Shown here in pieces: positions 1-64,000 of a stretch of DNA of 64,000 nt. The notes beneath the pieces were generated by a model. The model searched no databases, was not told the origin of the DNA, and saw nothing but the letters and a program-made list of their open reading frames with translations. Source of the DNA: Dyella acidisoli (GTDB taxonomy: Bacteria > Pseudomonadota > Gammaproteobacteria > Xanthomonadales > Rhodanobacteraceae); NCBI RefSeq assembly GCF_030160295.1, contig NZ_BSOB01000017.1, positions 1-64,000 of the forward strand, in the 5' to 3' direction. Position numbers and translations under genes: made by a program. Within the stretch, counting starts at the first letter, position 1. Every line of letters begins with the position of its first letter.

Positions 1-94
1 GGCACACCTTGCCACCTTGGTGAGGCCTCATACATAGATGCAGCCGGCATTCGGGGATGAAAAAAGCGGTTGACGAAGGGGGCGAGTCCATACA

Positions 95-143
95 TAGGCT
101 GGGGTGTCATCCCGGCAATGGATGCTGAAAACAGCCCAGCCTA
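95..143. repeat. Imperfect inverted repeat downstream of the S41 protease gene
   Basis: The arms TAGGCTGGG (95-103) and CCCAGCCTA (135-143) are exact reverse complements and can form a stem-loop just past the stop of the minus-strand protease gene. The same motif, better preserved, occurs at 24166-24228, so this is a dispersed element that may also serve as a terminator. Nothing else was seen in bases 1-151. Confidence 0.5.
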
Positions 144-151
144 CGAGCGCG

Positions 152-3100
152 TCATTTCCCGTCTTTCAGCAGCTGCACGGCACGTTCAAGCTGAAGATCC
201 TGGCCCTTGGCGAGCGACGCAGGGTTATTGGCGACGCGAATATCGGGCTCGATCTGCACCCGCTCCATGACGATGCTGTTGGTGTCTTCCACCGCGCCGT
301 GTGGCACGCCGATGGTGATCCGCGGATTCTGTTCTGTTTCTCTGAATGCCGAGGTTCCGGTGCCCGGAACAGGCATGCCGACGAGTTTGCCGAGTTGCAG
401 GTGCTGGTAGACCCAAGGGAAGAGGTGGCCGTCGGAATAATTGTCTTCGTTGACGAGCAGGGTGGTCTTGCCTGCCCATTTGCCGACCGGTGCCACCGGG
501 TCCCAGCCAATCGAGCGACCGCGCGGTACGTAGTGCAAGTAGCGCTTGCCGCTCAACAGCGTGATCAAGTCGTCGCGCATGTGGCCGCCATGGTTGTAGC
601 GGGTGTCAATCAGTAGCGCTGGTTTGTCGCCATCGCGGCCGAAGACATCGTCGAACATATCGCGGTACGCGCGGTTGTTCATGGCTTTGAGGTGCACGTA
701 GCCAACTTGACCACCGCTCAGCCGATCCACTTCTTCGCGCTGGTGCTTGACCCAGCGTGCGTAAAGCAGGTCTTGTTCCTCGGCGAGCGTGATCGGCTTG
801 ACGGTGATCTGTCGCCGTTGCTGAGTCATTGGATCGATCAGGTCAACAACGATTCGCTTGCCGGCCTTGTGATTCAGCACCAAGCTCGGGTCGCAGCCTG
901 CCGGGATCGCTTGCGCATCGATGCGTTCGATAATCGTGCCTGGAGCGATCGCTGCTCCCGACAGCGGACCTTTCTCGATGACTTCCTGAATCTTCAGGCC
1001 CGGCCCGTGATAGTCGGGATCGTAGAACGCACCGAGCGCCGCAGTCTCGTCAGATGACTCTCGTTTGTATCGACATCCCAAATGGCTGGCATTGAGTTCA
1101 CCCACCATCTCGCTGCACATCTCGGCGAAGTCTTCGTCGTTGTCGATGAATGGCAGGAAGCGACTGTAGACGGTGCGATAGTAGTCCCAGTCGACCCCAT
1201 TCATCTCGGCGTCGAAGAACTTGGCTTTCTCCAGTCGCCAAACATGATCGAAAAGCCAGGCGCGTTCGGCCATGCCATCGATCTGCTTTTCAGCATCAAA
1301 GGCGACGGGCGTGACGGTGTCGGAGGCGATGTTCACGCGCGTAGTCTTGCCGGTCGCTAGTAGATAAGCCGTCTTGCCATCACTGGTTAGAGACACGCTC
1401 ACCGGTGCATCGTCTCCGGGCTTGGCGCTGACCGAGGCTAGTCTGTGCAGATTTTTATCGCGTGGTGTCAATGACCAGAGTTCAACGCTGGTCGCTCCGC
1501 GTGCGGCATAGATCAGCTGCTCGCCATCGGGCGTGAGCTGTGCGTCGACCACGTTGGAGGAGCCAAGCGTGAGCCGCACCGTCCGATCGTCCCGATCTTC
1601 AAGTTCCAGACTTTCAGCCGGGTGATTTGTTGGCGCAGGTGTGGTCTTGGCCTCGGCGCTCGACAGGTTGAACCGGTCAAAGGCATTCTGGGACAGAAAC
1701 ATCTCCAACACGTCGCCATCGAAATCAGCGTCGTAGCCTGCACCATGCAGGCCGAATTTGTCGCTGATCCAGATCAGCGCACGGCCATCCGGCGACCAGC
1801 GTGGCTTGATCTCCTCGAACCCGCTTGCGGCGAGGTTGAGCAGCGTTCCGCGACCGGAAGCATCGATCAAACCAGCCTTGCGTGACCAGCGATTGAGGTC
1901 AAGGAAGTTGACCAGAAAGCGCTTTCCGTCCGGCGACCAGTCGAACCATTGGTCGCCATCTTCCACCGAGTAGTTGACGTCGCCCGGCAAGATCAATCGT
2001 GTCGTCTTTGTCGCCAGATTCAACACCTTCAACGTGGCGCGGTTTTCGAGGAACGCCACTTCCTTGCCGTCGGGCGAATAACGCGGTTGCTGATTGTCCT
2101 TATCGTTTTCGAGCAACGGATGGATATCGATCGCCGAGGCGCCGACAAAGCCGGTGTCTTCTGGTTTACCAAGGGACGCCTCGTAAAGCGACCACGGCCG
2201 GCCGTACTCCGCAGCAAAAGCAAGGTGTCGCCCATCAGGACTGAAAGCGATCCCGCGTTCCTGTGCTGGCGTGTTGGTGATGCGTCGCGTGGCACCGGTT
2301 TCGGTGGAGACTACATAGACGTCACCACGGACGATGAAGGCCATCTCCCGCCCGGTCGGGCTCAACGCCATTTCAGTGGCATCGGATTTCAGGTGGAGCG
2401 TCGTGTTGGTCTGGCGCGTATCGCCGGAAGGCACCGCCACCGATAGTTTGACCGGCAGCGTTGATCCCGCAGGCAAAGTGTAGATCTCGCCATCGAAACC
2501 AAAGCACAACGTTCCATCGTCGGCAACGGTAAGGAAGCGAACCGGATTCTTGGTGAAGTGAGTGATTTGTTTGGCAGCCGCTCCCTTTGCGAGCGCTTGC
2601 CGCCAGACGTTGAACGATCCGCTCTGTTCGCTGAGAAAGAAGATCGACGTTTGATCCGGCGCCCATTGCGGATTGCGATTTTCTCCTTGGTAACCAGGAA
2701 GCTGCGTGAAGCTGTTTTTGCGCACGTCGTAGACAAACAGCTTGTGGGCATTGGCGAAGGTTTCGTGCTTGCGCCAGATGTCCTCAACCCCCTTCACATC
2801 TTCATAGAGCAGATGTTGCCCTGAGCGGTCGTAATGCGCGCCGAGTGCAGGCGTGCTCAGTACAAGCGTCGGTGACAGTCCTTCCGCCACAGGCACCTGA
2901 TACAACTCGGGCAGAAAGTTGGCCGGGTATTTGGCGCTCGTGCGGGTGTCAGTGCGATGGGAACTGAACAACACCGATTGGCCATCGGGTGTGAACGCGG
3001 TCGGGATGTCATCAGCGGAATAAGCGGTCAGGCGCTTTTGCGCTCCGCCGTCCGCATCGATCACGTAGACGTCATAGTTGCCATGCAGGTCGGAGGCGAA

Positions 3101-3382
3101 AGCAATGCTCTTGCCGTTCGGCGACCACACAGGCGCCGTTTCATGTGATGTCCCCGATGTCAGCGCTTTCGCTATACCGCCGCTGCTCGGCACGGTAAAC
3201 AAGTGTCCGTGGAAGATGAAGGCGATGGTCTTGCCATCCGGCGAGATGGCGGGGTAACGCAACCATAGCGGTGCATCGATGGTCTTGGGTGCATCCTCAG
3301 TGTTGGCTGGCGGCGATATTGTTGAAAACAGGAGTGCCAAGACGATCGCAGAGATTCGCCCTATCCACCAACTTCCATTCAT
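152..3382 (-). CDS. Tricorn-like S41 family peptidase, exported
   Basis: 1076 residues. The N-terminus has a hydrophobic signal segment (about residues 8-26) ending before NTEDA. It is followed by a long run of WD40/PD40-like beta-propeller repeats, recognisable by recurrent SPDGK and SPDGR motifs to about residue 600, then a PDZ-like segment (about 805-880) and an S41 catalytic domain. The archaeal tricorn protease uses a Ser-His pair in one core domain and a Ser-Asp pair in another. Here NASHLG gives S766-H767 and NYSDGHLF gives S983-D984, so the catalytic set looks complete. The likely job is processive peptide degradation in the periplasm. It appears to be a single-gene unit. Family identification is firm; substrate is unknown. 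Confidence 0.9.
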   Translation of the reverse strand: MNGSWWIGRISAIVLALLFSTISPPANTEDAPKTIDAPLWLRYPAISPDGKTIAFIFHGHLFTVPSSGGIAKALTSGTSHETAPVWSPNGKSIAFASDLHGNYDVYVIDADGGAQKRLTAYSADDIPTAFTPDGQSVLFSSHRTDTRTSAKYPANFLPELYQVPVAEGLSPTLVLSTPALGAHYDRSGQHLLYEDVKGVEDIWRKHETFANAHKLFVYDVRKNSFTQLPGYQGENRNPQWAPDQTSIFFLSEQSGSFNVWRQALAKGAAAKQITHFTKNPVRFLTVADDGTLCFGFDGEIYTLPAGSTLPVKLSVAVPSGDTRQTNTTLHLKSDATEMALSPTGREMAFIVRGDVYVVSTETGATRRITNTPAQERGIAFSPDGRHLAFAAEYGRPWSLYEASLGKPEDTGFVGASAIDIHPLLENDKDNQQPRYSPDGKEVAFLENRATLKVLNLATKTTRLILPGDVNYSVEDGDQWFDWSPDGKRFLVNFLDLNRWSRKAGLIDASGRGTLLNLAASGFEEIKPRWSPDGRALIWISDKFGLHGAGYDADFDGDVLEMFLSQNAFDRFNLSSAEAKTTPAPTNHPAESLELEDRDDRTVRLTLGSSNVVDAQLTPDGEQLIYAARGATSVELWSLTPRDKNLHRLASVSAKPGDDAPVSVSLTSDGKTAYLLATGKTTRVNIASDTVTPVAFDAEKQIDGMAERAWLFDHVWRLEKAKFFDAEMNGVDWDYYRTVYSRFLPFIDNDEDFAEMCSEMVGELNASHLGCRYKRESSDETAALGAFYDPDYHGPGLKIQEVIEKGPLSGAAIAPGTIIERIDAQAIPAGCDPSLVLNHKAGKRIVVDLIDPMTQQRRQITVKPITLAEEQDLLYARWVKHQREEVDRLSGGQVGYVHLKAMNNRAYRDMFDDVFGRDGDKPALLIDTRYNHGGHMRDDLITLLSGKRYLHYVPRGRSIGWDPVAPVGKWAGKTTLLVNEDNYSDGHLFPWVYQHLQLGKLVGMPVPGTGTSAFRETEQNPRITIGVPHGAVEDTNSIVMERVQIEPDIRVANNPASLAKGQDLQLERAVQLLKDGK

Positions 3383-3708
3383 GCAACTGTCCTACGTTTT
3401 CGATGGGCGAAACCCGGTGGGGCATAGTAATGAGCTGTTGTGCCGGTTCACAGCAGCGTCGCGGTATTTCTGCGATCGTCTTTTTAAATGATGGTGCGTC
3501 CATCAGGGTTGTTTGATGGACAGCTCGGCTAAGTGCAGCCATTTCAAATTGCAATGTCTGAAATAAGCAGTCGCGGCCTTTACACGCACAACGTAGGGAC
3601 TAGTCTCTACGGATGCTTTGATTAATACCGCGGTGTCGTCATCCCCGCGTACGCGGGGATGACGAGCAAAAAAGCTTTTACATTTGCTAGATGGAGCCAT
3701 GACAGCGT
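3383..3708. other. Divergent intergenic region between protease and methyltransferase genes
   Basis: This 326-base stretch separates two divergent genes and must hold both promoters. I could not pick out convincing -35/-10 boxes. Its one clear structure is the perfect palindrome at 3636-3665, annotated separately. Short open frames here have no ribosome binding site or family signal. Confidence 0.6.
3636..3665. repeat. Perfect 30-base palindrome of the GTCAT-CCCGC repeat family
   Basis: The left arm TCGTCATCCCCGCGT is followed at once by its exact reverse complement. It shares the core GTCATyCCCGCG with elements at 13051, 16884, 21298 and 36613, which marks it as a member of a dispersed REP-like family and not a local terminator only. 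Confidence 0.85.
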
Positions 3709-4518
3709 ATGAACAAATCTTCAGCGCTTGCTTTTCTCTTTCTCGGCACCGCAACCCTGTTGCATGCCCAGACCGCATCCCAACCTGCCTATGTGACGGA
3801 CGCTGTTTCCGACAGCGCGCGCCCTGCTGCGGACAAACAGCTCGACAACGATCGCAAGCCGGCAGCATTGATCGCGTTCGCCGGCATCAAGCCGGGTGAC
3901 AACGTTGCTGACGTGATGCCGGGCGGTGGCTATTTCACCCGCATCTTCAGCAAGGTGGTCGGGGCCAAAGGTCACGTGTATGCCATCGTTCCAGAGGTCT
4001 ATGCCGCCAAGGCGCCACCGGAGCGACTCAAGTCCATTCATGCGCTGGTTGCCGATCCTGCCTATAGCGGCAACACCCGTCTCGATATCCGACCCTATGA
4101 TCGGCTCGATGTCGGCGCACCTTTGGACGTCGTATGGACGTCGCAGAATTACCACGATGTCTACGGCGCCGTCAGTGTCTTCAGCGTCGATGGAAGCACG
4201 GGCCCGGAACAGGCGGGCAAACTTGATGCTGCTGTATTCAAGGCGCTGAAACCGGGCGGTGTCTTTATCGTGATCGATCACGTGGCCAAACCCGGTTCTG
4301 GCGAACAGGATGCGCATACATTGCACCGCATCGATCCGGCCGTGGTCATTGCGCAAGCGAAGGCGGCGGGTTTCGTGCTGGAAGCACAGAGTGAATTGCT
4401 CAGCAATCCACAGGACGGACATGACAAGTCGGTGTTCGCGCCGGAAATAAAAGGGCACACCGATAAGTTTGTGCTGAAGTTCCGCAAGCCGATGCATTCA
4501 TCAAAGACTGATCCGTGA
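3709..4518 (+). CDS. Class I SAM-dependent methyltransferase-fold protein with a signal peptide
   Basis: 269 residues. The first about 21 residues (MNKSSALAFLFLGTATLLHA, then Q) form a typical Sec signal peptide. The rest is a Rossmann methyltransferase domain: the SAM-binding loop reads VADVMPGGGYFTRIF (about residues 66-80), with an acidic strand end at AIVPE, and FKALKPGGVFIVIDH (about 177-191) matches the usual post-motif strand. The family is common in Proteobacteria as 'class I SAM-dependent methyltransferase' and is often annotated without a substrate. An export signal on such a domain is odd because SAM is cytoplasmic. The methyltransferase fold is clear; activity and location are inferred. 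Confidence 0.85.
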   Translation: MNKSSALAFLFLGTATLLHAQTASQPAYVTDAVSDSARPAADKQLDNDRKPAALIAFAGIKPGDNVADVMPGGGYFTRIFSKVVGAKGHVYAIVPEVYAAKAPPERLKSIHALVADPAYSGNTRLDIRPYDRLDVGAPLDVVWTSQNYHDVYGAVSVFSVDGSTGPEQAGKLDAAVFKALKPGGVFIVIDHVAKPGSGEQDAHTLHRIDPAVVIAQAKAAGFVLEAQSELLSNPQDGHDKSVFAPEIKGHTDKFVLKFRKPMHSSKTDP

Positions 4519-4597
4519 TCGAGCCGGAAGGTGTGCCCAATCGCCTATTGAATGGGCGAATCCACACTCGGGCGGATTTGTCGCTCATCCGGCTGTC

Positions 4598-4621
4598 GTG
4601 GCGCTTCATGGTGAGCGCCAC
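4598..4621. terminator. Hairpin between convergent genes
   Basis: GTGGCGCT and AGCGCCAC form a perfect 8-base-pair stem around an 8-base loop, between the stop of the methyltransferase gene and the stop of the minus-strand acetyltransferase gene. It lacks a U-run on either side, so termination is plausible but unproven. Confidence 0.45.
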
Positions 4622-4710
4622 GCAATCGGCGATCAGGAAACTGACATCGGCATAAGTTGGAAGAAGATCATCACGACGCTGCGATGTACGCAGGCGTTGA
4701 TCAGAGGCCC

Positions 4711-5166
4711 CTAAAGTTTCAGATGCAGAAACTGATTGAAGTCGCTCTTTTGATAGTCCGAAAAGGCTTCACCATTGATGAAGCCGTGTCGCCGATAGAG
4801 AGCAAGTGCAGGTTCGAAGGCCGGACCGCTGCCTGTTTCCAGACTTAGGCGGTGAAAGCCGCGTGCTTGGGCTTCTTCGATGATGTGTTCCAGCAGCGCT
4901 GCCGCCACGCCACGTCGAAGGTAATTCGGATGCGTGCGCATCGACTTTATTTCCCCCGAGTTTGCATCGAGTTGTTTCAGCGCCCCGATGCCGCAGATGT
5001 CGTCACCGTTCCACACACTCCACACCGTCACGTCGGCGGATTTCAAGCCAGACAGATCGAGTGCGAAGACATGCCCCGGTGGTGAATTCGAGTGCATTCC
5101 CGCTAAGTGCAGATGCAAAAGCGAGTGTGTCGCGGTGCTGGAAAGATCGTCTACACGAATATCCAT
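4711..5166 (-). CDS. GNAT family N-acetyltransferase (YsnE-like)
   Basis: 151 residues from the ATG at 5166, chosen because TAGGAGGGAA lies just upstream; that Shine-Dalgarno overlaps the stop codon of the preceding regulator gene, which implies translational coupling. The acetyl-CoA loop region reads MRTHPNYLRRGVAAALLEHI (about residues 81-100), the GNAT motif A. The C-terminal LYRRHGF is motif B. The pattern SLETGSGPAFEPALALY resembles Bacillus YsnE/PaiA-type enzymes. It is the last gene of a three-gene minus-strand operon with an XRE-cupin regulator and another acetyltransferase. Substrate unknown. Confidence 0.85.
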   Translation of the reverse strand: MDIRVDDLSSTATHSLLHLHLAGMHSNSPPGHVFALDLSGLKSADVTVWSVWNGDDICGIGALKQLDANSGEIKSMRTHPNYLRRGVAAALLEHIIEEAQARGFHRLSLETGSGPAFEPALALYRRHGFINGEAFSDYQKSDFNQFLHLKL

Positions 5167-5177
5167 GCATTTCCCTC

Positions 5178-5741
5178 CTACTGCCGATACAGCGCCACTA
5201 CATAGCGGCACGGTTTGTTGGTTTCGTTGGCGAAAGTGACGTCGGACGGCGCACCAAAAGCCAGGCAGTCTCCTGGATGGAGGCGATGCCGTTCTCCGCC
5301 TTCGGTGATGGTGAGCGAGCCTGACCGGACCCAGACCGCCTGGCGGATAAGCGCGAAGCTATGCGCGGGAAAGTTCACGCTGCCGGCTGGTGGTAGTTCG
5401 ATTTCAGCCAGTTCGAGCGGATGATCGGGGATGGCAAGCACCTGTCGCCGAACATAGCCGGTTTCCGGATCGGTCCATTGCGGTTGATCTGCAGCACGCG
5501 AGACGCGCCCCGCATGGCCCTCGGCGCGAACAAGCAGACCGGCAAGCGTGAGACCAAAAGCAGAAGCAAGACGCACAAGCAATGCAGCAGTCGCGCTGAC
5601 CTCGGCGCGCTCGATCTTGCTGATCATGGTTTTAGAGACGCCCGAACGTTCTGCAACGTCCGCCAATGACCAGCCGCGTGCCTCGCGCTCTAGCCGAAGC
5701 CGCCGCGCCAGGCTTGCATCGATATCCAATGTCTCAGCCAT
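5178..5741 (-). CDS. XRE-cupin transcriptional regulator
   Basis: 187 residues. The ATG at 5741 is preceded by AAGGAG with 6-base spacing and lies inside the 3' end of the upstream acetyltransferase gene (8-base overlap). Residues about 9-63 form a helix-turn-helix of the HTH_3 type (GWSLADVAERSGVSKTMISK), and the C-terminal half is a cupin barrel with LHPGDCLAFGAPSD. Such HTH-cupin proteins (PuuR/SutR type) usually repress adjacent metabolic genes and sense a small ligand through the cupin. It sits between two acetyltransferase genes and probably regulates this operon; see the repeat at 6270-6303. Confidence 0.88.
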   Translation of the reverse strand: MAETLDIDASLARRLRLEREARGWSLADVAERSGVSKTMISKIERAEVSATAALLVRLASAFGLTLAGLLVRAEGHAGRVSRAADQPQWTDPETGYVRRQVLAIPDHPLELAEIELPPAGSVNFPAHSFALIRQAVWVRSGSLTITEGGERHRLHPGDCLAFGAPSDVTFANETNKPCRYVVALYRQ

Positions 5742-6261
5742 GGTGTTCTCCTTCCGGCGCACTGCGGGCGTCGAGGACTATTTGCAGAAAAACCAGATCC
5801 AGCCACCGGCCGAACTTGGTGCCCACCTGCTTCAAATAGCCGGCTTGTTCGAAACCGAGTTTGTGGTGAAGGCGGATCGACGCTTCATTTTTTGCTTCGA
5901 TGCCTGCCACCAGCACGTGCTTATCGCTGCTGCGTGCACGTTCGACCAACGCGAGCAGCAACGCCTCGCCAATGCCTTGGCCGCGCTGATCGGCGCGCAC
6001 ATAGATCGAATGTTCCGCGGTATGCCGATAACCATCCCATGCGCGCCAATCGCCGAACGAGGCATATCCGAGCACGTCGCCTGCGTCGTTCACGGCCACC
6101 AGCACCGGATAGCCGGCTTTGTTCCGATCGGCGAGCCATGACGCTCGGTTGGTGGTGTCAACGGTCTGCTCGTTCCAGATGGCCGTGGTGTGCAAGACGG
6201 CGTCGTTGTAGATCGCTGTGATGCCTTCGACATCACATGAGTTTGCGTCTCGGATGAGCAT
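5734..6261 (-). CDS. GNAT N-acetyltransferase, MnaT/phosphinothricin-acetyltransferase type
   Basis: 175 residues from the ATG at 6261, which matches the short N-terminus (MLIRDA) of the family; a GTG at 6276 would add five residues. Family hallmarks are AIYNDAVLHTTAIWNE (about residues 15-30), the acetyl-CoA loop VRADQRGQGIGEALLLAL (about 88-105) and IEAKNEASIRLHHKLGF (about 121-137). E. coli MnaT and the Streptomyces Pat/Bar enzymes, which acetylate methionine sulfoximine/sulfone or phosphinothricin, share these motifs. It is the first gene of a coupled operon with an XRE-cupin regulator and a second GNAT. Family is secure; exact substrate is not. Confidence 0.88.
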   Translation of the reverse strand: MLIRDANSCDVEGITAIYNDAVLHTTAIWNEQTVDTTNRASWLADRNKAGYPVLVAVNDAGDVLGYASFGDWRAWDGYRHTAEHSIYVRADQRGQGIGEALLLALVERARSSDKHVLVAGIEAKNEASIRLHHKLGFEQAGYLKQVGTKFGRWLDLVFLQIVLDARSAPEGEHHG

Positions 6262-6269
6262 GGCCTGAT

Positions 6270-6303
6270 CGTTCACTATAGGATATTAACGTTCACTATA
6301 GTG
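6270..6303. promoter_or_regulatory. Tandem CGTTCACTATAG repeats upstream of the GNAT operon, possible operator
   Basis: CGTTCACTATAG occurs at 6270-6281 and again at 6291-6302, exactly 21 bases apart, about two helical turns. The distal copy extends into the perfect palindrome CACTATAGTG (6294-6303). On the minus strand the distal copy gives TATAGT, a -10-like hexamer about 40 bases ahead of the ATG at 6261; no -35 is evident. The operon's own XRE-cupin protein is the natural candidate ligand. Confidence 0.45.
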
Positions 6304-6365
6304 GATGGTTGCACGACTGATCCGACCCTGCAAGCGGATTACCCTTATGATCACTCCAGGGTGAA

Positions 6366-6408
6366 TATCGCAAATTGCTATTGAAAATATCGCAAATTGC
6401 GATAAATT
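6366..6408 (+). promoter_or_regulatory. higBA promoter with two operator copies
   Basis: TATCGCAAATTGCGATA (6388-6404) is a perfect 8+1+8 palindrome. An imperfect copy, TATCGCAAATTGCTATT, lies at 6366-6382, 22 bases upstream. A plausible sigma-70 promoter, TTGAAA (6381-6386) and TAAATT (6403-6408) with 16-base spacing, overlaps the palindrome, so binding by HigA would block transcription. This is the usual negative autoregulation of toxin-antitoxin loci. Confidence 0.7.
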
Positions 6409-6435
6409 GGGTGCGCGAGCACAAGGATGTACAAG

Positions 6436-6720
6436 ATGCGAGTCATCACTAACAGGCGGCTGGTCGAGTTTGCCCAAGAACATCCTGATGCAGATGAGCC
6501 TCTTCAGATCTGGCGGAAATTGATTGAGAGCGGCGATTTCCAAGGCTTCAATGATCTGAGAAAGACGTTCAACTCCGTTGATATCTATGAGGACAAGTAC
6601 ATCTTCGATATTCGCGGCAACCGTTACCGCATTGTGGTCGGAATCAGTTTTGTCCAGCAAATCTGCTACATCAAACACGTCTTGACTCATGCCGAATACG
6701 ACAAAGGCAAATGGAAATGA
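6436..6720 (+). CDS. higB: HigB-family mRNA interferase toxin
   Basis: 94 residues from the ATG at 6436, which has AAGG at good distance (6423-6426); an ATG at 6427 directly abuts that AAGG. The sequence fits the HigB_toxin family of RelE-fold nucleases, with the pattern MRVITNRRLVEF at the start, NSVDIYEDKYIFDIRGNRYRI in two pieces (about residues 44-64) and YIKHVLTHAEYDKGKW at the end. In the family these ribosome-associated RNases cut translated mRNA. The toxin comes first and the antitoxin second, as is typical for higBA; the reading frames overlap by ATGA at 6717. Confidence 0.92.
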   Translation: MRVITNRRLVEFAQEHPDADEPLQIWRKLIESGDFQGFNDLRKTFNSVDIYEDKYIFDIRGNRYRIVVGISFVQQICYIKHVLTHAEYDKGKWK

Positions 6721-7130
6721 ACGCACAACTCGCCATCACCTCCATTGCAAAGGCCTGGGACAAATTCCGGGGGGCCGCTCACATTGGCCATATCGCCAAC
6801 GATCGGGACTATGAAGACGCCACCCGTGTTGCCGATGAGCTGCTTGAGATGGGTGCGATGGATGAAGCGCATCCGAACCATTCGTTGTTCATGACCATCA
6901 GCGACCTCATTTACGCCTATGACCAGCGACGTTACCCCCTGCCCAAAGTGAACGGTGTGCAGGTTCTTCGCTTTCTGATGGAGCAGCACGGTCTCAAGCA
7001 GAACCAGTTGCCGGAAATCGGTCGCCAGAGTGTGGTTTCCGAGATTCTTGCTGGTAAGCGCAGTTTGACCGTGGATCACATTCGAGATCTGTCAGTTCGC
7101 TTCGGTATCAGCCCTGCGGCTTTCTTCTAG
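6717..7130 (+). CDS. higA: HigA-family antitoxin, HTH DNA-binding
   Basis: 137 residues. The ATG at 6717 overlaps the toxin's stop codon (ATGA), implying coupled translation. The N-terminal half is helical and acidic, as in the HigA proteins that pair with this HigB type. The C-terminal part is an HTH (about residues 83-135): HGLKQNQLPEIGRQSVVSEILAG in two helices and LTVDHIRDLSVRFGISPAAFF. It should neutralise HigB and repress the operon through the palindromes at 6366-6404. Confidence 0.92.
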   Translation: MNAQLAITSIAKAWDKFRGAAHIGHIANDRDYEDATRVADELLEMGAMDEAHPNHSLFMTISDLIYAYDQRRYPLPKVNGVQVLRFLMEQHGLKQNQLPEIGRQSVVSEILAGKRSLTVDHIRDLSVRFGISPAAFF

Positions 7131-7296
7131 CGCGCCGCCATCTTTGCATTGACGCCGAACTGAAAGAACGAGTTGTTGATTTCGGATTTCACGGGCGACT
7201 GAGGCCGCGCCATCCGGGGCCACAGACCGGTCCCTCACCGAGGACGTACCGGGAGAGTTGCCGCGGCTGCCGGCTGTACCGGTCTCGCTCAATTGC

Positions 7297-7313
7297 TGCA
7301 CCGCAACGGTGCA
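7297..7313. promoter_or_regulatory. Candidate NtrC (NRI) binding site
   Basis: TGCACCGCAACGGTGCA agrees with the NtrC consensus TGCACCA-N3-TGGTGCA at 12 of the 14 defined positions and is a dyad of two 7-base arms around CAA. It lies about 130 bases upstream of the expected start of the sigma-54 promoter at 7409-7424, a usual enhancer distance. Confidence 0.75.
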
Positions 7314-7408
7314 AAGCAGGGGCTATTAGCCCTTGGCTGGTGCGCGATGATCAGCTTCTATGCGCAATTTCTGCATAAAAATCCCGAGAAATTAGCAAGT
7401 TAAACCCC

Positions 7409-7424
7409 TGGCACAAATGATGCA
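7409..7424 (+). promoter_or_regulatory. Sigma-54 (RpoN) promoter for the nitrate operon
   Basis: TGGCACAAATGATGCA fits the consensus TGGCAC-N5-TTGCA with a single mismatch and has the obligatory GG (-24) and GC (-12) at the correct 10-base gap. Transcription would start near 7435, leaving a leader of about 75 bases before the ATG at 7511. Confidence 0.75.
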
Positions 7425-7510
7425 GCGCGTCATCCATCAAGGCCTGCTGATCGGCGTTTTCGCGCGACGGACGGGCCGCCATGCGGGGCAAGTCTTCAGC
7501 GGGGTAGGGC

Positions 7511-8857
7511 ATGTCGAGCAAAGCTACGCGGATCGATTTATTTCGGCTGCGCACGCCACAAATGCGTGCGTTTCATTTGAGCTGGCTGGCGTTTTTCGTC
7601 TGCTTCTTCGCCTGGTTCGCGGTGGCGCCGTTGATGCCGCTGATCAAAGGCGAATTTCATCTGAGCAAGGATCAGCTCGCCAACATCAGCATCGCCGCCG
7701 TGGCGGTGACAGTGTTTGGACGGCTGATCGTCGGGCCGCTGTGCGATCGCTTCGGACCGCGACGCACGTATACATGGCTGCTCGTGCTCGGCGCGGTACC
7801 TGTGTTCGGTATCGCCTTTGCACATAGCTATGCATCGTTTCTGTTCTTCCGTCTGGCGATCGGCATCGCCGGCGCGGGTTTCGTCATTACGCAATACCAC
7901 ACGTCAGTGATGTTCGCGCCGAACGTGGTGGGCACCGCGAATGCCGCCGCGGCCGGTTGGGGCAATGCAGGTGGCGGCGTAGCGCAATCGGTCATGCCAT
8001 GGTTGTTGGCGGCCGTGATCGCATTGGGCGTGCAGCACGATCTGGGCTGGCGTGCCGCGATGTTCGTGCCGGGCGTGTCGATGCTGATCGTTGCCGTTTT
8101 GTATTGGCGTTATGGTCAGGATTGTCCGCGGGGCGATTACCGCGACTTGCGTGCGCAAGGCGTGGCGCTCGATGTCGGCAAAGCAGGTGGCTGGAGCGTA
8201 TTCCTCGCCGCGATAAGCAACTACCGCGTGTGGATGTTGTTCGTCACCTATGCGGGTTGTTTCGGCATCGAGTTGTTCGTGCATGGCGTAGCGGCGAGCT
8301 ATTACGTCGACCGTTTCGGTATGGATTTGCAGCATGCGGGATTGGCTGCCGGCAGTTTCGGTTTGCTCGCGTTGTTTGCCCGCGCGCTGGGCGGCATCGC
8401 ATCCGATCGTCTTGCGCGCAAACACGGGCTGGTGGCGCGCAGTTGGCTGCTCGGCGCGCTGATGCTCGGCGAAGGGTTGGGCTTGCTGTGGTTTTCCAGT
8501 GCGCAGGCGGCAGGGTTAGCTGTGACGGCCATGATCGTCTTCGGACTGTTCACGCACATGGCCTGTGGTTCCACGTATGCGTTGGTGCCGTTTATCGACC
8601 GCAAGGCGCTGGGCGGTGTGGCCGGCGTCATCGGTGCGGGTGGCAATGTCGGAGCGGTGGCCGCGGGCTTTCTTCTCAAGAGCACCGGCTCAGTGCAGCA
8701 CACCTTTGCTTTGCTCGGCGGTTTCGTGATCGCCGGTTCCTTGTGCGCACTCGCTGTGCGTTTCAGTGCCGAGCACACGGCACGCGAAGAACAGCTTTAT
8801 CGCGAGGCATTGGGTTTGAATCAGGCGCAACCGGCGGTGACGTCGGTCGCTGCGTAA
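7511..8857 (+). CDS. narK: Nitrate/nitrite transporter, NNP family of the MFS
   Basis: 448 residues with about 12 membrane segments. Family marks include the MFS loop DRFGPRRTY (about residues 79-87), FRLAIGIAGAGFVITQYHTS in two segments (about 118-137) and the glycine-rich nitrate signature GWGNAGGGVAQ (about 154-164). A second signature near GGVAGVIGAGGNVGAVAAGF follows (about 371-390). It imports nitrate and/or exports nitrite. As first gene of the operon, followed by nirBD and nitrate reductase, it most likely supplies nitrate for assimilation. Length is normal. Confidence 0.93.
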   Translation: MSSKATRIDLFRLRTPQMRAFHLSWLAFFVCFFAWFAVAPLMPLIKGEFHLSKDQLANISIAAVAVTVFGRLIVGPLCDRFGPRRTYTWLLVLGAVPVFGIAFAHSYASFLFFRLAIGIAGAGFVITQYHTSVMFAPNVVGTANAAAAGWGNAGGGVAQSVMPWLLAAVIALGVQHDLGWRAAMFVPGVSMLIVAVLYWRYGQDCPRGDYRDLRAQGVALDVGKAGGWSVFLAAISNYRVWMLFVTYAGCFGIELFVHGVAASYYVDRFGMDLQHAGLAAGSFGLLALFARALGGIASDRLARKHGLVARSWLLGALMLGEGLGLLWFSSAQAAGLAVTAMIVFGLFTHMACGSTYALVPFIDRKALGGVAGVIGAGGNVGAVAAGFLLKSTGSVQHTFALLGGFVIAGSLCALAVRFSAEHTAREEQLYREALGLNQAQPAVTSVAA

Positions 8858-8876
8858 AGCGGGTGAGGTGCGGCAT

Positions 8877-11441
8877 ATGACAATGAAACTGCTCGTGATC
8901 GGCAACGGCATGGTTGGGCACAAGCTGCTGGAAGAACTGATGGAACGCCAGCCGCCCGGACTGGAAATCACAGTGCTGTGCGAAGAAAGCCGACCTGCTT
9001 ACGACCGTGTTCACCTGTCGGAATTCTTCAGCGGCAAGAGTGCTGACGATCTCTCGCTGGTCAAGCCTGGCTTCTTCGATCAGCCAGGCATACAACTGCG
9101 CCTTGCTGCGCAGGCGACGCACATCGATCGCCAACAGAAGCGCGTCACCACCGCCGACGGCGAAGTGCTCACTTACGACAAGGTGGTGTTCGCCACCGGT
9201 TCGAAACCGTTCGTTCCGCCCATTCCCGGCAATGAACGTTCCGGCTGTTTCGTGTATCGCACCATCGACGATCTGCTCGCCATGCAGGAGTGGGGCAAGC
9301 GTTCCAAGGTTGGCGTAGTGGTCGGCGGCGGCCTGCTTGGCCTTGAGTGCGCGAAGGCATTGCGCGATTTGGGTTTGGAAACACACGTAGTGGAATTCGC
9401 GCCGCGCCTGATGGCCGTACAGGTGGACGATATCGGCGGCCAGGTTCTGCGGCGGAAGATCGAGGAACTCGGCGTTACCGTCCACACCGGCAAAAGCACG
9501 GTGGAAATCATCGACGGCGACAGTGCGCATCAGCGCATGAAGTTTGCCGACGGCAGCTATCTCGATACCGACATGATCGTGTTCTCCGCCGGCATTCGCC
9601 CGCGCGATGAGTTGGCGCGCCAGTGCGAACTGGGCGTCGGCGAACGCGGTGGCATTCACGTTGACAACTATTGCCGCACGCGCGATTGGGACGTCTACGC
9701 CATCGGCGAATGCGCATATTGGGGCGGCAAGACATTCGGTTTGGTCGCGCCGGGCTACGACATGGCGCGCGTAGTGGCTGCGCACTTGTGCGCACTGCTT
9801 GAACGCAAGCAAGCGTTGCAACTGCCGGAATTCGTCGGCGCCGACATGTCCACCAAGTTGAAGCTGATGGGCGTGGATGTAGCCAGTCTCGGCGATGCGC
9901 ACGGCACCACGCCGGGTAGCCGCAGCTATCAGTTCAGCGACGAGCGCCGGCAGGTCTACAAGAAGCTGGTGGTGTCGGGCGACGGCAAGCAGTTGCTCGG
10001 TGGCGTGCTGGTGGGTGATGCCAGCGAATACGGCACTCTGCTGCAGATGATGCTCAATGGCATCGAGCTGCCGGAATCACCGGAATTCCTGATCCTGCCC
10101 ACGCCGGACGGCAACGCTAAACCAGGGCTGGGCGTGGATGCGCTGCCGGTTTCCGCGCAGATCTGCTCGTGCAACAACGTCTCCAAAGGACAGCTTTGCG
10201 ATGCAGTGTGCGCCGGTGCGACGTCCATTGGTGAGTTGAAAGCTGTCACCAAGGCCGGCACCACCTGCGGTGGCTGCGTACCATTGGTCACGCAGATCAT
10301 GAAGGCGGAAATGAAGCGCCAGGGCCTGGCGGTGAACAACCACCTGTGCGAGCACTTCGCTTTTTCGCGGCAGGAGTTGTATCACCTGGTACGCGTGGAG
10401 CGCATCAAGCACTTCGACGAACTGCTCGCCCGCCATGGCAAAGGTCTTGGCTGTGATATCTGCAAACCAGTGGCGGCCAGCATTCTCGCTTCCTGCTGGA
10501 ACGAATTCGTGCTGCAGAAAGAGCATGCCTCGCTGCAGGATTCCAATGATTACTTCCTCGCCAACATCCAGAAGGACGGCACGTACTCGGTAGTGCCACG
10601 CATGCCAGGTGGTGAAGTCACGCCGGATGGTTTGATCGCCGTGGGCGCGATTGCGAAGAAATACAGTCTCTACACCAAGATCACCGGCGGGCAGCGCGTG
10701 GACATGTTCGGTGCGCGGCTGGAGCAGTTGCCGCTGATCTGGGAAGAACTGATCGCCGCCGGCTTTGAATCCGGCCATGCTTACGGGAAGTCGCTACGTA
10801 CGGTGAAATCCTGCGTAGGTTCCACGTGGTGCCGTTACGGCGTGCAGGATTCGGTAGGCGCTGCGATCGACTTGGAAAATCGCTACAAGGGCCTGCGTTC
10901 GCCGCACAAATTGAAAATGGCCGTGTCCGGCTGCACACGCGAATGCGCCGAAGCGCAGGGCAAGGACGTGGGCGTGATTGCCACCGAAAAAGGCTGGAAC
11001 CTGTACGTATGCGGCAACGGCGGTATGAAGCCACGCCATGCCGAGCTGCTTGCGGGTGATCTCGATACGCCGACGCTCATCAAGTACATCGACCGCTTCC
11101 TGATGTTCTACATCCGCACCGCCGATCGCCTGCAGCGCACCAGCGTGTGGCGCGACAACTTGGAGGGCGGCCTGGATTACCTCAAGGACGTGATCGTGCA
11201 CGACAAGTTGGGGTTGGCGGACGAGCTCGAAGCGGAGATGCAGCTCGTCATCGACACCTACGAATGCGAATGGAAAAAAGCGGTGGCCGATCCGCAAACG
11301 CGCAAGCGCTTCCAGCACTTCGTCAACAGCCATGCACCAGATAGCAACGTAGTGTTCGTCGCGGAACGCGGTCAAATCCGCCCGGCGACGTCGGAAGAAA
11401 AACGCAGCCGGCGCATTCCCGCCAGCGTCGTGACGGAGTAA
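8877..11441 (+). CDS. nirB: NADH-dependent nitrite reductase large subunit
   Basis: 854 residues from the ATG at 8877, which has GAGGTG 6-7 bases upstream; a GTG at 8868 would add three. The N-terminal FAD/NADH module starts with VIGNGMVG. A BFD-like [2Fe-2S] domain has C430-x-C432 and C464-x2-C467, followed by a second Cys pair in LGCDIC. The ferredoxin-like half binds siroheme and [4Fe-4S] through C646-x5-C652 and C686-x3-C690. The enzyme reduces nitrite to ammonium with six electrons from NADH in the cytoplasm. It sits 19 bases after narK and 4 bases before nirD. All cofactor ligands appear intact. Confidence 0.97.
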   Translation: MTMKLLVIGNGMVGHKLLEELMERQPPGLEITVLCEESRPAYDRVHLSEFFSGKSADDLSLVKPGFFDQPGIQLRLAAQATHIDRQQKRVTTADGEVLTYDKVVFATGSKPFVPPIPGNERSGCFVYRTIDDLLAMQEWGKRSKVGVVVGGGLLGLECAKALRDLGLETHVVEFAPRLMAVQVDDIGGQVLRRKIEELGVTVHTGKSTVEIIDGDSAHQRMKFADGSYLDTDMIVFSAGIRPRDELARQCELGVGERGGIHVDNYCRTRDWDVYAIGECAYWGGKTFGLVAPGYDMARVVAAHLCALLERKQALQLPEFVGADMSTKLKLMGVDVASLGDAHGTTPGSRSYQFSDERRQVYKKLVVSGDGKQLLGGVLVGDASEYGTLLQMMLNGIELPESPEFLILPTPDGNAKPGLGVDALPVSAQICSCNNVSKGQLCDAVCAGATSIGELKAVTKAGTTCGGCVPLVTQIMKAEMKRQGLAVNNHLCEHFAFSRQELYHLVRVERIKHFDELLARHGKGLGCDICKPVAASILASCWNEFVLQKEHASLQDSNDYFLANIQKDGTYSVVPRMPGGEVTPDGLIAVGAIAKKYSLYTKITGGQRVDMFGARLEQLPLIWEELIAAGFESGHAYGKSLRTVKSCVGSTWCRYGVQDSVGAAIDLENRYKGLRSPHKLKMAVSGCTRECAEAQGKDVGVIATEKGWNLYVCGNGGMKPRHAELLAGDLDTPTLIKYIDRFLMFYIRTADRLQRTSVWRDNLEGGLDYLKDVIVHDKLGLADELEAEMQLVIDTYECEWKKAVADPQTRKRFQHFVNSHAPDSNVVFVAERGQIRPATSEEKRSRRIPASVVTE

Positions 11442-11445
11442 AGCG

Positions 11446-11796
11446 ATGGAAGATGTGGTGACGACGAACGGCTGGACACTCGTGTGCGATTTGGAAGACA
11501 TCGTGCCCAACACGGGCGTGTGCGCGCTGGTCGATGACGAGCAGGTGGCCGTGTTCCGGATTGGCGAGCACGAACTTTACGCGATCGACAATTTCGATCC
11601 GAACGCAGACGCCTATGTGCTGTCGCGCGGACTGATTGGCAGTCTGGGCGAGCGTGTCGTGGTTGCATCGCCGATCTACAAACAGCACTTCGATTTACGT
11701 ACTGGCGAATGCCTTGAAGCACCGGAACATTCCGTGCGTGCCTGGAAGGTGCAATTGCAAGGCGATCACATACTGCTGGGGCAACCCGCACGATGA
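11446..11796 (+). CDS. nirD: Nitrite reductase small subunit
   Basis: 116 residues with a Rieske-like fold (about residues 9-110): WTLVCDLEDIVPNTGVCALV at the start and VVASPIYKQHFDLRTGECL near residues 67-85. As in other NirD proteins, the Rieske cluster ligands are missing, so it is structural or regulatory and does not carry a [2Fe-2S] centre. It lies 4 bases after nirB and its end overlaps the next gene (ATGA at 11793-11796), indicating one transcript and coupled translation. Confidence 0.95.
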   Translation: MEDVVTTNGWTLVCDLEDIVPNTGVCALVDDEQVAVFRIGEHELYAIDNFDPNADAYVLSRGLIGSLGERVVVASPIYKQHFDLRTGECLEAPEHSVRAWKVQLQGDHILLGQPAR

Positions 11797-13025
11797 GCGC
11801 ATCGCGGCCTAGGCTGGTCGTTATCGGCAATGGCATGGCCGGCATGCGCACAGTGGAGGAGCTGCTGCAGCTTGCGCCCGGCTTGTACGACATCACAGTG
11901 TTCGGTGCGGAGCCCTACGGCAACTACAACCGCATCCTTCTTTCGATGCTGTTGAGCGGCGAAAAGAGCGCCGACGAGATCATGCTCAATACGCCGGAGT
12001 GGTACGCGGAAAATGACATTACGCTGCATGCCGGCGATCCGGTGGTTGCCATCGATCGGCGCCGTCGGCGAGTACATTCGCGCAAGGGCGTGGAGGTGGC
12101 TTATGACCGTCTGCTGATTGCCACGGGCTCGCAGCCTTTCATTCTTCCCTTGCCAGGTGCGGATCTGCCAGGCGTGATTGGCTTTCGCGGCATCGACGAT
12201 GTCGAACAGATGCTGCACGCCGCCAGCACTTATAAGCATGCTGCCGTGATCGGTGGTGGTCTGCTCGGCATCGAAGCTGCCAACGGCCTTTTACGTCGCG
12301 GCATGCAGGTGACACTGCTTCATCGCATTGATGTGCTGATGGAGCAGCAACTCAATGCCGATGCGTCGCGGTTGCTTTCGCACAATCTCAAAGGGCGCGG
12401 TTTGAACGTGCTGCTGGGTGCGCAGACGAAGGCGCTGTATGGCGATGGACGTGTGCAGGGCATCGAGCTGGCTGACGGTGCTCGTATTGATGCCGATCTG
12501 GTGGTGATGGCAGTGGGCGTACGTCCGGATATCGCGTTGGCAAAGTCTTGTGGATTGCACTGCGATCGCGGCATCGTGGTCGACGACACCTTGCAGACCT
12601 ATGATCCGCATATCTACGCCGTGGGCGAATGCGTGCAGCATCGTCGCCTCACATTCGGTTTGGTGGCGCCGGTATGGGAACAGGCACGTGTGTGTGCTTC
12701 GCATCTGGCGCGCATTGGGCATCGTCGCTATCGCTTCACTCGTACCGCCACCAAGCTCAAGGTGACGGGTATCGATCTTTATTCCGCCGGCGATTTCATC
12801 GGTGGTGATGGTACGGAGGATCTGGTGCTGCGCGATCCGCGCCGCGGCATCTATAAGCGGCTCGTGTTGAAGGACAACCAGATCATCGGCGCCGTGTTGT
12901 ACGGCGATGTGAAGGATGGTGGCTGGTATTTCGAGCTGATCCAGAATGGTACGGACATCACGCCGATCCGCGATCGCATTTTGTTTGGCAAGCATTATTG
13001 CCAGCAAGCGGAGGTGGCGGCATGA
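11793..13025 (+). CDS. NirB-like FAD/NAD(P)-dependent oxidoreductase, likely electron donor to nitrate reductase
   Basis: 410 residues: a stand-alone copy of the flavoprotein half of NirB. The FAD loop is VVIGNGMAGMRTVEEL (residues 9-24), the NAD loop is AAVIGGGLLGIEAANGL (about 151-167) and the second FAD motif is IYAVGECVQH (about 271-280). It stops where NirB would enter its [2Fe-2S] domain, and has no cysteine cluster of its own. Comparable proteins are the electron-transfer subunits of assimilatory nitrate reductases (Bacillus NasB and Klebsiella NasC classes). Position between nirD and nasA supports electron transfer from NAD(P)H to NasA, whose own C-terminal [2Fe-2S] domain could receive them. 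Confidence 0.88.
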   Translation: MSASRPRLVVIGNGMAGMRTVEELLQLAPGLYDITVFGAEPYGNYNRILLSMLLSGEKSADEIMLNTPEWYAENDITLHAGDPVVAIDRRRRRVHSRKGVEVAYDRLLIATGSQPFILPLPGADLPGVIGFRGIDDVEQMLHAASTYKHAAVIGGGLLGIEAANGLLRRGMQVTLLHRIDVLMEQQLNADASRLLSHNLKGRGLNVLLGAQTKALYGDGRVQGIELADGARIDADLVVMAVGVRPDIALAKSCGLHCDRGIVVDDTLQTYDPHIYAVGECVQHRRLTFGLVAPVWEQARVCASHLARIGHRRYRFTRTATKLKVTGIDLYSAGDFIGGDGTEDLVLRDPRRGIYKRLVLKDNQIIGAVLYGDVKDGGWYFELIQNGTDITPIRDRILFGKHYCQQAEVAA

Positions 13026-13050
13026 GCTTGGTACGGCTTCCGCCAACTGG

Positions 13051-13131
13051 CCGTCATTCCCGCGAAAGCGGGAATCCATTTGCTCTGGAGTCCAAAGCGA
13101 AGATGGATTCCCGCTTTCGCGGGAATGACGG
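13051..13131. repeat. Paired inverted REP-like element inside the nitrate operon
   Basis: A 29-base arm at 13051-13079, starting CCGTCATTCCCGCGAAAGCG, is perfectly complementary to 13103-13131. Each arm contains its own small hairpin (CCCGC-GAAA-GCGGG). It separates the flavoprotein gene from nasA, the only substantial gap in the operon. Near-identical pairs are at 16884-16989 and 21298-21379. Confidence 0.92.
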
Positions 13132-13164
13132 CCGAGAACATGGAGACTTCAAGGGCATCAGGCC

Positions 13165-15870
13165 ATGACCGTCGCCACCACCTGCCCCTATTGCGGTGTA
13201 GGTTGCGGCGTACTGGCCCGCGCCAACGCCGACGGCTCCGTGCACGTGGAAGGCGACACACAGCATCACGCCAACCACGGCCGCCTGTGCGTAAAGGGAT
13301 CGGCCCTCGGCGAAACGGTTGATCTGCGTGGCCGCCTGCTGCACCCCATGCTGCGCGCATCGGATGGCACATTACGCCGCGCGAGTTGGGATGACGCATT
13401 GGATCGCGTGGCCGAAGGTTTCCGCCGCGTCATCGATCAGCACGGCCCCGATGCCGTGGCGTTCTACGTATCCGGCCAATTGCTCACCGAGGACTACTAC
13501 GTCGTCAACAAGCTGGCCAAGGGCTACATCGGCACCGCCAACATCGACACCAACTCACGCCTGTGCATGTCGTCCGCCGTGGCCGGCCACAAGCGCGCGT
13601 TCGGCGAAGACGTGGTGCCGGGTTGCTACGAAGATTTGGAGCAGGCCGAGCTGATCGTGCTGGTGGGCTCGAATACAGCGTGGTGCCATCCCATCGTGTA
13701 CCAGCGCATCGCCAAGGCAAAGGAAAGCGGTGCGCCGCCACGCATCGTGGTGATCGATCCGCGTCACACGGCAACGTGTGAATCGGCCGACCTGCACTTG
13801 CCAGTGAAGCCGGGCACGGATGTGTGGCTGTTCAATGGCCTTTTGGCGTTTCTGTTCCAGCACGGCGCAATGGATGCGCGTTTCGTGGAAGCACATACCG
13901 AAGGCTTCGCGCAGGCGCTGGCAGCAGCGCAGGCCGATGCCGGTGATCCAGCCGAGGTGGCGCGCATCTGCGGTGTACAGCTGACCGATCTTTTGAATTT
14001 CTACCGCTTGTTTGCACGTTGCGAGCGCACTGTCACGCTGTTCTCGCAGGGCGTGAACCAATCCTCCAGCGGCACCGACAAGGTCAACAGCATCATCAAC
14101 TGCCATTTGCTCACCGGGCGCATCGGCAAGCCGGGTATGGGGCCATTCTCGTTGACAGGTCAACCCAATGCGATGGGTGGCCGTGAAGTCGGCGGGCTGG
14201 CGAACATGCTGGCGGCGCATATGGAGCTGGAAAATCCGGTGCATCGCCAGATCGTGCAAACGTTCTGGCAATCGCCGCGCATCGCCGAACGTGCGGGTTT
14301 GAAAGCCGTGGACCTGTTCGACGCCATCGGCGAGGGCAAGGTGAAAGCGTTGTGGATCATGGCCACCAATCCAGTGGTGAGCCTGCCCGATGCGGATCGC
14401 GTGAAGCGGGCGCTGGCAGGTTGCGAGTGGGTGGTGAGCTCCGACATCGTCGCGCAGACCGATACCAACGCGTACGCGCATGCCTTGCTGCCCGCGCTGG
14501 GTTGGGGCGAGAAGGACGGCACCGTTACCAACTCCGAGCGGCGTATTTCGCGCCAGCGCACGTTTCTGCCCGCGCCGGAGGAGGCGCGCGCGGATTGGCG
14601 CATCGTGTGCGATGTGGCGCAGCGGATGGGCTTTGCGGAAGGATTTCAGTTCGACGACGTGCACGCGGTATTTGCCGAGCATGCGCGGCTGACTACCTAT
14701 CGCAATCACGAAGTGCAGGGGAATGATGCGCTCGCTGCACGGCGTCTGCTCAATCTCGAAGGACTGGCAAACCTGGATCGCAGCGCTTACGACGAGTTAA
14801 GGCCGGTGCAATGGCCGGTCGTAGCGAATGGCGAAGGCGCGACACGCCTGTTTGCGAATGGCGGGTTTTCACGCGCAAACGGTCGCGCGCGTTTTGTGAC
14901 GACGCCGGCACGCATGCCCGTACACGCCACCGACCGTGAATACCCGCTGGTGCTAAACACCGGCCGCGTGCGCGATCAGTGGCACACCATGACGCGCACC
15001 GGCAAAGCGCCGCGCCTGACGGGTCATATTCCCGAACCGTTTGTTGACATGCATCCGCACGACGCGCTTCGTTGCGGTGTGCGTGAAGGTGAGCTGGCAC
15101 GCGTGCAATCGCGTTGGGGTGGTATGGTGGCGCGCGTGAAGCACAGCGGCGGCATGCGCGCCGGCAATGTGTTCGTGCCGATCCACTGGAACGATCAGTT
15201 CGCTTCCGACGCGCGCGTGGGTAGCCTGGTCAATCCGGTGGTCGATCCGGTCTCCGGCGAGCCGGAGTTCAAGCACACGCCGGTAAGCGTAGAACCCTTT
15301 CCGGTGCGTTGGTACGGCTTTGCACTCAGTCGCAATCTGCTGGCGCCGGATGGATTGAGCTATTGGACGTCCATCCAGGGCGATCGCTTTCGTCGTTACG
15401 AGATCGCACATCGCGAACGGCCATCCGAATGCAGTGCCTGGGCGCGTGCGTGGCTGGGCGTAAGCGATCCGGACGCGGATTGGTTGGAATATGAGGATCG
15501 CAGTACGGGCGTGTATCGCGCGGCGCATTTGGTCGACGATCGCATCGAGGCTTGCGTGTTTTTATCCTCGCGCCCGGATCTGCCGGCGCGGAACTGGCTC
15601 GCCGGTTTGTTCCTGAAAGAGCAGTTGGAAGAAGCCGATCGCATGGCGCTGCTGATCGGCGAACCCGCCGATCCCGGTGCGGCGACAGGCCCGATGGTGT
15701 GTTCGTGTTTTGGTGTCGGGCGCAACACGATTTGCGATGCGATCCGTAAGCAAGGCCTGGAAACTCCAGCGCAGATCACTGCTGCCTTGCGCGCGGGCGG
15801 CAATTGCGGCTCGTGCGTGCCGGAGCTGCGGCAGTTGATTGCGGAAGTGCGGGCGGAGGTGAATGCGTGA
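13165..15870 (+). CDS. nasA: Assimilatory nitrate reductase, molybdenum catalytic subunit with C-terminal [2Fe-2S] domain
   Basis: 901 residues. AAGGG lies 9 bases before the ATG. The N-terminal [4Fe-4S] site is C7-x2-C10-x3-C14 and C42. The bis-MGD molybdopterin domains follow, with the likely Mo ligand C134 in SRLCMSS and the dinucleotide-binding domain near residues 580-700. The C-terminal about 60 residues form a BFD-like [2Fe-2S] domain (VCSCFGVGRNTICDAI ... GGNCGSCVPEL). There is no signal peptide, which fits the cytoplasmic assimilatory NasA group and argues against periplasmic NapA. It reduces nitrate to nitrite for NirBD. Confidence 0.96.
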   Translation: MTVATTCPYCGVGCGVLARANADGSVHVEGDTQHHANHGRLCVKGSALGETVDLRGRLLHPMLRASDGTLRRASWDDALDRVAEGFRRVIDQHGPDAVAFYVSGQLLTEDYYVVNKLAKGYIGTANIDTNSRLCMSSAVAGHKRAFGEDVVPGCYEDLEQAELIVLVGSNTAWCHPIVYQRIAKAKESGAPPRIVVIDPRHTATCESADLHLPVKPGTDVWLFNGLLAFLFQHGAMDARFVEAHTEGFAQALAAAQADAGDPAEVARICGVQLTDLLNFYRLFARCERTVTLFSQGVNQSSSGTDKVNSIINCHLLTGRIGKPGMGPFSLTGQPNAMGGREVGGLANMLAAHMELENPVHRQIVQTFWQSPRIAERAGLKAVDLFDAIGEGKVKALWIMATNPVVSLPDADRVKRALAGCEWVVSSDIVAQTDTNAYAHALLPALGWGEKDGTVTNSERRISRQRTFLPAPEEARADWRIVCDVAQRMGFAEGFQFDDVHAVFAEHARLTTYRNHEVQGNDALAARRLLNLEGLANLDRSAYDELRPVQWPVVANGEGATRLFANGGFSRANGRARFVTTPARMPVHATDREYPLVLNTGRVRDQWHTMTRTGKAPRLTGHIPEPFVDMHPHDALRCGVREGELARVQSRWGGMVARVKHSGGMRAGNVFVPIHWNDQFASDARVGSLVNPVVDPVSGEPEFKHTPVSVEPFPVRWYGFALSRNLLAPDGLSYWTSIQGDRFRRYEIAHRERPSECSAWARAWLGVSDPDADWLEYEDRSTGVYRAAHLVDDRIEACVFLSSRPDLPARNWLAGLFLKEQLEEADRMALLIGEPADPGAATGPMVCSCFGVGRNTICDAIRKQGLETPAQITAALRAGGNCGSCVPELRQLIAEVRAEVNA

Positions 15871-15890
15871 TTACGACACGCCCCTCTCCC

Positions 15891-16011
15891 TCCGGGAAAG
15901 GGGCTGGGGGTGAGGGTTCGGGCGGAGCGTGATAACGACTTCTTGTGCGAGTTTTGTCGTTGCGCGCTGATCGTACCCTCACCCCAACCCCTCTCCCGGA
16001 GGGAGAGGGGT
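15891..16011. repeat. Inverted pair of CCCTCACCCCAACCC-type repeats between nasA and hemD
   Basis: A copy on one strand (15891-15926) faces a copy on the other (15977-16011) across about 50 bases. The right copy contains CCCCTCTCCC-GGA-GGGAGAGGGG, a strong hairpin. The element lies between the convergent stops and may terminate both operons. The right copy also supplies the last codons and stop of hemD. The same family recurs near 18603, 21417, 27343 and 52665. Confidence 0.85.
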
Positions 16012-16836
16012 GGCATCGGCAAGTTTTTCAATCAACGCCTGTGTCAACGGCTTAAGATAATAACTTTCTTCCGGCACTACTTGAGGTTCAACGCCGTGCG
16101 CGCGCAGCGAATCGGCCACTACGGGACCAATCGCCGCCACTAGCGTGTGCGCCAGCGCCTGCTTTAACCGATCAACTTCCACCAGGCGAAACAACCGTTC
16201 CACTTGCTGCAGGCTGGTAAAGGCGATCGCATCGATCTGGCCCTGCTGCATGGACTCGATCAGCCCCAGCACTTCCGCATCTGCCGCCGCATCGGCATAC
16301 ACGTACGGCCACACGGGTAGCGCATTCGCACCGGCGGTAGCGAGAAAATCCATCAGCGGTGCATTCGGCTCTGTGCCGTAAAGCTGCACACCCACGCGGC
16401 GTCCTTTCAGATCGAGCGTTTGCATCAACGCGATCATGCCGGGCGTGGTGGCAGGGTCGGCGACCAACGTGGGTTTCAAGCCAAGTTCACGCAGCACGCG
16501 GCCGGGCTTGGGGCCGCGCGCGATAGTGCGCACGACGCCGAGTTGCGTGACGAAGCGGTCGCGCAGTTCCGGCGCATGATGGTCGATCAAGCTCAGCAGG
16601 CGTCGCACACCTTCGCCGGTGAACAGCAGCAGATCATCGCAGCGGCCGGCACAGAATGCGCGCAGCCAGTCGAGTACCGGCTCAGGGTTTGGCGTGTCAC
16701 GAATGTCGACCAACGGGCAGCGCAGGACAGATGCACCGCGGCGTTCCAGCAGCGACGCGAACATATCCAGCTCGCGCGACTCGGGAATGGCGATGCGGCG
16801 GTTTTGCAGGGGGCGTTCTGAGTTGATGTCTGTCAT
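15979..16836 (-). CDS. hemD: Uroporphyrinogen-III synthase
   Basis: 285 residues. The HemD domain covers nearly the whole chain: RRIAIPESRELDMFASLLER (about residues 13-32), LLLFTGEGVRRLL (about 69-81) and IDAIAFTSLQQVERLF (about 203-218). It closes and inverts the fourth pyrrole of hydroxymethylbilane to make uroporphyrinogen III, the precursor of siroheme and heme. The last ten residues (TPLPPGEGLG) and the stop are encoded by a dispersed repeat, so the native C-terminus has been replaced or extended. It lies downstream of cysG on the same strand, opposite the nitrite reductase operon that needs siroheme. Confidence 0.88.
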   Translation of the reverse strand: MTDINSERPLQNRRIAIPESRELDMFASLLERRGASVLRCPLVDIRDTPNPEPVLDWLRAFCAGRCDDLLLFTGEGVRRLLSLIDHHAPELRDRFVTQLGVVRTIARGPKPGRVLRELGLKPTLVADPATTPGMIALMQTLDLKGRRVGVQLYGTEPNAPLMDFLATAGANALPVWPYVYADAAADAEVLGLIESMQQGQIDAIAFTSLQQVERLFRLVEVDRLKQALAHTLVAAIGPVVADSLRAHGVEPQVVPEESYYLKPLTQALIEKLADATPLPPGEGLG

Positions 16837-16883
16837 GCCTGCAGGGTCGCGCGGGGCGCTATGAGGGTCACCTTACCTCATGG

Positions 16884-16989
16884 CCGTCATTCCCGCGAAA
16901 GCGGAGGCGCTTTACAACAGCGAAGCTGGTCAATCCACTTTGCTCTGATGCATCCGTAAAAATGGATTCCCGCTTTCGCGGGAATGACG
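16884..16989. repeat. REP-like inverted pair, left arm partly degraded
   Basis: CCGTCATTCCCGCGAAAGCG at 16884-16903 faces ATGGATTCCCGCTTTCGCGG ending in GAATGACG at 16989. The spacer includes TTTGCTCTGATGCAT, also present in the spacer of the element at 21298. The interior of the left arm has diverged, unlike the copies at 13051 and 21298. It separates cysG from hemD. Confidence 0.85.
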
Positions 16990-17010
16990 ACCGTGAGGGA
17001 ACGCATACTT

Positions 17011-18399
17011 TCATGGTGTCCCACCAAACCATGCATGTTCGTGCGCCAGCGCCGCCACCTCCCCGACGATCAACAATGCTGGCGGATGAATCGCATGTTC
17101 CTTGGCAAGCACAGGCAATTCCTGCAAGACACCGCGCACCATCCGCTGTTGTGGCAGCGTGCCATTTTCGATGATGACGAACGGCGTATCCGGCCGCCGA
17201 CCGTGCTCCAGCAAGCGTTGTGTGAATTCATCCAACCTGGCCACACCCATATAGACGGCCAAAGTCTGATGATCCTGCGCTAGCGCTGGCCAATCCATCG
17301 CATCGAGCGATTCTTTGCCGTGGCCGGTGAGTAAATGTACGGAACGTGCGTGCTCGCGATGCGTCAGCGGAACGCCCGCATAAGCCGCGCACGCCACGGC
17401 GGCGGTGATGCCGGGCACGATTTCGCAGGGAATACTGTGCTGGTGCAGAAATTCCATCTCTTCGCCACCGCGCCCGAACACGAACGGATCGCCGCCTTTC
17501 AGCCGTACTACAAGGCGGCCTGCCTGCGCCTGTTCGAGCAGCAGCTGATGAATCTGTTCCTGCTGCGTATGACGCCCACCGCATCGCTTGCCCACGTCGA
17601 TACGCTCGGCATCGCGGCGTGCCAGCGCGAGCACAGGTTCGCTAACGAGCGAGTCGTGCAGGATCACGTCGGCCCGGTTGAGTGCACGCAACGCATTCAG
17701 CGTGAGCAAGCCAGGATCGCCAGGGCCAGCACCGACCAGCAGCACCGAACCTTTGCGCGACACAGGCTCTTTCGCATCCAACGCATCCAGCAAAGTCCGC
17801 TCGGCGTCATCGGGACGTGCGTTGCGCAACTGGTTCATCACTGGTCCGTCGTGCAGCCAGTCGTAGAAGGCGCGGCGTTCGGCCATATCCGGCCATCGCT
17901 GTGTGATGCATGTGCGGTATCGCTGCGCGAGCGCGGTGAGCGGACCTAATGCGTGATCGAGTTCGGTTTCCAGTGTTTCGCGCACACGACGGGCAATCAC
18001 GGGTGCTGCACCGCCGGTGGAAACCGCTACCGTCAATGGCGTGCGGTCCACCATCGCTGGGACTTGGAAACGGGATAGGGCGGGAGCGTCCACTACGTTC
18101 GCCAAAATGCGGCGATCTTCCGCGTTCGCGGCGACGCGGGCGTTCAGTTCGTGATCGTCGGTGGCGGCGATGACCAGCCATACGTCATCCAGCCATGCGG
18201 ATTGGAACGCACCGGCGAGATGTTCGATTTTGCCTTGTTCAACCTGTTGCATCAGGGCGGGCGTGAGCGACGGCGCACCCACGCGCACCTTTGCGCCGGC
18301 CGAGAGCAGTGCGGCCGTCTTGCGCTCGGCGACGTGGCCGCCACCCACGACGAGTACCGGCAGCCCGGTCAGATCGGCGAACAGTGGATAGAGCCCCAT
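17011..18399 (-). CDS. cysG: Siroheme synthase (trifunctional CysG)
   Basis: 462 residues from the ATG at 18399; a GTG at 18420 would add seven but lacks a ribosome binding site. Residues 1 to about 205 form the precorrin-2 dehydrogenase/ferrochelatase: [20 protein letters not shown] (about 13-32) binds NAD. The C-terminal uroporphyrinogen-III methyltransferase has [15 protein letters not shown] (about 217-231), [18 protein letters not shown] (about 297-314) and [20 protein letters not shown] (about 325-344). It converts uroporphyrinogen III into siroheme, the cofactor of NirB and sulfite reductase. Length is that of full CysG. Confidence 0.96.
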
Positions 18400-18540
18400 G
18401 ATGCGGTTTTCTCGGTGCACAAACGTGTGCGTCTAGATTAATGCGGAAGCACGCGTGTGCCTTGCGACGATGCGGAATAAAGCGGCTTGCATTGGCGGTG
18501 GACGAAACTCATCTGTTCTTCTTCAAGGGTGGTTTTTGCC

Positions 18541-18576
18541 TCACCGTCATTCCGGCCTTCGCCGGAATGACGGTGA
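18541..18576. repeat. Perfect hairpin repeat, GTCATTCCGGC variant
   Basis: TCACCGTCATTCCGGC and its exact reverse complement form a 16-base-pair stem closed by CTTC. It is a variant of the GTCATTCCCGC family, placed between cysG and the RidA gene. The tetraloop and perfect stem suggest recent spread or selection on the RNA hairpin. Confidence 0.85.
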
Positions 18577-18602
18577 GGGAGTATGGGAATCTTGGCAAGC
18601 AC

Positions 18603-18641
18603 CGCCCCTCACCCCAACCCTCTCCCCGAAGGGGAGAGGGA
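18603..18641. repeat. CCCTCACCCCAACCC-type repeat, possible terminator
   Basis: This copy carries CCCTCTCCCC-GAA-GGGGAGAGGG, a 10-base-pair stem, directly after the stop of the RidA gene on the minus strand. It could end the amine-oxidase operon transcript. Same family as 15891-16011. Confidence 0.75.
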
Positions 18642-18650
18642 GTAGAGCCT

Positions 18651-19148
18651 TTACGGCCGTACCGCAATCACCTCGATCTCCACCCGAAACCCGGGATTCG
18701 CCAGTCCAGCCACCTGAAACGCCGAACGCGCCGGCAGCTTGGGCTGCTCTTTCGTACCGAAGAACTGCGTGTACCCAGCCATGAAGCCGGCGAAATCCAT
18801 ATGTCCGCCGTGCGCTTCGTCACCCACCAGGAACACCTGCATTTTCACCACATCGCCCATGTCCATGTGCATGCTCTGCAATTGCTTCTGGATCGAGGTG
18901 AGCACACCGATGGCCTGGGTCTTGGTGTCGCCGTAGGCAGCGACGGAATCCTTCGGCGCCTTCGCATCGACCACCGGCGGCACCATGCCGCTTAGGAAGA
19001 CGAGGGATTTGCCCGCCGGTATTTCCACCGCGGCGGAGATAGGGAAGTTGCTGTTGGGCAGCTTGTAGCGGGTGACATCCTGTGCGTGGGCAAACGTGGG
19101 TGCAGCAAGCAACAGGGCCAGGGCAGCGACGAACTTTGACTTCTGCAT
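18651..19148 (-). CDS. RidA/YjgF-family imine deaminase with a signal peptide
   Basis: 165 residues from the ATG at 19148 (GGAG about 10 bases upstream). The first 23 residues, MQKSKFVAALALLLAAPTF then AHAQ, form a Sec signal peptide. The rest is a RidA domain: the key arginine sits in PARSAF (R141), matching the PARSC motif of RidA, and VEIEVIAV (156-163) supplies the acidic residue. RidA proteins hydrolyse reactive imines and enamines to ketones and ammonia. It is the last gene of a three-gene unit behind a flavin amine oxidase and a cytochrome c, so it probably handles the imine made by that enzyme outside the cytoplasm. Confidence 0.88.
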   Translation of the reverse strand: MQKSKFVAALALLLAAPTFAHAQDVTRYKLPNSNFPISAAVEIPAGKSLVFLSGMVPPVVDAKAPKDSVAAYGDTKTQAIGVLTSIQKQLQSMHMDMGDVVKMQVFLVGDEAHGGHMDFAGFMAGYTQFFGTKEQPKLPARSAFQVAGLANPGFRVEIEVIAVRP

Positions 19149-19164
19149 AGTGGGTTTTCTCCGG

Positions 19165-19599
19165 TCAGGGATGCATGCCGGCAACCTCTTGGGCGGTGAT
19201 GCGGTCCGCATAGTGGTTACCGAAGTGGGTGCGCACGTAGTTGACCACATCCGCGATCTGCGCGTCGCTGAGCTTGGAGTTTTCCAGCGGTCCGGCGTCA
19301 CCGGTCTGGATGAAGGAAGGCATGTCGCGCCGGCCATGCAGGATCACGGCCGCCATGTATTGCGCCGAAACCAGGCGCGGATTGCCGGCGAGTGCGGGAT
19401 AGGTGCCGGCTCCGGTTGCGCCTTTGGCATCAGGCATATGGCAGCCCTGGCAGATATGTTGGAACACCGCCTTGCCATCGGCGAAGCCGAGCGCCGATTG
19501 CGCGTGCGTAGCGTTGTCGGAAGACTGGGCATGCAATGCGCCAGTGTGCGAAAGCAGGCCAAGCCATAGGCATGTCGTCAGGAGATGCTTGCGTTTCAT
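19165..19599 (-). CDS. Exported c-type cytochrome (class I)
   Basis: 144 residues. The ATG at 19599 overlaps the stop of the amine oxidase gene (ATGA), so the two are translationally coupled. A Sec signal peptide (about residues 1-25, ending ALHAQ) leads to a single heme c domain with C50-x2-C53-H54 (CQGCH) and M93 in RRDMPSF as a likely sixth ligand. SDAQIADVVNYVRTHFG near residues 112-128 is the usual C-terminal helix. In this position the likely role is to accept electrons from the flavoenzyme and pass them to the respiratory chain. Confidence 0.92.
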   Translation of the reverse strand: MKRKHLLTTCLWLGLLSHTGALHAQSSDNATHAQSALGFADGKAVFQHICQGCHMPDAKGATGAGTYPALAGNPRLVSAQYMAAVILHGRRDMPSFIQTGDAGPLENSKLSDAQIADVVNYVRTHFGNHYADRITAQEVAGMHP

Positions 19600-21203
19600 G
19601 CACGGGCCTCCGCAACGGCGCGCTGATGGATACGCTCGATCACGTCCAGCGCGGATGTCACGGCGCCTTCCTGCCATGCAGGCAGATAGGAGGCATGTTC
19701 GCCGGCCAGCGCGATGCGCCCGTCGATCTGACAGAGGTTGTCGTAGTGTTTCGCGCGTGCTTCTTCCGACCACAGGCCAAAGCAGCCCATGGTGAAGGGC
19801 GAGCGATGCCAGCCCACCGCAACGCCGGTTTCGAATTCCCGGGCGTATTGCGGATGGATCTGGCTGCCGTATTCCAGTGCTTTTTGCACACGCTGCTCTG
19901 GCGTCATCGCGGTGAACTCGAACGCATGCAGCCCCCAGATGTAGGCGCCGAGCAGCACGCCCTTGCCGCTGCTGTGAAAGCCGGTGCTCGGGTAGCCGAT
20001 GGTGGCGATCGGCAGGTCCGTATAGGTGATGCCGCCGTAGATGTGCTCGTCTTCCTCCCAGAAGCGGCGCTTGAATTGCAGGCCAACTTTCACCGATGCG
20101 GCATAGGGCACGGCGCTGATCGCTTCGGTCATCGCCGCGCTGACATTCATGGGAATCTGGCTGAGCACCGACAGCGGAATCGTGCAGATGCACCAATCGC
20201 CGTGCACCTTTTGGGTGCTGCCGGGCTTGTCGGCGTCTTCGTAACTGACGGTGACGCCATGCTCGTCCTGCTGGATCGCGGTGACCTTGGCGCCATAGCG
20301 GATCACACCATCCAGTGCGCGACCGAAAGCTTCGCCGATGCGCCCCATGCCACCCACTGGCTGGAACAGGCTGGTCTGGAATTCGTAGATTTCGCTGGCG
20401 CTGAGATTGCTCCACAAGCGTGAGCCGAGCAGTTCGTCGAGCGCGACGGGCTTGGAAGGAATGGGGCGAGCGGAAAGGCCACCGCCGGGGTCTTTATCGA
20501 AGCCGCGCCGATTACTGCTGGCAATACCGCTGCTGTATGCAAGGTTCTTGTCGAGCGCACCCCAATCGCGCAGGGATTCGAGCAGCATTTCCTGGTCTTG
20601 CTTGTTCACTGCGTCATCGAGCTTGCCCTGCTGCGTGCTCTTGGCGAGCAGCTCGGCGACGTGGCCACGGTAGTCGGCATTGATCGCGCGGTAACGCTGC
20701 GGTTTGCCGCCGAAGGCGTTGGCGCTGTGCACGTAGGCGTTGTGGTTGACCTGTACAAACGGTTCAAGCGGCACGCCGAGCTTCTTGCAATAACTCAGGA
20801 TGCCGTGGTGGTGATAAGGCAAACGCCACGGGCCAGGATTGAGATAGAACCCTTCATCGAACTGGCAGTGTTGCGAGAAGCCACCCAATTCGGTGAAACG
20901 ATCACCACCGCGCAGCGACCAGTTGCGTCCGCCGGGACGATGGTTGTACTCGAGCACCTGCACCTTGTAGCCGGCCTGGCGCAATTCATAAGCCGCCACC
21001 ATGCCGGCTATGCCGGCACCCAGAATCAGTACCGAGGTGTTTTTCGGTGCGCCTTGCAGTTTCGGTTGGCCTTTGAAGGTGGATTCCGCCGCGAAGCCAA
21101 GGCTGCTCATCGCCTGGTACATCACGGCTGCACCTCCGCTCATGCCGATCATGCGCAGCAGGTCGCGGCGTTTCATGGAGAACGTACAGTTGTCGTCTTG
21201 CAT
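19596..21203 (-). CDS. Tat-exported flavin amine oxidase/dehydrogenase
   Basis: 535 residues from the ATG at 21203, with GAGG 8 bases upstream. KRRDLLRMIGMSGG (11-24) followed by a hydrophobic stretch is a twin-arginine signal. VLILGAGIAGMVAAYELRQAG (58-78, in two pieces GAGIAG and the helix) and RPGGR bind FAD; the C-terminal GRIALAGEHASYLPAWQEGA is the second FAD-binding block of the monoamine-oxidase family. It should oxidise an amine to an imine. NicA2, the nicotine-oxidising relative in Pseudomonas putida, donates electrons to a cytochrome c and not to oxygen; the coupled cytochrome gene suggests the same here. The substrate is unknown. Confidence 0.9.
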   Translation of the reverse strand: MQDDNCTFSMKRRDLLRMIGMSGGAAVMYQAMSSLGFAAESTFKGQPKLQGAPKNTSVLILGAGIAGMVAAYELRQAGYKVQVLEYNHRPGGRNWSLRGGDRFTELGGFSQHCQFDEGFYLNPGPWRLPYHHHGILSYCKKLGVPLEPFVQVNHNAYVHSANAFGGKPQRYRAINADYRGHVAELLAKSTQQGKLDDAVNKQDQEMLLESLRDWGALDKNLAYSSGIASSNRRGFDKDPGGGLSARPIPSKPVALDELLGSRLWSNLSASEIYEFQTSLFQPVGGMGRIGEAFGRALDGVIRYGAKVTAIQQDEHGVTVSYEDADKPGSTQKVHGDWCICTIPLSVLSQIPMNVSAAMTEAISAVPYAASVKVGLQFKRRFWEEDEHIYGGITYTDLPIATIGYPSTGFHSSGKGVLLGAYIWGLHAFEFTAMTPEQRVQKALEYGSQIHPQYAREFETGVAVGWHRSPFTMGCFGLWSEEARAKHYDNLCQIDGRIALAGEHASYLPAWQEGAVTSALDVIERIHQRAVAEARA

Positions 21204-21297
21204 CGGATACCTCGCGAGCCGGCGGCGACTCACTCTTCTTGCTGAGAAGAAACCGATGAGAGGTTGAACTTGCGAGGGGCTCTATACAACCTTGAGG

Positions 21298-21379
21298 CCG
21301 TCATTCCCGCGGAAGCGGGAATCCAATTTGCTCTGATGCAAAAAGCGAAGATGGATTCCCGCTTCCGCGGGAATGACGG
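21298..21379. repeat. REP-like inverted pair
   Basis: CCGTCATTCCCGCGGAAGCG starts the left arm and its reverse complement ends at 21379, with a spacer containing TTTGCTCTGATGCA. The loop base differs from the copy at 13051 (GGAA in place of GAAA), and the change is matched in the opposite arm, a compensated substitution. It lies between the TonB receptor and the amine oxidase gene. Confidence 0.9.
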
Positions 21380-21416
21380 CTTCAAGGGGTACAAATTTCT
21401 TCCGCAAGCCGTGACT

Positions 21417-21470
21417 CCTCACCCCAGCCCTCTCCCCCGTGATTGATCAAAGATTGGGGGAGAGGGAGCT
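21417..21470. repeat. Split copy of the CCCTCACCCC repeat next to the TonB receptor stop
   Basis: CCCTCTCCCCC and GGGGGAGAGGG form an 11-base stem around a 17-base AT-rich loop. It follows the receptor stop codon (21476) on the minus strand and may act as its terminator, which would make the amine oxidase operon a separate transcript or reduce read-through. Confidence 0.7.
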
Positions 21471-21475
21471 AGAAG

Positions 21476-23902
21476 CTAGAACCGGTACGTCACCTTCCCG
21501 TACCAATACCTTCCGTTGAAGCCGAACGGCGACAACGACGAGTACTGCAGGCCATCCGCACGGTCTTCATACACGTTGTTGAGCGAGGCCTTGGTCGGAT
21601 ATTGGTTGGTGATGTTGTCGGCGCCCACGGAGAACGTCCACGCTTGCCAGTTGTAGCTGGCCGACAGATCGAAGATCCATCGCGCGGAGAAGATCTGATC
21701 CTCATCGCCGTTGGCGTCGTCGCCCAGGCGCGTCACCGTGCCGTAGCGCGTGGCGTTGGCATGGAAGTCAAAACCATGGAGCAGCCAGTCGCCGGCTAGC
21801 ACGAATTTGGTGCGTGGTGCGGCGTCCGTCAGCAAGCCCTGGCTGGCGCGGCCAAACGCAGGCGTGGAGACGTGCAGGATCGTCGTCTGGTTGTAGTTAG
21901 CGCTGCCGGTGAGGTTGAGCGCGCCCCAGCTCTCCAGATCCAGGTGATAGCTGGTGATGAGATCCGCACCGCGTGTGCGTGTGGTAGCACCATTGACGAA
22001 GAACTGCGCGCCGGTCACCTGATCGCCCGGAATACTCACCGGAATCTGATCGGAATACAGGATCTGGTCCCAGATGCGGATCTGGTAGATATCCACTGTC
22101 GCATTGAAGTTGCTGGTCGGCTGCCACACGCCACCGAGGCTGTAGTTCACGGATTTTTCTGGAACCAGCGGCTTTGCACCCAAGGCGATGGCGGTGGGAT
22201 TGGACGTGCGATAGGTGCCGATCTGTGCAAGCGAGCCGTTCTGGATCAGCGTCACCACCGATTCGTAGTTCTGCTGGGCGAGCGAAGGTGCGCGAAAACC
22301 GTTTGATACCGTGCCGCGCAGGGCGAAGGTGGGCGTTAGCTGGTAGCGCGTGGAAATCTTGCCCGAGCGCGTGGAACCGGCATCGCTGTAATCCTCATAG
22401 CGCGCGGCAACACCGGCCGACCATTTGTCGGTGAGGTCGGTTTCCACATCGACATAAGCGGCCTTGCTGTAGCGAGTGAAATCACCCGCTACTTCCGGCG
22501 TCAGGCCCGGATACACCTGCGAGCCGCCGGCATATGGGCTGGTGGTGCCGGGAATGAGCGTGTTCGGATCGAAGAAATAGGAATCCGCATCACCCGCACC
22601 GATGTCATAACTTTCATTGCGGTATTCCGCGCCGAACGCGACGGTAACCGGGTTCGGCAGGAAGCCCCAGCTGAATTCCTTGCTCAGGTCTACGTTCAAC
22701 ACACCTTCTTTATTGGCGAACGTGCCGGCGTGGAAGTAAGTGGGCGAATAGCCCTTGGTGTAATACAGGTTGGTGTTGACGCTGTCCTGGATGTCGAACA
22801 CCAGGTTGTTCTCGCCGTAATCAGCCGAAACATCCCAGTGCCAGCCGCCCGCCGTTTTGCCCTTCACGCCGAACACGAAGGCCGTATCGTTGGTGTGGTT
22901 GACGATCTGCGGAAGAAAGCCGTTCGGGTAGATTTCCGGCACGTTGCGTGCAGAGTTGTAGGCGCGGTAATAACCGTTGGAGGTGACATCGCGCTTGCTG
23001 CCGTTGAGATAGCCGTACAACTGGATGTTCGGCGTGATGTCGTAGGCGAAGTTGAGTAGCAGCTGATAGGTTTTTTCGGCCGGATCGCCGTAGCGTTCGT
23101 AGGGATAGCCGGTGGTGTTGGTTGCGCCTGCGATGGTGGTGCCGCGGTCCGTATTTTCGGAGCGGTTGGTGTTCATCTGGTTCTGGTAATTCCACGCGAC
23201 GCGCATCCAGCCAGGTGCGCTGCCGTTGGCGCCACCCAGTGGAATGCCTACCGAACCCTGCACACCGTTGTTCGCGCCATCGCCCACGTCCATGATGCCG
23301 GCATTGGCGGTGATGTCGTTCCCGCCTGCCTGGCTGCCGTGTTTCAGCACGATGTTGATCACGCCCGCGATAGCGTCGGAGCCGTACTGCGCGGCTGCGC
23401 CATCGCGCAACACTTCGATATGATCGATCGCGGAGATCGGAATGGAATTCAGATCCACCGGCGCCGAACCGCGGCCCACCGAAGAGTTGTAATTGACCAG
23501 CGCGGATGTGTGATAGCGCTTGCCATCCACCAGCACCAGCACATCGTCGGGCGAGAGGCCGCGCAGTGAGGCGGGTCGAAGCGCATCGTTGCCATCGTTG
23601 ATGGCGGGGCGGGGGAAATCCAGCGAAGGCAATACGGTGTTGAGGGCGCTGGCGAGATCGGTATAGCCGCTGGAGGTGAGATCGGCGGGCGAGATGATAT
23701 CGATCGGAGAGAGCGATTCGTCAGCGGTGCGATTCGAAGCGCGTGTACCGGTGACGACTACTTGTTGGAGCTGTTTGGCGTTCTGGGGACTCGATGAGTC
23801 GGCGGGAGGATCATCGGCCCAGGCGGCGGTGGTGAATACGATTCCTACGGAAAACAATGACAGCATGGCGGCTGCCAACGGACGTCGAGCAAGTCGTTTC
23901 AT
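21476..23902 (-). CDS. TonB-dependent receptor
   Basis: 808 residues from the ATG at 23902. A signal peptide (MKRLARRPLAAAMLSLFSVG, to about residue 29) is followed by a TonB box-like QQVVVTGTR (about 45-53). The plug domain includes LRGLSPDDVLVLVDGKRYH and IEVLRDGAAAQYGSDAIAGV. The barrel ends in the canonical terminal phenylalanine (KVTYRF). It lacks an STN signalling domain, so it is a transporter only. The ligand cannot be read from sequence. It is transcribed in the same direction as the amine oxidase operon below it, which makes uptake of that operon's substrate one possibility. Confidence 0.9.
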   Translation of the reverse strand: MKRLARRPLAAAMLSLFSVGIVFTTAAWADDPPADSSSPQNAKQLQQVVVTGTRASNRTADESLSPIDIISPADLTSSGYTDLASALNTVLPSLDFPRPAINDGNDALRPASLRGLSPDDVLVLVDGKRYHTSALVNYNSSVGRGSAPVDLNSIPISAIDHIEVLRDGAAAQYGSDAIAGVINIVLKHGSQAGGNDITANAGIMDVGDGANNGVQGSVGIPLGGANGSAPGWMRVAWNYQNQMNTNRSENTDRGTTIAGATNTTGYPYERYGDPAEKTYQLLLNFAYDITPNIQLYGYLNGSKRDVTSNGYYRAYNSARNVPEIYPNGFLPQIVNHTNDTAFVFGVKGKTAGGWHWDVSADYGENNLVFDIQDSVNTNLYYTKGYSPTYFHAGTFANKEGVLNVDLSKEFSWGFLPNPVTVAFGAEYRNESYDIGAGDADSYFFDPNTLIPGTTSPYAGGSQVYPGLTPEVAGDFTRYSKAAYVDVETDLTDKWSAGVAARYEDYSDAGSTRSGKISTRYQLTPTFALRGTVSNGFRAPSLAQQNYESVVTLIQNGSLAQIGTYRTSNPTAIALGAKPLVPEKSVNYSLGGVWQPTSNFNATVDIYQIRIWDQILYSDQIPVSIPGDQVTGAQFFVNGATTRTRGADLITSYHLDLESWGALNLTGSANYNQTTILHVSTPAFGRASQGLLTDAAPRTKFVLAGDWLLHGFDFHANATRYGTVTRLGDDANGDEDQIFSARWIFDLSASYNWQAWTFSVGADNITNQYPTKASLNNVYEDRADGLQYSSLSPFGFNGRYWYGKVTYRF

Positions 23903-24090
23903 TTGAATTCCCCACGAAGATTTAAAGCAAAAGGTGTCCCTCCAAGGACTTGGATGTATGCAAAATCTCTGTTTATGCGCCGCAGCATTGATTTCCCCGA
24001 GCTGCGGCAATTTGAGGCTATGACACGTTGTGCAACGCGTCAATAGATCGACATCTCATTGAGATGAATTTGACACAGTTTTTTATTTTC

Positions 24091-24128
24091 GCGCGTAATT
24101 GGTGCAATGGCGCGCTTATTTGGTGCAA
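24091..24128. promoter_or_regulatory. Direct repeat TTGGTGCAA and 25-base dyad, possible operator
   Basis: TTGGTGCAA occurs at 24099-24107 and 24120-24128, 21 bases apart. The first copy also sits in a symmetric element (24091-24115) of GCGCG, ATTG, GTG, CAAT and CGCGC with matched two-base gaps. Such phased repeats upstream of a receptor gene suggest a transcription factor site; the factor is unknown. Confidence 0.4.
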
Positions 24129-24165
24129 ATCCAACGGATGATTTTTTAAATACAAATTACGTGTA

Positions 24166-24228
24166 TAGGCTGGGATGAAATCCCAGCATCAGAAGCCACA
24201 AGAAAGCTGGGATTTCATCCCGGGCTAC
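24166..24228. repeat. Inverted repeat of the TAGGCTGGGAT family
   Basis: TAGGCTGGGATGAAATCCC (from 24166) is mirrored by GGGATTTCATCCCGGGCTA (to 24228), and the left arm itself folds as GCTGGGAT-GAA-ATCCCAGC. A degenerate relative is at 95-143. It lies 10 bases past the stop of the MocR gene and may terminate it. Confidence 0.8.
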
Positions 24229-24237
24229 GCGAGTTGA

Positions 24238-25635
24238 TTAGCAGTGAGACGCCAGTTGTCCCAATTGACGCAAGGCGTGATCGAGCTTGTCGTTCCAGGG
24301 CAGTCCGCAGCTCAACCGCAAGCAATCACCATAATCGCCCCGGCTGGAAAACAGCATGCCTGGCGAGGTGCCGATGCCTTCGCGCAGTGCTAATTCAAAT
24401 AATCGTTGCGTATTCACGCCGGGCAATTGCAGCCATAGTGAAAGCCCGCCTTGCGGCGTACATGCGCGCGTTGATTTGGGCCAATTGTGTGCAATCGCCT
24501 GGTGCATGCGCTGCGCGTTGTCGGCGAGGGCACGGCATAGCTGGCGCAGATGACGCTGCAGATCGTGACGTTGCAGGTAGTCGGCCAGCGCAAGCTGCGG
24601 CAGGCTGGCACTGCCGACGGTGGAAAAATATTTGGTTCGCAACAGCGCCTCGGTCCAGTCGCCGCCCACCATCCAGCCCACGCGCAAGCCGGGTGCGAGG
24701 ATCTTCGAAAACGAACCGCAGGTGATCACGCTGCCGTGTTTGTCCCAGCGCCGCAGCGGCGACGGTCGTTGTCCTGACCAGGCCAGTTCGCCGTAGATAT
24801 CATCTTCGATAACGACGGTTTTATGTCGCGCGCAGCTCTTCAACAGGGCTTGCTTGGCGGCATCGTCGGTCAAGCTGCCGAGTGGATTATTGAAGTTGGG
24901 CACCAGTACGGCTGCGCGTACTTTGTTCTGCTGCAACAACTGCTCCAGCCGTGCCACATCAATGCCTCGATCTGGCAGGTTCGGCACCTCCAGCACTTTC
25001 AGTTTCAACGCCGCCACCGCTTGCAGAATGCCGTGATAGGTCGGTGCTTCCACCAGCACTACGTCGCCGGGTTGGGTGAGCGTACGCAAGGCGATGCTGA
25101 TCGCTTCCATCGCACCAGCGGTGATGACGATCTCGTCTGGTGAAACCGTTACGCCTACTTGCGCATAGCGTTGCGCGATCTGCCGACGCAACGCGAGATG
25201 ACCTTGCGGCGGTGCGTAATCCAGCGCTGCCGTGGGCGCATGGCGCAGGCAACGCGACAACGACGCAGTAAGCGCTGCTTGTGGCAACAACGCAGGCGAC
25301 GGCGTGGCGCTGTGCAATGGCAACAGATCGCTGCGCGCAAGCATGTCCAGCACGTCTTGCAGCATCGGGTTGCTGACGTTACCGGGCGTGCGCCGGCGCG
25401 ACGGGCGTGCTTCAGGTGGAAGCGGGGCAGCGGCACGTACGAAATAGCCGGAACGCGGTCGCGCCTGCGCCAAGCCTTCGCGCTCGAGTTGCAGGCAGGC
25501 TTGTACTGCCGTGGCGATACTTACGTCGTGGCTGCGCGCAAGTTGACGGATGGAGGGTAGGCGCTCGCCGGCACGCAGCGCGCCTTGGGTGATCTGAGTG
25601 CGTAGCTGGGTGGCTAGTTGTTCGTAGAGCAGCAT
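24238..25635 (-). CDS. MocR-type GntR regulator with PLP aminotransferase-fold domain
   Basis: 465 residues from the ATG at 25635; a TTG at 25647 would add four but runs into the repeat used below as an operator. The N-terminal winged helix (about residues 1-70) has LPSIRQLARSHDVSIATAVQ. The C-terminal half is a type I aminotransferase fold, with the PLP lysine probably in CGSFSKILAPGLRVGW (about 302-317). MocR proteins sense PLP or amino compounds and usually control a divergent gene, here the EamA exporter. Full length, no visible damage. Confidence 0.93.
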   Translation of the reverse strand: MLLYEQLATQLRTQITQGALRAGERLPSIRQLARSHDVSIATAVQACLQLEREGLAQARPRSGYFVRAAAPLPPEARPSRRRTPGNVSNPMLQDVLDMLARSDLLPLHSATPSPALLPQAALTASLSRCLRHAPTAALDYAPPQGHLALRRQIAQRYAQVGVTVSPDEIVITAGAMEAISIALRTLTQPGDVVLVEAPTYHGILQAVAALKLKVLEVPNLPDRGIDVARLEQLLQQNKVRAAVLVPNFNNPLGSLTDDAAKQALLKSCARHKTVVIEDDIYGELAWSGQRPSPLRRWDKHGSVITCGSFSKILAPGLRVGWMVGGDWTEALLRTKYFSTVGSASLPQLALADYLQRHDLQRHLRQLCRALADNAQRMHQAIAHNWPKSTRACTPQGGLSLWLQLPGVNTQRLFELALREGIGTSPGMLFSSRGDYGDCLRLSCGLPWNDKLDHALRQLGQLASHC

Positions 25636-25647
25636 GAGTGGTTTCAA

Positions 25648-25689
25648 CTGTACTGGTCAAAATGGATCTTATCTGAATCTGTATTGGTC
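25648..25689. promoter_or_regulatory. Direct repeats likely bound by the MocR regulator
   Basis: CTGTACTGGTC (25648-25658) and CTGTATTGGTC (25679-25689) differ at one base and are 31 bases apart, close to three helical turns. They lie in the divergent region between the MocR and EamA genes. MocR proteins such as GabR and TauR bind direct repeats of this kind, so this is a strong candidate operator for both promoters. Confidence 0.65.
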
Positions 25690-25796
25690 GGAGCGAGTGG
25701 TCTACGTTGGTTTCCAGCCTTGCGCAGACTGCCCCCTCCCTCTGCAAGCTGGGGGAGGGGCTGGCTGAGGCGTCGTGAAATAACTGGCACCGGACC

Positions 25797-26705
25797 ATGC
25801 TCGAACAAAACAACAACCGCACCGCACTAGCCCAGTTGCTCTTCGCCGAAATCCTCATCGGTTCCGTCGGCGTCTTCGTCCACGAAAGCGGTCAGGATGC
25901 GGTGACTGCCGTGTTCTACCGATGCCTGTTCGGTGGCCTGTTTCTGCTTGGATGGGGTTTGGCGGGCGGCCATTTGCGTGGCCTGTGGCAAGAGCGTGTG
26001 TTGATCCGTGGCGCAATCCTCAGCGGCGTGCTGCTGGTGCTGAACTGGGTCTGCCTGTTTGCCGGCATGGCGCGTTCGTCCATCGGCGTCGCGACGATGG
26101 TGTATCACTTCTTTCCGTTTGTGATGCTGATCCTGGCGGCGCTGCTGCAAGGCGAGCGCACGCGCCCGGCGGACCTGATATGGACCTTGATCGGTTTTAT
26201 TGGTGTGGCGTGCTCGGCCGACCCGATGCGCATGTGGCACAGCGCCGACCGGTCTTATCTCATCGGTATCGGCCTTACGTTCTTGGCTGCGTTGCTATGC
26301 GGCGCTTCGCTACTGATGTCGCGCAAGGTCGGCAAGCAGCGGCCGTTTGCGCTGGTGATGATCCAGTGCTGGGTGGGTGTGGCGATGCTGGTGTGGTTTT
26401 CCAGCTCGACGGCGCTGCACTGGGGAACGCATTGGTGGTGGCTGGCGGGTTTGGGCGTGATCCACAGTGGGATTGTGTATGTGTTGTTCTACACATCGTA
26501 TCCGCGTCTTCCGGTGGTGACGATCGCGGTGATGGCGTTCGTGTATCCGCTGGTGACCTTGTTGCTTGATTACGTGTTGTACGGTCATCGCCTGGCTGTT
26601 ATTCAGTTGAGCGGGCTAGGCCTGATCGTGCTTGGTACGCTTGGTGTGAATTTGAAATGGACGCTTGGTGTTTCAGGTAAGCGTGCGCTCGCGCGTAACA
26701 CATAA
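25797..26705 (+). CDS. EamA/DMT-family transporter
   Basis: 302 residues with about ten hydrophobic segments in two EamA repeats (about residues 10-140 and 155-290). Proteins of this family commonly export amino acids or related metabolites across the inner membrane. The gene is divergent from a MocR regulator, and the shared repeats at 25648-25689 suggest it is the regulated target. A CCCCCTCCCTCTGCAAGC-type hairpin (about 25733-25757) lies upstream and is one more dispersed element. The substrate is not known. Confidence 0.88.
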   Translation: MLEQNNNRTALAQLLFAEILIGSVGVFVHESGQDAVTAVFYRCLFGGLFLLGWGLAGGHLRGLWQERVLIRGAILSGVLLVLNWVCLFAGMARSSIGVATMVYHFFPFVMLILAALLQGERTRPADLIWTLIGFIGVACSADPMRMWHSADRSYLIGIGLTFLAALLCGASLLMSRKVGKQRPFALVMIQCWVGVAMLVWFSSSTALHWGTHWWWLAGLGVIHSGIVYVLFYTSYPRLPVVTIAVMAFVYPLVTLLLDYVLYGHRLAVIQLSGLGLIVLGTLGVNLKWTLGVSGKRALARNT

Positions 26706-26709
26706 TCCC

Positions 26710-27204
26710 TCAAGGCCACCATGCGATCACTTCATCGGTGATCGCATCGACAAGTTGGGTTGCATCCATCGTCAACACCGACGGCTCATCACTCGGCGGT
26801 TCCAGATCGCGAAACTGGCTTTCGATCAACGAGGCTGGCATGAAATGGCCGCTACGATGCGCTACGCGATCTGCTGCCTGTTCGGGCGTCAACGCCAGAA
26901 ACACGAAACCTAGATCCGGTACTGTGCCGCGCAAGGTTTCGCGGTAACGGCGCTTGAGTGCGGAGCAGGTGAGTACCACGCGTTCCGATAAACGCAATTG
27001 ATGGATAGATTCCTGTGCCAGTCGTTCCAACCAGCCCTGTCGATCGGCATCGGTGAGCGGAATGCCGTTGCTCATCTTGCGGATGTTTTCAGGTGGATGG
27101 AAAGCGTCGCCTTCGATCAGATGCGCGCCGGTGCGTTGGCAAATGGCTTCGGCTACGGTCGATTTGCCGCAGCCGGACACTCCCATGATGACGATGGCAC
27201 GCAT
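26710..27204 (-). CDS. gntK: Gluconokinase
   Basis: 164 residues from the ATG at 27204. An ATG at 27213 lies one base after GGAGG, too close, so the internal start with about 10-base spacing is preferred. The Walker A motif is GVSGCGKST (about residues 8-16), and EGDAFHPPENIRKMSNGIPL (about 31-50) and LTDADRQGWL are the gluconokinase signature. LTCSALKRRYRETLRG is also conserved. It phosphorylates gluconate to 6-phosphogluconate. No gluconate permease or Entner-Doudoroff gene is adjacent; the EamA gene ends convergently 4 bases away. Confidence 0.93.
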   Translation of the reverse strand: MRAIVIMGVSGCGKSTVAEAICQRTGAHLIEGDAFHPPENIRKMSNGIPLTDADRQGWLERLAQESIHQLRLSERVVLTCSALKRRYRETLRGTVPDLGFVFLALTPEQAADRVAHRSGHFMPASLIESQFRDLEPPSDEPSVLTMDATQLVDAITDEVIAWWP

Positions 27205-27342
27205 CAAGCCCATCCCTCCTTTGGAGAGATGGGTTGGGTTATGTGATTAGGTTTGCAGGGGAAGCTCATGGTGGCGCGCGCATGTATGGGTTTGATTCTT
27301 GCACGCAGTTGAACGTCGGGCGAGGTTGGCCCATCACCCCAC

Positions 27343-27393
27343 CCCTTTTCCCTTGGGAAAAGGGAAAGAGGAAATGGCCTCCCCGGAGGGGAG
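27343..27393. repeat. Two adjacent hairpins downstream of ahpF
   Basis: CCCTTTTCCC/GGGAAAAGGG (27343-27364) and CTCCCC-GGA-GGGGAG (27379-27393) stand side by side just after the ahpF stop on the minus strand. The neighbouring ATCACCCCACCCC matches the CCCTCACCCC repeat family. Likely terminator for ahpF. Confidence 0.65.
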
Positions 27394-27406
27394 AGGGGGC
27401 AAAAGC

Positions 27407-28996
27407 TCAGGCAGCCATTTCTTCTTTTTCTACAACCGTAACCGGCAAACGGATCAAGTAATCGAACGCACTCAGCGACGCCTTCGCGCCGTCGCCCATC
27501 GCAATCACGATCTGCTTGTACGGTGAGGTCGTGACATCGCCCGCCGCAAACACACCCGGTATCGAGGTTTCACCGCGTGCATCCACTTCGATTTCGCCAC
27601 GCGGCGACAGCTTCACCGAGCCCTTCAACCATTCGGTGTTGGGCAGCAGGCCGATCTGCACGAACACACCTTCCAGGTCCACGCGGTGGCTCTGACCATT
27701 GGTGCGATCGGTATAGGTAAGGCCGCTCACCTTCTGGCCGTCACCGACCACTTCGGTGGTCTGCGCGCTCATGATCACCTTTACGTTCGGCAGGCTGTGC
27801 AACTTGCGTTGCAGCACTTCGTCCGCGCGCAGCTTGCTGTCGAATTCGAACAGCGTGACGTGATCCACGATGCCGGCCAAGTCGATCGCTGCTTCCACGC
27901 CGGAGTTGCCGCCACCGATCACCGCTACGCGCTTGCCCTTGAACAGCGGGCCGTCGCAGTGCGGGCAATAAGTGACACCTTTGTTGCGATATTCCTGTTC
28001 GCCCGGCACGTTCATGTTGCGCCAGCGTGCACCAGTAGAAAGGATCACGGTCTTCGCCTTCAGCGAAGCACCGCTGGTCAGGCGTACCTCGATCAATCCG
28101 CCTTCTTCCTGCGCGGGAATCAGTTGCTCGGCGCGCTGCAGGTTCATCACATCCACGTCGTATTCGCGGACATGGTTTTCCAGCGCGGAGGCCAGCTTCG
28201 GGCCTTCTGTATAGGAGACCGAAATGAAATTCTCGATCGCCATCGTATCCAGCACCTGGCCGCCGAAGCGCTCGGCTGCCACGCCGGTGCGGATGCCCTT
28301 GCGTGCGGCATAGATAGCCGCCGCGGCACCGGCAGGGCCACCACCCACCACCAGCACCTCGAACGGCGCTTTGGCGTTGAGTTTCTCCGCATCACGCTGT
28401 GCGGCACCGCTGTCCAGGCGCGCGGCTATCTGTTCGATCGTCAGGCGACCTTGGTCGAACGGCTGGCCGTTGAGGAACACGGTGGGCACGGCCATCACCT
28501 GGCGCTCGTTCACCTCGTCCTGGAACAGTGCGCCGTCGATGGCGATGTGCTTGATGTTCGGGTTCAGCACGCTCATCAGGTTCAGCGCTTGCACCGTATC
28601 CGGGCAGCTGTGGCAGCTGAGCGACATGAAGGTTTCGAAGACGTACTCGCCTTCGAGATTGCGCACTTGTTCGATCACTTCTGGCGCCACCTTCGACGGA
28701 TGACCGCCGACTTGAAGCAGCGCCAACACCAGCGAGGTGAACTCGTGGCCCATCGGGATGCCGGCAAAGCGAACGCTTACATCGGTGCCGGCGCGGTTGA
28801 TCGCGAACGAAGGCTTGCGCGACTCGTGACCGTTCGTGCGCAGTGACACCTGCGGCGAAAGCGATTCGATATCGCGGAGCAGTCCAAGCAATTCCTGCGA
28901 GGGCGCGCTGTCATCGACGGAGGCGACCAGCTCGATCGGATGGGTCACCCTTTCGAGATAGGCCCTGAGTTGTTCTTTCAGATCGTTGTCCAGCAT
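27407..28996 (-). CDS. ahpF: Alkyl hydroperoxide reductase subunit F
   Basis: 529 residues; GGAG lies 8 bases before the ATG. The N-terminal double-thioredoxin domain carries the redox pair C128-x2-C131 (SCHSC). The thioredoxin-reductase-like part has the FAD loop [19 protein letters not shown], the active-site pair C344-x2-C347 (YCPHC) and the NADH loop [19 protein letters not shown]. It reduces the disulfide of AhpC with NADH. It follows ahpC on the same strand after 161 bases that contain a strong hairpin, so ahpF may be read through or have its own promoter. Confidence 0.97.
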
Positions 28997-29086
28997 GGTT
29001 CTTCTCCATCAATGCCTGAATTTGGAGTAGACGCCTCCTACATCCGGTGAAACATGGATGGGAGGCATCTGCTCGAGGTAAAAGGT

Positions 29087-29119
29087 GCGGGCCCGGCGGG
29101 AGGGGGATGTCGGGCCCGC
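29087..29119 (-). terminator. Hairpins between ahpC and ahpF
   Basis: GCGGGCCCG (29087-29095) pairs with CGGGCCCGC (29111-29119), followed on the minus strand by ACCTTTTACC. A second hairpin of nine pairs lies at 29121-29144. They would let ahpC be expressed above ahpF by partial termination or 3' end protection. Confidence 0.6.
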
Positions 29120-29157
29120 GGCGATGTCCCGTTGCGGGCATCGCCAAGCTTTGAAAC

Positions 29158-29721
29158 TTAGATCTTGCCGACCAGGTCCAGCGACGGCTTCAGGGTGGAA
29201 GCGCCTTCCTTCCACTTCGCCGGGCACACTTCGCCCGGGTGCGAAGCCACGTACTGCGCGGCCTTCACCTTGCGCAGCAGTTCGGACGCGTCGCGGCCGA
29301 TGCCGTTGTCATGGATTTCGCACAGCTTGATCTGGCCTTCCGGATTGATCACGAAGGTGCCGCGCAGCGCCAGGCCTTCTTCTTCGATCATCACGTCGAA
29401 GTTGCGGGTCAGCGTGCCGGTCGGATCGCCCACCAGCGGGTACTGCACCTTCTTGATCGCATCGGAGGTGTCGTGCCATGCCTTGTGCGAGAAATGCGTG
29501 TCGGTGGAAACGCCGTAGATCTCAACGCCCAGCTTCTGGAACTCGGCGTAATGGTCGGCCAGGTCTTCCAGCTCGGTCGGGCACACGAAGGTGAAGTCGG
29601 CCGGGTAGAACACGACCACGGACCACTTGCCCTTCAGGGTGGCTTCGGTCACATCGATGAACTTGCCATCCTTGTAAGCGGTGGCCTTGAACGGTTTGAT
29701 TTCGGTGTTGATCAGCGACAT
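29158..29721 (-). CDS. ahpC: Alkyl hydroperoxide reductase subunit C (2-Cys peroxiredoxin)
   Basis: 187 residues. The peroxidatic cysteine is C47 in FTFVCPTE and the resolving cysteine is C166 in GEVCPAKW; the [13 protein letters not shown] segment matches the typical AhpC core (the GGLG motif of sensitive 2-Cys enzymes is not obvious). It reduces hydrogen peroxide, organic peroxides and peroxynitrite, and is regenerated by AhpF. A possible OxyR site is found 73-109 bases upstream of the start. Confidence 0.97.
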
Positions 29722-29793
29722 CTGCTGTTTTCCGTTGAGTGGTTGGTAAGGGGATTGGTTTGCAAGGGTAAGGGGCGTCTATTGAAAGAGCCA

Positions 29794-29830
29794 ATTGATT
29801 GTTGGGATGAAAATCATTGGCACTATCTAT
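29794..29830. promoter_or_regulatory. Possible OxyR binding site upstream of ahpC
   Basis: ATTGATTGTTGGGAT (29794-29808), seven bases, then ATTGGCACTATCTAT (29816-29830) follows the OxyR layout of two 15-base ATAG-N7-CTAT units 22 bases apart, with the right unit matching 8 of 10 consensus positions and the left about 6. Position upstream of ahpC fits; the match is imperfect. Confidence 0.35.
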
Positions 29831-30683
29831 CGCTCCGTGGTTCATTCCTTCTATTACTGCGCCGCCAGCGTGTTCCTGGAGATCGATCGCTTCGTCACGC
29901 GAAGAAAACACGACTCGATCCCGTTTTGTTCCACGGGAAAATTCCTCGACGCACAGGGAACACCGCTTTAAGACGGCACAACATAGCATGCCGTCCATTC
30001 AGTGCCTGTCAAAGGGTTCGCTCACATCGCGCCGGTTTTGCGCGATGTGAGTGGAGGAAACGCGCGCTTGTGCGGTGACGCAAGGAAAGCAAGAGCCATG
30101 CAGCAGCAACAACGTTGATCGTTTGCATGTCTCGCCTGTGATGGGATATGGAAGGATGGTGTTTGCACGTTTCGGGTCACGGGTTGCTCGAGGGTGTCCC
30201 GTAAGCGAACGGCGTTCTTAATAGCAAGGTTGCCGAATGCTGTGCCCGTGTATATCTAGGTGTCGCCTACGAGAGGTTGTGCCCTGCGGCCAGTGCCCGA
30301 GAATATCTACAACGATGAGGATGTTCATCGTTTGCGCAAACTTTCCAGTCTCCTTCTCTGCCCCTGCAACGACATCTTTTCCTATTCAAAGGAAGCCAAG
30401 GGATCATCCATAAATATTGTCAGCATGTTAATGCGCGAGCGCAGGCTTTCGCTGCGGGATGCGCTCGATAAGGAGGTTGGACTATTGAGCGCCATTTGGC
30501 GCTGGAAGCGAAGGTGAGGAAGCGTGGTGACAATTCAACGTTAATGCGTTTGCTTAGCGAGACCCGTGCGTACGTTCGCGGTAACTACGATTGGCACTTT
30601 GGTTCACCTTGTTACGAGGCGGCCAAGCATGATGATCTTTCTTAGAGCTCTGCGGTCCGAGGAGATTAGCTCGTAGGTTGAGG

Positions 30684-30728
30684 TGACAATCTCAGCTATC
30701 TAGCGATTTCCCAACGCTGGGATTGTCA
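30684..30728. repeat. Inverted repeat in the gene-free region
   Basis: TGACAATCTCAG (30684-30695) pairs with CTGGGATTGTCA (30717-30728) with one G-T wobble, around a 21-base loop. The right arm CTGGGATTGTCATCC resembles the TAGGCTGGGAT family at 24166. It could end transcription of an unknown RNA or be a repeat remnant. Confidence 0.55.
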
Positions 30729-30835
30729 TCCAGGCCTGCTTGGGCCGCGGCGCACTGGCAGAGTGTTTGGTTCGCAATCGTGCGCCGTCACCCTTGCGAA
30801 GTAACGTATACCCTCGGTTGGAAAGAGTTACAGCA

Positions 30836-32167
30836 TCACTCCCGCGCTGCTAGTGCTTTGTTCACGCGCAACGCAATCAATGTGCACGCCACGCCCGAGA
30901 GCAAATACAAGCTCACTGCTACCAACCCGAATCGCGCTGATAATCCCAACGCAACCAGCGGTGCAAACGCAGCACCAATCAGCCACGCAAAGTCGGACGT
31001 CAGCGCAGCACCGGTATAGCGCATGTGAATTTCGAAGTTGGACGTCACACTGCCGGCTGCTTGTCCGTACGACAGACCCAGCAATCCAAAACCCACGATG
31101 ATGAAGGCGTCTTGCGCTGCATGCCCGCCACCCAGCAGCCACGGTGCGAACAATGCGAAGACGCCGATGAGTGTGGCTGCTGTGCCCAGCATCGTGCGTC
31201 GCCCGATCCGGTCAGCGATAACCCCGGAAGCGATCATGCCGCAGATGCCGACAAGTGCGCCGACGATCTGCACCGTCAGTACCGCGCTTACGGTTTGCGT
31301 GGTGCCGAGCACGATCCACGACAGCGGGAAGATGGACACGAGGTGAAACAGCGCGTAGCTCGCCAGTGCTGCAAAGGCGCCGACGAAAATGTTGTAACCC
31401 TGTCGCCGCAGCATGTCGATGATGCCGATGGGCTGCAGCTCGCGTTCTTCCATGGCGCGGGTGTATTCCTCTGTGACCACCAGACGCAGACGGGCAAACA
31501 GCGCCACGACGTTGATGGTGAACGCGACATAGAAGGGATAGCGCCAACCCCATTCGATGAAGTCGTCCGTAGCGAGTTCGTTATGCAGGAACAGGAACAG
31601 GCTGCTGGCGATCAGAAAGCCGATCGGTGCGCTGAGCTGTCCGAGCATTGCATACCAGCCGCGTCGCTCAGGCGGAGTGTTGAGTGCGAGCAGGGACGGC
31701 AGGCCATCCCATGAGCCGCCCATTGCGACGCCTTGCAGAATGCGGAAAAAAGTCAGAAGGCCGATGGCCCATCCGCCGATCGTGTTGTAGCTGGGAAGGA
31801 AAGCCATGCCGGCGGTAGCGCTACCGAGCAGGAACATGGCGATAGTGAGCTTGGTGCCGCGGCTCCAACGTCGCTGGAACGACATGAACAGCGTGGTGCC
31901 AAGCGGGCGCGCGATGAAGGCCAGCGAGAAGATCGCGAACGACAGCAGCATGCCGTCCAGCCGGCTTTCGAAGGGAAAGAATACCGACGGAAACACCAGC
32001 ACGCAGGCGATGCCGAACACAAAGAAGTCGAAATATTCCGCAGTTCGCCCAACGATGACGCCGACGGCGATTTCGCCTGGCGCCAATCGGGCGTGGGCGT
32101 GAATGCGCACGAGGTCTTCCGGGGATAGGCCCGCTGGTTCGCGCTGATCCTCAAACGTAGTTGACAT
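30836..32167 (-). CDS. MFS transporter, metabolite:H+ symporter (MHS) type
   Basis: 443 residues from the ATG at 32167; an in-frame ATG at 32203 is possible but would add a non-family N-terminus. About 12 membrane segments. GRTAEYFDFFVFGIACVLVF near residues 39-58 resembles the MHS signature (G..EWYDF), and ADRIGRRTMLGTAATLIG (about 316-333) is the MFS loop. MHS proteins import carboxylates, osmolytes or aromatic acids with protons. In this variant the usual second-loop motif (GxLGDRxGR) reads AFIARPLGTTLF then FQRRWSRGTKL. No neighbour indicates the substrate. Confidence 0.85.
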   Translation of the reverse strand: MSTTFEDQREPAGLSPEDLVRIHAHARLAPGEIAVGVIVGRTAEYFDFFVFGIACVLVFPSVFFPFESRLDGMLLSFAIFSLAFIARPLGTTLFMSFQRRWSRGTKLTIAMFLLGSATAGMAFLPSYNTIGGWAIGLLTFFRILQGVAMGGSWDGLPSLLALNTPPERRGWYAMLGQLSAPIGFLIASSLFLFLHNELATDDFIEWGWRYPFYVAFTINVVALFARLRLVVTEEYTRAMEERELQPIGIIDMLRRQGYNIFVGAFAALASYALFHLVSIFPLSWIVLGTTQTVSAVLTVQIVGALVGICGMIASGVIADRIGRRTMLGTAATLIGVFALFAPWLLGGGHAAQDAFIIVGFGLLGLSYGQAAGSVTSNFEIHMRYTGAALTSDFAWLIGAAFAPLVALGLSARFGLVAVSLYLLSGVACTLIALRVNKALAARE

Positions 32168-32531
32168 CGTCGTTACTCGGATAGGGTGCGGCAGATACAG
32201 CATGGCACCGTTATGCCGCCAAGGCTAGGGATGTTTAGGTCTATTTTTTTGCAGGCCGTGTGTTGCGCCACGTATGTTATGCCGCTGGAGCAAACGCGCG
32301 CGCCCCTTTCACCCGAATGGGGGACTCACCCAGCCATCACCTTGCGATTCAATACGCTCACGAGTGACGTTTGCCGGCATCGTTGCGATGTTCGTACGTT
32401 ACAGACGCATGGCAGATATGCGAAATCCAACGATCCATCCCTGGCAGTCGACAGACCATTTGCGTAAGGGCCGCCGATCGGCGTACCTTGTCGGCACAGC
32501 AGTACCCCCTTTTCATTCGGTTGCGTCGGTC
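32168..32531. other. Divergent region between the MHS transporter gene and cyoA
   Basis: 364 bases that must contain the cyo operon promoter. TTGCAG (32249-32254) and TATGTT (32273-32278) with 18-base spacing is one possible sigma-70 promoter, with weak support. An open frame continues upstream of the chosen cyoA start to 32274, but its translation is not family-like. No FNR/ANR-type box was found. Confidence 0.5.
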
Positions 32532-33500
32532 ATGTCCATGAAGACTCTCCGCGGACTGCTACTGCTAGCCCTCGCTACGGCGCTTACGGGCTGCCACACG
32601 GTGCTGATGTCACCGTCCGGCGATGTCGCGCGCCAGCAGCGTGATCTCATCATCACGTCGTTCATCCTGATGATGCTGATCGTGGTGCCGGTGATCGTCG
32701 CCACGCTGGTATTCGCTTGGCGTTACCGGGCATCCAACCAAAAAGCGCACTACGATCCGGAGTGGGATCATTCCACCATCGTGGAGCTGATGATCTGGTC
32801 AGCGCCCTTGCTGATCATCATTGCGCTGGGCGCGATCACCTGGGTGAGCACGCATAAGCTCGATCCGTACCGTCCGCTCGATCGCCTCGGTCCGGGCCGT
32901 GTCGTGACCGTCGATACCAAACCGCTCGAAGTCGACGTAGTGGCGCTCGACTGGAAATGGCTTTTCATCTATCCCGAGCAGAATCTTGCAGTGGTGAACG
33001 AGTTGGCGGCACCGGTGGATCGACCCATCCACTTCAACCTCACAGCCTCCAGCGTGATGAACTCGTTCTTCATTCCCGCGCTGGCTGGCCAGATCTATGC
33101 GATGCCGGGCATGGAGACCACGTTGCAGGCGGTGATCAACCACCCTGGCGACTACTGGGGCATGTCCGCCAACTACAGCGGCGCTGGTTTCTCGTACATG
33201 AACTTCACCTTCCACGGCATGAGCGAAGGTGACTTTGCCAAGTGGGTGGCGCAAGCGAAAAGCCATGGCGATACGCTGGATCAAGCCGCGTATGCAGTGC
33301 TGGAAGCGCCGAGTGAACGCAACCCAGTGCAGTTCTACGGCAGCGTAGCGCCAGGGCTTTACCGATCCATCCTCAATCGCTGCGTTCAGCCCGGTCCTTC
33401 ATGCATGAACATGTTGCGCGTGCCGGACTCCGGCGGGGGCGGTGAGGCGTCCGTTTCATCCGAAAGCCATGCGGCCATGCCGATGGCTCATCCACAGTGA
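32532..33500 (+). CDS. cyoA: Cytochrome o ubiquinol oxidase subunit II
   Basis: 322 residues from the ATG at 32532; a second ATG at 32538 is also possible. A lipoprotein signal ends in LTGC (C21). Two membrane helices (about 40-62 and 85-105) lead to a periplasmic cupredoxin domain with WKWLFIYPEQNLAVVNEL, TASSVMNSFFIPALAGQIY and GMSANYSGAGFSYM in typical CyoA order. As in other quinol oxidases, the CuA ligands are absent. First gene of cyoABCD. The weak Shine-Dalgarno makes the exact start uncertain. Confidence 0.95.
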   Translation: MSMKTLRGLLLLALATALTGCHTVLMSPSGDVARQQRDLIITSFILMMLIVVPVIVATLVFAWRYRASNQKAHYDPEWDHSTIVELMIWSAPLLIIIALGAITWVSTHKLDPYRPLDRLGPGRVVTVDTKPLEVDVVALDWKWLFIYPEQNLAVVNELAAPVDRPIHFNLTASSVMNSFFIPALAGQIYAMPGMETTLQAVINHPGDYWGMSANYSGAGFSYMNFTFHGMSEGDFAKWVAQAKSHGDTLDQAAYAVLEAPSERNPVQFYGSVAPGLYRSILNRCVQPGPSCMNMLRVPDSGGGGEASVSSESHAAMPMAHPQ

Positions 33501-33520
33501 ACTGAAGCACGGGTGCCGCA

Positions 33521-35512
33521 ATGACTTTTCATTCTCCCGACCTCGGCAAGCTGATTTTCGGACGGCTCACCCTGGATGACATTCCTTATCACGAGCCGAT
33601 TCTGATCTTCACCTTCCTCGGCGTGGCGATAGGCGCCATCGCGGTGCTGGGGGCGATCACCTACTACCGCAAATGGGGTTATCTGTGGAGCGAGTGGTTC
33701 ACCAGCGTGGACCATAAGAAGATCGGCATCATGTATATCGTGCTGGCGTTGATCATGCTGCTGCGCGGCTTCGCCGATGCACTGATGATGCGCGGACAGC
33801 AAGCCATTGCTTTCGGTGCGCATGAGGGCTATCTGCCCGCCCATCACTACGACCAGATCTTCACCGCGCACGGCACGATCATGATCTTCTTCGTCGCCAT
33901 GCCGTTCATCACCGGCCTGATCAATTTTGTCATGCCGTTGCAGATCGGTTCGCGTGACGTTGCTTTTCCCTTCCTCAACAATTTCAGTTTCTGGATGACC
34001 GTATCCGGCGCCGTGCTGGTCATGGCGTCATTGTTCATCGGCGTCTTTGCGCGCACAGGTTGGCTGGCCTATCCACCGCTGTCGGAGCTGCCTGCCAGTC
34101 CGGACAGCGGCGTGGACTACTGGATCTGGGGGTTACAGATAGCAGGTGTCGGCACAACCTTATCGGGCATCAACATGATCGCCACCATCGTGAAGATGCG
34201 TGCGCCCGGCATGACCATGATGAAGATGCCGATCTTCACCTGGACGGCGTTGCTGGCCAACGTGCTGATCGTGGCTGCGTTTCCCGTGTTGACCGCCACG
34301 CTGGCCTTGCTGGCGCTGGATCGTTATGCAGGCACGCACTTCTTCACCAATGATCTTGGTGGCAACTACATGATGTACGTCAATCTGATCTGGGTGTGGG
34401 GACACCCGGAGGTGTACATCCTGGTGCTGCCGGCGTTCGGCGTGTACTCCGAGGTCACCTCCACGTTCTCCCGCAAGCGCTTGTTCGGCTATGCATCGAT
34501 GGTGTACGCCACGGTCGTGATTGCGGTGCTTTCCTACCTGGTGTGGTTGCACCACTTCTTCACCATGGGCTCGGGTGCGAGCGTCAACTCGTTCTTCGGC
34601 ATCACCACCATGATCATCTCGATCCCGACGGGCGCGAAGATCTTCAACTGGATGTTCACCATGTACCGTGGCCGCATCGTCTACGACGTGCCGATGCTAT
34701 GGGTGGTGGCGTTTATCGTGACCTTCGTGATCGGCGGCATGACCGGTGTGTTGTTGGCGGTACCGCCAGCGGATTTCGAATTGCACAACAGCCTGTTCCT
34801 GATTGCGCACTTCCACAACGTGATCATCGGCGGCGTGCTGTTCGGCATGTTCGCCGGCGTCAATTACTGGTTCCCGAAAGCGTTCGGCTTCAGGCTTGAT
34901 CCGTTCTGGGGCAAGGTCTCGTTCTGGTTCTGGGTGGTCGGCTTCTATTTCGCCTTCATGCCGCTGTATTGGTTGGGCCTGATGGGTGTGACGCGGCGAC
35001 TGCGCCATTTCGACGATCCGTCGTTGCAGATATGGTTCGAGATCGCGGCGTTCGGTGCGATCCTGATCTTGATCGGCATTGCGGCAATGATCGTGCAGTT
35101 CGCGGTGAGCATTCTTCATCGCGACAAGCTGCGCGACACCACTGGCGACCCTTGGCACGGACGCACGCTGGAATGGTCCACCTCTTCGCCGCCACCGCCG
35201 TACAACTTCGCTTTCACACCACAGGTGCATGACATAGATACCTGGTGGCAGATGAAGCAATACAAGTGGCGCCGGCCGGTCGAAGGTTTCCTGCCCATCC
35301 ACATGCCGAAGAACACCGGTACCGGTGTTTATCTGGCCGTGCTGAGCCTTATCTTCGGCTTCGCCATGGTTTGGTATATGTGGCTGATCGCGGCGATATC
35401 GTTCGTGGCGCTGCTGGCGGTGGCCATCCACCACACGTTCAACTACGACCGCGATTACTACATCCCTGCCGATGAAGTAGGGCGCGTTGAAACAGCGCGT
35501 GCCGGAGCCTGA
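33521..35512 (+). CDS. cyoB: Cytochrome o ubiquinol oxidase subunit I
   Basis: 663 residues, about 15 membrane helices. It carries the heme and CuB ligands: [15 protein letters not shown] (about 288-302, CuB His and the cross-linked Tyr), HHFFTMGSG (two CuB His) and HFHNVIIGG (the two heme His). [14 protein letters not shown] and HYDQIF near residues 80-110 correspond to the quinol-site Arg, Asp, His and Gln of E. coli CyoB. It reduces oxygen to water while pumping protons. Subunit I starts 20 bases after cyoA. Confidence 0.98.
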
Positions 35513-36156
35513 TGCCCATGTCCGACATGACCATGACCGTAAGCGGGGGCAGTGGCGCGGAAGAGGCGCTGCGCTTCCACGTGGCCGAAGATCATCATCC
35601 GGAAAATGCCACGCTGTTGGGTTTCTGGCTGTACCTGATGAGCGACTGTCTGATCTTCGCCTGCCTGTTCGCTGCCTACGGTGTGCTGGGTCGTGAATAT
35701 GCCGGTGGGCCATCAGCGAAGGAGGTGTTGGAACTGCCGATCGTCGCACTGAACACCACGCTGCTGCTGCTGTCCTCGATCACCTATGGTTTTGCGGTGC
35801 TGGAGATGCAGCAAAATCGCCGCGGGCCGATGATGGCGTGGCTGATCGTTACGTGGTTCTTGGGCGCCGGCTTTATCTCACTGGAATTGACGGAGTTCAT
35901 GCACCTGGTGTCGATCGGTGCGGGTCCGGGGCGCAGTGCCTTCCTTTCCTCGTTCTTCACCCTGGTCGGCACGCACGGTTTGCATGTGACCAGCGGTTTG
36001 ATCTGGATGATCGTGCTGCTGGTGCAGGTGGGCAAAAAGGGCTTGATTCCCGCCAACAAGCGCCGGCTGATGTGCCTGTCGATGTTCTGGCACTTCCTTG
36101 ACGTGGTGTGGGTGGGCGTTTTCAGCTTCGTTTACCTGATGGGAGTGCTGTCATGA
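35512..36156 (+). CDS. cyoC: Cytochrome o ubiquinol oxidase subunit III
   Basis: 214 residues. The ATG at 35512 overlaps the cyoB stop (TGATG); a second ATG at 35518 has slightly better spacing from GGAG. Five membrane helices. ENATLLGFWLYLMSDCLIFA (about 26-45) and GTHGLHVTSGLIWMIVLLVQ (about 155-174) are family signatures. It is a structural subunit without redox centres. Confidence 0.96.
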   Translation: MPMSDMTMTVSGGSGAEEALRFHVAEDHHPENATLLGFWLYLMSDCLIFACLFAAYGVLGREYAGGPSAKEVLELPIVALNTTLLLLSSITYGFAVLEMQQNRRGPMMAWLIVTWFLGAGFISLELTEFMHLVSIGAGPGRSAFLSSFFTLVGTHGLHVTSGLIWMIVLLVQVGKKGLIPANKRRLMCLSMFWHFLDVVWVGVFSFVYLMGVLS

Positions 36157-36551
36157 GCGACCACACCCCGCATGCGCATGATGACGGTCATCACGAGCAC
36201 GCTCACGATGGTGTAGAGCAAATCCACGTCAGCCTTAAAGGCTACATGACAGGGTTCGCGGCAGCGGCCTTCCTCACCATTCTTCCGTTCTGGCTGGTGA
36301 TGTCCGGCGCGTTCTCCAAGACCGGTCCGGCCGACGCCTTCATCCTGTTATTTGCCGCGGTCCAGATCGTGGTGCACATGGTGTATTTCCTGCATCTAAA
36401 CGCGAAGTCCGAAGGTGGCTGGAACATGCTGGCTCTGGTGTTCACCATCGTGCTGGTGGTGATCACGCTGAGCGGATCGATCTGGATCATGTACCACCTC
36501 AACCAGAACATGATGCCGTCGATGATGAAGGACGTGCGGAGTTTGCCGTGA
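36153..36551 (+). CDS. cyoD: Cytochrome o ubiquinol oxidase subunit IV
   Basis: 132 residues from the ATG at 36153, which overlaps the cyoC stop (ATGA). A His-rich N-terminus (HTPHAHDDGHHEHAHDG) precedes three membrane helices: YMTGFAAAAFLTILPFWLVM, AFILLFAAVQIVVHMVYFLH and MLALVFTIVLVVITLSGSIW. The His-rich tail is longer than in E. coli CyoD and could bind metal, which is speculation. It assists assembly of the bo3 oxidase. No cyoE (heme O synthase) follows. Confidence 0.95.
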   Translation: MSDHTPHAHDDGHHEHAHDGVEQIHVSLKGYMTGFAAAAFLTILPFWLVMSGAFSKTGPADAFILLFAAVQIVVHMVYFLHLNAKSEGGWNMLALVFTIVLVVITLSGSIWIMYHLNQNMMPSMMKDVRSLP

Positions 36552-36612
36552 ACGTCGTCCCTTTTTTTTTCGAGAAGAGGGGGCATAGAAATCCTCGCTC
36601 TTGCCTTGCTGC

Positions 36613-36640
36613 CGTCATTCCCGCGAAAGCGGGAATGACG
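36613..36640. repeat. Single hairpin of the GTCATTCCCGC repeat family
   Basis: CGTCATTCCCGC-GAAA-GCGGGAATGACG is a perfect 12-base-pair stem with a GAAA tetraloop, between cyoD and the SURF1 gene. It is the half-unit of the paired elements at 13051 and 21298. Confidence 0.92.
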
Positions 36641-36711
36641 ACCTCGTGGTGTTACGTTTACGGTGTCGCAGCGTGAGATATCGGAGCCGATAAGATGCGA
36701 TCATTGTCGCC

Positions 36712-37482
36712 ATGGCTCTTCAAGACACTTCCCACTACGACGCGCCACGTGCTCCACGCGGCCCGGTTGCGCTAATTCTGCTCGCTTTATTGGCTGCAGC
36801 TCTTTTCACTGGTTTCATCTCCCTAGGCAACTGGCAAGTCCACCGGCTTGCCTGGAAGCGCGCACTTATCGCCCGCGTTGACTCACGCGTACACGCGCTG
36901 CCGATCGCGCTGCCTGCGCACGACCAATGGGCCGGGGTAACCGCCGAAAAGGACGAATATCTGCACGTCCGCCTCACCGGCGTGTTTCTGCATGAGCGCC
37001 AGACGCTGGTGTGGACAGCCACCGATGAAGGCAGCGGCTATTGGGTGATGACACCTTTGCGCTTGGCGGATGCCTCCATCGTGTTGGTTAATCGAGGCTT
37101 CGCTCCTGCGGACTGGTGCGGTCGCGACGGCCATTGCGTACCAGGACCAGCAGGTGAGGTAACGGTGACGGGCTTGCTGCGCATGTCTGAAGCCCCTACG
37201 TTGTTTCGCCACAACGATTCGGCGCACAACAGCTGGTATACGCGCGACGTGGCCGCGATAGCCACCGCTCGCGGCCTGCACGACGTGGCGCCTTATTTCG
37301 TGGATGCGGATGCAGCGTCGGGGAGCAGTGGCCAGTGGCCGGAAGGTGGCAAGACGGTGATCAACTTTCCCAACAATCACCTTAGCTATCTGATCACCTG
37401 GTACTTGCTTGCGCTGATGGTGTTGGGCGCGAGTATGTATGTTGGTTACGACGAGTATCGCTTACGTCGTAGGTTGGGTTAG
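36712..37482 (+). CDS. SURF1 family oxidase assembly protein
   Basis: 256 residues with the two-helix SURF1 layout: an N-terminal membrane segment (about 18-42) followed by SLGNWQVHRLAWKRALI, a soluble core with VLVNRGFAPAD (about 122-132), and NFPNNHLSYLITWYLLALMV at the C-terminal helix (about 219-238). The C-terminal NNHLSYAxTW pattern is a family hallmark. SURF1 proteins help insert heme into heme-copper oxidases. It lies 160 bases after cyoD, past a repeat hairpin. Confidence 0.92.
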   Translation: MALQDTSHYDAPRAPRGPVALILLALLAAALFTGFISLGNWQVHRLAWKRALIARVDSRVHALPIALPAHDQWAGVTAEKDEYLHVRLTGVFLHERQTLVWTATDEGSGYWVMTPLRLADASIVLVNRGFAPADWCGRDGHCVPGPAGEVTVTGLLRMSEAPTLFRHNDSAHNSWYTRDVAAIATARGLHDVAPYFVDADAASGSSGQWPEGGKTVINFPNNHLSYLITWYLLALMVLGASMYVGYDEYRLRRRLG

Positions 37483-37514
37483 CGCAGCGTAAACCAACAA
37501 TGCCGTTGGAACAT

Positions 37515-37552
37515 GTTGGGTTACCCCCGGATCAAGTCCGGGGTAACCCAAC
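37515..37552. terminator. Long hairpin between SURF1 and tetR genes
   Basis: GTTGGGTTACCCCCGGA (37515-37531) pairs with TCCGGGGTAACCCAAC (37537-37552) with one bulged base and a five-base loop. The convergent stops lie at 37482 and 37553. The partial extra copy GGGTTAGCGCAGCG with TAAACCAAC at 37476-37500 suggests a dispersed repeat doing duty as a bidirectional terminator. Confidence 0.7.
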
Positions 37553-38185
37553 CTACTTAGTCTGCTTCGCCTGCAAACCAAAAAACGTTGCAGTGAAGAT
37601 CGTGCTCAGTACAGATCCGGTGGCCTCATCGGACATTTCGTTCGGCATGCTCATGTTGAAGTAAAGCATGCCGTCGATCAGCGCCATCATCGCCAGCGCG
37701 AGGTCAGTAGGTGGCGTGGATGATGGCTGCAGCCCCATGCGCTGATCGAACAGCGTAATGAAGCTGGCGATCATGTCGCGCTTTTCCAGGCACAGCGTGT
37801 TCATGCGCTGGCGGAATTTGGTATCGCGTACCGCATGCAACCGCGCCTCGGCCCACAGCACGTAGCTGTTGTGATCGCGATAGCACTGGCCATAGAACTG
37901 GGCCAACTGCATTTGCAGGGCTTCGTTCGAAAGATCCGCGTCCAGTAGCTGCTGCAGATCCTCCTGGACGTGGCCGTGATCGCGCTTGAGCAGCTCGATG
38001 AACAGGTCAGCCTTGCTCTTGAAGTTCGAGTAGAACGCGCCACGGGTGTAGCCGGCATGTCCGGCGATGTCTTCGACGCTGGTGCCGCTCAGGCCTTTTT
38101 TCACGATAACCGCCACCGCCGCGTCCATGAGGCGCGTGCGGGTCTGTTCGCGGCTTTCTTCCCGGGTAAGTCGTTTGCGTGACAT
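37553..38185 (-). CDS. TetR family repressor, probable regulator of the RND pump
   Basis: 210 residues from the ATG at 38185. An N-terminal TetR HTH occupies about residues 11-58, with TSVEDIAGHAGYTRGAFYSN (about 36-55) as the recognition region and FKSKADLF after it. The C-terminal ligand domain resembles the AcrR/TtgR group in length. It is divergent from an RND efflux operon and a perfect palindrome lies 36 bases upstream of its start, so autoregulation and control of the pump are likely. Confidence 0.92.
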   Translation of the reverse strand: MSRKRLTREESREQTRTRLMDAAVAVIVKKGLSGTSVEDIAGHAGYTRGAFYSNFKSKADLFIELLKRDHGHVQEDLQQLLDADLSNEALQMQLAQFYGQCYRDHNSYVLWAEARLHAVRDTKFRQRMNTLCLEKRDMIASFITLFDQRMGLQPSSTPPTDLALAMMALIDGMLYFNMSMPNEMSDEATGSVLSTIFTATFFGLQAKQTK

Positions 38186-38220
38186 GCGCCACTTTACCAC
38201 GACGAATGGCACGTGTATCT

Positions 38221-38238
38221 AAATACATAGTTGTATTT
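38221..38238. promoter_or_regulatory. Palindromic operator between tetR and the efflux operon
   Basis: AAATACATAGTTGTATTT is a perfect 7-base inverted repeat (AAATACA/TGTATTT) with a four-base centre, in an AT-rich block that stands out in this GC-rich DNA. Its size and place fit a TetR-family operator covering both divergent promoters. Confidence 0.75.
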
Positions 38239-38304
38239 GAATTCGTATATGGATTAGAGTCCAGCGCTGTATTAACGATCCCCTCAATTCCCCAGGAGCG
38301 GTCT

Positions 38305-39429
38305 GTGAGTCATCCATCTTTCCCCGGGCCGCGCGGGCTGGCGCGGCACGCCTGGCTGCCGCTTGCCGCGGCCATGTGCCTGATTTTGCTGGCTGGCTGC
38401 GGCCGGAAAGCGCCCGATGCGGACGCCGCCGTGCCGGTGATCGCCATGCCCGTGAAGGCCACCGATGGCTCGATAGCGGGCCGTTTCCCAGGTGAAGTAC
38501 ATGCGCGCTATGAGATGCCGGTGTCGTTCCGCATGGCGGGGCGACTGATCGAACGCTATGTCGACCCGGGCGAGCAGGTGAAACAGGGCCAGCCGCTGGC
38601 GCTGCTCGATCCGGCCGATCCCAGTCAGGAGTTGTCCTATGCCAAGGCAGTGCTGGATGCGGCCGAGCATCGCCTGCTGTTCGCCACCCAGCAGCGTGAT
38701 CGTGACGAAGCGCAGTTCAAGCAGAACCTGATCAGCCAGTTGCAACTGCAGCAGACGCAGGACAGCTACGCCTCCGCGCTGGCAGGCCGCGACCAGGCTA
38801 GGCAGCAATACAAACTGGCACAGAGCACCACGCTGGTGGCGGATCACGACGGCATCATCACCAGCCGCCAAGCCGAAGTGGGGCAGGTGCTTGCTGCGGG
38901 GCAGACGGTGTTCGGCTTCGCTCAGTCGGGTGAGCGCGAAGTGTACGTCGACGTCTCGGAAAGCCGCGTCGGCGACATCGCCATCGGCCGAGCGGCGACG
39001 GTGACGCTGCCTGCATTGCCGGGACATACGTATGCAGCACGCGTTCGCGAAATTGCACCAGCGGCCGATGCGCAGTCGCGCACGTATCTGGTGAAGCTGA
39101 CCGTCGATCACGCCGATGCATCGTTGCAGCTCGGCATGACGGCCGATGTTGCGCTGGAAGGCGTTAAATCGTCCGACAGTGCGATCACGATTCCGGCCAC
39201 TGCGCTGTTCCATCAGGGCGAGCATCCAGCGGTGTGGGTAGTGCAGCCGAGCGATTCCAAGTTGGATCTGCGTCCAGTCACCGTCGCGCGCTACGGCGAA
39301 CATGACGTGTTGATCACCGAAGGTTTGAAAGCGGGCGAGCGCATTGTGATGCAGGGTGTGCACGCGGTGTCCGCAGGCGAAAAAGTGACACCGATTGCGC
39401 CGCCTCATCCTGAGGACGCACCGCAATGA
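38305..39429 (+). CDS. RND efflux periplasmic adaptor (membrane fusion) lipoprotein
   Basis: 374 residues from the GTG at 38305, chosen because AGGAG lies 6 bases upstream and the residues further upstream are not family-like. The signal ends in LLAGC, so the protein is lipidated. RLIERYVDPGEQVKQGQPLALL (two pieces of the lipoyl domain, about 80-101) and a helical hairpin (about 110-175) lead to the second lipoyl half (STTLVADHDGIITSRQAEVG) and a beta-barrel. It links pump and outer membrane channel. Its stop overlaps the pump gene (ATGA). Confidence 0.93.
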   Translation: MSHPSFPGPRGLARHAWLPLAAAMCLILLAGCGRKAPDADAAVPVIAMPVKATDGSIAGRFPGEVHARYEMPVSFRMAGRLIERYVDPGEQVKQGQPLALLDPADPSQELSYAKAVLDAAEHRLLFATQQRDRDEAQFKQNLISQLQLQQTQDSYASALAGRDQARQQYKLAQSTTLVADHDGIITSRQAEVGQVLAAGQTVFGFAQSGEREVYVDVSESRVGDIAIGRAATVTLPALPGHTYAARVREIAPAADAQSRTYLVKLTVDHADASLQLGMTADVALEGVKSSDSAITIPATALFHQGEHPAVWVVQPSDSKLDLRPVTVARYGEHDVLITEGLKAGERIVMQGVHAVSAGEKVTPIAPPHPEDAPQ

Positions 39430-42400
39430 GCCACGAGGAACGCTTCAATCTTTCCGCGTGGACTTTGCGCCATCAGTCGCTGGTGTTCTTTCTGATGGGG
39501 CTGATCGCGCTGTTCGGTCTGCTGTCGTACAAGAATCTCTCGCAGTCGGAAGATCCGCCGTTCACCTTCAAGGTGATGGTGATCCAGACGTTCTGGCCAG
39601 GCGCAACCGCCAAGCAAGTGCAAGAGGAGATCACCGATCGCATCGGCCGCAAATTGCAGGAAACGCCGAATATCGACTTTTTACGCAGCTATTCGCGTCC
39701 TGGCGAATCGTTGATCTTCTTCAACATCAAGGATTCCGCGCCCGCCGCGGTCGTGCCTGAAACCTGGTATCAGGTGCGCAAGAAAGTCGGCGACATGGCC
39801 GCGCAGTTGCCGCAAGGCGTGCAGGGGCCGTTCTTCAATGACGAGTTCGGTGACGTCTACACCAATATTTACGCGCTGGAAGGCGAGGGCTACACGCCCG
39901 CTCAGTTGCACGATTACGCCGATCAGCTGCGCGTGGAACTGCTGCGTGTGCAGGGCCTCGCCAAGGTCGATTACTTTGGTGATCAGAACCAGCACATCTA
40001 CATCGATGTCGCGAATGCGAAGCTGGCCAAGCTCGGCATCAGCCCGCAGCAGATCGGGCAGGCGATCAACGATCAAAATGCGGTGGCGTCGACCGGTGTG
40101 TTGACCACGGCCGACGATCGCGTATTCGTGCGCCCGAGCGGTCAGTTGGACGATCTCGATGCGCTGGCCAATACGCTGCTGCACATCAACGGCAAGAGCT
40201 TCCGCCTAGGCGACATCGCGACCATCAAGCGCGGCTACGATGATCCGCCCAGCCAAACGATGCGCTTCATGGGCAAGCAGGTGCTTGGCATCGGTGTCAC
40301 GATGCAAACAGGTGGCGACGTGATCCATCTGGGCGAGGCGCTGGACAAGAAGATCGGCGATCTGCAGAAACGCCTGCCTGCGGGTTTGACGCTATCGGAA
40401 GTGACCAGCATGCCGCATGCGGTCTCGCATTCCGTGGACGACTTCTTGGAATCGGTGGCCGAAGCCGTGGGGATCGTGCTGCTGGTGAGCTTGCTGAGCC
40501 TAGGCTTCCGCACCGGCATGGTGGTGGTGATTTCCATCCCCTTCGTGCTTGCGGCGACCGCGTTGTGCATGGACATGCTCGGCATTGGCTTGCACAAAGT
40601 CTCGCTGGGCACGCTGGTGCTGGCGCTGGGCTTGCTGGTCGACGACGCGATTATCGCGGTGGAAATGATGTCGGTAAAGCTGGAGCAGGGCTGGGGACGC
40701 GTGCGTGCTGCCGCGTTTGCCTATACCAGCACCGCGTTTCCGATGTTGACCGGCACGCTGGTGACGGTGTCGGGCTTCCTGCCGATCGCCTTGGCCAAGT
40801 CGAGTACGGGCGAATACACGCGCTCGATTTTTGAAGTCTCGGCGATTGCACTGCTGGTGTCGTGGTTGGCGGCGGTGATTGTGATTCCGCTGCTCGGCTA
40901 CCACATGCTTCCGGAGCACCACGAGCGCGCCAAGCCGGGCCAGGAATGGTGGGCGCGATTCCTGCCAAGGCGCTGGAATGAAGCGCGTGCCGCCAAAGCT
41001 GTGCAGCCGGTGCATAACGGTGAAGAAATCGAGATCTATGACACCGCGTTCTATCGCCGCTTTCGTGGCTGGTTGGATGCCTGTCTGCGGAATCGCTGGC
41101 TGGTGTTGGCCTCGACGGTAGTGCTGTTTGTGATCGCCATGGCTGGCTTCGCCTTGGTGCCCAAGCAGTTCTTCCCGAGCTCTGATCGCCCGGAATTGCT
41201 GGTCGATCTGCGTTTGCCGGAAGGTGCCTCGTACGCAGCGACGCTACGTGAAACTCAACGCTTCGAAACGGTGCTGAAGGATCGCAAGGAAATCATCAAC
41301 TTCGTCAGCTTCGTCGGCAGTGGTGCGCCACGTTTTTACCTGCCGCTGGATCAGCAGTTGGCGCAACCCAACTTTGCGCAGTTCGTGATCACCACAAAGG
41401 ATGTGAAGGAGCGCGAGCTGCTGGCAAGTTTCCTCGAAGGTGAACTGAAGCGTGACTTCACTGCGGTGCGCACGCGCGTCAGTCGTCTGGAAAACGGTCC
41501 GCCCGTGGGCTTCCCGGTGCAGTTCCGTGTGGAAGGTGACGATATCGCCAAGGTGCGCGGCATTGCCGAGCAAGTGGCGACAGTGATGCGCGCCAATCCC
41601 GATACCACCAACGTGCAGTTCGATTGGGATGAACCGGCCGAACGCTCGGTACGTTTCGAGGTGGATCAATTCAAGGCGCGGCAGTTGGGTCTTACTTCGC
41701 AGGACATCGCCAACTTCCTCGCGATGAATCTGTCGGGCACCACGGTGACGCAGTTCCGTGAGCGCGACAAGCTGATTGCGGTGGACTTGCGTAGCGAACA
41801 CGGCGACCGTGTTCACCCGGATCAGATCGAACGGTTGGCGATTCCCACTTCCAGCGGTACGGCGATTCCGCTCGCGCAGCTGGGTCACGTGAGCTACGGA
41901 CTGGAATATGGCGTGATCTGGGAACGTGATCGCCAGCCGTCGATCATCGTGCAATCCGACACGCGCAATGGCGCACAGGGGTTGGACGTTACCAATACCG
42001 TCGACAAGAAGCTTGCCGATATCCGTAGCCATCTGCCGGTCGGTTACCGCATCGAAGTGGGCGGATCGGTGGAGCAGAATGCGAAAGGCCAGAATTCAGT
42101 GAACGAGCAGATGCCGGTGTTGTTGGTGGCTGTGCTGGTATTGCTGATGATTCAGCTGCAAAGCGTCGGCCGCACTTTCATGGTGGTGCTGACTGCGCCG
42201 CTGGGATTGATCGGCGTGATCCTCGCGCTGCTGCTGTTCCATCAGCCGTATGGCTTCGTGGCCATGCTCGGGACGATCGCCATGTTCGGCATCATTATGC
42301 GCAACTCGGTGATTCTGGTGGACCAGATCGAGCAGGATATTCGCGCCGGTCATCCGCGTTGGGAAGCGATCGTCGGCGCGACCGTGCGGCGCTTCCGGCC

Positions 42401-42602
42401 GATCACGTTGACTGCAGCGGCGGCTGTGCTCGCGCTGATTCCGCTGTTGCGCAGCAACTTCTTCGGCCCAATGGCGACGGCACTGATGGGCGGCATTACC
42501 GTCGCCACCGTGCTCACCCTGTTCTATCTGCCAGCGCTGTATGCCGCGTGGTTCCGCGTGCGCGCCGATGAACCTGCAACCGAACCGGAGGCTGCAACAT
42601 GA
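39426..42602 (+). CDS. RND efflux pump, inner membrane permease (AcrB/MexB superfamily)
   Basis: 1058 residues with the duplicated RND layout: 12 helices and two large periplasmic loops. The proton-relay aspartates appear in LGLLVDDAIIAVEMM (about residues 402-416, corresponding to D407-D408 of AcrB). FTFKVMVIQTFWPGATAKQV at the first loop is typical of the MexK/VexF-like subgroup more than AcrB itself. The gene overlaps its neighbours by ATGA at both ends, so one translationally coupled operon. Substrates are unknown. Confidence 0.95.
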   Translation: MSHEERFNLSAWTLRHQSLVFFLMGLIALFGLLSYKNLSQSEDPPFTFKVMVIQTFWPGATAKQVQEEITDRIGRKLQETPNIDFLRSYSRPGESLIFFNIKDSAPAAVVPETWYQVRKKVGDMAAQLPQGVQGPFFNDEFGDVYTNIYALEGEGYTPAQLHDYADQLRVELLRVQGLAKVDYFGDQNQHIYIDVANAKLAKLGISPQQIGQAINDQNAVASTGVLTTADDRVFVRPSGQLDDLDALANTLLHINGKSFRLGDIATIKRGYDDPPSQTMRFMGKQVLGIGVTMQTGGDVIHLGEALDKKIGDLQKRLPAGLTLSEVTSMPHAVSHSVDDFLESVAEAVGIVLLVSLLSLGFRTGMVVVISIPFVLAATALCMDMLGIGLHKVSLGTLVLALGLLVDDAIIAVEMMSVKLEQGWGRVRAAAFAYTSTAFPMLTGTLVTVSGFLPIALAKSSTGEYTRSIFEVSAIALLVSWLAAVIVIPLLGYHMLPEHHERAKPGQEWWARFLPRRWNEARAAKAVQPVHNGEEIEIYDTAFYRRFRGWLDACLRNRWLVLASTVVLFVIAMAGFALVPKQFFPSSDRPELLVDLRLPEGASYAATLRETQRFETVLKDRKEIINFVSFVGSGAPRFYLPLDQQLAQPNFAQFVITTKDVKERELLASFLEGELKRDFTAVRTRVSRLENGPPVGFPVQFRVEGDDIAKVRGIAEQVATVMRANPDTTNVQFDWDEPAERSVRFEVDQFKARQLGLTSQDIANFLAMNLSGTTVTQFRERDKLIAVDLRSEHGDRVHPDQIERLAIPTSSGTAIPLAQLGHVSYGLEYGVIWERDRQPSIIVQSDTRNGAQGLDVTNTVDKKLADIRSHLPVGYRIEVGGSVEQNAKGQNSVNEQMPVLLVAVLVLLMIQLQSVGRTFMVVLTAPLGLIGVILALLLFHQPYGFVAMLGTIAMFGIIMRNSVILVDQIEQDIRAGHPRWEAIVGATVRRFRPITLTAAAAVLALIPLLRSNFFGPMATALMGGITVATVLTLFYLPALYAAWFRVRADEPATEPEAAT

Positions 42603-44074
42603 GGCCTGCAATCATGATCATTCCAGCGCTGCGTATGACGGCGTTGATGGCGGCGCTGAGCTTGGCCGGCTGTGCTTTCGCACCGCCCGCCAAACCGCCA
42701 GCTTCACCTTCGCCGGCGCACTACACGGCCGAGCCCACGCCTGCCGACAGCGCGAAAGTGGATGGCGTAGCGCAGCACTTCAGCTTGGGCGAACGCGCCG
42801 TGCCGGAATGGTGGCGCGAGTATGGCAACGACACGCTCAATGCCTGGGTGGAAGAGGGGCTGAGGAACAATCCTTCGCTGACGTCGACCAAGCACACGCT
42901 GGAAGCCGCGCATCAGCTGCTGCGCGCGCAGATCGGCGCCAACATGCTGCCGTCACTGGATGCGCAGGCGCAGAGCAGTCGTCAGCGTGCCTTGGGCTTC
43001 CCCAGTTTCGGACCGCCGACCAATCTCTACGATGTTTACGCCGGGCAGCTGGCGCTTAGCTACAACTTCGATGTGTTCGGCGCGACACGGCACGGTATCG
43101 AGCAGACGGCGGCGCAGGTCGATCAGCAATCCTACGAGTTCGATGCGGCTAAGCGCAGTTTGGCGGCGAACATCGTGATCGCAGCGATCAACGCCGCTTC
43201 GCTGGAAGAACAGGTTCGCACGACCGAGCAGCTTTCCAAGCTGGCACACCAGCAGGCCGATTTGACCGTGCACGCGCACGGACTGGGTGCCGCATCGCAA
43301 GATGACGTGCTGAGCCTGCAGCAGCAGGCGGCAAGCGTCGACACTTCCTTGCCGCCGCTGCGCGCCCAGGCGCAAAAGGCCAGGCACGCCTTGGCCGTGT
43401 TGCTGGGACGCACACCGGATCAAGCGCCGGCGAATTTGACGCTGTCGGATCTGCATCTACCGGAAAACGTGCCAGTGAGCGTGCCGTCCGATTTGCTGCA
43501 TCAACGACCAGACATTTTGGCTGCCGAAGCCGCGGTGCACGCCGCGTCTGCGAAAGTGGGCGTGGCGACGGCGAACCTGTTTCCGCAGATCTCGCTGTCG
43601 GCCACGCTAGGTACGGAGGGGTTCAAGCCCTCAAGCCTGTTCACCAGTGCGGGTTCGGTGTGGAGCGCTGGGCTTTCGCTGACGCAGCCGATCTTCCACG
43701 GCGGCGAGTTGATTGCGAAACGCAAAGCGGCCATCGCGAGCTACAACGCGTCGATCGCGGACTATCAGCAGACGGTGCTCAACGCGTTCCAGAACGTCGC
43801 CGATACGTTGACGGCGTTGGACCAGGACGCCTTGACGCTGCAAGCTGCGCACGTGCAGGCGGAGTCGGCACGGCAATCCTTCGGCAATGCGGATGCGCGT
43901 TATCGCCTGGGGGCGGTTTCTTATCCATCGATGGTGCTGAGTGAGCAGCATTGGCAGAACGCGCGATTGACGGAGATCCAGGCAAGGGCGGCACGTCTGG
44001 CGGATACGGCGGCGTTGTTTCAGGCGATGGGGACGCCGCAGGGTACGGCGCTGGCTGAAAAATCGCGGCGTTGA
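42599..44074 (+). CDS. Outer membrane efflux lipoprotein, OprM/NodT family
   Basis: 491 residues. A signal with lipobox LAGC (about residues 22-25) shows lipidation. Two OEP repeats follow: the first near ALNAW-like ntlnaWVEEGLRNNPSL (about 78-95) with DVFGATRHGIEQTAAQVDQQ (about 159-178), the second with LLHQRPDILAAEAAVHAASA (about 298-317), a strong NodT signature. It is the outer channel of the tripartite pump encoded here. It is followed by a repeat pair at 44139-44225. Confidence 0.93.
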   Translation: MRPAIMIIPALRMTALMAALSLAGCAFAPPAKPPASPSPAHYTAEPTPADSAKVDGVAQHFSLGERAVPEWWREYGNDTLNAWVEEGLRNNPSLTSTKHTLEAAHQLLRAQIGANMLPSLDAQAQSSRQRALGFPSFGPPTNLYDVYAGQLALSYNFDVFGATRHGIEQTAAQVDQQSYEFDAAKRSLAANIVIAAINAASLEEQVRTTEQLSKLAHQQADLTVHAHGLGAASQDDVLSLQQQAASVDTSLPPLRAQAQKARHALAVLLGRTPDQAPANLTLSDLHLPENVPVSVPSDLLHQRPDILAAEAAVHAASAKVGVATANLFPQISLSATLGTEGFKPSSLFTSAGSVWSAGLSLTQPIFHGGELIAKRKAAIASYNASIADYQQTVLNAFQNVADTLTALDQDALTLQAAHVQAESARQSFGNADARYRLGAVSYPSMVLSEQHWQNARLTEIQARAARLADTAALFQAMGTPQGTALAEKSRR

Positions 44075-44138
44075 AGGTGGACTCTGTCCCTTCAGGTAGT
44101 AGATATCTATACAACTTCGCCAAGCGTTTGCTTATACC

Positions 44139-44225
44139 TTACCGTCGCCCCGGCGAAGGCCGGGGCCTAGTGACTTTGACGATCTACAAGTCGCTGGGTC
44201 CCGGCCTTCGCCGGGACGACGGTAA
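44139..44225. repeat. Inverted pair of TTACCGTCG-CCCCGGC repeats
   Basis: TTACCGTCGCCCCGGCGAAG (from 44139) is mirrored by CTTCGCCGGGACGACGGTAA (to 44225) around a 47-base spacer, with one base difference. Each arm has its own hairpin (CCCCGGC-GAAG-GCCGGGG on the left). Overall plan matches the 13051 and 21298 elements, but the sequence is a distinct subfamily. It follows the efflux operon and may terminate it. Confidence 0.85.
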
Positions 44226-44323
44226 GGTAGGGCGAAGCTTTACGGACAGTTATGCCTTCTAGGAGTGGCCCCGTTCAGTCCATTTCAAAATCCCAAAGCT
44301 GAAACGTCTCAGAGGGGAACTGC

Positions 44324-45394
44324 TTGTTTCCCGATGGAACGAACGCCTTGAACAAACCCAATCATCCCCCCGCCGGTGTCCTGGGCATCGGCCTGGAAGC
44401 CTTCCTGGCGCCGGGCACCTACCTACCGGAGCCGCGCCGAGCGCCGTCTACCGAAACGGTGCCCTCCGGCCCGTTGGCGAATCTTCTGGACTCACTACGC
44501 CATCGTCAGGATTGGACCGGTCCCTGGTACAAGCGCAGCGCCACCGCGCTGAAGTATCTCGTGCGCAGCGCGTGCATGGGAGCTCAGCACCAGCGCTTTC
44601 TCGCTTTCATTGGTGCCGACCGGGTGATGCGTGCCTACCGCCGGCGCGATCCGCGCCTGCTGGAGCGGCACATGCATCGCTACGTCAATGCGCACTGGCA
44701 TCGGCGCGATCGTCTGACCTACCTGCAGCAGCACTACCGTTTCGCGAGGGCGCACCTGCCGCGCGGCTTGTTCGAGCTGGTCTACGCCATGGGCCACGCA
44801 AGTCTGGGAAGCATCACGGCCAAGGACGGCTCCTTGCTGACGCTGGTCATGCGGCCGCCGATCTACAAGGGCTGCGAGGGCGAGCTTTGCCTGCAGCTGT
44901 GCGACGTGAACGAAGACCCGCTGTACAGCATCGTGTTCTCGGTAGCCGACGAACTGCCGACGCTGATGATCGGCTGCCTGCAAGGTCCGCGTGGCGAAAA
45001 CGCCAGGGACGTGGTGCGCGACCTTACGCGCAATCTGCACGGCATGCGCCCCAAGCAATTGATGCTGTCACTGGTTTACACCTTTGCACGGCACTATGGC
45101 ATTGAGCGGTTGGTAGCGATCAGCAACGAAGCCCACCCGCTGCGCCGCAGCGGCCGTCCGTTGTATTCGGATTACGACGCATTCTGGGAAGAGCAGCATG
45201 GCCAGCGTGCTGGCGGCGGTTGGTATGCGTTGCCCGCCATGCTTACGCACAAGACGGAGGCAGAGGTGTCGAGCAATCACCGCTCCGCATTCCGTCGCCG
45301 GGAGGCGCTGCGGCGTGAAGCGGAGCAAATGCTGATCAACGCCTTGGCCCCGCTGTCCTCACACACGTCGTTCGCCGTTGTGGCACGCTTTTGA
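44324..45394 (+). CDS. VirK/YbjX family protein (DUF535)
   Basis: 356 residues from the TTG at 44324, which has AGAGGGG at good distance; no ATG lies nearby in frame before the conserved part. DUF535 marks are LMIGCLQGPRGENARDVVRD (about 222-241), LHGMRPKQLMLSLVYTFARH in two pieces and AISNEAHPLRR. Members in Salmonella and Shigella (YbjX, VirK) affect lipid A and surface protein behaviour and resistance to host peptides. The biochemical activity is unknown. It ends 17 bases before the sigma factor gene. Confidence 0.87.
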   Translation: MFPDGTNALNKPNHPPAGVLGIGLEAFLAPGTYLPEPRRAPSTETVPSGPLANLLDSLRHRQDWTGPWYKRSATALKYLVRSACMGAQHQRFLAFIGADRVMRAYRRRDPRLLERHMHRYVNAHWHRRDRLTYLQQHYRFARAHLPRGLFELVYAMGHASLGSITAKDGSLLTLVMRPPIYKGCEGELCLQLCDVNEDPLYSIVFSVADELPTLMIGCLQGPRGENARDVVRDLTRNLHGMRPKQLMLSLVYTFARHYGIERLVAISNEAHPLRRSGRPLYSDYDAFWEEQHGQRAGGGWYALPAMLTHKTEAEVSSNHRSAFRRREALRREAEQMLINALAPLSSHTSFAVVARF

Positions 45395-45410
45395 CGGTCC
45401 ATCAGGGTCT

Positions 45411-45935
45411 ATGAGCACCGTGACGCTGTCTGTGCATGTGAGCGACATCGAAAGGCTGTTTCGCGAGCACAATCGTGCGCTGATCGCCTTTTTGCAGTGT
45501 CGCCTCAACTCGCTGTCGGATGCGCAGGAAGTGGCGCAGGAAGCGTATCTGCGGATGCTGACCATGGATAACCGCGAGGAAGTCGATTCCCTGCGCGGCT
45601 ATCTGTTCAAGATCGCCGGCAATCTGGCCATCGATCGCTTGCGCAAACGCAAGGTGCGCAGTGATTTCGCCATCGTGCAATCGCAGGACGAGCCGATGGA
45701 TGAGCAAAGCCCGGACCACCATGCGATGGCCGTGGAGCAGGTGGCCGGACTTCGCCACGCCCTGCGCGAGTTGCCGGCCAAGGCCAGTCAGGCGTTTGTG
45801 ATGCATGTGATCGAAGGGCGCGATTTCGGCAGCGTCGCGCAAACCATGAAACTCAGCGAGCGCATGGTGCGCTACCACGTTGCCCATGCGTTGGCTCATT
45901 GCCGCGCCCGCGTCGATGAGAAGGAGGTGCCGTGA
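45411..45935 (+). CDS. ECF sigma factor, FecI-like
   Basis: 174 residues from the ATG at 45411 with AGGG just upstream; a TTG at 45378 would overlap the previous gene. Region 2 (about 10-78) includes AQEVAQEAYLRMLTMD and FKIAGNLAIDRLRKRKV. Region 4 (about 107-160) includes LRELPAKASQAFVMHVIEGR and LSERMVRYHVAHALAHCR. With the following FecR and TonB receptor genes it forms a cell-surface signalling unit that turns on uptake when the receptor binds its ligand. Confidence 0.93.
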   Translation: MSTVTLSVHVSDIERLFREHNRALIAFLQCRLNSLSDAQEVAQEAYLRMLTMDNREEVDSLRGYLFKIAGNLAIDRLRKRKVRSDFAIVQSQDEPMDEQSPDHHAMAVEQVAGLRHALRELPAKASQAFVMHVIEGRDFGSVAQTMKLSERMVRYHVAHALAHCRARVDEKEVP

Positions 45936-46933
45936 TGGCAAATCAACAACAGGAAGAAATCGTGCAAACGGCCGCTGATTGGTGGGTACGGCTACGTGAG
46001 CCCAATGCCGACGGCGATACGGTCGAGCAATGGCTGGCGTGGACGGCCGAGGACGAGCGGCACCTGGAAGCGTTCGAGCGCATGAATGCGTTTGCCGAAC
46101 GACTGGGTCATCTCGATCGTGTATCGCGCCAGGCGCTGATCAACGCCTTTGCACGCCCTGTTCCACCGCGGCGGCACTGGCTTCCACTCGCAGCGGCAGC
46201 ATCGATTGCAGTGGTCGTCTTGTCCGGCGCCGTTTATTACGGCTGGGCACACTTCGCTTCCGGCGACACCACGCAGACCTATCAGAGTGCCGTCGCGCAA
46301 AACCGTAGCTTCAGCCTGCCGGATGGCACGAAGGTGGCGCTGGGTGCTGCATCCACGTTGACGGTGCATTACGGCCGCGATCGACGCAGTGTGGAATTGC
46401 GCGGTGGCGAGGCTTTCTTCGACGTCGTGCATGACAACAGCCGCCCGTTCGTGGTGACTGCGGGCGATGTGTCCGTGCACGATATCGGCACTGCATTCGA
46501 TGTGCGTCGTACCGGTGAGCGGGTGATGGTCGCGGTGACGCAAGGGCGCGTCGAGATTGCCGATCTGCGCACGGGCGCGAGCCAACGCAATACGCTGGAA
46601 GCCACTGCGGGCCAGCGCGTTTCCTTCGATCCCAATGCTTCGGGCATGGCTGTCGATACCATGGCGACTGAGCAGGTGACAGCTTGGCGCAACGATCGTT
46701 TGGAGTTCATCGACGAACCGCTGGGCGTGGTGATTGCCAATTTGAACCGTTACACCAGCAAACCGGTGCATATCGTCGATGCTGATCTGAACAAATTGAC
46801 GTACACGGGCACGGTTCGCACGGATGCGATCGATAGCTGGGTGGGCGCGTTGCCGGAAGTGTTTCCGTTGCGGGTGAGCAAGGAGACAGATCAAATCATG
46901 CTTTCTGACGCGCGGCACGCTGAGCAGCACTGA
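45935..46933 (+). CDS. FecR-type anti-sigma/sensor protein
   Basis: 332 residues from the ATG at 45935: AGGAGG is 7 bases upstream, and the ATG overlaps the sigma factor stop (TGATG). The cytoplasmic N-terminal domain (AADWWVRLREPNADGDTVEQ, about 11-30) would hold the sigma factor. One membrane segment (about 82-106) and the periplasmic FecR domain follow, with LPDGTKVALGAASTLTVHYG (about 127-146), GGEAFFDVVHD and VHDIGTAFDVR. The C-terminal part contacts the receptor's STN domain in the family. Confidence 0.93.
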   Translation: MANQQQEEIVQTAADWWVRLREPNADGDTVEQWLAWTAEDERHLEAFERMNAFAERLGHLDRVSRQALINAFARPVPPRRHWLPLAAAASIAVVVLSGAVYYGWAHFASGDTTQTYQSAVAQNRSFSLPDGTKVALGAASTLTVHYGRDRRSVELRGGEAFFDVVHDNSRPFVVTAGDVSVHDIGTAFDVRRTGERVMVAVTQGRVEIADLRTGASQRNTLEATAGQRVSFDPNASGMAVDTMATEQVTAWRNDRLEFIDEPLGVVIANLNRYTSKPVHIVDADLNKLTYTGTVRTDAIDSWVGALPEVFPLRVSKETDQIMLSDARHAEQH

Positions 46934-47098
46934 CGTCGGTTGGGGCACAAACTCCAACCCGCCGCAAGCCTCCAAAATCAAGCGCGAAAGCTTGATGCAA
47001 GCTAGCCACCCAACGTTTGTCAGCTGTCTTCCGCGAACTCGTGCGAACGGTCATGACCCATGTCACACTCGTGATTTCGCGCGGAGTTGACGCAAGTT

Positions 47099-49501
47099 AT
47101 GAGGCGGTTCGCCTGGCTGCCAGCTTACGGCTGCCTGACGTTGGGGTTGGTTGCAGGGGGAGCGTGCATGGCACCCGCTCTTGCGGCGGAACAAACGGTC
47201 GGCATGCGCTTCGTCATACCTACTCAGCCGTTGGCGACGGCGCTGATCGCGTTCGGTAAGCAGGCGAACGTGCAGGTGCTTACTGCCGGGCAAACGGTGG
47301 ATGCATTGCGTTCGCATGCGGTGAGCGGCACGTTCACGCCGGAAGCGGCGCTGACCCATCTGCTCGAAGGCACGAATATGAGCTTCGCCTTCGTCGACGC
47401 GCGCACGGTGGTGGTGAAGCCGCGCGTAGCCGCAGCCGGACAGCCTTCTAGCAGTCCATCGGCGGCAACCAAGGCGATACTGCTGCCGCCGATTCGGGCG
47501 ATCGGGTTGGTGGGCCGCGACGAGGGTTTCATGGCCGATGTGAGCAGTGGGCCTGAGCGTACGCTGGCCGATCCGCTCGACGTGCCGCAATCGGTAAGCA
47601 TCGTCACCCAGGACCTGTTGCAATCCGAACAGGTGCAAACCATTGCCGATGCCATCCGGAACGTGGCCGGTGCGCAGTACATCGATGGCTCGGGCGGCTT
47701 GCCGATCTTCAATGTGCGCGGTTTCTTTACCGGCAACGGCATGACCGACGGCATGCCTAACAACGTCCTGGGCATCGGCGACTATCCGCCGATGATCGGC
47801 GTGGAACGCGTCGAAGTGCTGAAGGGCCCGCAGGCCATCCTTGGCGACACGTCCAACAACAACAATTTTGGCGGCTTGATCGACGTGATCCTGAAAAAGC
47901 CGCAAGCCGAGCCTGTTCGTCGACTGGTGTTCTCCTTCGGCCAGCATGGCGAGAAACAGCTTGGCCTGGATCTGGCTGGCCCGTTGAACGACAGCAAGAC
48001 ATGGACATATCGCCTGGTATTGAACGGCGACGTGGCAGACCGCACGCCACAGGGTATGCGCGGGCAGCGCAATCGCTACGTTGCACCATCGATCGGATGG
48101 TCCACTTCCGACACCACATTCATTGCTGGTATGTCGTGGATGATGAATCGCGTACCCATTCCCGATCACACCGTTCTGTTGGGTGATACGGTTGGTTCCG
48201 CGTCGCCGCCGGGTCTGTTGCTGGACAATCCGAACGATCACACGTCGGTGGAGACGCGGCGGTTGTTCTACATGCTGGAGCATCGCTTCAACGACATCTG
48301 GTCGTTTCGCAGCCGGGCGCAATACGTGCGCGAGTCGATCGATTTGCAGGATTGGACGATGGCGAGTATCCAGCCAACCGGCGATATTTTAGCTTTTGCC
48401 CGGGACTATCGTTCGTCCGATGCGTATTACACGCTGCAGAATAGCGTGGCGGCTGCATTCGGGCATGGCTGGATGCAGCATTCGGTGGTACTGGGTTTCG
48501 ATTTCTCGCGCATCCAGCTTGGCAGCAGTGTTGATGCGACTGATACCGGCAATATCGGCGGGTCATACAACCTCTTTACCAGCGGGCCGCTGCCGCCGCC
48601 GACCTCGGTGCTTACGCCGGACGATTACTCTCTCAGCTATTCACCGGGGCAAGCGTGGACTACGGAAAGCGGACTGTTCCTGCAGGACCAGATCAGCCTC
48701 GGTACACGCCTGGAGGCGCTGTTGGCATGGCGGCGCACCAGCTACGAACTGGAAACGACCCATCCCGATGGCACGCCATGGAATATGCGCAAGGTGCATT
48801 GGGTGCCCAATTTCGGGCTGGTGTACAAACTGACGCCTGACGTGTCGCTCTACGCTAACACGGCGAATGGCTTTCAGCCGGATACGTATCTTGGCAAAGA
48901 TGGAAGGCCATTGCCGCCGTCGCTGTCACGGCAAATCGAAGCCGGTGCGAAGTTCAATCTGTTCGAGGATCGTGCGCGTCTTACCGTGGCGGCCTATCGC
49001 ATCATGCTCGACCACAGCAGCGATCTGGTATCGCTGCAGCCCCCGTATAACTTCGTCAGTGGTCCGGGCCAGTCGAACCAGGGCTTCGAGATCGAGTTCA
49101 ACGGGCAGATTGCGCCAGGGCTGAATCTGAGTTCTGCCTACACGCGTGCATCGGTACACAACAACGACGGCAGCCAAGCCACGGGGCAACCGCAGCAGCG
49201 TTTCAATCTATGGGTGAACTACACCTTCCAGCAAGGTGTGCTGCGCGGCTTCGGTGTCGCAGGTGGTGCGCTGGCGCGTAGCGCCAGCCAGGGACTGATG
49301 TCCGAAACCATTACGTACATCAAGATTCCCGGGCAAGCGAATGTGGCGATGAACGTGTTTTATCGCACGCCACGCTGGAGCGTGACGCTGGGCGTGAAGA
49401 ATCTGCTGGATCGCACTTTGTATAGCCCCACCTTTGATGAAACATATGTGCCACTGAACAATCATCGGACATATATGTTGAGCGGAGCAGTGGATTTTTA
49501 G
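47099..49501 (+). CDS. TonB-dependent siderophore-type receptor with STN signalling domain
   Basis: 800 residues from the ATG at 47099; a TTG at 47087 is possible but directly abuts GGAG. A signal peptide ends near residue 25 (ALAAEQT). The STN domain (about 35-105) has FVIPTQPLATALIAFGKQAN and FTPEAALTHLLEGT. The plug includes DVPQSVSIVTQDLLQSEQVQ and VERVEVLKGPQAILGD; the barrel ends with SGAVDF. STN plus the upstream FecI/FecR pair marks it as a transducer that induces its own synthesis. A ferric siderophore is the probable ligand by family. Confidence 0.93.
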   Translation: MRRFAWLPAYGCLTLGLVAGGACMAPALAAEQTVGMRFVIPTQPLATALIAFGKQANVQVLTAGQTVDALRSHAVSGTFTPEAALTHLLEGTNMSFAFVDARTVVVKPRVAAAGQPSSSPSAATKAILLPPIRAIGLVGRDEGFMADVSSGPERTLADPLDVPQSVSIVTQDLLQSEQVQTIADAIRNVAGAQYIDGSGGLPIFNVRGFFTGNGMTDGMPNNVLGIGDYPPMIGVERVEVLKGPQAILGDTSNNNNFGGLIDVILKKPQAEPVRRLVFSFGQHGEKQLGLDLAGPLNDSKTWTYRLVLNGDVADRTPQGMRGQRNRYVAPSIGWSTSDTTFIAGMSWMMNRVPIPDHTVLLGDTVGSASPPGLLLDNPNDHTSVETRRLFYMLEHRFNDIWSFRSRAQYVRESIDLQDWTMASIQPTGDILAFARDYRSSDAYYTLQNSVAAAFGHGWMQHSVVLGFDFSRIQLGSSVDATDTGNIGGSYNLFTSGPLPPPTSVLTPDDYSLSYSPGQAWTTESGLFLQDQISLGTRLEALLAWRRTSYELETTHPDGTPWNMRKVHWVPNFGLVYKLTPDVSLYANTANGFQPDTYLGKDGRPLPPSLSRQIEAGAKFNLFEDRARLTVAAYRIMLDHSSDLVSLQPPYNFVSGPGQSNQGFEIEFNGQIAPGLNLSSAYTRASVHNNDGSQATGQPQQRFNLWVNYTFQQGVLRGFGVAGGALARSASQGLMSETITYIKIPGQANVAMNVFYRTPRWSVTLGVKNLLDRTLYSPTFDETYVPLNNHRTYMLSGAVDF

Positions 49502-49525
49502 AGGGATGTTTCGATCTTGCGCTAT

Positions 49526-49560
49526 CCGCTCCCTCCCCTGCGTAACAGGGGAGGGAGCGG
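49526..49560. terminator. Strong bidirectional hairpin between the receptor and FadL genes
   Basis: CCGCTCCCTCCCCTG-CGTAA-CAGGGGAGGGAGCGG is a perfect 15-base-pair stem between convergent stops (49501 and 49566). GC-rich and without a U-run, but its position fits a shared terminator. The core resembles the CCCTC-type dispersed repeats. Confidence 0.75.
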
Positions 49561-49565
49561 TACGA

Positions 49566-50942
49566 TCAGAAGTGATACGTGCCCGTCATGCTCACGATGT
49601 CACCCGAATCATCGAAGTACCCATTCATCGTTGCAGCGCCGAGTAACGGTTGATTGGTCAGATGCACCGGTGCGCGCGCAACGAATAGATGCTGGTAGCC
49701 CAGGTCAATGCCAATGTGGCTGCTGACCTTGTAGCCCAAGCCGAAGCCGAGCAGCTTGCGGTTGCCGTCAGGTACGCGCGGGTCGCGGCTGAGCGTCACG
49801 GTGGGGGTTCTGTCGTAACCGACACCGGCGTGCAGCGTCCATTGATCGGTGAGCTTGTAATCACCGCCGATCAAATACGCATAGCCGTCACGGTAACGCT
49901 CCGGCAGCGCCACGAGTTGCTGGCCACTGGAAGTCAGCACGAGGTCTTTGAAGGTGGACCATTGCGTCCACTTCACCGTGCCGGCGATCGACAGGCGGTC
50001 GGAGAACGCATGCAGCCAGTCCACCGTGGCATAGGCCGGCGTATCCAACGCCGCGCTTGCCCTTCCTCCGTTGGGATTGATGGTGGGCAGGGCAGGATCG
50101 AGCACAGGGGCCAGCGCGAGCAACTGCTTGCCGGTAGCGCTGCCGTAGATGGCGTAGTTGCCGCTAAGCGTATTCTCCACGCGTGAGTGATAGCTGGCGC
50201 CGAACGTATCCTGGTCTGTCGGCTTAAATACGAAACCGCCGAAATAACCGAAGGAGAGTTTCCGTTTCACGTTGACGTTCAGTTGCACGTCGTCCTGCTG
50301 TGGCGGCAACGGTAGACCGAACAGCGCGTTGGCGGCACCGTTCGGGTCGAGCATGGTGTCAAGCTGAGCCTTGGTGCGCTGGCCCAGTACGCCGACGCCG
50401 GCAGAAAAGCGGTCATTGAGCTTGAAGGATGCCGAGAAGCTCACCGCGATGGATTGCAGATCGGTGCGGGTGCCGAAATAACGCCCCTGCCAGCTGGAGT
50501 TGTAGTTGCTGGCCAGGCCGTAAGGCACAGCCAGTGAGCCGCCTAGTGCGAGCCAGTCGTTGATCGGCAACACTGCGCCGAAATTGGGAAACAGTTTGAA
50601 CCGGCCGAAGCCGTTGGGATTGCCGCCGCTGGTCGGGTTTCCATCCACGTCCAGCGTCTGGCCATTGAACTGCGCTTGCGGCCGGATGCCGATAAGCGTG
50701 CCTTGGAACGCCGGCGCGGAGAAAAAGGCCATCGCAGCGGGATTGTTGAAGGCGGCGGTAGGATCGTCTGGGAACAATGAAGTACCGGCATTCGCGCGAG
50801 CCCAGCCGGCGGCGTTGTCGGTGGGTAGCTGGAAGGCACCGGCCAAGGCAGTACCGGGCAGGGCAATGGCTGACAGTACGGCAGCAGCGAGGCCGGTCCG
50901 GATGCCGCGGTGGCGGATGTTGAACGGCTTGAAATGATTCAC
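49566..50942 (-). CDS. fadL: FadL/OmpP1 family outer membrane transporter
   Basis: 458 residues from the GTG at 50942, chosen because AAGGAG lies 6 bases upstream. A signal peptide (about 1-35, ending ALAGA) leads to the FadL N-terminus, FQLPTDNAAGWARANAG, then DDPTAAFNNPAAMAFF, in which the NPA motif marks the hatch domain. The 14-strand barrel ends in a terminal phenylalanine (TGTYHF). Members carry long-chain fatty acids or other hydrophobic compounds across the outer membrane. No fatty acid catabolism gene is adjacent. Confidence 0.9.
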   Translation of the reverse strand: MNHFKPFNIRHRGIRTGLAAAVLSAIALPGTALAGAFQLPTDNAAGWARANAGTSLFPDDPTAAFNNPAAMAFFSAPAFQGTLIGIRPQAQFNGQTLDVDGNPTSGGNPNGFGRFKLFPNFGAVLPINDWLALGGSLAVPYGLASNYNSSWQGRYFGTRTDLQSIAVSFSASFKLNDRFSAGVGVLGQRTKAQLDTMLDPNGAANALFGLPLPPQQDDVQLNVNVKRKLSFGYFGGFVFKPTDQDTFGASYHSRVENTLSGNYAIYGSATGKQLLALAPVLDPALPTINPNGGRASAALDTPAYATVDWLHAFSDRLSIAGTVKWTQWSTFKDLVLTSSGQQLVALPERYRDGYAYLIGGDYKLTDQWTLHAGVGYDRTPTVTLSRDPRVPDGNRKLLGFGLGYKVSSHIGIDLGYQHLFVARAPVHLTNQPLLGAATMNGYFDDSGDIVSMTGTYHF

Positions 50943-51376
50943 GTCGATCTCCTTGCGTGTGCGGTAGGCGAACGCGACGCTAAGTTTCTGTAATGAGTGT
51001 CGCGAAAGTGTAGATACCACGTCGTGCTTGCTTTCACGAGGGCATCACGGAATGGTTCTGTTCATCGAAGTACAGCTTGCTTGCGCGGAGTTGCGATTCA
51101 GACGGAGCGCGCGTGGACAATTGAAGGCGATATTAAATGACTGGTGCCAGTCCGGCATGGCGCTTGGCGCGGTGCATGAACAGCGATGTTTCGTGGCAAT
51201 AAAACGCATTGCACTCCTATTGTCTCGATGCAAATGCCTGCTATGTGAAGATGCGCAGGCATTGAATGCCTACAACCTAATGTAGGCATCGGACTGGGAA
51301 GCAGTTTTTCCATGTTTGAAACGACGACGCCCTCTGGTTTTCCAGAGGGCGCCTTCTTATGTAGTGCGGCGAGGAC
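50943..51376. other. Intergenic region upstream of fadL
   Basis: 434 bases holding the fadL promoter and, near its far end, the terminator at 51328-51351 of the phosphoesterase gene. A short open frame on the plus strand (51028-51285) has no ribosome binding site and no recognisable motif, and the segment 51170-51300 is comparatively AT-rich. I see no other structure. Confidence 0.55.
51328..51351 (-). terminator. Hairpin terminator after the phosphoesterase gene
   Basis: CGCCCTCTGG-TTTT-CCAGAGGGCG is a perfect 10-base-pair stem 26 bases past the minus-strand stop at 51377. On that strand the stem is followed by TCGTCGTTTC, only modestly U-rich. Confidence 0.7.
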
Positions 51377-52522
51377 TTATTTCGCCACCGGAGGTTGCGC
51401 AGTGAATACGTCGCTACTGAATGTGCGCAGCTGATTGTCCTGTGCATAGCCGAGGTGCGATAGCCCAAAGATATCTTCCAGGGTCCGCAGCAGGCTGTAG
51501 TGATTGTATTCCACGTCTGACTGCGTGCCTGGGGCGATAAAAGGCGAAAGCAGCACGGCGCCGATCTGTCCGCCACCAGGACCGATCTGTCCACCAGGTT
51601 GCGGGCCGCCAGGCAGCGGCCTTTCATTGCAGCACGCCTTGCCGTCGTTGCCTTCGTCGAAGGTGACGATCAAGAGGCCGTCTTTCTTGAACGCCTGTGA
51701 GTTGAGAATGCGCGGCACCCAGACGCGCAGGAACGCATCGGCGGAAATCAGTCCACCGGCATCACCGTTCTTGCAGGGCGCGTCGTGGCCATCATGGCAA
51801 AGATTCGGCGTGATATAGATAAAGTTCGCCGTGTTCTCAATTTTGGCGAGATCGTTTGTGAGATGTTCAAGATTCACCACACGGCTGTCGCAGTACTTCC
51901 GCTTATCGATGATCGAGTGGAAGTACATGAAAGGATTGTGCTTGGCTGCGTATTGGTCGTTCGGCGTAGCGTGCTCGGTGATGTCGGGAGTGCCGATGGC
52001 AGGATGCGCGCAGGTGGCGGATTCGCGTGCGGGATCTTTGCCCATGTCCTCCATGTACGCCTTCCAGGTAAAACCTGCATCGGTTAGCTGGTTGGCGAGG
52101 GTGTGGATGCTCTTGGGATATACGCAACCGGCGCCAGGTAGCTGTCCGTTCTCATCAGGCTTGCTGGCCGTCGGCACGAATTCGCTGAAGGCCACGCAAT
52201 CACCCTGCGTGGCCGGATTGGGTGCCTGGCCGCTGATCATGGCGATGTAGTTGTCCAGGCTGTAATGGCCGACGCCGTAGTAGTTGGGTAGCAGCGCGCC
52301 TTGCTTAGGTAGCTCGCGGGCGAGATAAGGGGCGATCGACTGCGGGCCGAATGTGACTGGGTAGGATTCGTTCTCCAGCATGATGATGAAGACGTGCCGG
52401 ATGGGTGGTTGCGTGGGCGATGAACCAGCCAGGCTTATCGCCGGGACGCTTAGCGCAAAAAGCAAGAGGCAGGCTCGCGTCAGCGTACGACGCAGAGCGA
52501 GACAGATCGAAAAATGGGACAT
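51377..52522 (-). CDS. Secreted phosphoesterase (phospholipase C/acid phosphatase-like)
   Basis: 381 residues from the ATG at 52522, with AAGGA 6-7 bases upstream. Signal peptide to about residue 32 (ISLAGSS). The core begins HVFIIMLENESYPVTFG (about 42-58), in which the ENE(S/H) motif carries the first metal ligands of the family; YGVGHYSLDNYIAMISGQAP (about 79-98) holds the likely nucleophile region; LLIVTFDEGNDGKACC (about 278-293) supplies the later Asp/Glu metal ligands. The family covers phospholipases C and AcpA-type acid phosphatases. Export to the periplasm or outside is expected. The substrate is not resolved. Confidence 0.88.
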   Translation of the reverse strand: MSHFSICLALRRTLTRACLLLFALSVPAISLAGSSPTQPPIRHVFIIMLENESYPVTFGPQSIAPYLARELPKQGALLPNYYGVGHYSLDNYIAMISGQAPNPATQGDCVAFSEFVPTASKPDENGQLPGAGCVYPKSIHTLANQLTDAGFTWKAYMEDMGKDPARESATCAHPAIGTPDITEHATPNDQYAAKHNPFMYFHSIIDKRKYCDSRVVNLEHLTNDLAKIENTANFIYITPNLCHDGHDAPCKNGDAGGLISADAFLRVWVPRILNSQAFKKDGLLIVTFDEGNDGKACCNERPLPGGPQPGGQIGPGGGQIGAVLLSPFIAPGTQSDVEYNHYSLLRTLEDIFGLSHLGYAQDNQLRTFSSDVFTAQPPVAK

Positions 52523-52664
52523 GCGGATTCCTTGAGCCATGGTGCCTATGTGATACGGGCACAGCGCTATTGCAACCGCCTTGCGCGGCAGGATCAAGTT
52601 GTACGGATGTCGATGGGATACCAGATTGGAATGCTTGCTGGTTCAAGCAGGAAGCGTGGTGTTT

Positions 52665-52686
52665 CCTCTCCCCAGTTGGGGAGAGG
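52665..52686 (-). terminator. Hairpin after the rml-manC operon
   Basis: CCTCTCCCCA-GT-TGGGGAGAGG stands 19 bases past the manC stop on the minus strand and is followed there by AAACACC. It is a short member of the CCCTCTCCCC repeat family and probably ends the rml-manC transcript. Confidence 0.65.
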
Positions 52687-52704
52687 ATTTAGGCGTTACG
52701 CGGA

Positions 52705-54117
52705 TTAGGCGCGACCGTACACGTCATCGAAGCGCACGATGTCGTCCTCGCCGAGATAGCTGCCAGACTGCACCTCGATCAGCTCCAACGGCACCTTGCC
52801 AGGGTTACGCAGGCGGTGCACGCTGCCGAGCGGGATGTAAGTGCTCTGGTTTTCTGCCAGCAAGAACACTTTCTCGTCACAGGTGACCTCGGCGGTACCC
52901 GACACCACAATCCAGTGCTCTGCGCGATGATGATGTTTCTGCAGGCTGAGGCTGGCGCCTGGCTTCACCACGATGCGCTTCACCTGGAAGCGTCCACCCT
53001 CCTCAAGCGAGTCATAGCTACCCCACGGGCGATGCACCACGCGATGGAACGAATGCTCGGTGCGGCCGGAAGCTTTGAGCTGGTCGACCACTTTCTTCAC
53101 ATCCTGCGCGGCATTGCGATGCGCAACCAGGGTGGCATCCGGCGTGCTCACCACGATGATGTCTTCCACACCGACGGTGGCGATCATATGGCGATCGTGT
53201 GAGCGCAGCAGCGAGTTGCGCGTGTTGACCGTGAGCGTATCGCCTTCGCGCTGATTGCCGTGCTCGTCGTGCTGTCCCGAGAGCCACAGTGCCGACCACG
53301 AACCGATGTCGCTCCACGCACAGCTCACCGGAATCACCGCCGCACGCGAGGTTTTTTCCATCACGGCATAGTCGATGGAATTGTCCGGCACCTTGGCAAA
53401 GGCTTCGGCATCTACGCGTACGAAGTCCAGATCGCCATGCCCGGTGGCATAGGCCTTGCGCACCGCTTCAAGCATCTCCGGCGCGTGCTGCCCCAGCTCT
53501 TCCAGATAGCGGGCGGCCTTGAACAGGAACATGCCCGAGTTCCAGTCGTAGCTGCCGTCCTTCACGTAGCCTTCGGCAGTGGCCAGATCCGGCTTCTCCA
53601 CGAAGCGCTCCACTCGGAACGCGCTGCTGCCGATCGACTCGGCGCGACGGATGTAGCCGAAGCCGGTTTCCGGGCGATCCGGGCGGATGCCGAAGGTCAC
53701 CAGCCAGCCATCTCTAGCTGCAGGCAGGGCTTGCTGCACCGCGGCGGCGAAGCTTTGCGTATCACCAATAAGATGATCGGCCGGCAGCACCAGCAGTAAT
53801 GCCTGTGGATCGCGCTCCACGGCTTTCAAGGCGCCCAGGGCGATGGCCGGGGCGGTGTTACGAGCGATGGGCTCCAGCACGATCGTGGCGCCTTCTACAC
53901 CCGCTTCCAGCAACTGATCAGCCGCTAGAAACCGATGGTCCTCGCTGGCAACAACGATGGGTGCAGAAGCTTCAGGTAGCTTCTGCGTGCGGGTAATGGC
54001 TTGCTGGAAAAGCGTGCCGTCGCCGCTGAGGGAAAGGAATTGCTTGGGAAGGTTTCTGCGTGAAACCGGCCACAGGCGGGTGCCGCTGCCGCCGCTAAGG
54101 ATAAGAGGAATCAACAT
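52705..54117 (-). CDS. manC: Mannose-1-phosphate guanylyltransferase / mannose-6-phosphate isomerase
   Basis: 470 residues, the bifunctional type II enzyme known as XanB in Xanthomonas. The nucleotidyltransferase motif is LSGGSGTRLWPVSRRNLPKQ (about 8-27) and FVEKPDLATAEGY is the sugar-phosphate motif. The C-terminal isomerase is a cupin with PGASLSLQKHHHRAEHWIVV (about 392-411), providing the metal histidines. It makes mannose-6-phosphate from fructose-6-phosphate and GDP-mannose from mannose-1-phosphate, feeding mannose, rhamnose or fucose units into surface glycans. It starts 3 bases after rmlD. Confidence 0.96.
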   Translation of the reverse strand: MLIPLILSGGSGTRLWPVSRRNLPKQFLSLSGDGTLFQQAITRTQKLPEASAPIVVASEDHRFLAADQLLEAGVEGATIVLEPIARNTAPAIALGALKAVERDPQALLLVLPADHLIGDTQSFAAAVQQALPAARDGWLVTFGIRPDRPETGFGYIRRAESIGSSAFRVERFVEKPDLATAEGYVKDGSYDWNSGMFLFKAARYLEELGQHAPEMLEAVRKAYATGHGDLDFVRVDAEAFAKVPDNSIDYAVMEKTSRAAVIPVSCAWSDIGSWSALWLSGQHDEHGNQREGDTLTVNTRNSLLRSHDRHMIATVGVEDIIVVSTPDATLVAHRNAAQDVKKVVDQLKASGRTEHSFHRVVHRPWGSYDSLEEGGRFQVKRIVVKPGASLSLQKHHHRAEHWIVVSGTAEVTCDEKVFLLAENQSTYIPLGSVHRLRNPGKVPLELIEVQSGSYLGEDDIVRFDDVYGRA

Positions 54118-54120
54118 GTT

Positions 54121-55047
54121 TTATGGGACCAGTGACTTGATGGTGTGATGCAAACCCTGCCGCCAATCCGGCAAAGAATAGCCGAATTGTCGCTGAAAGC
54201 CCGTATTGTCCAGCACCGACCAGGCTGGCCGGCGAGCGGGCGTGGGGAATTCTGCGGTCGTAATGGGAACCAGCCTAGGCACCCTGGCAAGCACACCAAG
54301 CGTCTTGGCTTCTTGCATGATGGCCTCGGCAAACCCATGCCAAGTGGTGCTACCGCTGGCAACCAGATGATGTGCTCCAGACATTTGATCACGCTGCATG
54401 GGGTTGGCTTCCAGCCAGGTATCGAGGGCGGCAAGGGTAGCTTGCACGATCAGCGTCGTATCAGTGGGGCTGCCATGTTGGTCAGCCACGATTCGGATTT
54501 CTTCACGCTCCCCTGCCAGTCGCAACATCGTGCGAAGGAAGTTGTGGCCGTGTGGCGCGTAGACCCAGGCGGTACGCATCAGTAGGTGCTGTACGCCACT
54601 GTCTCGCAACGCTTGCTCTCCAGCGAGCTTGCTGCGGCCATACGCCCCTAACGGTGCCGTGGGTGCATCGATGGGGTATGGTTCCGTACCGTTGCCGTTG
54701 AATACGTAGTCGGTGGAGTAGTGAATTACCAGTGCACCATTGGCAGCAGCCCAGCGCCCGAGCACGCCGACGGTATCACCATTGATTCGTGTCGCCAGTG
54801 TTTCTTCGCTCTCGGCGCGATCCACCGCGGTATAGGCAGCCGTATTGACGATCAACTGCGGCTGCAGTCGGTCCAACAGGCCGGGTAGCGTATCGGGCTG
54901 TGACAGATCGGCCACCTCTGCCGGGCCGTCATCAAAACGACGGCCGTCTCGTGTTGCGGTGACTAACTGGCCCCGCGCCGCCAATCCGCCGTGTTCGATA
55001 AAGCTGCGGCCAAGCTGCCCATTGGCACCAAGCAGCAGGATATTCAT
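54121..55047 (-). CDS. rfbD: dTDP-4-dehydrorhamnose reductase
   Basis: 308 residues from the ATG at 55047, overlapping the rfbC stop (ATGA). An SDR fold with LLLGANGQLGRSF (about 4-16), STDYVFNGNGTEPY (about 103-116) and the catalytic YGRSKLAGE (about 129-137). It reduces dTDP-4-dehydro-L-rhamnose to dTDP-L-rhamnose with NADPH, the last step of the pathway. Confidence 0.96.
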   Translation of the reverse strand: MNILLLGANGQLGRSFIEHGGLAARGQLVTATRDGRRFDDGPAEVADLSQPDTLPGLLDRLQPQLIVNTAAYTAVDRAESEETLATRINGDTVGVLGRWAAANGALVIHYSTDYVFNGNGTEPYPIDAPTAPLGAYGRSKLAGEQALRDSGVQHLLMRTAWVYAPHGHNFLRTMLRLAGEREEIRIVADQHGSPTDTTLIVQATLAALDTWLEANPMQRDQMSGAHHLVASGSTTWHGFAEAIMQEAKTLGVLARVPRLVPITTAEFPTPARRPAWSVLDNTGFQRQFGYSLPDWRQGLHHTIKSLVP

Positions 55048-55601
55048 GCTTCGAACGGCGGCAAACAATCGGCCAGCACGTCGGCCAGCAGTGGCGCCTT
55101 GGCGTCTTTCGCGGAAATCAGCGGTTCGCCGATCGGCCAGTCGATGCCGATTGCTGCATCGTTCCAGCAAATTGCTGCATCGGCAGCGGGGTCATACAGC
55201 GTGGTGCACTGATAGGTGAAGGTAGCGAAATCAGATAGTACGCAGAAGCCGTGCGCGAAGCCGGCGGGAATCCACATGTGCCGGCGATTGCCGGCGGTCA
55301 GCATCGCGCTGGTCCATTGACCGAAGGTGGGTGAGCCGCGACGGATATCCACGGCGACGTCGTAGACCTCGCCCTCCAGCACGCTGACCAGCTTGCCTTG
55401 CGGATTTGGCCACTGATAGTGAAGGCCGCGCAGCACCCCCTTCGAAGAGCGCGAGACATTGGTCTGCACGAAGTTCGTATTGATACCTAGCTTGGCGTAT
55501 TTTGCCTCGTTGTAGCTCTCATAGAAGAACCCGCGCGGATCCTCGAAGACCTGCGGCTCAATGACCAGCACGCCAGGCAGGGAGGTTTGTACAGCTTTCA
55601 T
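55044..55601 (-). CDS. rfbC: dTDP-4-dehydrorhamnose 3,5-epimerase
   Basis: 185 residues, a cupin-fold epimerase. [20 protein letters not shown] (about 44-63) holds the catalytic histidine, and [23 protein letters not shown] (in two pieces, about 73-95) the second acid/base region. The start codon overlaps the rfbA stop (ATGA). It converts dTDP-4-dehydro-6-deoxyglucose to the L-lyxo form. Confidence 0.97.
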
Positions 55602-56485
55602 CGAGCAGGCCCTTGCTTTACCAATTGAACGAGATACTGGCCATAGCCGGTCTTGAGTAACGGGGCCGCCAGGCGCATGACCTGCTCCTCGTCGATCCAG
55701 CCGTTGAGATAGGCGATTTCTTCCGGGCAGCAGACTTTCAGCCCCTGCCGGTTTTCAATCGTTTGAATGTAGTTGCCGGCTTCCATCATGGATTCGTGCG
55801 TGCCGGTATCGAGCCACGCATAACCACGACCGAGCTGTTCCAGATGCAAGGAGCCATCCTGCAGATAGCAGCGGTTGAGATCGGTGATTTCCAGTTCACC
55901 GCGCGAGGATGGCTTGAGATCGGCAGCGTAGTCGCATACGCGCTGATCATAGAAATACAGACCGGTGACGGCATATTGCGATTTCGGTTGTGCCGGCTTT
56001 TCCTCGATGCCTATTACACATCCTTCGGTATCGAACTCGGCTACACCGTAGCGCTGCGGATCCTTCACCCAGTAGCCAAAAATCGTCGCACCATGCGCCC
56101 GTACCGTCGCACGCTTCAGGCGCTCCGTAAGACCGACTCCGTAGAAGATATTGTCCCCCAGCACCAGGCAGCTTGGCGAGTTTCCCACGAACTCGCGGCC
56201 GATAATGAAAGCCTGCGCGAGGCCATCGGGCGACGGCTGCACGGCATAGTGGATATCGATGCCCCATTGCGAGCCGTCGCCGAGCAGTCGCTGGAACAGC
56301 GGCTGCTCGTGTGGCGTGTTGATCATCAGGATCTCGCGCACGCCCGCCAGCATCAGCACGGACAGCGGGTAGTAAATCATCGGCTTGTCGTAGACAGGCA
56401 GCAACTGCTTGCTGATGGCCTGTGTAATCGGATAAAGCCGGGTGCCAGAACCGCCGGCCAGAATGATCCCCCTGCGTGCGCTCAT
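55598..56485 (-). CDS. rfbA: Glucose-1-phosphate thymidylyltransferase
   Basis: 295 residues from the ATG at 56485, overlapping the rfbB stop (ATGA). The nucleotide loop is [20 protein letters not shown] (about 5-24), with [20 protein letters not shown] next and [19 protein letters not shown] (about 146-164) at the sugar site. It makes dTDP-glucose, the entry step to dTDP-rhamnose. Full length. Confidence 0.97.
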
Positions 56486-57531
56486 ACGCCGAGACGCTCC
56501 ATACGGTAGCTGCCGTCGAGTACGCGCTGTACCCACGGCTGGTTGGAGAGGTACCAGTCTACCGTTTGGGCAATGCCCGTTTCGAACGTTTGAGCCGGCC
56601 GCCAGCCGAGTTCGCGCTGGAGTTTGCTGGAGTCGATGGCGTAGCGGCGGTCGTGGCCGGGGCGGTCTTTGACGTAGGTGATTAGCGATTCGTGGTGGCG
56701 CCCCTCGGCATGCGGGTAGCGCATATCAAGCAAGGTACAGATGGTGCGCACCACCTCTATGTTGGTGCGCTCTGCATTTCCACCAATATTGTACGTTTCG
56801 CCGATCCGACCCGCTGCCAGCGCACGCCGGATCGCAGCGCAATGATCGCCTACGTAGAGCCAATCCCGTACGTTCAGGCCATCGCCATAAACGGGCAGGG
56901 AAGCTCCAGCCAGCGCTTTCTGGATGACCAGCGGAATAAGCTTTTCCGGGAACTGGTACGGACCGTAGTTATTAGAACAGTTCGTGGTGACGGTGGGTAA
57001 GCCATAAGTGTGATGGAAGGCCCGTACCAAGTGATCAGATGCCGCCTTGGAAGCGGAGTACGGCGAATTAGGAGCGTAAGGTGTGGTTTCGGTGAATCGT
57101 CCTTCCGCACCAAGCGAGCCATAGACCTCATCGGTGGAAACGTGCAGGAAACGGAACGCGTCGCGATATGTTCCTTGCAACTGCTTCCAGTAGTCGCGTG
57201 AGCGCTCCAGCAAGGCGAGCGTACCTACCACATTGGTATTTACGAACGCTGCCGGGCCGTCGATGGATCGGTCAACGTGCGATTCGGCTGCAAAATTGAC
57301 GATCGCTTCCGGTCTGAATTCCGCCAGCAGGTGATCTAGTAGCTCCCTGTCGCCGATGTCGCCCTGCACAAAATAATGATTTTCGTTGCCATGCAGACTT
57401 GTCAGAGTATCCAGGTTGCCCGCATAGGTGAGTTTGTCCAGGTTGATGACTCGAAGGCCGTCGGCGACAGCCTGCAACACAAAATTTGCGCCGATAAATC
57501 CGGCTCCACCGCTTACGAGCAGGGTCTGCAT
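56482..57531 (-). CDS. rfbB: dTDP-glucose 4,6-dehydratase
   Basis: 349 residues, GGAG 7 bases before the ATG. Extended SDR with the NAD loop [13 protein letters not shown] (about 5-17), [10 protein letters not shown] (about 131-140) and the catalytic [12 protein letters not shown] (about 158-169). It forms dTDP-4-dehydro-6-deoxyglucose. First gene of rfbBACD-manC; all junctions up to rfbD overlap by four bases, so the five genes are one operon. Its promoter lies in the 244-base gap shared with the divergent coiled-coil gene. Confidence 0.97.
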
Positions 57532-57775
57532 GAATCACTCCGACGTGGTCGCGCTGATTATGCACTACCGTCAAGCTGTGGGGCTTGACGGCCGTCTGCC
57601 GCAGGGACTGTCCGCGGCTCATCATGTAGGCTACCGTTCGATCTGGGTTCCAAAGTGTTGAGCGGGATAGGTGCCGGGTGCTCTGGGCGTGGGGGCTGCC
57701 GATGGAATGTTGATGACTTAGCGGCCTGGTCGATTCAGAGCGAATTTGAACTCTGGCGCAGGAGAGAGTAGACAC

Positions 57776-58267
57776 GTGTTGACCAAAATCCACGACAAAA
57801 CCGGTATCGATGATGCCGTTACCTTGGATTGGCGCGAACTTGCCGCCAAACGATTGGCCCGGTTGATCGAAAGCGAGCAAGCCCACTCCGAATTGCAGCA
57901 TCTGGTCGAACGATTGCGCCAGGAGCATTTCCAACTTCTCACTACCTTGCATGGACGCACGCTGAGAGTGAGTGAGTTAGAGCGCCAGTTGGAAACTTTG
58001 GAGCAGCAATTGGGTCGTCAGTTGGAAAGTCGCGATGCCGAGTTGGCTCGCTTGCGTCCCATGTGGGAATCCAGGTGGGGCTCAGCCTGGCGCTTCGCTC
58101 AACAGGCGCGTAAGCCGAGCAACTGGCCTGCTCTGGCCAAGCTGATAGTCAAGCGGCTCCTGAAATTGATAGCTGGCGTCCGCGTGTTACGCCTCCTGAT
58201 AGGTAAGGCACTCAGGCGGACACCGGGTTTGCGCGCACGATTGTTGGCGATGATCGATCTGAACTAG
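57776..58267 (+). CDS. Coiled-coil protein of unknown function in the O-antigen region
   Basis: 163 residues from the GTG at 57776, with GGAGAGAG about 8-11 bases upstream. Residues about 25-95 form a continuous heptad-rich helix (LIESEQAHSELQHLVERLRQ; VSELERQLETLEQQLGRQLE). The C-terminal part (about 115-163) is basic and hydrophobic (IVKRLLKLIAGVRVLRLLIG), suggesting membrane association without a clear transmembrane helix. I do not recognise a family. It is the only plus-strand gene among minus-strand polysaccharide genes and stands between rfbB and wzt. Coiled coils act as chain-length rulers in WbdD-type O-antigen terminators, an analogy only. Confidence 0.7.
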   Translation: MLTKIHDKTGIDDAVTLDWRELAAKRLARLIESEQAHSELQHLVERLRQEHFQLLTTLHGRTLRVSELERQLETLEQQLGRQLESRDAELARLRPMWESRWGSAWRFAQQARKPSNWPALAKLIVKRLLKLIAGVRVLRLLIGKALRRTPGLRARLLAMIDLN

Positions 58268-58336
58268 TAGCTTGTGATGTGCTCCCCAATATAAAGGTTT
58301 GTTGCATGGGGGAGTGGCGCCACATCATTTACCTGG

Positions 58337-59593
58337 TCAGGCAGGGATATCACCCGTGCTCTGATTCGGGAGCCTGCGTTCGATGCTGACCTTTGCGTCC
58401 AGCCAATTGCAACCAACGAAATTTTCTTGTTTGGTGTTGAAAACGTGCAGCATGAGTGCGTTGTCACGCCATTCGTAATTTTTGTCGATGTGCGAATCTT
58501 CGCGTGACAGCGATAAAGCCACTGCATAGCTGCCTTTACCAAGCCGCGCAGGAAAATCGAATCGGAACGTGGCCTCCTCGTTCGCGGCCATGTCCATGAT
58601 GGGTTGCTCGAGCCTGTGCGTGTTGATGCCATAGATGCACTGGCCCAGTCGATCGGTAATCATGAAGCCGAGAACAACACGATCCAGTACGGAACGAGCC
58701 TTGATGCGAACTTCAAGACGCAAAAGTTGGCCGACTTCGATCGACTGCAGTGCTTGCCCTCGTTGATCGGTGATTCGAACACTTGTGATATATGCCTCGC
58801 CGGTACCCGACACCGTTGCAATATTACCGTCTGCCAAGGCGACGCGCTGGATTTGCTGATGATCGCGCTCGGCCATCATGGCGTTGTAATAGTCCAACAC
58901 CTCGACCGGTCTGCCTTCCATTCGAATGCAGCCAGAATCCAACAGAATCGCCCGATCACAAACGGTCTGGATTGCGTAACGATCGTGCGAAACAATCAGC
59001 AAGGTGGTGCCAGCCATCCGAAATTTACGGATTCTGTCGAAGCTTTTGTGTTGGAAATAGGCGTCGCCTACGGAAAGAGCTTCATCCACGATCAGGATGT
59101 CAGGACGGTGCGCCGTAGCAACGCTAAACGCCAGGCGCATCTGCATGCCGCTGGAATAGGTGCGAACAGGCTGATCGATATAGTCGCCAATTTCAGCGAA
59201 AGCCTCGATCTCTGGCATCAGCTTCTGAATCTCGCTCACCGACAGGCCAAGCAGCTGTCCACCCATCATGACGTTTTGTCGGCCGGTGAAATCGGGGTGA
59301 AAGCCCATGCCTAGTTCGAGCATGGCCGCGACACGGCCATTGAGTGCGACGGTTCCGCAACTTTGGCGAACTGTGCCAGTAATGATCTTGAGCAGCGTGC
59401 TTTTGCCAGCACCGTTGCTGCCGATGATGCCTACGGCCTCACCTGCGCCCACATTGAGGTGAATGTCTTGCAGAACCCAATGACGGTGATGCCGGGGTTT
59501 TCCGAACGGCGTTAGCCATTCGGCTAATCGTGACCATTGGCTGGAATAACTCTTATAGGCCTTGCCCAGCCCGTTGACACGAATAACGCCCAT
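58337..59593 (-). CDS. wzt: O-antigen/polysaccharide ABC exporter, ATP-binding protein with C-terminal glycan-binding domain
   Basis: 418 residues. The ATPase part (about 1-245) has Walker A GIIGSNGAGKSTLLK (about 55-69), signature YSSGMQMRLAF (about 145-155) and Walker B ILIVDEALSVGD (about 164-175). The additional about 170 C-terminal residues match the Wzt_C domain that recognises a modified non-reducing end of the glycan before export. The start overlaps the wzm stop (TAATG). Confidence 0.95.
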   Translation of the reverse strand: MGVIRVNGLGKAYKSYSSQWSRLAEWLTPFGKPRHHRHWVLQDIHLNVGAGEAVGIIGSNGAGKSTLLKIITGTVRQSCGTVALNGRVAAMLELGMGFHPDFTGRQNVMMGGQLLGLSVSEIQKLMPEIEAFAEIGDYIDQPVRTYSSGMQMRLAFSVATAHRPDILIVDEALSVGDAYFQHKSFDRIRKFRMAGTTLLIVSHDRYAIQTVCDRAILLDSGCIRMEGRPVEVLDYYNAMMAERDHQQIQRVALADGNIATVSGTGEAYITSVRITDQRGQALQSIEVGQLLRLEVRIKARSVLDRVVLGFMITDRLGQCIYGINTHRLEQPIMDMAANEEATFRFDFPARLGKGSYAVALSLSREDSHIDKNYEWRDNALMLHVFNTKQENFVGCNWLDAKVSIERRLPNQSTGDIPA

Positions 59594-60390
59594 TACAGTT
59601 CATCCACCATGTCGCCAGCATGTCGGCGAAACAACAGCAACGCCAAAACGCAGAGTACTGCCGCGAGAAGCGCGACAGGCCACAATCCATGCCAATCCGG
59701 AGTCTTGCCATATACGTAGATGGCTTGATAGGCCTGTGCTAAGGCGGCTGCTGGATTGAAACCAATCCATGGTCGAGCCCATCGTGGCAAGGTTGCTACT
59801 GAATAGACGATCGGTGTGAACCAGAACCAGAACTGTAACAAGATGTTCAGAAACTGACCTACATCGCGGAAGAAGACATTGAGAACACCCGCTATGGTGC
59901 CAATGCTTGCAGCCAATGCAATCTGGATGGCGAGGACTGGAAGGGTATAGAGCGCGATCGTTCCGGGAAAACTGTGAACGGCTAACAAGAATAATATGAA
60001 GAGCGTAAACGTAATGCTGAAATTGATTAGTGCGCTAATGACTGTAATGACAGGAAGGCATATACGAGGAAAATTGAGCTTCTTAATCATGTTTCCATTG
60101 TCGAGGAATACGTTCTGCCCGCGCTGGAGGATTTCGGCGAACAGGCCCCAGGTCAACAGGCCGGCGCAAAGAAACATGCTATAGGCGTACGCGCGATCGA
60201 TGCCCGGTAGCCTTGCGCGCATTAGCTCGGAAAATACCACCGTATAAACAGTGATCATCGCCAACGGCTGTAGGACGGTCCAGGCTGCTCCGAGTAAGGA
60301 GTTGCGGTAACGCGACTGGAACTCGCGTTTTACGCTTCCGAAGATAAAGCCGCGGTAGTTCCATAGCGTCCGGGTTATGGTCAAGTTCAT
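59593..60390 (-). CDS. wzm: O-antigen/polysaccharide ABC exporter, membrane permease
   Basis: 265 residues from the ATG at 60390; a TTG at 60429 would overlap the preceding methyltransferase gene. ABC2-type permease with about six membrane helices. VKREFQSRYRNSLLGAAWTV near residues 20-39 is the usual N-terminal signature, and LNFPRICLPVITVISALINF and PIVYSVATLPRWARPWIGFN lie in the conserved core and near the last helices. It moves undecaprenyl-linked glycan across the inner membrane with Wzt. Confidence 0.95.
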   Translation of the reverse strand: MNLTITRTLWNYRGFIFGSVKREFQSRYRNSLLGAAWTVLQPLAMITVYTVVFSELMRARLPGIDRAYAYSMFLCAGLLTWGLFAEILQRGQNVFLDNGNMIKKLNFPRICLPVITVISALINFSITFTLFILFLLAVHSFPGTIALYTLPVLAIQIALAASIGTIAGVLNVFFRDVGQFLNILLQFWFWFTPIVYSVATLPRWARPWIGFNPAAALAQAYQAIYVYGKTPDWHGLWPVALLAAVLCVLALLLFRRHAGDMVDEL

Positions 60391-60406
60391 AGTGCGTAGG
60401 TTCCGT

Positions 60407-61279
60407 TCAAGCAGGTTTGTGCGCAACAATTACCTGACTCTTGGGCATAAAGCTGTCTAGTTTGCGTTTGAGATCTGAACCGTTCGGCATGGACATCACC
60501 GCACGCCAAGCTTCCGTCCAATGGTCGAGCGCAGCATGTGATGGATGTTCCAGATCTACATCGCAAGACCAGAATAGTGCCCACCAGATAGACCAGAAAA
60601 ATCCGTAATACGCCACCTCGTCTATGACCAAGCCGGCTTGTGTGACCATGTCGGAAAACTGCTGCCGCTCGATGATTCGCACGTGATTCGGTTTCTGGAA
60701 ATAGGCAGGCGGTGCGACGTGCTTTTGTAAATGCTCTTCTAACGGATCCGGAACGCTGAGCAAATAACGCGCTCCCGGTTTGCCGATTCGTACCAATTCG
60801 CGCAGGACCTGAGTGGGGTCATCCACGTGTTCAAGCACTTCGGTGCAGATCACGCGTGTGGCGATTGCGTCTTGTAAAGGTAGCGGGTTGGCGTCGCTTA
60901 CATATGCCGTTACGTTTTCGGAATGAATGTTGCGCAATCTTGCGGTGGCTGTGGCAATGGCTTCGCCGTCGCTGTCAATCACGATTACTTTCGCTCCGCG
61001 CCTGAGGCAGAACGCGGCGTTTCCACCGTCCCCGCAGCCCACGTCGACGATGACGTCATTGTCACTGATCGATATCCCGCGAAAAATTTCGTTTGTGTCG
61101 TTCTGAAACCAGCCGCTGAGTGTCGCGTCTTGTAGCCCAACGCCCCTAGCGCCGGAAAGATCGCTCAGATCGCTGGACTTGCGGGGTGCCACATCTGTAT
61201 GCGCCGAAGTCTGTGCGTCATGCTCAGATGCATGAGGCTTGGAAGGTAATCCAAGCAATTTTTTTGTGATGCTTGACAT
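60407..61279 (-). CDS. SAM-dependent methyltransferase, probably acting on the surface glycan
   Basis: 290 residues; GGAGGAGAAC lies upstream of the ATG. The SAM site is VIVDVGCGDGGNAAFCLRRG (about 76-95), followed by VIVIDSD and the post-motif EVLEHVDDPTQVLRELVRIG (about 146-165). HFE-type details at the end (KPNHVRIIERQQFSDMVTQAG) resemble other glycan-cluster methyltransferases. Placed directly before wzm/wzt, it may cap or modify the glycan that Wzt_C recognises. The acceptor is not identified. Confidence 0.87.
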   Translation of the reverse strand: MSSITKKLLGLPSKPHASEHDAQTSAHTDVAPRKSSDLSDLSGARGVGLQDATLSGWFQNDTNEIFRGISISDNDVIVDVGCGDGGNAAFCLRRGAKVIVIDSDGEAIATATARLRNIHSENVTAYVSDANPLPLQDAIATRVICTEVLEHVDDPTQVLRELVRIGKPGARYLLSVPDPLEEHLQKHVAPPAYFQKPNHVRIIERQQFSDMVTQAGLVIDEVAYYGFFWSIWWALFWSCDVDLEHPSHAALDHWTEAWRAVMSMPNGSDLKRKLDSFMPKSQVIVAHKPA

Positions 61280-61327
61280 ATCTTTTGTTCTCCTCCCGAT
61301 TCACGCTTCAGGAACGTGACAAGAACG

Positions 61328-62548
61328 TTATGCGCTGACTGCGGTTTGGCTTTCATTGGGGGGCGATCGCACAGGGGCATCGGAAGCGGAATCTGTCTTT
61401 CTTTGGTGACGTGTAGAGAACCGATTTGCGACTTGACGACCATGGTGTCGAAGAGGTTGCTCGACGTAACGAAAATTCATTTCCGCCACCAGCGCAATAA
61501 GGCAGGCTGCCGTTGCTCCAAGCAGCCATGCCGAAGGGTGCTCCAGGCCAAAGCGGAAGCAAAATTCGCGAAGCAGAAAAAATATTGGGATGTGGCACAA
61601 ATAGATCGCATACGAACGATTTCCGATCCAGGTTAGACCGCGCTTGAGCCAGCTTTGTCGAATAAGGTAGTTCGCATCGTAAGACGCTATCCAGACCAGC
61701 GCCGTAGTAGCAATCGCGATCCCGCCTATCGCAAACGAAGAGTGCTTTTCGTTGAGCACGGCCAATACCGCCGTGAGTGACAGAAGAAGTGCAAGAATCA
61801 GTCCACCACTTCCGCGAACACGCGCTAGGACGCGCGGCTCAACCTTGGCGTAAAGGGTCGTTTTGCTGACCACAGCAAGCAAAACGCCCAAGCCAAGCGC
61901 GTCGGTTCGAAAAGCCATCGCTAAGATGCTTCGGTGCATAGGGAGTTGGATGGCGAGTAGAGCGGCCAATATCCAGGGGAAATATCGCCGCGTACATGCC
62001 GCCAACAGTGGTAGTACGACGTAGAATTGTTCTTCCAGCGAGAGGCTCCAATAGACAAAGCTAGCTCCATAGGGATATTGGTAGAAGCTGTCTGCGTAGC
62101 GGATGTTGGCGACATTGAAAAAGCCTGCCAAAGTCGCAATCAGATTGGCATGAACACTTTGAAATACTCCGCTTCGGTTTGCCACCATCGAGGCAAGCAG
62201 CATAACTACAAGCCATAACCAAGCCGACGGCAACAGGCGCCAGGCTCTCCGGATCCAGAACGCGGCAATGATGCGACATTGTGCGGCCAGGCTGCCGGAA
62301 ACGGTTGCCAATTGTGGAAGCAAGCTGCGTGCGATGACAAATCCGGAAATGGCGAAGAAAAGGTCAACGCCGCACCACGTCTGGCCGATGGCGAAAATAC
62401 GGTCCAGTAACGGTAACCCAGGATGGAATAAATTACCTTGTGCGTGATGGATCATGACGCCGATCACCGCCAGTGCACGTAGGCACTCGATGTCCGTATT
62501 GGAGGAGCGCGATGTTGCAGTAGTCATGATGCGCATGATCGATGCCAC
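61328..62548 (-). CDS. Acyltransferase 3 family membrane protein (OafA/YrhL-like)
   Basis: 406 residues with about 10 membrane helices. The GTG at 62548 overlaps the stop of the upstream glycosyltransferase (TAGTG); ATGs at 62536 and 62527 are alternatives. IECLRALAVIGVMIHHAQGN (about 19-38) with the paired histidines and FFAISGFVIARSLLPQLATV (about 64-83) are the signatures of the family. YWSLSLEEQFYVVLPLL (about 166-182) is also conserved. Such proteins O-acetylate O-antigen or exopolysaccharide sugars in the inner membrane. Confidence 0.92.
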   Translation of the reverse strand: MASIMRIMTTATSRSSNTDIECLRALAVIGVMIHHAQGNLFHPGLPLLDRIFAIGQTWCGVDLFFAISGFVIARSLLPQLATVSGSLAAQCRIIAAFWIRRAWRLLPSAWLWLVVMLLASMVANRSGVFQSVHANLIATLAGFFNVANIRYADSFYQYPYGASFVYWSLSLEEQFYVVLPLLAACTRRYFPWILAALLAIQLPMHRSILAMAFRTDALGLGVLLAVVSKTTLYAKVEPRVLARVRGSGGLILALLLSLTAVLAVLNEKHSSFAIGGIAIATTALVWIASYDANYLIRQSWLKRGLTWIGNRSYAIYLCHIPIFFLLREFCFRFGLEHPSAWLLGATAACLIALVAEMNFRYVEQPLRHHGRQVANRFSTRHQRKTDSASDAPVRSPPNESQTAVSA

Positions 62549-63834
62549 TACGCAATTTCCATTGTCGGCTTGGCGAGCCTTGCTGATAGGAGTTGCCGAA
62601 ATCTCGATCGAGCTACATCCATGGAGCAGTATCGCTTCAACGACTGACGAGCAGACTGACTCATGTACCCATAGGTGCCGGGCTCATATTTGGCTACGTA
62701 ATAACTCGTCCGGAAGGCGTTAACTAGTGAGTCATGATGGATGCGTTGGCGCAGTGTTCGAAAAACCTGACGTGGGTCGTGGGGCCAACAACTGATTTCC
62801 GCAGAAGACTCGACGACGAAGGCGCAGTGGTCGTCGATATAGTCAAGCATTGAAGTATGACGAGGTGCCACGGCAGGTATGCCTGAAGACATGTATTCCA
62901 TTAATGGAAGACACTGGCCCTCGCCATGAGACGTGTTCAACGTATAAGTGGTGCAACTTATGAGTTCGCCGTATGTCTTGTCAGACAAGTAGGCATGGAT
63001 GAGAAGAACACGGCATTTGAGCTGGCCCATCTGATAAATTTGCTGCAGCATTGCCGGCAGAACTTGATTGGCATCATGATGTGTCAACTTAATAAGCAAT
63101 GTTGCATCATCTTTGTTGCGTAAGGCCTCGCAGAAGGCGGATATCATGATTCGCCAATTCTTACGTCCATCGTGCGGGTTGAAGATGGCCGTGTAGACGA
63201 TCCCCTCTAGGGCTATCGTTACAGCTTCAGTGGCGGGTTCTGCGAGTACATGCATCTCATGTGCGGGAGTGGCCTTCAGAGCGGTTCTCGTGTAGGAGGA
63301 CAACTCAATCTTTCTGCTGTCGATGATCAATCCTTGGAGGGTGAGGCAAGGGGGATTGATGGGAGTGTCACGAGGGTGCTGCATGCGATCCCAAAGTGGT
63401 GCGGGAATGCTTGCTATGGGAAAGTTCTGTCCAAGCAGATCTTTAGTGCTTTCGACGACGAAACTGGAATGCGTGATGGCTGTGCCTAATCGGGCCAACA
63501 CTCTGGTCCAATCATTGCGGGGGCGCCCTCGGAACGGCTCGCTCGGCAATATGTCGTACTCCCAAGCGAAAACTGGAATAGTCGGGCACCTGAGGCGGAT
63601 CGGAGTTTTTCCCGGAGGCATGAAGCATAGAAACAGGCATTGTTCGCCCTGAGCTAGGTACGAGGAATAGATGACGTCGACCTCCTTTTCGGGGTGGCTA
63701 ATGTCGATAACTTTGCCGAACTCTTGCAACAACGGCATGAATTCACGGATGACGAAGCGATAACTGTATTCTCGGCATCCCAGCTTTTTGATCAGGTCTT
63801 TATCGGCTGTGCTGGTGTAGACAAGCAGTATCAT
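62548..63834 (-). CDS. Glycosyltransferase, GT4-like
   Basis: 428 residues. The C-terminal half has the GT-B nucleotide-sugar signature HGEGQCLPLMEYMSSGIPAV (about 319-338), with the acidic E-x7-E spacing of GT4 enzymes, preceded by a strand KCRVLLIHAYLSDKTYGELI. The N-terminal half is less conserved (PTIPVFAWEYDILPSEPF near 85-102). AGGA lies just before the ATG. It should add a sugar to the lipid-linked glycan. Codon use and base composition here are less GC-rich than in the rml genes, as is common in polysaccharide loci. Confidence 0.85.
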   Translation of the reverse strand: MILLVYTSTADKDLIKKLGCREYSYRFVIREFMPLLQEFGKVIDISHPEKEVDVIYSSYLAQGEQCLFLCFMPPGKTPIRLRCPTIPVFAWEYDILPSEPFRGRPRNDWTRVLARLGTAITHSSFVVESTKDLLGQNFPIASIPAPLWDRMQHPRDTPINPPCLTLQGLIIDSRKIELSSYTRTALKATPAHEMHVLAEPATEAVTIALEGIVYTAIFNPHDGRKNWRIMISAFCEALRNKDDATLLIKLTHHDANQVLPAMLQQIYQMGQLKCRVLLIHAYLSDKTYGELISCTTYTLNTSHGEGQCLPLMEYMSSGIPAVAPRHTSMLDYIDDHCAFVVESSAEISCWPHDPRQVFRTLRQRIHHDSLVNAFRTSYYVAKYEPGTYGYMSQSARQSLKRYCSMDVARSRFRQLLSARLAKPTMEIA

Positions 63835-64000
63835 GGTTCCTGCCCGGAGTCGTCGTGAAAGGTTGTTTATGCTGATCGTGATGCACGATTAGGCTTGCAG
63901 CGATAGTGTCGCGCAGAAACTGCTGGAGCTCGATCTTGATCACGTCGCTGCTGCAGTGCGCAATTGCGCGCTCCCTCGCTAAGCGACTCATCGCGAGGTA
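63800..64000 (-). CDS. Possible 3' end of a gene running off the window
   Basis: A frame open from the right edge to a stop at 63800 encodes a tail with ARERAIAHCSSDVIKIELQQ, which looks protein-like. It overlaps the start of the glycosyltransferase gene by 35 bases. The last about 30 residues look less natural, so the real gene could begin or end elsewhere. An internal ATG at 63991 is not supported as a start. No family can be assigned from this piece. Confidence 0.4.
   Translation of the reverse strand, partial: YLAMSRLARERAIAHCSSDVIKIELQQFLRDTIAASLIVHHDQHKQPFTTTPGRNHDTACLHQHSR

Follow-up and report, generated by a model that had tools for sequence, protein, structure and literature searches.

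A conserved lao-cyc gene pair with a detachable rid gene in Dyella acidisoli: a probable periplasmic L-amino acid:cytochrome c oxidoreductase

A window of 64,000 nucleotides of Dyella acidisoli DNA (contig NZ_BSOB01000017.1), the whole stretch analysed here, contains adjoining genes for a flavoenzyme (lao), a cytochrome c (cyc) and a Rid protein (rid). The locus raises the question of what the flavoenzyme oxidizes, where its electrons go and whether the Rid protein belongs to the same pathway. The answer favored here, with good though not full confidence, is that lao and cyc form a periplasmic L-amino acid:cytochrome c oxidoreductase, with rid supplying an imine-hydrolysing helper.

Gene content and export signals

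The features of the locus are listed in Table 1. A preliminary description of this DNA had proposed a three-gene unit, and all three reading frames were found on the minus strand, with lao and cyc overlapping by 4 bases as it had said; the gap between cyc and rid, given there as 17 bases, counts 16 (19149-19164). It had started lao at 21203, an in-frame ATG nine codons upstream of 21176. The start at 21176 is preferred because the RR lies within the first 12 residues for 57 of 79 called starts of relatives; the start picker used on the relatives leans to hydrophobic starts and misplaced some others. Scans of positions 18300-21500 gave nothing above chance, with no promoter-like site and one terminator-like site against 2.8 expected.

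Table 1. Features of the lao locus (window coordinates)
Feature	Position	Strand	Basis
lao, predicted Tat-signal flavoenzyme, 526 aa	19596..21176	-	ORF read, ATG of MKRRDLLRMIG
Predicted twin-arginine signal region of lao, MKRRDLLRMIG to about residue 30	21087..21176	-	sequence, RR motif in relatives, model pLDDT
cyc, predicted Sec-signal single-haem cytochrome c, 144 aa	19165..19599	-	ORF, PF00034
rid, predicted Sec-signal Rid3-type imine deaminase homologue, 165 aa	18651..19148	-	ORF, PF01042
TonB-dependent receptor, longest ORF, upstream of lao	21476..24043	-	PF00593, PF07715

The cytochrome matches PF00034 (3.1e-12) and has one CxxCH; the CxxCH residues, Met93 and Pro94 are each at least 95% conserved over 79 rows. 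The rid product matches PF01042 (2.9e-17), and its best solved-structure matches are PDB 9bka and 9bkc (PSPTO3006 and PFL1385). The marks of Rid3 proteins, as stated in passages of PMC4433059, are a conserved Arg and the replacement of a Tyr by Ile. Both are present, with Arg141 conserved in all 55 rows that have a letter there and Ile37 in 56 of 56, and rid is, by sequence, a Rid3-type protein. The receptor reading frame upstream of lao contains PF00593 (2e-36) and PF07715 (4.2e-20), with a likelier start at the ATG of MKRLARRP near 23902.

All three products appear to be exported to the periplasm. The twin-arginine motif was found in the oxidase reading frame of all 80 relatives, and the lao model has pLDDT below 50 at residues 13-18 and 27-30, in the signal region. 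The other two proteins were judged by a home-made signal-peptide rule (a hydrophobic 11-mer, K/R before it and an A-x-A-like site), which 64 of 78 cyc proteins passed, two of the 80 having no called start; 12 of the 14 failing proteins have no K/R ahead of the hydrophobic stretch at the chosen start. Among the rid proteins of the loci 54 of 55 passed. The leaders proposed earlier for the oxidase, the cytochrome and the RidA protein are upheld at the level of motif and simple rule, and an exported-looking Rid protein, previously seen as an oddity, is the norm in these loci.

Linkage and distribution of the three genes

The 80 loci compared come from a search with six peptide patterns taken from the window's lao protein; they are the 80 best among 139 confirmed matches, so the sample leans to close relatives. 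They include two from Xanthomonas (L027 and L029) and others from Mesorhizobium, Marinobacter, Halomonas and Pelistega. The cyc gene lies directly downstream of lao in 80 of 80, and the order lao-cyc-rid, on one strand as in the window, was found in 53, rid being absent downstream at 27. In a survey of 97 genomes of the family, all 30 lao copies (at least 59% identity) and all 30 cyc matches pair up; at the thresholds used, neither cyc nor rid accompanies the four remote lao-like matches (36-39% identity). Rid adjoins 20 of the 30 pairs and is missing beside 10. The gene order is conserved far beyond chance, with lao-cyc as a fixed core and rid as a detachable part, an addition to the published cluster. 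The co-occurrence suggested as a check in the preliminary description is borne out in full for lao and cyc and in part for rid.

Rid was found somewhere in the genome in 23 of 26 lao-cyc carriers versus 3 of 71 non-carriers (p = 5e-16); kinship is ignored in both figures, and weight is put on the counts. The three lao-cyc genomes G058, G086 and G095 have no rid match at E 1e-20 or better. Six of the 26 rid genes stand apart from any lao, and the window's own genome contains another lao-cyc pair, this one lacking rid. A RidA protein dedicated to one oxidase, as first proposed, does not agree with these observations. A quick tree was built from 85 rows: the window, 79 of the 80 loci (L065 left out) and five extra copies (L002, L117-L120). 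For L117 the second of two reading frames was taken, which is in frame with its match and holds the expected motif. On this tree linked rid was gained or lost repeatedly, with 14 changes, at least 10 of them forced by starred branches, and a shuffled mean of 23.7.

That rid is a mere neighbour with an independent role, outside the pathway of the enzyme, is distinctly unlikely. Its absence beside the core at 27 loci and 10 family copies would fit such a role, as would the 3 of 97 genomes that have rid without this lao. So would the 20 genomes with rid-less loci that were searched (of 27 such loci), in which the rid match was strong in 10, weak in 4 and none in 6. Against this stand the genome-wide co-occurrence of rid with lao-cyc (kinship ignored), the key Arg kept in every rid row with a letter, and a leader predicted for the same compartment as lao.

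A TonB receptor lies upstream of lao in at least 10 of the 80 loci, a lower bound because the profile search missed the receptors of the two Xanthomonas loci, which are plain in Pfam; at other loci its failure to find a receptor says little. The receptor is a possible outer-membrane partner of the unit.

Substrate and electron acceptor of the flavoenzyme

The lao product matches PF01593 as a full-length domain (1.5e-58, profile positions 1-438 of 443; Pfam). Among the matches listed, its best-matching solved structure is PDB 2jae, the L-amino acid oxidase (LAAO) of Rhodococcus opacus (325 bits, 36-37% identity), versus 50 bits or less for monoamine oxidases and bacterial chains labelled only 'Amine oxidase'. 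The lao model compares with 2jae at TMq 0.86 and rmsd 1.9 (Foldseek). Arg118, Lys363, Tyr395 and Trp501 are identical in 83 of 83 rows, also in the remote rows L118 and L120. Arg118 aligns with an Arg in 2jae and 9rum, presumably the carboxylate-binding Arg of LAAO; among open-licence PMC papers, none on active-site residues of the R. opacus enzyme was found. Within the flavoprotein amine oxidoreductases (FAO), nearest structures and modelled fold put lao in the L-amino acid oxidase branch, which makes an L-amino acid a likelier substrate than an amine.

This placement departs from the NicA2-type enzyme assumed at first. A NicA2-like dehydrogenase module for amines or alkaloids is very unlikely, given the lead in bits of 2jae, the invariant Arg at the LAAO carboxylate site and the absence of any nicotine-enzyme label among the best 60, 50 and 60 matches listed. 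Such a module would nevertheless share the genetic signposts of the locus, a Tat enzyme with an adjoining Sec cytochrome c (PMC12224317). The NicA2 branch proper was rejected on the wide lead of 2jae, with NicA2 judged through the labels of listed matches rather than by direct alignment.

Lao is probably a cytochrome-linked dehydrogenase and not an oxidase using O2, as the family name implies. A genuine periplasmic L-amino acid oxidase that uses O2 and makes hydrogen peroxide for nutrition or antagonism, with the cytochrome as a general carrier or peroxide-handling partner, is unlikely. Two observations nonetheless count against the oxidoreductase reading. The LAAOs of the nearest solved structures carry oxidase annotations, the R. 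opacus enzyme being an O2-using one, and Lys363, the lysine linked to O2 reactivity, is conserved. The same lysine is, though, present in NicA2 and Pnao too (PMC12224317). Against a true oxidase, a specific cytochrome c gene pairs with every lao copy of this branch examined. Most such pairs in FAO clades that have been assayed are dehydrogenases, and an adjacent cytochrome c gene was the stronger predictor of dehydrogenase function among tested enzymes of clades other than that of lao, although in solution the enzymes of clade 1 pairs showed poor reaction with their own cytochromes (PMC12224317). Lao has the genetic features of these dehydrogenases, i.e., a Tat signal and an adjacent Sec cytochrome c gene, as judged by motif and simple rule.

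The nearby bo3 quinol oxidase had been suggested as the outlet of the unit. The window's COX1 is CyoB, above the curated cut-off, and subunit II has a COX_ARM domain; CyoB draws electrons from quinol, not cytochrome c, and the complex is therefore ruled out as the direct acceptor of cyc electrons. CtaD and CoxB, both above curated cut-offs, are encoded elsewhere in the genome. Of the periplasmic module feeding respiration that had been envisaged, the exported unit and the strict co-conservation of lao and cyc remain, whereas the NicA2 type, the bo3 link and the dedicated RidA were given up.

Proposed pathway and known systems

In the proposed mechanism lao would fold with FAD and then be exported by the Tat system, as the universal RR motif suggests. 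With the carboxylate of an L-amino acid held by Arg118, the enzyme would abstract a hydride from the alpha carbon, a step to which fold and conservation point. The soluble cytochrome c encoded next to lao, and not O2, would then receive the electrons of the reduced flavin, consistent with the strict linkage, and the cytochrome could deliver them to a CuA-type cytochrome c oxidase, e.g., CtaD/CoxB. The exported Rid3 protein would, to judge from Rid3 biochemistry, hydrolyse the released 2-imino acid to a 2-oxo acid and ammonium; it may be helpful yet dispensable, because about one third of the lao-cyc pairs have no rid adjoining. More speculatively, the TonB receptor may carry the substrate, or something else needed by the pathway, across the outer membrane. 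The 2-oxo acids, such as indole-3-pyruvate from tryptophan, could supply the cell with carbon or nitrogen, or act as auxin precursors as in Gluconacetobacter diazotrophicus.

A dedicated tryptophan-to-auxin module, making indole-3-pyruvate and indole-3-acetic acid (IAA) for plant interaction, is quite unlikely. Several carriers are named for plant-associated genera, e.g., Xanthomonas and Mesorhizobium, unlike the carriers Marinobacter, Halomonas and Pelistega. In passages of PMC5053998 the lao-cccA-ridA cluster is implicated in IAA formation by G. diazotrophicus, but the R. opacus LAAO is quoted as broad in substrate. Auxin formation would also be a use of the same chemistry, not another mechanism.

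If the dehydrogenase reading is true, many bacterial genes called L-amino acid oxidase are misnamed, and periplasmic amino acids would yield conserved energy and not a release of hydrogen peroxide. It would also explain why Gluconacetobacter needs cytochrome c maturation to make auxin from tryptophan. The loosely attached rid provides natural with/without pairs for probing the use of periplasmic imine hydrolysis. We lean slightly towards a wider view, in which the lao branch would be an additional dehydrogenase lineage using cytochrome c and so far unrecognised, widespread in Proteobacteria and serving periplasmic L-amino acid respiration without hydrogen peroxide, with a detachable exported Rid3 protein able to act in trans on a paralogous enzyme and with TonB-dependent feeding in some gammaproteobacteria.

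Several known systems resemble parts of the unit. The R. opacus LAAO shares with lao the fold, the level of identity given above and the aligned Arg; it is not known to have a cytochrome partner. NicA2 and Pnao-CycN, like other cytochrome c-using FAO dehydrogenases, combine a Tat flavoenzyme with an adjoining Sec cytochrome c gene (PMC9396064, in part; PMC12224317) and belong to another branch of the superfamily than lao. The published FAO survey started from NicA2, and the terms 'L-amino acid', 'amino acid oxidase', 'LAAO', 'RidA' and 'imine' are absent from its main text (PMC12224317). The Rid3 proteins PSPTO_3006 and PFL_1385, the best structure matches of rid, have the same Ile-for-Tyr and Arg (PMC4433059, in part). 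According to passages of PMC5619798 they deaminate LAAO-made imines in vitro, assayed with snake venom LAAO and DauA and not with a cytochrome-linked LAAO. Clustering of Rid3 genes with FAD amine oxidase genes was noted in passages of the 2015 Rid paper, whose main text lacks the terms 'signal peptide', 'cytochrome' and 'periplasm' (PMC4433059). Chlamydomonas LAO1/LAO2 (RIDA) likewise joins a periplasmic LAAO to a RidA partner (PMC5053998, PMC10805672, both in part); LAO1 differs in being eukaryotic and is described as making hydrogen peroxide, and a cytochrome partner is unmentioned in the passages available (PMC10805672).

The closest system is already known. Passages of PMC5053998, published in 2016, describe the lao-cccA-ridA cluster of G. 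diazotrophicus (GDI2456-2454) and name Xanthomonas and Caulobacter as carriers, and novelty does not lie in the trio itself. The likeness extends to the same three genes, with a Tat signal on the LAAO and adjoining cytochrome c and RidA genes, in another organism, and the unit is likewise present at the two Xanthomonas loci compared here (L027 and L029); the comparison is of gene content and order, not of protein alignment. What was demonstrated in G. diazotrophicus is a role in forming IAA from tryptophan, whereas help by cytochrome c and RidA is only proposed. No IAA is made after an insertion in lao, and mutants in cytochrome c maturation are quoted as producing 5% of it. The lao mutants also have lower cccA and ridA transcripts, so the effects of the three genes are not separated in G. 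diazotrophicus (PMC5053998, in part). To this known cluster the present analysis adds the lao-cyc core, the detachable rid and the TonB receptor upstream in at least 10 of 80 loci.

Gene layout and products of the unit

The three-gene unit with export signals noted in the preliminary description is borne out with small corrections: lao, cyc and rid are tightly packed open reading frames on the minus strand, with a gap of 16 bases between cyc and rid. Pfam identified Amino_oxidase in lao (1.5e-58), Cytochrom_C in cyc (3.1e-12) and Ribonuc_L-PSP in rid (2.9e-17). NCBIfam cut-offs were not reached among the matches listed for the trio (for lao, the best 25 of 82 matches).

Features of the lao-cyc-rid region of the window
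Feature	Position	Strand	Remarks
lao	19596-21176	minus	526 aa; start MKRRDLLRMIG = twin-arginine motif
cyc	19165-19599	minus	144 aa; one CxxCH; 4-base overlap with lao
rid	18651-19148	minus	165 aa; Sec-like leader with AHA end; 16 bases past cyc
TonB-dependent receptor	21476-24043	minus, as lao	299 bases upstream of lao
MocR-type regulator and CysG, flanking genes	24238-25647 and 17011-18420		on either side of receptor-lao-cyc-rid
REP-like palindromes	21290-21387, 18539-18578, 13053-13129, 16963-16988, 36614-36639		flank the unit

Among the solved-structure matches listed, lao scores best against the L-amino acid oxidase (LAAO) of Rhodococcus opacus (2jae; 325 bits, 7e-96), followed by vertebrate-type LAAOs, with monoamine oxidases at about 50 bits or less. 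The ranking of the listed matches was unchanged with a profile from 30 lao relatives (2jae, 395 bits). The AlphaFold2 model (mean pLDDT 89) matches 2jae with TMq 0.86, TMt 0.95, rmsd 1.9 and 36-37% identity; snake-venom LAAOs rank after it among the matches listed, at a TMq of about 0.65. In the alignment Arg118 faces an Arg both in 2jae and in the ancestral tetrapod LAAO; in LAAO structures this Arg binds the substrate carboxylate. Arg118, Lys363, Tyr395 and Trp501 are invariant in 83 of 83 related rows and also present in the remote rows L118 and L120. The matches, the fold, the conserved residues and the role of Arg118 together make an L-amino acid the likeliest substrate, rather than a simple amine.

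Among solved structures rid matches PSPTO3006 best (142 bits) and then PFL1385 (123 bits), with TdcF and RidA-type chains far behind (about 30 bits or less). Both are described as Rid3 proteins which hydrolyse imines from snake LAAO and DauA (PMC5619798). The Rid3 hallmarks, as described in PMC4433059, are a retained Arg and Ile in place of Tyr; in rid the first is Arg141, kept in 55 of 55 rows that have a residue there, and the second is Ile37, kept in 56 of 56. A hydrophobic N-terminal stretch is visible in PFL1385 itself when aligned with rid; the Rid3 proteins examined in vitro thus already include one that looks exported. The D. acidisoli genome encodes a further member of the Rid family that has a Sec-like leader (G000:C10:511335-511676); on visual inspection the PARS-type Arg is missing from it, so it may not be an imine deaminase.

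Distribution of lao, cyc and rid

Of 139 genome loci retrieved with lao, the best 80 all have cyc directly after lao and the Tat motif in lao; rid comes next in 53 of these 80 and is found some 3.2 kb upstream in two others (L036 and L063). A simple signal-peptide rule was passed by 54 of 55 rid and 64 of 78 cyc proteins. For the 27 loci without rid downstream, 20 genomes were searched: 10 have a strong match to rid (at E 1e-36 or better), four only weak ones and six none; in G014 and G018 the match could be the rid gene lying upstream at L036 and L063.

A survey of 97 genomes of the family (lao identity 59% or more, cyc E 1e-15 or better) found 30 lao copies in 26 genomes, every copy with cyc immediately downstream, and all 30 cyc matches adjoin lao. 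Rid accompanies 20 of these 30 copies; the other six of 26 rid genes are apart from any lao. It occurs in 23 of 26 genomes with lao-cyc (not in G058, G086 and G095) versus 3 of 71 without. Four remote lao-like matches (36-39%) have neither cyc nor rid beside them at the survey thresholds. The trio is therefore an accessory trait, patchy across the family, with lao-cyc as its constant part.

The remote loci L118 and L120 contain LAAO-like genes with a linked rid. At L118 the two genes are separated by two stretches with weak resemblance to a cytochrome c; at L120 none was detected between them. Both are possible variants of the trio.

Receptor and chromosomal site

A TonB-dependent receptor is located upstream of lao in at least 10 of the best 80 of 139 loci, a lower bound because the profile search overlooked the receptors that Pfam revealed upstream of lao at the Xanthomonas loci L027 and L029. 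The receptors at L007-L010 are 79-81% identical to that of the window; others occur at L020, L030 (about 1 kb off), L036 and L063 (33-40% identical). In the family survey L128 also has a receptor (68%), L127 and L129-L134 have no match to that of the window, and L135, whose contig is as long as that of L020, is very probably the same region as L020. NCBIfam matches of the receptor (haem, siderophore, B12) are all far under cut-off.

Genes for a regulator of the MocR type (GntR plus aminotransferase) and for the sirohaem synthase CysG flank the receptor-lao-cyc-rid stretch. The shorter order mocR-rid-cysG is found at L114 (Dyella nitratireducens, the genome of L014), L116 (D. choica, that of L019) and L126 (genome G112), with an orphan rid, at L114 about 37 bases past mocR, and without the receptor, lao and cyc of the window's equivalent site. 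Each of these genomes retains a rid-less lao-cyc copy at another place. On the simplest reading, the receptor-lao-cyc block was lost and rid was kept, its product being able to serve the remaining lao-cyc copy in trans; alternatively, the block may have been inserted. At L125 rid adjoins hemD and cysG in a different arrangement, and mocR, hemD or cysG neighbours were not found at L115 and L122-L124, except for a remote mocR-like match (27%) in L123. The MocR-type regulator could control the whole stretch, but it also adjoins the orphan rid where receptor, lao and cyc are absent.

The genome of the window has a second lao-cyc pair without rid (L002, G000:C17:408691-410693; lao 75% identical). 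Upstream at L014, which is related to this locus, are genes for an S15 peptidase of the X-Pro dipeptidyl-peptidase type and for a GNAT acetyltransferase. Among the REP-like palindromes that flank the unit in the window, the GTCATTCCCGCG-type motif gave six window matches at up to 3 mismatches versus none in 100 shuffles.

Proposed electron route and published systems

The bo3 operon is present nearby as described; a COX1 of the CyoB type (1114 bits versus a cut-off of 1020) and COX_ARM in subunit II mark it as a quinol oxidase and not a direct acceptor for the cytochrome. Four COX1 genes, including this CyoB, were found in the D. acidisoli genome. A second CyoB is on contig C50, CtaD on C6 adjoins a CuA-bearing CoxB (both over cut-off), and a COX1 on C1, below cut-off, adjoins a CuA motif. 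The C6 and C1 oxidases are plausible sinks for electrons of a cytochrome c.

Many Tat flavin amine oxidases with an adjacent cytochrome c, in clades reached from NicA2, are reported to be dehydrogenases, and clade 1 enzymes to react poorly in solution with the cytochromes paired to them (PMC12224317); the main text of that paper does not contain 'L-amino acid', 'amino acid oxidase', 'LAAO' or 'RidA'. For Gluconacetobacter diazotrophicus, PMC5053998 describes lao-cccA-ridA with a Tat signal and linked expression, loss of IAA upon insertion in lao and, with reference to Lee et al. 2004, an IAA level of 5% when cytochrome c maturation is disrupted by mutation. It also reports conservation of the cluster in Caulobacter and Xanthomonas, and proposes an LAAO assisted by cytochrome c and RidA. 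From these two papers combined with the strict lao-cyc pairing, we infer that the LAAO branch of lao is most likely cytochrome c-dependent. Cytochrome reduction, substrate and localisation are predictions for the trio, and its first interpretation was partly right. As a gene cluster the trio was already known from G. diazotrophicus; the strict lao-cyc pairing, the loose association of rid, the synteny of orphan rid genes and the receptor linkage are additions to that known cluster.
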